Positions 1-22,748 of a stretch of 22,748 nucleotides of DNA are shown one piece after another (position 1 is the first letter of the stretch; the number at the start of each line of letters is the position of its first letter). The notes below the pieces were generated by a model. The model did not search any database. It worked only from the letters and a program-made list of their open reading frames with translations, and was not told the origin of the DNA. This stretch comes from a virus. Position numbers and translations under genes: made by a program. The DNA is taken from positions 1 through 22,748 of IMG/VR virus record IMGVR_UViG_3300037090_000039; one strand, 5' to 3'.

Positions 1-1
1 C

Positions 2-499
2 GAACCAAAGGCAGTAGCCAAAACATTTGATACCAAGGCAGACTTTGATAGCTATGTAAATCAGCGCCGTGGTATTGAGATGACCCCGAAAGAACAACAA
101 TCCTTTGTTACTGAGTTAGCTCAAACACCAATGGCACAGCCTACTGCCGCCAAACCAAGCCAACCTAGCCAGCCATCCAATCAACCATCGGAACCTGATG
201 ATGAGGATGTAACTGTGGCCGATAACATTCGTGTCACCAAATCAATCACCTTCACAGATGATACTCAGGGAGCACAAATCCTTTCTCAACTCATCGCACA
301 GCTTGGGCTTCAAAACGACCAGCCAACTCAGAGAGACAAATTCTTTGTCAAGTATGAGTCCACGGACGATTTTGGAAATAACGACACAACGGTTATCAAG
401 AAGTTGAGAGAAGGTAACATGTTTTGTTGGACTGCATTTTCCAAGCATGAGAGTGCCGAAGAAGAAGGCGGTCAGGGAGGAAAAGATGAAGAAGCCTAA
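2..499 (+). CDS. Hypothetical phage protein, 5'-truncated by window edge
   Basis: The reading frame is open from the first bases of the window, so the ATG at 80 is probably internal and the true start lies upstream. The visible part is 165 residues. A Ser/Pro/Gln-rich linker (around residues 53-66 of the visible part) separates an N-terminal piece from a C-terminal piece with alternating hydrophobic residues, and the protein ends in an acidic, Gly/Glu-rich tail. No family was recognised. The stop at 497-499 lies inside the next gene, which starts at 486, so the two are probably translationally coupled. It belongs to the short plus-strand group at the left edge. The function is unknown; the linker plus acidic tail would suit a virion or DNA-associated protein, but that is only a guess. 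Confidence 0.7.
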   Translation, partial: EPKAVAKTFDTKADFDSYVNQRRGIEMTPKEQQSFVTELAQTPMAQPTAAKPSQPSQPSNQPSEPDDEDVTVADNIRVTKSITFTDDTQGAQILSQLIAQLGLQNDQPTQRDKFFVKYESTDDFGNNDTTVIKKLREGNMFCWTAFSKHESAEEEGGQGGKDEEA

Positions 500-824
500 T
501 ATGATTTCACTGACTGAACTCTTACACTCAATTGATGAAGAGAACAAAGAAGGGTATGTCAAGATAGATGAATGGCGCTGGCCTGACGTGGACCATCTAG
601 TAACGATGGGGTTCAAATTCATGGACGATAATCACATGCAGACAGAGAAGCCGCCTAAGATTACAATTTCAAAAAAGAAGAGCCTTGACGAAGCCACTGG
701 CAAAAAGGACAGCTATTTCTATATCGAAGAGCCAAAGAAACCCACGAAGCGATTCAAGAGCTTCAACGATGTCATTGATTTCTTCGATGGCTACAAGCAG
801 CCAGAACTCGATAAAAACATGTAA
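486..824 (+). CDS. Hypothetical phage protein (112 aa)
   Basis: The ATG at 486 is preferred over the in-frame ATG at 447 because GGGAGG at 475-480 sits five bases before it, a strong Shine-Dalgarno site. The start lies inside the end of the preceding gene, a 14-base overlap that suggests coupled translation. The protein is small, rich in Lys, Asp and aromatic residues, with a central Lys-rich stretch (residues 50-65) and a C-terminal segment that could be helical (FNDVIDFFDGY). No signal peptide, membrane segment or metal motif is visible. No family was recognised. Confidence 0.75.
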   Translation: MKKPNMISLTELLHSIDEENKEGYVKIDEWRWPDVDHLVTMGFKFMDDNHMQTEKPPKITISKKKSLDEATGKKDSYFYIEEPKKPTKRFKSFNDVIDFFDGYKQPELDKNM

Positions 825-843
825 CAATCCACCATCCAACCGA

Positions 844-851
844 TATTTATA
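844..851 (+). promoter_or_regulatory. TATTTATA motif upstream of gene 857 (candidate promoter element)
   Basis: The sequence GATATTTATAAACGTATG places this 8-mer 5 bases before the ATG at 857. The same 8-mer precedes four minus-strand genes in the same gene-relative orientation. The gene at 857 has no Shine-Dalgarno site. If the motif were a -10 element, the transcript would start at about the ATG and be leaderless. The role is inferred. Confidence 0.4.
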
Positions 852-856
852 AACGT

Positions 857-1417
857 ATGAACATCCCTACGACAAGCAAACTAACTTTGAAGCGCATCGT
901 TGAGGCGCTACCCGACATCCCTAACAATGGCTTCGGCACCGAGCCACCCAAGATGTCCTCCGAACAGAAAAAGAAGCTGATGGAACTTTCAGCCATGTAC
1001 GAGAATTTCGGCGAATGTTTGAAGAACGAAGAAGCCCTCATGAATTCCGCCAAGGGTATCACGGAACTTTGCGAACTTGCCGAGTCCTACGCACTCAACG
1101 AATGCGGAGAATGGTTCCAGCAAGAAATCGTCAAAAAGGATATGCAGGGATTGAAGAAGCGTGTACAGGAGTTCCAGAAGATTGTTCAGGAGACCTACGC
1201 TCGTATGCAACAAGCAGGAGTTGCTTACCAAGACATCGGTCACGTCCTCGGACGCTATTACGATTTGAACACCAATAAGGGCAGCGACCAACAGTATCAA
1301 GAAAAGCCCGGTCCTCAGCCTCTCCAAGAAACTGAGTCAATGGATTCGGATGATACCACTCAAACGGGCGGCAAGATGGCCGACCCCATGTTGCCTAAAG
1401 GCTCAAAAAAAAAGTAA
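857..1417 (+). CDS. Hypothetical helical phage protein (186 aa)
   Basis: The start is the first ATG after a 32-base gap and is preceded by the TATTTATA motif, with no visible Shine-Dalgarno site. The protein looks mostly alpha-helical between residues 35 and 130, with many Glu, Lys and Gln and scattered Cys, and may form a coiled coil. The last 50 residues are low complexity (Asp/Thr/Gln/Pro) and end in a basic Lys cluster encoded by a run of eleven or so A residues at 1405-1413. There is no signal peptide or membrane segment. No family was recognised. The gene lies 11 bases before the next plus-strand gene, so the two are probably co-transcribed. Homopolymer-A tracts like this one can slip, so the C-terminus could vary. 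Confidence 0.75.
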   Translation: MNIPTTSKLTLKRIVEALPDIPNNGFGTEPPKMSSEQKKKLMELSAMYENFGECLKNEEALMNSAKGITELCELAESYALNECGEWFQQEIVKKDMQGLKKRVQEFQKIVQETYARMQQAGVAYQDIGHVLGRYYDLNTNKGSDQQYQEKPGPQPLQETESMDSDDTTQTGGKMADPMLPKGSKKK

Positions 1418-1428
1418 CGACTGAGGCA

Positions 1429-1863
1429 ATGGACCCCGAGCGAGTTGCTCAACTCCAAAAACAATTCGCCGCAAAGCCAAATCCAGACCGTGCCGAAACT
1501 AGGGCGGGGGTGGATACGGCGGTTATCCAGAAATTCAAATCTCTTCCTCCCGACAAGAAAGCTATCATTAAGCGGGCGATGCAACGTCCCTGTGGTTATT
1601 GTCAAGGTGAATTCAAAGATTTACTCGGAGGTCGTCAGATAGGAAAGTCCCACGGTATTTGTAGGAGACATGCCGCCGACATGTACAAACAACTTGGTAA
1701 GCCGCTGCCCCCAGAAGCCGAAAATGGGTCCGTTGATATATCCATTCTGTCAGACGACGAGAAGAAGCTTCTTGGATACCTTTTTGGTATCGTAAAGAAA
1801 CGCCAGAAGACGACAGGAGTTTATGAAGGCCGTTGCTCGTTCCTAAAGCTTCTCAAAAACTGA
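1429..1863 (+). CDS. Small protein with possible zinc knuckle (144 aa)
   Basis: Residues 55-81 carry C-x2-C-x16-H-x2-C-x2-H (C55, C58, H75, C78, H81), including the string SHGICRRH, which resembles short zinc-binding motifs in many phage and bacterial proteins. The N-terminal 50 residues are charged and helical. The start ATG has GAGG only two bases upstream, closer than usual, so initiation may be inefficient. The gene is the last of the plus-strand group: its final 21 bases overlap the end of the convergent methyltransferase gene. A nucleic-acid-binding role is possible from the metal motif, but the function is unknown. Confidence 0.75.
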   Translation: MDPERVAQLQKQFAAKPNPDRAETRAGVDTAVIQKFKSLPPDKKAIIKRAMQRPCGYCQGEFKDLLGGRQIGKSHGICRRHAADMYKQLGKPLPPEAENGSVDISILSDDEKKLLGYLFGIVKKRQKTTGVYEGRCSFLKLLKN

Positions 1864-2436
1864 ATACACCCGTATTCGATTGTTAAATCCACAGACAACT
1901 CCCACGCACGCCACGAAGATGCAATCCTTGGGACTTGGTAGAATGTAATGTATAAGTCCCACACGCCCTCCCGATGGAAGAACTTCCAAAGCGTTCTTCA
2001 TCAACTCATTGGGTTTTGGATATTTATCAGCCCCCGGTACATAATGAGCCGCATCCGCCTCTGTGTACGGTGGGTCAATAAGAATTCCTGACCACGGAAT
2101 TTTGGTGGGAATCACAGGATTCGCCGGATTGTCTAGCGGGTTGACATTGTAAGTTACATTGCACCACGGAAAAGCTTCTCGTGCATCTTGGAGAAAATCA
2201 GGTTGTACTCCCGGGTCAAGGTCAAGCGTCTTGTCGTTGGGTCCGAAGGCTCGCTTGTAAGGATAGTCTTTGGCACACCCACCGCACACATGAAGCACTG
2301 GTTCAGAAATGCGACATCCAAGCAATGCTCTCGCACGCTCGGGAAATCCCCCCAAATAAGCTCCGTAAAACTTCTTCCCACCTTTCAATTTCGCTCTCGC
2401 CAAAAACCACATATCCGTGATTGGTCTGTAACTCAT
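1843..2436 (-). CDS. DNA methyltransferase, DPPY type
   Basis: Probably transfers a methyl group from S-adenosylmethionine to an exocyclic amino group of DNA (N6-adenine or N4-cytosine). The catalytic motif IV, DPPY, is at residues 121-124, followed by a helix with T-E-A-D-A-A-H-Y. The segment VLHVCGG (48-54) is in the place of the cofactor-binding loop, and LDLDP (71-75) matches the acidic motif that contacts the cofactor. At 197 residues it is compact and has no evident separate target-recognition domain. The ATG has AAGGA upstream and lies one base after the stop of the HNH gene (TGATATG), so the two are co-transcribed. Phage enzymes of this kind commonly protect phage DNA from host restriction; that role is inferred here. 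No partner restriction enzyme is visible. Confidence 0.8.
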   Translation of the reverse strand: MSYRPITDMWFLARAKLKGGKKFYGAYLGGFPERARALLGCRISEPVLHVCGGCAKDYPYKRAFGPNDKTLDLDPGVQPDFLQDAREAFPWCNVTYNVNPLDNPANPVIPTKIPWSGILIDPPYTEADAAHYVPGADKYPKPNELMKNALEVLPSGGRVGLIHYILPSPKDCIFVACVGVVCGFNNRIRVYSVFEKL

Positions 2437-2437
2437 A

Positions 2438-3112
2438 TCATATTCCTTTTCTCATAGGTGCCCAGTCACCCGTTTCTGCGTGATGCAGACGATGGCAGAT
2501 AGGACACCATACTTCAACTTCTCGAAGCATTTCGTTAAACTGTTTCTCCGACCCATGACGAATAATCCGAGATGGATTTTCTTTTCGCCCACGTTTTCCA
2601 TTTGGGTGATGCAAATCATACACCACGGGAGGATATGTTTTTTTGCATTTGATACACCTATCGCCCTTTGTAACCAGAATAATCGCCCATCGCCTTTTTA
2701 TTCTGTCTCGTGCTCGTAGGGTTTGTTGTTGAACATTCTTCTTGGGGTCAGCACGATAAACATTTCGACTGTACTCTCGTTCTATGACTGCTCGACACTC
2801 ATCGTCGCAATATCTCGCATTTGACCATCCGCTTTTGAATGGAGTTTTACAGACCTCGCAGACAATAGTAAATCTATCATTACTCCGCTTGATTTTGCTT
2901 CCCAACGCAAACTCTATGCCCCGTGCCGTGCGTATAGGTCGTCCTCCATAATAGACCTCGTTGCAATGTTTCGCAATGTCTTCTCGGTTTAGTCCTTTAT
3001 CATAAAGCGACCCAATCAAAATCAATTCAGACTTTCTATATTTCATACCGAATACCTTTATACTATCTCGGATAGTTTCCAGATATAAGTATGTACGAGG
3101 AACAGAAAACAC
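2438..3112 (-). CDS. HNH endonuclease
   Basis: A likely homing or DNA-processing endonuclease. Two cysteine clusters can be seen. The first is C-x2-C followed by YCDDEC (about residues 85-106), a zinc ribbon. The second is CIKCKK ... DLHHPNGK ... WCPICHRLHH toward the C-terminus, the normal layout of an HNH nuclease: paired His on the first strand, a structural zinc from two CxxC pairs, and the final HxxHH. The N-terminus looks like a helix-turn-helix (about residues 28-60). Two starts are possible: a GTG at 3112 directly after the upstream stop, with GGAGG eight bases before it, or the ATG at 3046 with AAAGG eight bases before it. The longer form is given. The gene sits between small unknowns and the methyltransferase. 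Confidence 0.8.
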   Translation of the reverse strand: MFSVPRTYLYLETIRDSIKVFGMKYRKSELILIGSLYDKGLNREDIAKHCNEVYYGGRPIRTARGIEFALGSKIKRSNDRFTIVCEVCKTPFKSGWSNARYCDDECRAVIEREYSRNVYRADPKKNVQQQTLRARDRIKRRWAIILVTKGDRCIKCKKTYPPVVYDLHHPNGKRGRKENPSRIIRHGSEKQFNEMLREVEVWCPICHRLHHAETGDWAPMRKGI

Positions 3113-3265
3113 TCATTCTTCCTCCAATCCTAATGCTACACGAGCAATAGAAAGCATATCGTCTGCTGCATCGTCCCGACTATCCATCCAAATAGATTCG
3201 CTATCATAGTCCGCAATCCTTTCTAATGCTTTGCGAAACTTTTCCAGTTGTTCGGCGTCACTCAT
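3113..3265 (-). CDS. Small acidic hypothetical protein (50 aa)
   Basis: A 50-residue frame that is easily missed because of its length. It starts with ATG at 3265 in an ATGA overlap with the stop of the upstream gene, and its stop (3113-3115) directly abuts the GTG start of the HNH gene. The protein is helical and acidic, with ALERIADYD near residue 13 and DDAADDMLSIARVALG in the second half, a pattern common in small phage proteins of unknown function. The perfect fit between two neighbours is the main evidence that it is real. Confidence 0.65.
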   Translation of the reverse strand: MSDAEQLEKFRKALERIADYDSESIWMDSRDDAADDMLSIARVALGLEEE

Positions 3266-3615
3266 GATTCTCTTTCTGGATAGGGTTCGACTTGGGGCGG
3301 TGGGATGCGACCAATGCCAAGTGAGTGATTAGACATTGAGCGGATATACCCATCTATACGCCCATAATAAAGTCCCACTGCTTTCTGCATGACCTCGGGA
3401 TTTTTGTCTATTCCGGGTTCCCCGAGATGAAAGAATACACAACCATTACTAGCTGGCTTGTCCTCGGTACTCTTCATTTCACCCACGAGAAAAAGTTGCC
3501 GATTGTACTTAGCAAATAGCTCATGAAGACCTTTGCTGGCTTCCATTAGAAGCGCATCCACATCTGGAAGCTTATCCGTCTCAACGGTTTTTCCGTTTAC
3601 GTGTTCGAGTTTCAT
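3262..3615 (-). CDS. Hypothetical phage protein (117 aa)
   Basis: Starts with ATG at 3615, overlapping the stop of the upstream glycosylase-like gene by four bases (ATGA), and itself overlaps the next small gene by ATGA. The N-terminal third is helical (ALLMEASKGLHELFAKYN), the middle looks like beta strands (QLFLVGEM, GCVFFHLG), and the C-terminus is rich in Pro and Glu. There is no signal peptide, metal motif or membrane segment. No family was recognised. The tight coupling suggests co-expression with the surrounding small genes. Confidence 0.75.
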   Translation of the reverse strand: MKLEHVNGKTVETDKLPDVDALLMEASKGLHELFAKYNRQLFLVGEMKSTEDKPASNGCVFFHLGEPGIDKNPEVMQKAVGLYYGRIDGYIRSMSNHSLGIGRIPPPQVEPYPERES

Positions 3616-4139
3616 ATGGTTTTGGTTGGCCAGACATAGGGCAAATCCTTAGAGATTCCCATGAAAAATTGGCCGTAGTGTTCGGGGTTCTTTCTGAGTA
3701 AATTGGATTGGTGAGATAAATGAAACGCCTCATTGCCTAACCAAGATGGCATTTTCGTTTTGACGCCGACATTTGTCGGTCGGAAGCCAACTTCGATGGC
3801 CTTTTCCCAACAGGTATCCTTGTAGCCGAGGCGTACCCACTCCGCACAGATTTCACGCAAATACAGCATGAGACCAGTTTCGTATCCTTTCCACATCTGA
3901 ACTGCGGGATGATTATACCATCCTGTGCGCTTGAGTGATGCCTCGCAGTAATAACAGTGATACCCCGTCTTATGCTCGTTGAAGTGGGTCACTGGCATCT
4001 TGCAACTCAAACAAGTCCATTCGCCCTGCTTGAGAGTGCGGAGGATTTGCAGACATTCTACTCGTTGCTTCCCGAGGCGTTTTCGGTCTAACACTTCGGC
4101 GGTTAGATGGAAATTTGAGTATGGCAGGAACGTTTGCAT
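3612..4139 (-). CDS. Pyrimidine-dimer-glycosylase-like protein (MSMEG_6728-type) with zinc-finger insertion
   Basis: The N-terminus MQTFLPYSNF with VLDRKRLGKQRVE (17-28), the central NHPAVQMWKGYE (76-87) and the C-terminal PSWLGN (131-136), SHQSNLLRK (142-150), PEHYG and DLPYVWP match, by memory, the bacterial MSMEG_6728-type family often annotated as a pyrimidine dimer DNA glycosylase relative. A repair role at damaged DNA is therefore possible but not proven. Relatives usually run straight from the Leu-Arg helix into the NHPAV segment; here residues 40-71 add a C-x2-C ... H ... C-x2-C unit (C43, C46, C62, C65). The ATG at 4139 matches the family start; an in-frame TTG at 4175 lies upstream. 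It lies 13 bases after the TonB-like gene, and its own end overlaps the next gene by ATGA. Confidence 0.75.
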   Translation of the reverse strand: MQTFLPYSNFHLTAEVLDRKRLGKQRVECLQILRTLKQGEWTCLSCKMPVTHFNEHKTGYHCYYCEASLKRTGWYNHPAVQMWKGYETGLMLYLREICAEWVRLGYKDTCWEKAIEVGFRPTNVGVKTKMPSWLGNEAFHLSHQSNLLRKNPEHYGQFFMGISKDLPYVWPTKTI

Positions 4140-4152
4140 TGTAGGAAGTGTA

Positions 4153-4758
4153 TCACAGCCCCTCGGCTGTGTCAAACCTTATTTGGAAATGATTTGGAAA
4201 CCCTTTTGGAGGCGGTCTGGATAAAATCTTGACTTTCGCCAAGGTATCATTAACCGATTTCGTCCACTCTTTATCACCAGTATTGGATACAATGGCGATG
4301 GGAGATATTTTACCTTCGGGAGTTATGCTTATCTCGACGAGGGTTTCATAATCTGACTGTGGCGTATTCCACTGTGATTTGATATGAGATTCAATGTATG
4401 CTTTGTAAAGCTGAATCGGGTCTGTCACTGTGTTCACTTCCTTGGCCCCATCTGAGAAGTTGATGGCAGGCATCTCTGCTGGCGGGGGAGCAGCAGCAGG
4501 AGCAATAGATGGCAACGGTGCTTGCACAGTTTGTGGAACCGTTTTAGGCTGCTCCGTTGGAAGAGCGACTTTTGGAGTTTCTACCCGTGGTTGTTCAACC
4601 TTCGGCTTAACTTCTTCCACCTTGGGCTTTGGCATAAGAACCACGCTTAACGTTTGCATTTTCTTCCCTAACATTCCTTCGTGAGAAGCGAAGAAAATGA
4701 GAGGAACGATAATAAGAACGTGAAAGACTGCCGCTATGATTAGGTTCTGTTTTCGCAT
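4153..4758 (-). CDS. TonB/TolA-like envelope protein
   Basis: The layout is that of an energy-transducing TonB-family protein. There is a short basic N-terminus and one membrane segment (residues 6-23), a Pro/Lys/Val/Glu-rich periplasm-spanning linker (about 42-97), and a C-terminal alpha/beta domain (about 115-197) with QWNTP, a V-x-I-x-I strand before PEGKI, a stretch SNTGDKEW, and PPPKGF before the last strand. The ATG at 4758 shares its A with the upstream stop (TAATG); an in-frame ATG at 4770 would add four residues. At 201 residues it is near the usual size for small TonB proteins. TonB couples inner-membrane proton force to outer-membrane transport. In a phage it could alter receptor function, uptake or lysis, which is inference. 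No ExbB or ExbD gene is in the window. Confidence 0.8.
   Translation of the reverse strand: MRKQNLIIAAVFHVLIIVPLIFFASHEGMLGKKMQTLSVVLMPKPKVEEVKPKVEQPRVETPKVALPTEQPKTVPQTVQAPLPSIAPAAAPPPAEMPAINFSDGAKEVNTVTDPIQLYKAYIESHIKSQWNTPQSDYETLVEISITPEGKISPIAIVSNTGDKEWTKSVNDTLAKVKILSRPPPKGFPNHFQIRFDTAEGL
4154..4171 (-). repeat. Inverted repeat at the TonB-like stop codon
   Basis: CACAGCC and GGCTGTG form a 7-bp stem around a 4-base loop, spanning the last codons of the TonB-like gene. No T-run follows on either strand, so it is not a convincing terminator. It lies 14 bases before the ATG at 4139 and could affect translation of that gene. Confidence 0.35.
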
Positions 4759-4940
4759 TATGCCAAGCATTTATGACAATGGAATCTTGCTTCGACGTAA
4801 GTGTTTTTGTGAGGGCAATCTATTCTGACAATTACCGCCTCACTATCCTTAATGGTGGTCAGAAAGTTGTACAAATCCAACTCGCTTTTTCCTGTGGCCC
4901 ATTGGGTATCAGTTGTGGTCCGCTTGTACTTGATTTTCAT
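4758..4940 (-). CDS. Small zinc-finger-like protein (60 aa)
   Basis: A 60-residue protein that starts in an ATGA overlap with the end of the ADP-ribosylglycohydrolase gene and ends in a TAATG overlap with the TonB-like gene. It has a CPH segment (C42, H44) and HCHKC near the end (H54, C55, C58), which could bind one zinc ion. The N-terminal half is basic and then forms a probable helix (ELDLYNFLTTI). There is no membrane segment. No family was recognised. The stop/start junctions on both sides make it part of one translationally coupled unit with its neighbours. Confidence 0.65.
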   Translation of the reverse strand: MKIKYKRTTTDTQWATGKSELDLYNFLTTIKDSEAVIVRIDCPHKNTYVEARFHCHKCLA

Positions 4941-5767
4941 AGGATAAACCCGAGATGAAATCTATCGGGGCCGCATTTCTCATAGAATGAGTTGACTGTC
5001 TCAATCATCTCGGGAGTCAGGCGATTCTTAGCCTCGGCAATCATAAGGTATGGAATAGAATTGACCCCATAGAATGACTCCGCAATCGCTCCTGCAATAG
5101 CAGCAATCGTATCTGTATCTCCCAACGAATAGACGGCGTTTCGGACTGCCGATTCATAGTTGCTCGATGCCAAGAAGCATATCAATGCCTGTGGGGCAGT
5201 GAGGTTGCAACGAATATCTCGTGATGTCCAAGCACGCAAATATTCCAGATTATGCTGGACCATGTGCCCGTATTGCTCTTGCACTCGGGCCTTGATTTCT
5301 TCTCTAGTGGCTCCATTCCGAGCCATCCAAATAGCATCCACAATGGATTGAACGCCACGAGCGGACTCAGGAGAACTGTGCGTGTAAGCAATGCTTTGTA
5401 AGGCTCGCTTCAATGCCAATTCTCGGTCCTCATAGAGCATGGCAATAGGGCTGCATCGCATCATACACCCATTAGCATAGCTATTGACCACGGAGAAGTT
5501 TGGACTCGCCATCCATTCCTTAAATTTGCTGCCGTAGCCCCTGTCAGGATAGCGCATTCCCCATTGCTTGTATTGCTGTGCGAATCTACGAGGGAATGGA
5601 GAAAGTGACGGGCGCATTAACGCCTGTGCGGTAGCACACGTTAAAACGCTGTCATCTGTAAAGCGGGAGTCGGGGCTAAACAAAGGGAACTCCGTTGTAG
5701 TCACAGAGCGTCTATATCCCCCTTCGTAGGGAGACCCAACTATGTCACCGATTATTGCGCCAATCAT
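4937..5767 (-). CDS. ADP-ribosylglycohydrolase (DraG/ARH family)
   Basis: Removes ADP-ribose from modified proteins or nucleic acids using two Mg ions. The family hallmarks are present: GAIIGDIVGSPYE at residues 3-15, FTDDS at 36-40 (T37, D38, D39 as metal ligands), SYANGCMMR at 96-104 in place of the usual GNG-x-x-MR, and LGDTDTIAAIAGAI at 215-228 (D217, D219, T220 as metal ligands). The length of 276 is normal for the family. The start ATG lies four bases after the stop of the nucleotidyltransferase gene, and the stop overlaps the small zinc-finger gene by ATGA. In phages such an enzyme could reverse host ADP-ribosylation defences (for example DarT-like or other toxin marks) or reverse phage-made modification; both roles are inferred. 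The GNG-to-ANG change is the only visible deviation. Confidence 0.92.
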   Translation of the reverse strand: MIGAIIGDIVGSPYEGGYRRSVTTTEFPLFSPDSRFTDDSVLTCATAQALMRPSLSPFPRRFAQQYKQWGMRYPDRGYGSKFKEWMASPNFSVVNSYANGCMMRCSPIAMLYEDRELALKRALQSIAYTHSSPESARGVQSIVDAIWMARNGATREEIKARVQEQYGHMVQHNLEYLRAWTSRDIRCNLTAPQALICFLASSNYESAVRNAVYSLGDTDTIAAIAGAIAESFYGVNSIPYLMIAEAKNRLTPEMIETVNSFYEKCGPDRFHLGFIL

Positions 5768-5771
5768 ATGT

Positions 5772-6965
5772 TTATCCGTATTCTGCTAGGTCGAACGGTT
5801 TCTGCCCTTCCCAGTACTCGTTGTAGAGTTCGTGATAGAGAACATTCAACTTCACCTTATCCACTTCACGGGGGATGGGTGTAGGTTCACCCATTGCAAT
5901 AAGCTTCTTCTGGCGAGCATACTCTTCGTCAAGTTTGTTCTCCATGATGTCCTTGAATTCCATGACTTTCTCAAAGGACCATGCGCCATTTTTGATAGCA
6001 AGTAGTTCATCGGCGTCCACGCCAACACGGTTAACAATAACCTTGCCTTCCGAGATGATTTCGTAACCCATACGCATGAGGCGTACAAGGTGAGAAGCGT
6101 GCTTCGTGTCGTAGCCGCTCTTCTCTTCGAGTTCACGGCGGGCGGGATTACGTTCTTTCTTCCAAGAAATCCAAGAGTCATAGACCTGCTTGGCCTTGGC
6201 AAACTGACGCTCTGCATAGATATACTTAACGAGTTCGTCGCTAAGATTGTAGTCTTTCGCCATCTTGTGGATAACTGCCTCAGAATACACGTCGGGCCAG
6301 TTGGCCACAGAGATTTCTCTGTCCGTCACTTCGGACATAAGTTCCCACATGGTATTCTTAAGTTCAGCACGGTCCATTTCTTCCAGTGGGAACTGATTAA
6401 GGTTCCACTGTTCGACCTTGGACTTGATGTAGCCGAAAACTTCCGTGACGGCACCCTTCTGGATAGGAGGAAGACCAAACTCTTCACGACTTGGCGGCTT
6501 CACTTCGCCGAGGACAATCCACTTGCGATGACGCTCAATCTTCTTGGCTTGTGCTGCGGCATACCCCGAAAATGTAAATTTTGCTTTGTTTGATAAAAAC
6601 AGATGACGATTTTCTATTAGTTTCGCCATAGTCGGAGCAACGACTATATGGTCGGATAAATCAGTGTAAAGAAGTTCGATGATATTGGGGTTCACTTCCG
6701 CCGCCAGAATAAAGAATTTTCTGAGGGTATAAACCGTAGATTCAATTTTCGGGTTTAGAGGATTTTTGAGATGCTCGACCTTGGACGAAACGTACGGACT
6801 ATTTTCCACTTGCTCGGTCCTATGATATAAATGATATTCTACCTGTGGAGGAGGAACGACAATTCCTTTGACATCTAAATCAGACAGTTCATTTGCCGTC
6901 CCATAGGATTGGCTTCCCGCCTTAGTGAGATAGATGAGATTTCTCTGTAACCATTCAAGATTCAT
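5772..6965 (-). CDS. RlaP/YcgL-like nucleotidyltransferase (DNA polymerase beta superfamily)
   Basis: The N-terminus carries the nucleotidyltransferase signature: GSQSYG at residues 17-22 followed by SDLDVKG at 28-34, with D29 and D31 as probable metal ligands. The C-terminal half contains GYDTKHASHLVRLMRMGYE, a helical element that, from memory, is typical of the RlaP family linked to RNA repair. At 397 residues it is somewhat longer than many family members. Likely activity is transfer of a nucleotide to an RNA end or another acceptor; the substrate is unknown. It starts in an ATGA overlap with the end of a homing endonuclease gene and sits four bases before the ADP-ribosylglycohydrolase gene. 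The pairing suggests a joint role in RNA repair or in answering host defence. Confidence 0.85.
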   Translation of the reverse strand: MNLEWLQRNLIYLTKAGSQSYGTANELSDLDVKGIVVPPPQVEYHLYHRTEQVENSPYVSSKVEHLKNPLNPKIESTVYTLRKFFILAAEVNPNIIELLYTDLSDHIVVAPTMAKLIENRHLFLSNKAKFTFSGYAAAQAKKIERHRKWIVLGEVKPPSREEFGLPPIQKGAVTEVFGYIKSKVEQWNLNQFPLEEMDRAELKNTMWELMSEVTDREISVANWPDVYSEAVIHKMAKDYNLSDELVKYIYAERQFAKAKQVYDSWISWKKERNPARRELEEKSGYDTKHASHLVRLMRMGYEIISEGKVIVNRVGVDADELLAIKNGAWSFEKVMEFKDIMENKLDEEYARQKKLIAMGEPTPIPREVDKVKLNVLYHELYNEYWEGQKPFDLAEYG

Positions 6966-7807
6966 AACACATTTTCCAAATCATTTAATTCTTTCTCCAT
7001 CAGGAGTTTGTAATCATATCCATGACGACCGCAATACTTTCTTCCCGCCATTATCTTTTCTCTGTTGTGGTTGTAATCCATCATCGAGGATGGCTTTATT
7101 TCCACTACAGTTATTTCATTCACCAAAAAATCGGCATAGTAGGAATGGTCATTCCCGCTATTATCCTTATACGGTATCACAAACGGCAGAGTTTGTAAAG
7201 AAGATATTTTAGTGGCAGTTTCACAATATTCCAAAAATCGTTTTTCATACGAACTTTGATAATAAAACTTCCGTCCAAACTTTTGGCTCTTAAACCATCC
7301 ACGGTCACATTTAGAATATGGATGATGATTTCCGTTTAGCATTGCCTTTACTATGCCTCTCTTATTGGACTCACAGAGAATTGCGTGGTTTTTGGGGTCT
7401 TGCCATGTTTCTTTACATCGGCGGGAATAAATTTCCTTGTTTCGTGGGTCTTCATTCAACCATTTCACAAGTGGATTTTTCGTTCCATTGAAATCGGCAT
7501 GATTTCGGGACATTTTCCTTTTTGTATTTTTAGAGTGTTGTTTCCCGTAAAATGGATTTCTTTCCCCCGATACTGCGATGGATATTTTCCGCCTTTGCTC
7601 TTCGGACACAGTAAAACCGGGCTTACGACCGCACGCCGATTTAATACAGGAGTGGGATGCCTTTTGTTTTACCGAGTCGGAAACCATTTTCGTATTCGGA
7701 TATTTTTCAAGTAACTCGTGGGGAGTGAGATGGTGTGCCAAACGAATATGAGACATCAACGACTTAAATTTTCGGAGGCATATTGGGCAAGATATTAGTT
7801 GCTTCAT
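6962..7807 (-). CDS. Homing endonuclease: C2H2 finger, NUMOD3-like region, PD-(D/E)xK nuclease
   Basis: Three parts can be read. A C2H2 finger at residues 7-25 (C7, C10, H20, H25). A NUMOD3-like DNA-binding region at about 66-105 with SEEQRRKIS, NPFYGK and a second KRKMS. A nuclease domain at about 184-270 with SSYEKRF (E188), YYADF (D226) and VVEIK (E236, K238), the D...ExK pattern of the PD-(D/E)xK fold. This mix is typical of free-standing phage homing endonucleases. The gene has a TATTTATA motif four bases before its ATG and no Shine-Dalgarno site. It ends in ATGA overlap with the nucleotidyltransferase gene, so the element sits cleanly between two genes. AT content is higher than its neighbours, which supports independent acquisition. 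Confidence 0.85.
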   Translation of the reverse strand: MKQLISCPICLRKFKSLMSHIRLAHHLTPHELLEKYPNTKMVSDSVKQKASHSCIKSACGRKPGFTVSEEQRRKISIAVSGERNPFYGKQHSKNTKRKMSRNHADFNGTKNPLVKWLNEDPRNKEIYSRRCKETWQDPKNHAILCESNKRGIVKAMLNGNHHPYSKCDRGWFKSQKFGRKFYYQSSYEKRFLEYCETATKISSLQTLPFVIPYKDNSGNDHSYYADFLVNEITVVEIKPSSMMDYNHNREKIMAGRKYCGRHGYDYKLLMEKELNDLENVL

Positions 7808-7811
7808 ACCA

Positions 7812-7819
7812 TATAAATA
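7812..7819 (-). promoter_or_regulatory. TATTTATA motif upstream of homing endonuclease gene 7807
   Basis: On the minus strand GATATTTATATGGTATG places the motif four bases before the start codon, the same spacing class as at gene 857. No Shine-Dalgarno site is visible, so a -10 role would imply a leaderless transcript. Confidence 0.4.
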
Positions 7820-7844
7820 TCAAGCATATCCAGTAAAGGTGTAT

Positions 7845-8366
7845 TTATTTTGACAAATCTTGGAATGGTTTCGGACAGAGAAGGTCAATAAATTCCATTA
7901 TCCGTTTATAGACCGCATCATCTTTTGTAAAACTATATCGTTTTGTTGCCGATTCATCTATCCAGTTTCTTAGGTCGGTCCCGAACTCTTCGCTTCTCGC
8001 TTTGCTATCACAACAAAACTCAGCAAGGTACACGTCTGGCATCCCAATGATTCCATTTGCCCACGCCTCGGGGTGATGAAGATTTGTTTTCTGATGGTGG
8101 TGAATTGCCATCTTTAGTTTGAGTTTGGAGGTTTCCTCCACACACGGTTCAACGCTCGACAAATTCTCAAACTCTATTCCGTAGAATTTACTGGCGTCGT
8201 GGACCATACCATTGGCAATAAGTTGATGCCCCAGTTCAATGTCCCCCCTCTCTATGAGTTTCGTCCCCAATAAAACGCAATTATCCTCCACATTGCGGAT
8301 ATGACGAGTGAGTCGTGTTATTTTATTCAACACATCATCAATGTATTTTTGCGACTTCTTTTTCAT
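7845..8366 (-). CDS. HD/DUF5662-like putative metal-dependent hydrolase
   Basis: A helical protein of 173 residues with a spaced set of metal-type ligands: HDASKF at residues 56-61, a His triplet at 89-91, then N95 and HHPEAW at 97-102, and D111 and D120 beyond. The order HD ... HHH ... HHPE resembles the small phage DUF5662 family, which is HD-domain-like; this comes from memory of motifs. A phosphohydrolase activity on nucleotides is a plausible guess. The gene starts one base after the stop of the preceding gene (TGAAATG) and has no Shine-Dalgarno site; a possible sigma70-type promoter overlaps the end of that gene. A 37-base gap separates it from the homing endonuclease gene downstream. 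Confidence 0.7.
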   Translation of the reverse strand: MKKKSQKYIDDVLNKITRLTRHIRNVEDNCVLLGTKLIERGDIELGHQLIANGMVHDASKFYGIEFENLSSVEPCVEETSKLKLKMAIHHHQKTNLHHPEAWANGIIGMPDVYLAEFCCDSKARSEEFGTDLRNWIDESATKRYSFTKDDAVYKRIMEFIDLLCPKPFQDLSK

Positions 8367-8367
8367 T

Positions 8368-8667
8368 TCAGTCCAATTGTAGCAGATTCTTGCCAGATGT
8401 CAAGCGAGCATATTTATGGATGAACTTTGGTGAGATGTACGGGACTATATCGGGGGTTTTGTAGAGCGGTATGTAGGGGGCGTAAACCGCCCCTGTTTCA
8501 AGGAATTGAGAGCCTTTGTAGCCAACCAAATAACTGCCATCGGGTTCGGGGCGAGTACGAAAAATCTCCCGTTTCCTCTCTTGAGGCTTGAAAACCGATA
8601 GTGAAACTCCAAAAGCACCGGCGAGAACACCGAGATTTCTGAGAAATCCACGTCTCGTTAGCGCCAT
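8368..8667 (-). CDS. Short protein with Tat-like signal and capsid-like C-terminal segment (99 aa)
   Basis: Residues 4-26 read as a twin-arginine type signal: TRRGFLRN followed by a hydrophobic stretch (LGVLAGAFGVSLSVF). The remainder contains VGYKG, then ETGAVYAPYIPL (57-68) and HKYARLTSG (84-92). To my eye this follows the order of segments near the C-terminus of gp23-like major capsid proteins (V-G-Y-K-G, C/A-P-Y-V-P-L, R-Y-G-L), but it is far too short to be a capsid protein. The ATG at 8667 is chosen over a GTG at 8676 because AAGGTGG ends five bases before it. The first ten bases overlap the end of the GMP reductase gene. The function is unknown, and export through the Tat system is not demonstrated. 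Confidence 0.6.
   Translation of the reverse strand: MALTRRGFLRNLGVLAGAFGVSLSVFKPQERKREIFRTRPEPDGSYLVGYKGSQFLETGAVYAPYIPLYKTPDIVPYISPKFIHKYARLTSGKNLLQLD
8376..8403 (-). promoter_or_regulatory. Possible sigma70-type promoter
   Basis: The minus strand reads TTGACA (8398-8403), a 16-base spacer, then TACAAT (8376-8381), close to the host housekeeping consensus. Transcription would begin about three bases before the ATG at 8366, giving an almost leaderless message. It lies inside the last codons of the upstream gene, so a chance match cannot be excluded. Confidence 0.35.
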
Positions 8668-9608
8668 AATAACCACCTTACTGAGTTGAATGCTGAGAGG
8701 TCTTTCCCGCCCGCATACGATATGCTGCTCTGGAGGGCTTGCTGGATTTCAAGTAATCGCTCTTTATAAGTACAAGCACGCTCAATTTCAATGGTTTGGC
8801 CTTCGACATGGTTATTATGCCCCTTTGCCTCATAAGAGGTAGAGCCACGGTAAATCTTCTTGCCATGTTCAATCTTAGCCGGGGAGTCAATACATTCAGC
8901 AAACCACCGACCCGACATGACCATATCAGCGCCCAAGGTGAGGGCTTTAGCCACGTCCCCGAAGTGCTTGGCCCCGCCATCGGCGATAATAGGGACATCA
9001 TAGCGGGTGTCTTGTCGGCATTCCCATACAGAATAGGCTGTAGGAACGTGGAAACCCGTCTTGTAGCGAGTTGTACAGATAGACCCGCCTCCGATACCCA
9101 CCTTGACGGCATCTGCCCCAGAATCGCAAAGGAACTTGTACCCGTCAGCCGTGGCAACATTACCGGCGATGAACTTGGGGCGCTCGATGTATCCACCGCT
9201 ATGCTCAAACGTCTTTTGGAGATGTTTCAACATATCAGCAACGTTTTGATGGTCGGCGTGGGCTACGTCCACCGTAATGAAAGCGGGGGTCATAACCAGT
9301 TCATCAAGCATCCGTTTGTCTTCATCCTTGACCCCAAGACTGATGCTCAACATTGTTCCGTCAAGGTCGCTGTTTATTGCGTCTTGGGTGGCGGTCCCAA
9401 ATCGGTGCATGATATAAAAATACCCATCTTTGGAGAGTTGGCGAGCATTCTCAAGAGATATGACATCTTCCATGTTGGCGGGAATCACGGGAAGGGCGTA
9501 TTTGTATCCGAGAAAATCAACCACCGTGTCTGCCTCATCACGGGATTTAAGCACCGAATGCTTCGGTTGCAGGCAGATGTCATCGTAAGAGAACAGGCGT
9601 TGTTGCAT
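8658..9608 (-). CDS. guaC: GMP reductase (GuaC-type)
   Basis: Converts GMP to IMP with NADPH, feeding guanine nucleotides back toward adenine nucleotides. From the ATG at 9608 the protein has 316 residues, as expected for GMP reductase and too short for IMP dehydrogenase with its CBS domains. Visible motifs are PANMEDVIS (43-51), YFYIMHRF (63-70), [11 protein letters not shown] (147-156), [11 protein letters not shown] (171-181) with catalytic C178, [17 protein letters not shown] (207-223), GADMVMSG (226-233) and [11 protein letters not shown] (294-304). The last of these matches bacterial GuaC. An IMP dehydrogenase lacking CBS domains is the alternative. A TTG at 9632 is an unlikely start. 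The start codon lies in a predicted stem-loop. The gene follows the head operon after a 47-base gap. Confidence 0.88.
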
Positions 9609-9632
9609 AATACTCGGGAAGTATAGCAACAA
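9600..9632 (-). promoter_or_regulatory. Stem-loop covering the GMP reductase start codon
   Basis: On the minus strand TTGTTGC (9626-9632) pairs with GCAACAA (9600-9606), and inside it ATACT pairs with AGTAT around TCCCG. The ATG at 9606-9608 overlaps the outer stem. No T-run follows, so it is not a terminator. It could limit ribosome access to the start codon. Confidence 0.4.
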
Positions 9633-9655
9633 AGGAAGGAAAGACGCAACTTATT

Positions 9656-11032
9656 TTAATGCGTATCTTTGAGGTAATCGGCTTTACCAGAGTAATGATT
9701 GATAACTGCTTGGTAAACCTGCTGGTCTAACTTGGGGTCGCTTATTTCCTTACCACAATGCTCGCAGTCGGCACAAGCAATGTAGTCGGAAGGGGATTCG
9801 ATTTCAACATCAATACCAGTCAACTTTCCGCAATGCGGGCAATTCCACTGGACGCTGGTGGATTGTGTATGCTGGCCTTCTTCGATGTCATCAAATCCTC
9901 CGAATAGGGATTCATCACCTTCGCCCGCACGTTTCAATGCGATAGCGTATTTGATGAACTTCTGGACGAACGAGGGGCTGTAAGGAACTGGAATTGGAAA
10001 ACTTCTTACTACATTATGACCGGGCATATTGTTAACCATTTCGTTATCGTAATAACGTTCTACCCGTGCTGCCTTGGAATCATAGCCAACACTGACTTGG
10101 ACTGTTACAAAGCCATTGAGATAATATTCCACATAATCTCGTGGTTCCTCTCCTTGCGGGGCAAAAGCTTCTGCTTCAAGGGCAGCATACACTTCTTTCT
10201 TGACTTTGGTAATGACTGCTTCTGGGTCTTGGTCTTCAACTATGCTCGTATCATGAGGCGGTTCAAATGACATTGCACCTGCCTGTTGAGCATAGCGCCC
10301 ATGTGGGTCTCCCTCCCTGACTGTATTACGAACAACATCGGGTGAAGCTTTTGCTTTCCCCTTGAGTGCGTCATGGTAGCCAATTGACGCTACATTATCC
10401 AATGTGCCTTTAGGTTTCTGACCGCTTCGTTTATGTGCTTCACCGGCACTGTATCCCTGTTCGTAACGTTTCCACGCATCTTCTTTGGGCTTTGGCTGTT
10501 CCTCTTCGAGTCTAGCCATCTTGGCATTCATCTCAGGGTAAGGATTCTCTTGTGGGATATTTGGACCTTGGGAGGTTGGGTCAAAAGCATCGGACAATAG
10601 GTTCTCTTTCAGAACCTCCATGATACATTCTTTGATTAAGTGGGCCGCTTGAAGACGACGTGGATTTCCATATACCTTCGTCTTGCGTGGAACCGGCTCA
10701 ACAATAACTTCGGCAATACACTCCTTGACGAATTTGGTCATCTTCATCAGAGGTTGCAATCCTTTCGCTGTCTTTTCTTTGTTTGCACTGTACTTACCCG
10801 CTAAATCCCATGAATCCATATCCTTTTCACTTGGCAATTCCTTAGTCGGGTCCGCCATATGAGTTCGAGGTCTTGCATCGTCAGAATCATGATGTGGTGT
10901 ATGTTGAGCAGCTTTCATTGCTCCCATACCAAGCAACCCCGCCATAGCCAAAGACGCAAGTTTCCCTTCGTCAGTCGGTTCTACAACAACTTCGGCGATG
11001 CATTGCTTTACGAATGACTTGAGGTTTTTCAT
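9656..11032 (-). CDS. Candidate prohead core/scaffold protein with triplicated N-terminal motif and zinc ribbon
   Basis: The gene directly follows the prohead protease gene (TAATG overlap), the place of the scaffold gene 22 in T4-like phages. Three copies of a motif close to FVK-x-CIAEV lie at residues 7-19, 101-113 and 132-144; each holds Ile/Leu-x-Glu, the short site recognised by T4-type prohead proteases. The middle is rich in Glu, Lys, Pro and Gln. Residues 298-350 look folded. A C-terminal zinc ribbon has C398, C401, C420, C423 and C426. It is 458 residues, against about 270 for T4 gp22. Residues 96-98 (MKM) before copy two look like a former gene start, suggesting fusion or duplication. 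The scaffold role is inferred from position and motif. Confidence 0.65.
   Translation of the reverse strand: MKNLKSFVKQCIAEVVVEPTDEGKLASLAMAGLLGMGAMKAAQHTPHHDSDDARPRTHMADPTKELPSEKDMDSWDLAGKYSANKEKTAKGLQPLMKMTKFVKECIAEVIVEPVPRKTKVYGNPRRLQAAHLIKECIMEVLKENLLSDAFDPTSQGPNIPQENPYPEMNAKMARLEEEQPKPKEDAWKRYEQGYSAGEAHKRSGQKPKGTLDNVASIGYHDALKGKAKASPDVVRNTVREGDPHGRYAQQAGAMSFEPPHDTSIVEDQDPEAVITKVKKEVYAALEAEAFAPQGEEPRDYVEYYLNGFVTVQVSVGYDSKAARVERYYDNEMVNNMPGHNVVRSFPIPVPYSPSFVQKFIKYAIALKRAGEGDESLFGGFDDIEEGQHTQSTSVQWNCPHCGKLTGIDVEIESPSDYIACADCEHCGKEISDPKLDQQVYQAVINHYSGKADYLKDTH
10601..11014 (-). repeat. Three diverged coding copies of an FVK-x-CIAEV motif
   Basis: Copies at 10976-11014, 10694-10732 and 10601-10639 encode 13-residue segments with the core (F/L)(V/I)K(Q/E)CI(A/M)EV. 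Copies one and two also share VEP directly after or at the end. The DNA similarity is clear between the first two and weaker with the third, which points to old duplication kept at the protein level. Confidence 0.6.
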
Positions 11033-11655
11033 TATCCGAGTTCAGAAAGGATATTACGAACAATGTCATCCGTACGTTCCCATCGGTGCGTAACGGGATT
11101 CTGCACAATTCCTTCGGAAAGTGGCATCTGTCCAACGGGGGCCATAAATGCACCCTGAGTGGATGGATTTGACACGAAGTCAAAGGCAATTAACTCAAAG
11201 TCATCCCCAACCATTGCTACGGTTTCTGTAACCTTTTTAAGGGTTCCGAGACCACGGCTTGAAATACCAAGTTTAATGCCGTTGCGAAATAGCTCACGAA
11301 GGATGTTTCCATTGGGGGTCGTAAGTACTTCGACTGTTCCCATAAGGTCATCACCCTGCCAGTGCATTTCCGTTACGGCATGAGACACGTTTTTGAGATT
11401 GACTACTGAAGACTCTGGATGGTCCAACTCTCCCATAGCACGGTGGTCCAAAATGAATGTCTGAGCATACTTATTGGCTTCACGAATAAGAATCTCGTCA
11501 GGGTAAATACGCCCGTTCTGGTTCTTCTTGCCTTTGCGTTGCAGGACTCCCTGTACCGTAAATGGTTGGTTAGGATGCGAGGTTGACTCTCGGAGCATTC
11601 GTGGGTCTGCCTCGAATGTAATGCACTCCATTAGGAGTTTCTTTTGTGTGTTCAT
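11032..11655 (-). CDS. Prohead core protein protease (T4 gp21-like)
   Basis: Cuts scaffold and head proteins during capsid maturation. The family landmarks are clear: RKGKKNQNGRIYP (40-52), GELDHPESS (75-83) with probable catalytic H79, then a strand with GTVEVLTTPNG (106-116), and LGISSRGLG (129-137) with the probable nucleophile among S132/S133. At 207 residues it matches T4 gp21 (212). The N-terminal LLMECI contains a Leu-x-Glu site that could be autoprocessed. The ATG at 11655 overlaps the upstream stop by ATGA, which decides it over the GTG at 11691. The 3' end overlaps the scaffold candidate by TAATG. The gene order portal ... protease ... scaffold agrees with T4. Confidence 0.93.
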   Translation of the reverse strand: MNTQKKLLMECITFEADPRMLRESTSHPNQPFTVQGVLQRKGKKNQNGRIYPDEILIREANKYAQTFILDHRAMGELDHPESSVVNLKNVSHAVTEMHWQGDDLMGTVEVLTTPNGNILRELFRNGIKLGISSRGLGTLKKVTETVAMVGDDFELIAFDFVSNPSTQGAFMAPVGQMPLSEGIVQNPVTHRWERTDDIVRNILSELG

Positions 11656-12533
11656 ACTTTTGAGATTACTTTCTTTATGCGAAGGGTCCACTCGCCTTTT
11701 TTCGTGTCTGGTTCACACTTGACTACTTCATAGCGTGTAGTGCCCATCGTCTGCCCCGGCTTTGGTTTTGCACTATCCTGTTCAATTAACTTCTTAATCG
11801 TTTCTTGGTTGATGTTGGGCTTTACCATGCTGCCCGGAATTCTCAAATCGTACAGAGCAACCGTTGTCCTATCATCCAAATTCTTCTTCCACCCAAGCCC
11901 CTTGACGAAATCTCGAAGCGCAGTCTTGGGCTTCAAAAGGATTTCTGGCAACCATCCTTTGGTATCTTCGGCGATTTCCTCGACGCCATAAGCATCATAA
12001 AGTCCCTCGTCCTTGTCCTTGTTTTCGTCCATTGCCATTTCAGAAGGAGTCTGTCCTGCTGGTGCTAAAGCCATAGGCTGTGACTGGGCAGCGGTAGGAT
12101 TCTGCCCCGGCTGAATGGGCGCTGGCCCTGCCTGCGGAGCCTTCTCGAAGCGGGGGTCGCCTCCCTTTTGTGGAGAAGGTTGTCCCGTAGAAGGCCCGAG
12201 AATCTGAACCTTAAATCCTGTTTTGAGGAAGTATTCCTTTGGCTTTGGCGTTGTGCTATCATAGGCTACCACCACGAAATTGTCATAGTAATCATCCAAT
12301 GTTACTCGGGTAACGTCGAACTCATAGCTTTTGACAAACTGTTTGTATCCTCTTGATGCGCTGGCACGAATACGCTTGCCTACAAGTTTGGCAGCGATTT
12401 GCTTTTCGTATTGTTGCTTGACCTGTTGGTCAGCCCCATCAATCATGCGACGAAAGGCAGAGAAGTCCCGCCCGATGTCATAAAACTGACCTTCGGCTCC
12501 ATAGGACTCTACAATTCGTGTAAGCTTAATCAT
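11652..12533 (-). CDS. Hypothetical head-module protein (293 aa)
   Basis: Two folded ends are joined by a Pro/Gln/Gly/Ala-rich linker (about residues 115-165). The N-terminal part has a helix with FRRMIDGADQQVKQQYEKQ and beta-like segments (FDVTRVTL, NFVVVAYD). The C-terminal part ends in alternating strands (TRYEVVKCEP, GEWTLRIKKV). There is no signal peptide or metal site. The gene is coupled on both sides: its ATG shares a base with the upstream stop (TAATG) and its stop overlaps the protease start (ATGA). Position between the core proteins and protease suggests a prohead core or head component, comparable in place to T4 gp67/gp68; sequence alone does not show this. Confidence 0.7.
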   Translation of the reverse strand: MIKLTRIVESYGAEGQFYDIGRDFSAFRRMIDGADQQVKQQYEKQIAAKLVGKRIRASASRGYKQFVKSYEFDVTRVTLDDYYDNFVVVAYDSTTPKPKEYFLKTGFKVQILGPSTGQPSPQKGGDPRFEKAPQAGPAPIQPGQNPTAAQSQPMALAPAGQTPSEMAMDENKDKDEGLYDAYGVEEIAEDTKGWLPEILLKPKTALRDFVKGLGWKKNLDDRTTVALYDLRIPGSMVKPNINQETIKKLIEQDSAKPKPGQTMGTTRYEVVKCEPDTKKGEWTLRIKKVISKV

Positions 12534-12856
12534 TATACCAATCCGCCAAGGTTTCGTCCGCTCTTATCCCATAGTTCAAGGTTGCCACGTTCATTGGCAC
12601 TCCAAATGTTTGGATAGAACCCCTTGGAGTCCATCCAGACTCGAACGCCCGCCCAAATGTTTCCATATCGCACAGGAATCTCTTCCATCACCTTTTGGTG
12701 AGCAACATAGTAGGCACGATTTTCATCGGGGAGGATACAGACGTATTCACCGTTTTTGTCATCTTCCCATGCTGCCACTACGTCTTCGTGCGAAATCTGT
12801 CCAACCTCTTGCATGAGTTTGAACGTGTTTTCTGTTATGCGTTGAAATTTTGCCAT
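12533..12856 (-). CDS. Hypothetical head-module protein (107 aa)
   Basis: Starts at ATG 12856 with AAAGG six bases upstream, three bases after the stop of the 736-residue gene, and ends in a TAATG overlap with the next gene. The protein is compact and rich in Trp, Tyr and charged residues, with likely strands (GEYVCILPD, AYYVAHQ, GVRVWMD). There is no metal motif or membrane segment. No family was recognised. Its location within the co-transcribed head genes suggests a virion or assembly role. Confidence 0.7.
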   Translation of the reverse strand: MAKFQRITENTFKLMQEVGQISHEDVVAAWEDDKNGEYVCILPDENRAYYVAHQKVMEEIPVRYGNIWAGVRVWMDSKGFYPNIWSANERGNLELWDKSGRNLGGLV

Positions 12857-12859
12857 ATG

Positions 12860-15070
12860 TTACCTTTCAAGTCGTCTGTCTCGAACATCATCGAAGTTAT
12901 CGTCGCCCCATTCATGGCCACAATCTTGACACGTCGCAGACCACCAATAGCAACTACCTCGATGCCCTTTATCCTTGATGAACCCGTTGCCTCCACATTC
13001 GGGGCATTCGATTTCAGGCTCTTCTTTGGGCATCTGGTTATCGTAGGCAGCTTGCGCTCGGTCAAAATCTGCTCCGAGACCAGAAGCTTCTTTGACACGC
13101 TTCTTAGAAGCGGGGCATCCTTGTTCGTGAGTCCAAATTCCATTGACAGCCAGCATATTGCAATGAGGGCAAGTTCTCCCACCTTCCTGTTGCAACGGAG
13201 CAATTCCTACGCCTTTGTTTCCCGGCTTATGTACTGGCTTCTCAGGAAGACGTTTCTTGCAAGAAGAACACGTCATTGCATCTTTTGACCAGATGTCTTT
13301 TCCACAATGAGGACACTTACCACCTTCGGGCTTATGCTCAATGCTTTCTCGTATCATCCGATGAATATTCTGCTTGATGGCTTCGTAAAGCTTATCCGCT
13401 GGTGTATTGTATTCTTTTTCTCCCAGCGCAGTCATCTTGTATCCGAGAACCTCAATATGGCCCTTTCGGTTGCTCATCTTCTTGCCAAACGCCCCGGGAA
13501 CTTGATAGCCCGGAGTTCCAGCACTTGAACCACCACCACCACTGGTCGTGGTCATTTCAGAAAGTTGTTCCTCTTCCTTTTCCTGTCGGCCCTGAAACTT
13601 TTCAGTCCATTTCTTCTTGAAAGCGTTTGGACCAGTCACGGGAGATACCGCCGAAGTAGTGGTCATTCCACCCGCTCCACCGCCTGCTCCCGACTGTTCT
13701 TGCTCGATAGATGGCTCGGTCTGTGGCCCTTCCACTTCTTGCCATCCGTTATGACGGTCAACTGGGTCTGTCCAGAACCAACGTCCATTGCGATTGATGA
13801 AAATACGACTCTTGTGGTACTGCTTTGTAAGTGTAAGCAAATATGCCTTGGTTCCATCGCCATGCGGAACTACTTTCTTGACCTTCCATCCTTGATGACT
13901 ATGCCCGATGTCCTCGGCGTCTTTCCACAATTTGTTGGCAAGGTCTTCCAGCCATTGTTGTTCGGCTCCACGCCCGGGAATATTGCCCTTTTCCCCGCCC
14001 GAATCCCAATCCATTTGAGAATGCTCTGGCGGTTGCCATCCAGAACTTCCATCTGGATAGTCATCATTCGCTGGCTTGGAGGCTGGCTTACTTACTTTTT
14101 TTTTGGCCTTGGCCTTCTGCTTGGCTTTCTCCACTTCGCCGACGATTCCACCAACAATGGTTTCAACCAAACGTTCCAGTTGATACTTGGCAATCTTTCC
14201 TTCTTCCAAAGGTAGAACTGCTCCACTCTTGAGGAATGCAATCAACTTTTCGCCTTCTTCGGGAGCCATTTTCTTAGCCCTCTGGTACAAGTCAATGATT
14301 GCGTCTCCGTCAAGTCGAATAGGATTTTGCTTACTCAACTTGGAGTTAGGGTTGATTTTCGCTTGCTTGTAAAGTGTCTTGATGATTTTCTCGGCTTCAC
14401 TTCCCGCTTCAACCGGAGGATTCCCCTTTGCCAATCTCGATGGGGGAGGCCCAGACATTGGGGCCGAAGCTTCGGGTTCTTCACCCGAGGGCGCTTCGCC
14501 CGGAATTGAAGTAGCCATTGAGGCTTTTGGCCCCTGTTGGGTATCGGCTGGAAACTCACCCTTCAAAATCTTTTGGATGTCTTGCTTTGAATACGGAGGG
14601 GCGTTCTCGTCATCGGCAGTGGCCAATCCACCACCATCTCCGGGTTCGGTCTCGCCGTCAGGAACATTGTCACCAGCGGTCTCGCCTTCACCCAAATCTT
14701 GTCCCGTGAGTTTGCCATAAACGATAAAGAAGGCGTTAGCCTTTCCCATCGGATATTCGGCATCGCCCGAGGTCCATTTCTGAACACTATCAAGTCCTAG
14801 ACCACGGAAGAGAACGTCTTTGAAAGTCCAAATGGTAGTTCCATCGGGAGCCAAGAAGAGTTTCTGGCTAGTACCGAAGCGATAACCATTGAGTTCATCA
14901 TCCCATTGGTATCCACCGCCAGTAATTGCGGGTTCGACTCCTGCGGGGGCTTTGATAAAGACAACCGCTGGCTTCATCAATGCAGCTTGAAGGGCGGGGT
15001 GTCCGGCAGAAATAGGAAAAACTCCGAAACGCTTTCCGAGTCTCTTGAGGATGTTAATGTCTATTATCAT
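12860..15070 (-). CDS. Large multi-domain head-module protein with three C-terminal zinc ribbons (736 aa)
   Basis: An N-terminal globular part (about 1-125) is followed by an acidic Gly/Glu/Pro-rich linker (126-225), a helical part (226-330, ending in a Lys/Ala-rich stretch), a small Trp-rich unit (about 370-447), and two Gly-rich repeats of the form MTTTS ... P-x-AF-x-KK (469-487 and 506-531). The C-terminus holds three zinc ribbons: C586/C589/C601/C604, C634/C637 with C652, and C689/C692/C714/C717. Between them lies a helix with MIRES (572-576), a possible prohead-protease site. It starts 17 bases inside the upstream gene. The place between portal and protease matches T4 core genes 67/68, but those are far smaller. 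The function is unknown; a prohead core or internal protein is a guess. Confidence 0.7.
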   Translation of the reverse strand: MIIDINILKRLGKRFGVFPISAGHPALQAALMKPAVVFIKAPAGVEPAITGGGYQWDDELNGYRFGTSQKLFLAPDGTTIWTFKDVLFRGLGLDSVQKWTSGDAEYPMGKANAFFIVYGKLTGQDLGEGETAGDNVPDGETEPGDGGGLATADDENAPPYSKQDIQKILKGEFPADTQQGPKASMATSIPGEAPSGEEPEASAPMSGPPPSRLAKGNPPVEAGSEAEKIIKTLYKQAKINPNSKLSKQNPIRLDGDAIIDLYQRAKKMAPEEGEKLIAFLKSGAVLPLEEGKIAKYQLERLVETIVGGIVGEVEKAKQKAKAKKKVSKPASKPANDDYPDGSSGWQPPEHSQMDWDSGGEKGNIPGRGAEQQWLEDLANKLWKDAEDIGHSHQGWKVKKVVPHGDGTKAYLLTLTKQYHKSRIFINRNGRWFWTDPVDRHNGWQEVEGPQTEPSIEQEQSGAGGGAGGMTTTSAVSPVTGPNAFKKKWTEKFQGRQEKEEEQLSEMTTTSGGGGSSAGTPGYQVPGAFGKKMSNRKGHIEVLGYKMTALGEKEYNTPADKLYEAIKQNIHRMIRESIEHKPEGGKCPHCGKDIWSKDAMTCSSCKKRLPEKPVHKPGNKGVGIAPLQQEGGRTCPHCNMLAVNGIWTHEQGCPASKKRVKEASGLGADFDRAQAAYDNQMPKEEPEIECPECGGNGFIKDKGHRGSCYWWSATCQDCGHEWGDDNFDDVRDRRLER

Positions 15071-15959
15071 GTGGCTTTCCTTGTAATTGCTTTTTGACCT
15101 CTTTCAGCAACTCGTAGGAGAGCATCAATACCATGACATGATTGTCCTTAACGATTTTGCCGGGGTTGATTTTATCAAGCTGGTTGACAATTTCACGGAT
15201 TTTGATTCGCATCACATCCGAGTCTTTGATTCTGTCAATGGCTTCCGTCAAAGACCTCTTAATTTCGGCAACCTTCTGCTTGACGAAAACATCAAAGTTG
15301 TTCGTGTTAGCAACGTTGCAAATGTACTCACGCAAAACCGACTTCTGGTCGTCGTCGAGAGAACTGGCGTACTTCTCGTTGAACTTTTCACATAGAAGTT
15401 TGTAAGTAAGAAGACGTATATCCTCAGTCTGGGTCTGATAATAGTTGATGAGTTCGTCTTCGGAATGCGTAACCTTTGGTTTGTCAACAATGTGTTCAAC
15501 TATGCAGTTTTTTGATTGATACACTTCCTTGACATCAAACTTACATTCCGAGGATACAGCGTCTTCAAAAACTTTGTATATGGAAGCCAAGACTCGGTAG
15601 TTTCGGACCGGTGCCTTAAGCATTTCCTCGATAGGATATGCTTCCTTGATTTCCTTGATTAAATCGTACTTAAGAAGAGAGAGTTTCCTGCCATTCAGCT
15701 TTTTGCGTGCCTCCAAAATGACCGAGAAAAACCTTTCGGCGTGGGGTTCATCCTTGATTTTCTCGTTCAGTAGGGTGCTATACAGTTGCCACTCACGACC
15801 AAGTTCGCTCGTCTCCCGAAAGTACTTGTGAAGCAAGTCTTTGGCGGATGACGTATCCTTACCCTGAATAATATCGGCTGTGACCTGCTTGGTGAGTAGT
15901 TCAAACAGGATTCCGGTATTACGGAATTTGGAATGACGCATTTTCTTTTGCTGGCTCAT
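15054..15959 (-). CDS. Conserved-looking helical phage protein in the head module (301 aa)
   Basis: A highly helical protein that begins with RHSKFRNTGILFELLTKQVTAD (given in part: RNTGILFELL at residues 13-22), a start I recall from unnamed proteins encoded near the head genes of other large myoviruses. It is rich in Lys, Glu, Leu and Ile with few Gly, and likely forms long helices (for example 96-112, 195-215, 265-295). There is no membrane segment or metal motif. The ATG follows the stop of the homing endonuclease gene by two bases. Before the endonuclease arrived, it was probably directly behind the portal gene. The function is not known; scaffold or core assembly is a reasonable guess. 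Confidence 0.75.
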   Translation of the reverse strand: MSQQKKMRHSKFRNTGILFELLTKQVTADIIQGKDTSSAKDLLHKYFRETSELGREWQLYSTLLNEKIKDEPHAERFFSVILEARKKLNGRKLSLLKYDLIKEIKEAYPIEEMLKAPVRNYRVLASIYKVFEDAVSSECKFDVKEVYQSKNCIVEHIVDKPKVTHSEDELINYYQTQTEDIRLLTYKLLCEKFNEKYASSLDDDQKSVLREYICNVANTNNFDVFVKQKVAEIKRSLTEAIDRIKDSDVMRIKIREIVNQLDKINPGKIVKDNHVMVLMLSYELLKEVKKQLQGKPHDNRH

Positions 15960-15961
15960 AG

Positions 15962-16621
15962 TTATGCTTTCTCCAAAACATTAGACATTATTTTGGTTTC
16001 TGAATCATATCGCCAGAACTTCCTCGGTTGGAGAGCATCTATGATTTTTTTCTCCCGGACCCTATCTTTTTCTTGTTGCCCTATACTTTTGTGATATTTA
16101 GAATCATATTCGAGCACTACTCCACATTTCGAATCATATCCATCCACATAGAATAAATCTGAATCGGTATGAACTTGATAGTTTGGCTCAAATCTAAACC
16201 CTATCCTATTCCATTTTGATAACAATTCCATCTGACCCACATCCGCTTTCACTTTTAGCCAGTTAGACCTATGAAGTGCTCGCATATGTTTTTGCCTTAC
16301 ATCGGGTCGGTGCATTGCTAACTTTACCGCATCTGCCATTTTTTGTAACTCGATGGGGTTGGAATAACGTCTTTTCTGCCCTCTTGACATCTTAATCCGA
16401 GTAGTCATAGAACGACGAACTCCCTTTTGGGAAAGAGATATTAGATGCTTGCTGGATTCTTTGTGATGACACCCTCTTCTGTTTGAGGTCTTCCCTCTCA
16501 GAACATTGCAGCACCAACGGCATTTGGACGTTGATTTAGAATGTCGGAACGAGTCTAATGAAGTATAGACTATATCTCGGAGGCATTCTGGGCAAGTGCG
16601 CTTATATTCCACATTCAGCAT
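15962..16621 (-). CDS. Homing endonuclease with Vsr-like (EDxHD-type) nuclease domain
   Basis: An N-terminal zinc ribbon (C10, C13, C34, C37) precedes a basic helical DNA-binding region (about 45-125) and a C-terminal nuclease domain: LLSKWNRIGFRFEPNYQ (133-149), YVDGYD (158-163), VVLEYDSKYH (168-177; E171, D173, H177), and KKFWRYDS near the end. This is the very-short-patch-repair-like fold used by free-standing homing endonucleases in T4-like phages. The gene is framed by a TATTTATA motif and stem-loop upstream and lies two bases before the next head gene. It interrupts the portal-to-core gene order, as expected for a mobile intergenic endonuclease. AT content is visibly higher than in the flanking structural genes. 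Confidence 0.82.
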   Translation of the reverse strand: MLNVEYKRTCPECLRDIVYTSLDSFRHSKSTSKCRWCCNVLRGKTSNRRGCHHKESSKHLISLSQKGVRRSMTTRIKMSRGQKRRYSNPIELQKMADAVKLAMHRPDVRQKHMRALHRSNWLKVKADVGQMELLSKWNRIGFRFEPNYQVHTDSDLFYVDGYDSKCGVVLEYDSKYHKSIGQQEKDRVREKKIIDALQPRKFWRYDSETKIMSNVLEKA

Positions 16622-16647
16622 AGTATTTGACGGTTCTCTTCAACGAT

Positions 16648-16655
16648 TATAAATA
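16648..16655 (-). promoter_or_regulatory. TATTTATA motif upstream of homing endonuclease gene 16621
   Basis: The minus strand reads CTATATTTATAATCGTTG, 26 bases before the start codon, in the same orientation as the four other copies. With a start site a few bases downstream, this copy would leave a short leader. Confidence 0.4.
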
Positions 16656-16658
16656 TAG

Positions 16659-16686
16659 ACAATCTCGGCTAAACCGCCAAGATTGT
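16659..16686 (-). repeat. Intergenic stem-loop between portal and homing endonuclease genes
   Basis: ACAATCT pairs with AGATTGT; inside, CGG pairs with CCG after a 3-base bulge. It lies after the portal stop codon and just before the TATTTATA motif. No T-run follows, so a rho-independent terminator is not clear; it may protect the portal mRNA 3' end or mark the endonuclease insertion site. Confidence 0.4.
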
Positions 16687-16703
16687 ATTGAGATACGTAC
16701 GAC

Positions 16704-18815
16704 TTATTCTAATATCTGGGATTCATCCAACATGGACTTGCTCCCAGTGAGTTGGTTCTCCCGCAAGAGTTCCCTTTTGGTCTCTGGCTGGGATTTCTTG
16801 AGGAATTCCGAAAGACTGCTAATCATACCCTTGTCAATCGGGGGAGTTGCTCTCTCCCGAATGCCCAATGGTGAGCCGCCCTCATAGTTATGGGCGATAG
16901 CACTGACTTTCTTTCCTTCACTCTTTTTCTTTGGAGTTGCCGAACGTTCGAGACGCCCAAGTGGGTCTTCCGTGGTGTTAGGCATCTTTTTTTCGCCTTC
17001 TTGGTCACGGCCACTTTGGTCTCGTCCGCTCTGGTCTCTGTCGCTACGGTCACGGGTATTTCCCACGACTTCCTTGATTTTCGTAAGGTCGGGTTCTTCG
17101 TCTTTCCCCTTTTCACCCTCTTCGCCTTCTTCACCCTCGCCCTCTTTATCTTCCCCGCCCTCTGGGCCAAGGTCGTCGAGGTCTGGAAGCCCACCGCCGC
17201 CTCCACCGCCCCCGCCACCCCCACCACCAATGTCGAGGTCTCCAAGACCACCCTCTTCGTCGTCGTCACCCTTACCGCCCTTACCACCAATCTTACTGAA
17301 TGGCTTGGCTGGGTCATCACCGTCCTCTTCAATCTTAGTGAAGCGATAACGCTGCTTGGCGTCCTCAACGATTTCTTCCTGCACCGTCTTAACATCGTCT
17401 TCGGACATGTTGAATATGTTCTTGTAAATCCACTTGTAGGAGAAGAACTTGTTCTCCACCATGTCAATGGATACGCTTACTTTGTCCTGCCAAATCTCAA
17501 TCTTCTCCTTCTCGAAGATGGTTGATGGGTTGGTCAGTTCAAGTTCAAAGTCAACAAGAGACTCGTCACGGTAGCCTTGGGCATACAAATGGACGATTGC
17601 AATCTTGCTGAGTTCGGATGCAATAATACGTTGCAAACGTTGGATGGTACGGGCAAATCGTACATCCTCAGAGGCAAGAGTAGCCTTGCCAGAGATACCT
17701 TCCTCATAGCCTAAGAACGCCTTTGGAATCTTGAGTGCGGCCATCATCTTCGTCTTGATGTACTCAAGGTCGTCAATGCCCGTCCATTCCATACCTGCTA
17801 GGGTATCAATCTTAGTTCCGCTGTCTCCACCACGAACGGGGATGTAGTAATCCTCAATCATGTTTTGGAGGTTGAATCGAAGGTTGTATTCGCCCGTCTG
17901 CTCGTCAATGTATGGGACTTTCTTCATCTTGTCCATCATCTTCTGCATGTAGGCGTCAACTTCGTTTGGTGGGATGTTACCAATATCAGTATAGAAAATA
18001 CGGCGCTCGGGCGCACGCATGATACGGCTGATAAGCATAGCATCTTCCATGAGTGAAAGCTGCTTCCAGACACGGCGACCACCTTCAATCATGGACTTAC
18101 CATAAGGAAGGAAGTTGGAGTCGGAAATGAGTCGGAAGTGTGCTACTTCGTAGTTCTCAAGAATTTCGGCCTGTGATGTATCAGTAGGACGAAGCTGGAA
18201 CTTGACGTAGCGTTTGTTGGATGGGTCGGAATTTTCGATACGTTCCACGTTGTAAGCCGAGATTGGCTCAACCATGTAGATGCCGTATTCGGGCGTGACG
18301 TACAGTTTGAGATAGAAATCTCCGTACTTGCACATGTTGCGGGTCCAAGACCACAAATTGAAGCGGACATTGAGAATTTCGTCGAAGAGGTTCTCAAGAA
18401 TGCGCTTGACGTTATTGTTGGTAGAATGGACCGTAATCATCTTACCCACTTCGTTATAGGTAAGGCATTCGTCAGCATAGATGTCCAGTGCTGAGGAAAG
18501 AATGGGGTCCATGTCCATTGTATCATAGTCACGAAAGAGGTCCATGCGGGCCGCTTGGTATGACAAGGCGAAGTCACGGGTGTAAGCATTGTAAGCTGTG
18601 CTGCGGATACGATTGAAACGGTCACGGAGACTGTTTCTATCCGTAGCATACATGATGCTATCGGTATCCTTTATCTTAAGTTGCTTTCCGCCGACGTTAC
18701 GTACAATAACGTCTGTAGAGAACAGTCTCTTCAACCTCGCATAGAGCGACTGTTTCTTTACGTCGAGAATCTCGTCATCGAACGGCTTAAGTGCTTGATT
18801 TTGGTTTGCTGGCAT
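16704..18815 (-). CDS. Portal vertex protein (T4 gp20-like) with long acidic C-terminal extension
   Basis: Forms the ring at the capsid vertex through which DNA is packaged. Residues 1-495 match the gp20 family by eye: DMDPILSSALDIYADE (101-116), a stretch with WSWTRNMCKYGDFYLKLY, MEDAMLISRIMRAPERRIFY, ALKIPKAFLGYEEG and ASEDVRFARTIQRLQ. T4 gp20 has 524 residues; here about 208 extra residues follow, rich in Gly, Asp and Glu, with a run of 13 glycines, three copies of a Gly/Ser-Arg-Asp-Gln unit, and a conserved-looking helical end. The start has AGAAGG seven bases upstream and a TATTTATA motif and stem-loop in the 70-base leader. The terminase gene precedes it. The tail's role is unknown; it may be cleaved or contact core proteins. 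Confidence 0.93.
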   Translation of the reverse strand: MPANQNQALKPFDDEILDVKKQSLYARLKRLFSTDVIVRNVGGKQLKIKDTDSIMYATDRNSLRDRFNRIRSTAYNAYTRDFALSYQAARMDLFRDYDTMDMDPILSSALDIYADECLTYNEVGKMITVHSTNNNVKRILENLFDEILNVRFNLWSWTRNMCKYGDFYLKLYVTPEYGIYMVEPISAYNVERIENSDPSNKRYVKFQLRPTDTSQAEILENYEVAHFRLISDSNFLPYGKSMIEGGRRVWKQLSLMEDAMLISRIMRAPERRIFYTDIGNIPPNEVDAYMQKMMDKMKKVPYIDEQTGEYNLRFNLQNMIEDYYIPVRGGDSGTKIDTLAGMEWTGIDDLEYIKTKMMAALKIPKAFLGYEEGISGKATLASEDVRFARTIQRLQRIIASELSKIAIVHLYAQGYRDESLVDFELELTNPSTIFEKEKIEIWQDKVSVSIDMVENKFFSYKWIYKNIFNMSEDDVKTVQEEIVEDAKQRYRFTKIEEDGDDPAKPFSKIGGKGGKGDDDEEGGLGDLDIGGGGGGGGGGGGGLPDLDDLGPEGGEDKEGEGEEGEEGEKGKDEEPDLTKIKEVVGNTRDRSDRDQSGRDQSGRDQEGEKKMPNTTEDPLGRLERSATPKKKSEGKKVSAIAHNYEGGSPLGIRERATPPIDKGMISSLSEFLKKSQPETKRELLRENQLTGSKSMLDESQILE
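17190..17228 (-). repeat. Run of 13 glycine codons in the portal tail
   Basis: Thirteen consecutive glycine codons use a mixture of GGT, GGC, GGG and GGA, so the run is kept at the protein level rather than being a simple nucleotide repeat. It forms a flexible hinge inside an acidic tail. Confidence 0.85.
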
Positions 18816-18847
18816 ATTATGTCCTTCTGTTTAGTGTGTATGTGTCC

Positions 18848-18867
18848 AAAGACCATCATTGGCCTTT
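18848..18867 (-). promoter_or_regulatory. Stem-loop in the portal gene leader
   Basis: On the minus strand AAAGGCCA pairs with TGGTCTTT (one G-T pair) around the loop ATGA. It lies three bases after the TATTTATA motif and 33 bases before the portal ATG. A 5'-end stem of this kind can stabilise mRNA; that role is inferred. Confidence 0.4.
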
Positions 18868-18869
18868 TG

Positions 18870-18877
18870 TATAAATA
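18870..18877 (-). promoter_or_regulatory. TATTTATA motif upstream of the portal gene
   Basis: The minus strand reads GCATATTTATACAAAAGG within the 70-base gap between the terminase stop and the portal start. It is one of five copies in the same gene-relative orientation and the one with the longest leader and a good Shine-Dalgarno site. Confidence 0.45.
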
Positions 18878-18885
18878 TGCTTGAA

Positions 18886-20532
18886 TTAGCCCAAGAGCCA
18901 TCTCAAATCTTCTTGGTTTTGGTTGCCAAAACCTTGACGGCCCGTGTTCATCTTCCAAGCATTATGCCCTGTCTGGGCTTGTCTCACCTTGAAAAACGGT
19001 GTTTGGTCCATCTTATCCTTCGTCATTCCACCGACTGCAATCTTCGTCAGTTCAATGCCTTCTTGTCGAAGTCGGAGGGCCGTATCACGAACCCATAGAC
19101 CAATACAAAGGGCCATAACTAAGTCGTCATTGTACCCTTCCATTGCGATTTGCTTACCATTCTTCCAGATGAAAGTTTCCAGTTCTGCGAGGGTTCTCTT
19201 GGAACGAAGTTCAATAGCCATTTGGCGCATGTAATGTTCCATGTTATCAACCACAAGCGGGCGAGTCTTGATGTTCGTGCTGAATCCCGGGACAAGTTTC
19301 TTGTCTTCTGCTGCCCAGTTGTTATTCAACTGACGCTGGACTTCCACGTATTTCAAGTCTGCGGAACTGTAGAAAGTGTTCGAATATCCTCGGTCAAGGA
19401 CTTCTTGGATGGTGCCCCATCCGACGTTTTCACGCTCGATTACAAGCAGAGAGCTATTGTATTCCGTGGCCAAAGCCACGAGAAAATCGCCAAAGTCCTT
19501 GGTGCTAATCTTGCCTTTGTATTCGGCAACTTGAACTGGCTTTTCTCTACTGATGTCCAAAACGTGACATGCAGAATAGTCTTCGCCGTCGCCACGGGCT
19601 ACGTCAGCCGCCACTACATAGACATGACTTCTGTCGGGGTACTCCCAAATCCATAGGTTCTTATCCATGCCTCGGCATTCCATAGGGTCACATGCCTTGT
19701 TCTTCTTGTAGAACTCAATGATATTGAGGTCAACAACGTTATCGCCGGATGCGAGGAAGTTACAGTCAAACTCTTGGGACGCCTTCTTGGGATTGCCTTG
19801 CTTCTCCCCTGCGATTCTGCGCCATTCATCATCACGCTCAGGGTGAAGCTGCCACGGAAGAGTAATAGGATGAAACCCATTCTTTCCAACAGTATTGTCT
19901 TTGTTATCAAATTCGGCACCTTGCCACATTTTGTGGAACCAGTTACCGACACCACGAGGGGTTGAGAGAACAATACTGTTACCACCAGTTGACAAAGTTG
20001 GTTGGGCCGAAGTCCAAAGGTCTTCGGCATCGTCAATAAGAGCAGCTTCGTCAATAATCAGAAGAGAAAGGGCTTGGCCGACACCCGACTTCTTCGTAGT
20101 TGAAGCCGCCTTGATGTTAGAGCCATTCACAAAGCGCATTGACAGACGATTGTCTTCAACGCATCGAACCTTGAGCCAATTCGGCAACTCGGCATGAGCA
20201 TCCCGAACCTTGGTTACAACGTCTTTGGCATCATCCTGTTTCAATGAAATCAAAAGAACATTCTTATCCTTATGAAAAATCATCAGCCACAAAGAGTAAG
20301 CGGCGACGAGAGTTGAAATGCCCATCTGTCGGGATTTCAGGATGATATTATTGTTATAGTCGTGAAATGCTTTAAGAGTTTCCTCTTGGAACTGGAATAG
20401 GTCAAAGAGAATCGTGCCCCGCATTGGGTGCTTGATTTTGACATAGTGCCGCATGAAGTACACGGGTGACTCCAAGCACTTTTTATACTCTTCTCTGATT
20501 AGGTCTTGATAGGAGATTTTTCCGTCTGACAT
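18886..20532 (-). CDS. Terminase large subunit (T4 gp17-like)
   Basis: The ATP-driven DNA packaging motor and headful nuclease. The ATPase part has KSRQMGIST at residues 66-74 (Walker A position), LLIIDEAA at 157-164 (Walker B, D161 and catalytic E162) and LSTPRG at 189-194 (coupling motif). The RNase-H-like nuclease part has VAADVARGD at 307-315 (D310), LLVIEREN at 362-369 (E366) and GYNDDLVMAL at 466-475 (D469/D470). It ends EDLRWLLG, as many T4-type terminases do. At 548 residues it is slightly shorter than T4 gp17 (610). The usual P-loop lysine is replaced by Ile72, a variant seen in many phage terminases. It overlaps the upstream gene by 34 bases and precedes the portal gene. Confidence 0.96.
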   Translation of the reverse strand: MSDGKISYQDLIREEYKKCLESPVYFMRHYVKIKHPMRGTILFDLFQFQEETLKAFHDYNNNIILKSRQMGISTLVAAYSLWLMIFHKDKNVLLISLKQDDAKDVVTKVRDAHAELPNWLKVRCVEDNRLSMRFVNGSNIKAASTTKKSGVGQALSLLIIDEAALIDDAEDLWTSAQPTLSTGGNSIVLSTPRGVGNWFHKMWQGAEFDNKDNTVGKNGFHPITLPWQLHPERDDEWRRIAGEKQGNPKKASQEFDCNFLASGDNVVDLNIIEFYKKNKACDPMECRGMDKNLWIWEYPDRSHVYVVAADVARGDGEDYSACHVLDISREKPVQVAEYKGKISTKDFGDFLVALATEYNSSLLVIERENVGWGTIQEVLDRGYSNTFYSSADLKYVEVQRQLNNNWAAEDKKLVPGFSTNIKTRPLVVDNMEHYMRQMAIELRSKRTLAELETFIWKNGKQIAMEGYNDDLVMALCIGLWVRDTALRLRQEGIELTKIAVGGMTKDKMDQTPFFKVRQAQTGHNAWKMNTGRQGFGNQNQEDLRWLLG

Positions 20533-21161
20533 AGAATTTCCAGATTGTATTTAGTACAGCCTTCAATATATTTTGCTTTTTGTTCGTCACGGATTCTCGT
20601 TAGTGCTTCAATGCGACGACGAGCCTCCTTCAAATCCTTCTTGGCATCCGTAAGAATTTCCTCAGAGTTGGTGGTTTTCCATCTCTCGGTAAATCCCTCT
20701 GAGTTGCAAAGCATTTTAACGTCAGTGTCTCCCGATTCGAAATATTTGATGGTCTCTCGAATCTTGGACTTCATGTCCTTGACATACCCAAGTTCGTTGG
20801 AAGCCAGTTTGTATGTCTCATAGTCGCCATAGATACCCAGAACACGCAACTTGGTCTCATAATCAATAAGACACCCCTCACATAGACCTGTTCTTACATA
20901 AAAAAGGCGGTCTGCCTTGCTTCCCCACTTGATTTCTTGCCCACATCGGCACTTTTGGACACCAATTGCCTCCCGCACGATGTTTGCCACCCTATTGACC
21001 TTTCGAGGCCCGCTGGCCATCTGGACCCACTCTTGACCCTTTGTGTCAGTCCAAGTGTCTCCTACGGCACGCTTGACGTATTCTTGACCCGTATAACCGA
21101 CTTGGATGAACGGACGGTCTCCTGCTAGATAGTCTTTGACGATTTCGATGTTGCTTTTCAT
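20499..21161 (-). CDS. Zinc-ribbon protein upstream of terminase; candidate small-terminase analogue
   Basis: Three parts can be seen: an N-terminal unit with VGDTWTDTKGQEWVQ (33-47), a four-cysteine zinc ribbon (C71, C73, C94, C97), and a C-terminal helical, charged region (about 125-205) that could form a coiled coil. The gene overlaps the terminase large subunit gene by 34 bases and occupies the place of the small terminase gene 16 in T4. Small terminases are often helical oligomers, so the role is possible, but no gp16 signature was recognised and the zinc ribbon is unusual for it. The leader contains a TATTTATA motif and a stem-loop; a Shine-Dalgarno-like AAGG lies about 13 bases upstream. 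Confidence 0.65.
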   Translation of the reverse strand: MKSNIEIVKDYLAGDRPFIQVGYTGQEYVKRAVGDTWTDTKGQEWVQMASGPRKVNRVANIVREAIGVQKCRCGQEIKWGSKADRLFYVRTGLCEGCLIDYETKLRVLGIYGDYETYKLASNELGYVKDMKSKIRETIKYFESGDTDVKMLCNSEGFTERWKTTNSEEILTDAKKDLKEARRRIEALTRIRDEQKAKYIEGCTKYNLEILCQTEKSPIKT

Positions 21162-21197
21162 ATAACTGTACGCCTTTCCTTATGTACATAGGTAAAT

Positions 21198-21215
21198 ATG
21201 GGGTAAAAACCCCAT
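21198..21215 (-). repeat. GC-rich stem-loop between two virion genes
   Basis: ATGGGG and CCCCAT form a perfect 6-bp stem around a 6-base loop. On the minus strand it follows the stop of the large virion gene by 6 bases and precedes the ATG at 21161 by 36. The loop, rather than the downstream side, holds the T-run, so it is a weak terminator at best. Confidence 0.4.
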
Positions 21216-21221
21216 CAAACC

Positions 21222-22748
21222 TTATAAATACGTAGTTTTGACCCCGGCGGGGGTAACGTAAACCCGCCTTCCGAAGACACTTGGGGTGCTTCCACTGTAT
21301 CGGACGGCAATAGCACGGCCTGTATGCTGGCCACTACCTTCTTCTGTGGTTACACTAATGTAGTCTTTGGTCGTGACGTTGGTATTGGTAGGAATGAGGG
21401 ATAGGTCGGAAACTTGAGTATAACAAACCGACCCTTCCCCCGAAAGGGGTGGGAAGTGTTGAGGGATGTTGTATCCCATGAACCGCTTTGGAATATTACA
21501 TTGCCCGATGTAGGGAAGGTAGAGTTGTCCTGTAAGCGTTAGTGTAGGCAGAGTGCTCGGAACCCCCCCGCTTCCACCTGAAGACCCAAGGGCGTTGCTT
21601 CCAAACAAGCTTGCACCCGCTGGGTCAAACGTCGCATCAACGGGGGTCAGGGTGTAAATCAGATTGTAGTTGGCATCAAACAACTCGGATTTTAGCGTCC
21701 ATTTTTCGTTAGCAATATTGATTGGAAATGGAATTTGAACGACACATGCCCCGGGAGAGTACCCATAGTCCCCATAGTTTTTCATGGATACATTAGACAA
21801 CATCACTTCACAATTGACAGGGACAACTACGAGTGCCCCATAATAATCGTGGAGCGGGGTGAAGAAAAGTTTCGGAGCATCCCCGGGAGAGAATACTCTA
21901 CTCGTTACCTTATCCGAGACAACTACCTCCCCCAATTTTAATCCATATGTAGGGTCATAATCTTTTTCGCCTTGAATGCCGTCCGAGGAACTCGTCAAGA
22001 AAAACATGACCTTGGCCATGTCTTCTTTATCTTTATTCACAATCATATCGGAGGTTAAAACAAAGAGGACGTTTTCCTCGACAAAGATGAAGTTGGAAGT
22101 GTATCCTACACCAGAGAACTCACTAAACTCGGCTGCGTCATATGGATAGTAGTTACTATCATTGACTACCTCAACGGCTCCTGCTTTTACGATGACGTAC
22201 GAATTTCCATCTGCCGCCGAATAATCGGGGGTAGGGCGTATAATCATTGAGTTCAGTCTTGGCTTGTTGCTGAAAATCAAATTGAGAGATGCCGAAGATG
22301 CAAACCAATACTGATTGATATGGTCTTGATTGGCAAAGACACCGAGGGTAGAGAAATTCTTGTTGGCGGTTATGGGGTCAACTAAAAGTTCGCTTGGCCC
22401 AAGGACCGTATCATCAATTAACTCGAAATTGCCGGGATAAATGTTACTTCTGGCGTACAGTTTATGGCGGGCTACGTAACCCGAGAACGTATTGAGATTT
22501 CGATACACAATATCCACATAGGATTTCTTCATCAAAGAAGCAGACCCAGCCGCATCAACGTATTGCTGATAAGGGTTAGATGCACTAAGAACAGTGATAC
22601 TACCTGTTACTTTCGATGCCGTGTAATGTAGGATTGTTCCAAACCCAGAACCCTGAACCAGACTATAGGTGAATGGATTCGTATGAATAATTCGACTTCC
22701 TGTTACTGCCTGAATTGTAAAATTGCTGGCTGTTACGGGATAACGATT
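21222..22748 (-). CDS. Large virion structural protein, 5'-truncated by window edge
   Basis: The frame is open without a stop from 22748 to the TAA at 21222-21224, so the TTG at 22535 and ATG at 22532 are internal and the true start lies outside. The visible 508 residues are rich in Ser, Thr, Tyr, Val, Gly and Asn with few Lys, and look beta-strand rich. A Gly/Ser-rich linker (GSSGGSGG) separates the last 120 or so residues, which may be a separate domain. There is no catalytic motif. Composition and position before the terminase genes suggest a neck, tail, baseplate or fibre-type virion component; no specific family was recognised. Confidence 0.75.
   Translation of the reverse strand, partial: NRYPVTASNFTIQAVTGSRIIHTNPFTYSLVQGSGFGTILHYTASKVTGSITVLSASNPYQQYVDAAGSASLMKKSYVDIVYRNLNTFSGYVARHKLYARSNIYPGNFELIDDTVLGPSELLVDPITANKNFSTLGVFANQDHINQYWFASSASLNLIFSNKPRLNSMIIRPTPDYSAADGNSYVIVKAGAVEVVNDSNYYPYDAAEFSEFSGVGYTSNFIFVEENVLFVLTSDMIVNKDKEDMAKVMFFLTSSSDGIQGEKDYDPTYGLKLGEVVVSDKVTSRVFSPGDAPKLFFTPLHDYYGALVVVPVNCEVMLSNVSMKNYGDYGYSPGACVVQIPFPINIANEKWTLKSELFDANYNLIYTLTPVDATFDPAGASLFGSNALGSSGGSGGVPSTLPTLTLTGQLYLPYIGQCNIPKRFMGYNIPQHFPPLSGEGSVCYTQVSDLSLIPTNTNVTTKDYISVTTEEGSGQHTGRAIAVRYSGSTPSVFGRRVYVTPAGVKTTYL
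21223..21230 (-). promoter_or_regulatory. TATTTATA motif at the end of the large virion gene
   Basis: The minus strand reads CGTATTTATAAGG and overlaps the last codons and stop of the upstream gene. It lies 61 bases before the ATG at 21161, in the same orientation as the other copies. Because it is inside coding sequence, this copy is the least secure. Confidence 0.35.

Follow-up and report, generated by a model that had tools for sequence, protein, structure and literature searches.

TolA and TonB, which transmit force from the inner membrane to the outer one, serve as entry points for many phages and bacteriocins into Gram-negative cells. What, then, might a phage gain from encoding a transducer of this type itself? 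The question is raised by the window analysed here, which is the whole of a 22,748-nucleotide stretch of viral DNA (IMG/VR record IMGVR_UViG_3300037090_000039, positions 1 to 22,748). An earlier note, made from the sequence alone, had placed a TonB/TolA-like protein at positions 4153-4758. The coordinates of this frame stand, but its strand had to be corrected: the gene runs on the minus strand (4758→4153), and the plus-strand reading across the same interval is full of stops. The gene and its immediate neighbours are as follows:

4153-4758, minus strand: TolA/TonB-like protein P0001, 201 aa (open frame, PF13103, relatives and dN/dS)
4758-4940, minus strand: 60-aa ORF upstream of the tonB-like gene (counterpart also in the relative L001)
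4937-5767, minus strand: ADP-ribosylglycohydrolase, upstream neighbour (PF03747, E 1.5e-35)
3612-4139, minus strand: pyrimidine-dimer DNA glycosylase, downstream neighbour (PF03013, E 9.3e-22)

The stop codon of the 60-aa ORF overlaps the tonB-like start in the sequence TAATG, and translation of the two is likely to be coupled via this overlap. On the other side, the glycosylase gene starts either 13 bases past the tonB-like stop or overlapping it, depending on the start codon chosen.

The contig belongs to a T4-superfamily phage. Its assignment to a phage genome in the earlier note is borne out by the genes for terminase, portal and prohead protease that the contig carries, and the nearest named relatives are Flavobacterium immuto phages and Microcystis phage Mel-JY01 (approximately 48-51% for terminase and portal). 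Three relatives of the tonB-like gene were found in IMG/VR, one identical (L001) and two at 81% (L002) and 80% identity (L003), the last of these on a contig of 106,775 bases. Since the window and all three relatives carry the gene within a conserved phage gene order, host contamination was ruled out. Among the three distinct homologues, pS is 0.66-0.73 versus a pN of 0.10-0.15, with constraint on the membrane part, the spacer and the C-terminal domain alike. Because dN/dS is only 0.05-0.08 while synonymous sites are near saturation, the gene is selectively maintained to make this protein.

Searches for further relatives by tblastn found none among 50,697 GenBank phages or among the PLSDB plasmids, and none appeared in a scan of GTDB species genomes by a method that detects close relatives only. 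Of 78 phage records searched with PF13103, one gave a match, namely the already known relative, and PF03544 gave one sub-threshold match in 33 records; PF13103 misses some TolA/TonB types, as an E. coli control was left unmatched by the model. No description of a phage-encoded TonB or TolA transducer was found in the open-access literature.

To which family does the protein belong? Its parts were delimited as follows:

4669-4755, minus strand: N-terminal membrane helix, residues 2-30 (AF2 helix; A9-x3-H13-x6-L20-x3-A24)
4636-4656, minus strand: putative motor-box-like hydrophobic stretch QTLSVVL, residues 35-41 (from its position after the helix)
4429-4626, minus strand: proline-rich spacer, residues 45-110 (Pro content and low pLDDT)
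4156-4425, minus strand: C-terminal TolA-III/TonB-like domain, residues 112-201 (PF13103 and modelled fold)

The earlier note had proposed a TonB/TolA identity for the C-terminal domain, to be given up if profile and structure comparisons failed to match, and this identity survives both. The Pfam TonB_2 model (PF13103) matches residues 117-195 with 45.8 bits against a cut-off of 22 (E 6.8e-12), and it exceeds the cut-off in all homologues. The NCBIfam tolA model (TIGR02794) matches in part, with 30.8-37.5 bits against a cut-off of 59.45 (E 1.8e-7 to 1.5e-9). The TonB model TIGR01352 stays below its cut-off of 27.1 with 17.6-19.6 bits, and PF03544 gives 14-15 bits against 24.6 in the L002 and L003 homologues and is unlisted for the window protein. 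In an AF2 model built on three sequences, with an overall mean pLDDT of 57, the C-terminal domain is predicted to fold as helix-strand-strand-helix-strand (block-mean pLDDT 68-83). When this modelled domain was compared by VIA-align, seven TolA-III entries scored Z 8.0-9.4 and two more Z 5.9-6.1, versus Z 4.3-7.0 for TonB-type domains, and the first rows of a Foldseek search against the PDB were mostly TolA-III. Because TolA-III leads in both comparisons, the domain as modelled is closer to TolA-III than to TonB, whereas in its overall size and its spacer the protein resembles TonB or a proline-rich TolA from outside the gamma-proteobacteria. Taken as a whole, the 201-aa protein is almost certainly a member of the TolA/TonB force-transducer superfamily.

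Other searches returned little. The C-terminal profile against PDB sequences gave weak chance matches and, at E of about 1, two TolA chains of the P. aeruginosa type, PHROGs held no significant family for the 201-aa protein, and the predicted viral structures of BFVD yielded no convincing TolA/TonB-like fold match. TAL-effector repeats, which came up when the whole protein was searched against PDB sequences, matched the spacer and were rejected as a low-complexity artefact.

The membrane anchor and the proline-rich spacer of the earlier description are both upheld, the former by a best 19-residue Kyte-Doolittle mean of 2.9 at residue 6 and the latter by 18% Pro over residues 31-113 (83 residues). 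The motor-binding motif of E. coli TolA and TonB is spaced S-x3-H-x6-L-x3-S, and residues A9, H13, L20 and A24 of the phage helix are in register with it. This SHLS motif is common to TolA and TonB (PMC12204202), and its His is essential, as H22A in TolA and H20A in TonB abolish function (PMC10666116). His13 and Leu20 do not vary among the three distinct homologues, each of which has Ala at both Ser sites. As both Ser positions of SHLS are thus replaced, motor binding by the AHLA-type helix may be weaker than, or different from, that of SHLS, judging by the residues at these positions.

Beyond the helix, TolA and TonB carry a motor box that forms a strand after the membrane segment (PMC12204202). 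The corresponding stretch in the phage protein, QTLSVVL, is conserved in homologues, and the AF2 model has no strand there, in a low-confidence, disordered part. Indeed, nearly all of residues 26-110 have a pLDDT under 50 and are modelled as disordered. Polyproline-II helices rise about 3.1 angstrom per residue, and on this basis spacer residues 45-110 could reach about 200 angstrom, enough to cross the periplasm.

If the protein is a transducer, which motor would drive it? The claim that no ExbB/ExbD partner is encoded nearby holds in the window and in the 106,775-base relative, both of which are fragmentary records. Neither MotA/ExbB/TolQ (PF01618) nor ExbD/TolR (PF02472) was matched in the window or its relatives, these records being fragments outside which a motor could lie; likewise, no TonB-dependent receptor plug (PF07715) was detected in the window or relatives, all fragments. 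TolA proteins are assigned by context, being encoded with tolQ, tolR, tolB and pal (PMC12204202). A profile search for two of these, tolQ (PF01618) and tolR (PF02472), gave no match in the window or the 106,775-base relative, both fragments. Given that motor genes are missing from the available sequence, the likely partner is a motor of the host. TolQR and ExbBD can stand in for each other when overexpressed (PMC7391070), and domains of TolA and TonB can be exchanged with activity kept (PMC10666116, PMC12204202); a foreign transducer could therefore engage a host motor. A protein that depends on a motor of the host and on a target in the outer membrane is in keeping with a Gram-negative (diderm) host, as are several ORFs with a lipobox in the relative G003. 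A scan of GTDB with the terminase for a host link returned one unclassified MAG contig at 50%, which was not useful.

Based upon these features, the explanation that we favour, with somewhat more confidence than doubt, is that of a phage-borne force transducer without a motor of its own, which competes with or replaces host TolA/TonB. His13 and Leu20 would mediate docking of the helix on a 5:2 motor of the host, either TolQR or ExbBD; the periplasmic part of that motor would be engaged by the motor-box-like stretch, and the proline-rich spacer would stretch over the periplasm. The TolA-III-like domain would then grip an outer-membrane partner (TolB-like or a TonB-box) by beta-strand addition, so that the proton motive force might be coupled through TolQR or ExbBD to that partner, by analogy with the known systems. 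On the assumption that Tol-Pal or Ton is present in the host, host TolA/TonB would be outcompeted, redirected or replaced during infection and the cell's energised routes of entry would change. A possible benefit is that rival phages and bacteriocins dependent on Tol or Ton would be shut out. Use of the host motor by the phage transducer is, in our view, probable. Competition with host TolA/TonB and the ensuing exclusion are plausible, though here we lean slightly towards doubt.

Several other roles could account for such a gene. The tonB-like gene is accessory and lies at a variable site, since L008, which is 85% identical in the glycosylase, keeps both flanking genes and two NADAR genes at the same site and has no tonB-like gene. 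The gene directly follows a different upstream ORF each time. Also present in the L003 interval are a ClpP-like protease, a TnpB-like ORF and two NADAR genes, and L002 has two small ORFs there along with one that is NADAR-like. As guanine ADP-ribosylation is reversed by NADARs (PMC11125620), the site may be a moron, counter-defence or NAD/ADP-ribose island. With same-site neighbours that include ADP-ribosylglycohydrolase and NADAR genes, the protein could be a counter-defence decoy whose helix and motor box bind and jam the ZorAB motor of the Zorya defence system, a relative of TolQR/ExbBD in the 5:2 class (PMC12204202, PMC11890865). We regard this as very improbable, as the conserved TolA-III-like domain would be superfluous for a decoy and no link to Zorya was seen. 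A role in lysis is improbable too. A protein that competes with TolA late in infection could weaken the outer membrane and aid progeny release; the outer membrane becomes unstable when TolA and TolB no longer interact (PMC4339652), and a TolA mimic could have the same effect. However, the surrounding genes concern ADP-ribose and DNA repair and do not form a recognised lysis cassette, no lysis gene was recognised among the scanned neighbours, and the close relative L008 must also leave its host without this gene at the site.

The protein could instead be a functional supplement, extra TonB/TolA that, with host synthesis shut down, sustains the uptake of nutrients or iron or the stability of the outer membrane. 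The motor-coupling features are kept except for two serines, all domains are under purifying selection, as a working transducer would need, and the phage carries another metabolic gene, a homologue of IMP dehydrogenase/GMP reductase. Yet the available sequence has no TonB-dependent receptor plug, and the host can be expected to have its own TolA/TonB from the start of infection; we consider a supplement rather unlikely. Returning to a motorless transducer that competes with or replaces its host counterpart, we also entertain, tentatively, a wider version, in which a "free" transducer takes over TolQR/ExbBD (or ZorAB) motors and thereby brings about superinfection exclusion or counter-defence by transducer mimicry.

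How does the phage protein compare with known systems? Like TolA, it combines a single N-terminal helix bearing the essential His, a putative motor-box-like stretch, a periplasmic spacer and the TolA-III fold as modelled (TolA domain III structures compared: 2x9a, 1lr0, 6s3w and 4g7x). Unlike TolA, it is phage-encoded, has no tolQ/tolR found nearby, reads AHLA for SHLS and shares about 20% identity, and its spacer is proline-rich where some TolA proteins have a helical one; a proline-rich spacer is also found in many TolA proteins outside the gamma-proteobacteria (PMC12204202). With the TonB of ExbBD-TonB it shares size, a proline-rich spacer, the three-domain plan and the PF13103 match. It differs from TonB in the weaker match to the TonB-type fold, in PF03544 and TIGR01352 scores below cut-off, and in that no exbB/exbD or receptor gene was found.

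Phage products that act at this step are familiar. The phage exclusion proteins Cor and Llp target Tol/Ton entry routes. Filamentous phage G3p binds TolA-III and competes with TolB for TolA (PMC4339652), a precedent at the same point. The Tol/Ton step is where the phage protein, too, should act, but G3p, Cor and Llp are ligands or receptor blockers, whereas the 201-aa protein is homologous to the transducer. If it works, the phage would rewire the trans-envelope energy coupling of its host instead of blocking a receptor, and a natural transducer of 201 aa would be a small tool for asking which parts of TolA/TonB suffice for motor engagement. A Cor-like identity was considered for two lipoprotein ORFs of G003 and rejected, as the weak matches covered the signal peptide only and were not significant.

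A number of minor observations were made on these contigs. The variable island beside the tonB-like gene spans 4937-5767 in the window, L003:6140-8022 and L008:1473-2458. In L002 (4833-5768) the pyrimidine-dimer glycosylase gene is split by an insert, probably a homing-endonuclease element, that carries a LAGLIDADG-like ORF (5167-5628). A protein of 99-102 aa with a twin-arginine-like/hydrophobic N-terminus is conserved in the relatives (window 8368-8667, minus strand; L003:520-828, plus strand). This N-terminus is followed by a short segment from the C-terminal part of the T4 major capsid protein Gp23 (PF07068, E 9e-6), with 35% identity over 66 aa to the L003 capsid protein. The frames that match terminase and portal in L111, L112 and L113 extend to about 2.8-3.1 and 4.2-5.9 kb, much longer than the genes of the window, which suggests in-frame inserts such as inteins. 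Finally, G003:1-39500 (L169, L170) encodes several small lipobox proteins, and 34 tRNA genes are predicted in the first 28 kb of that contig.
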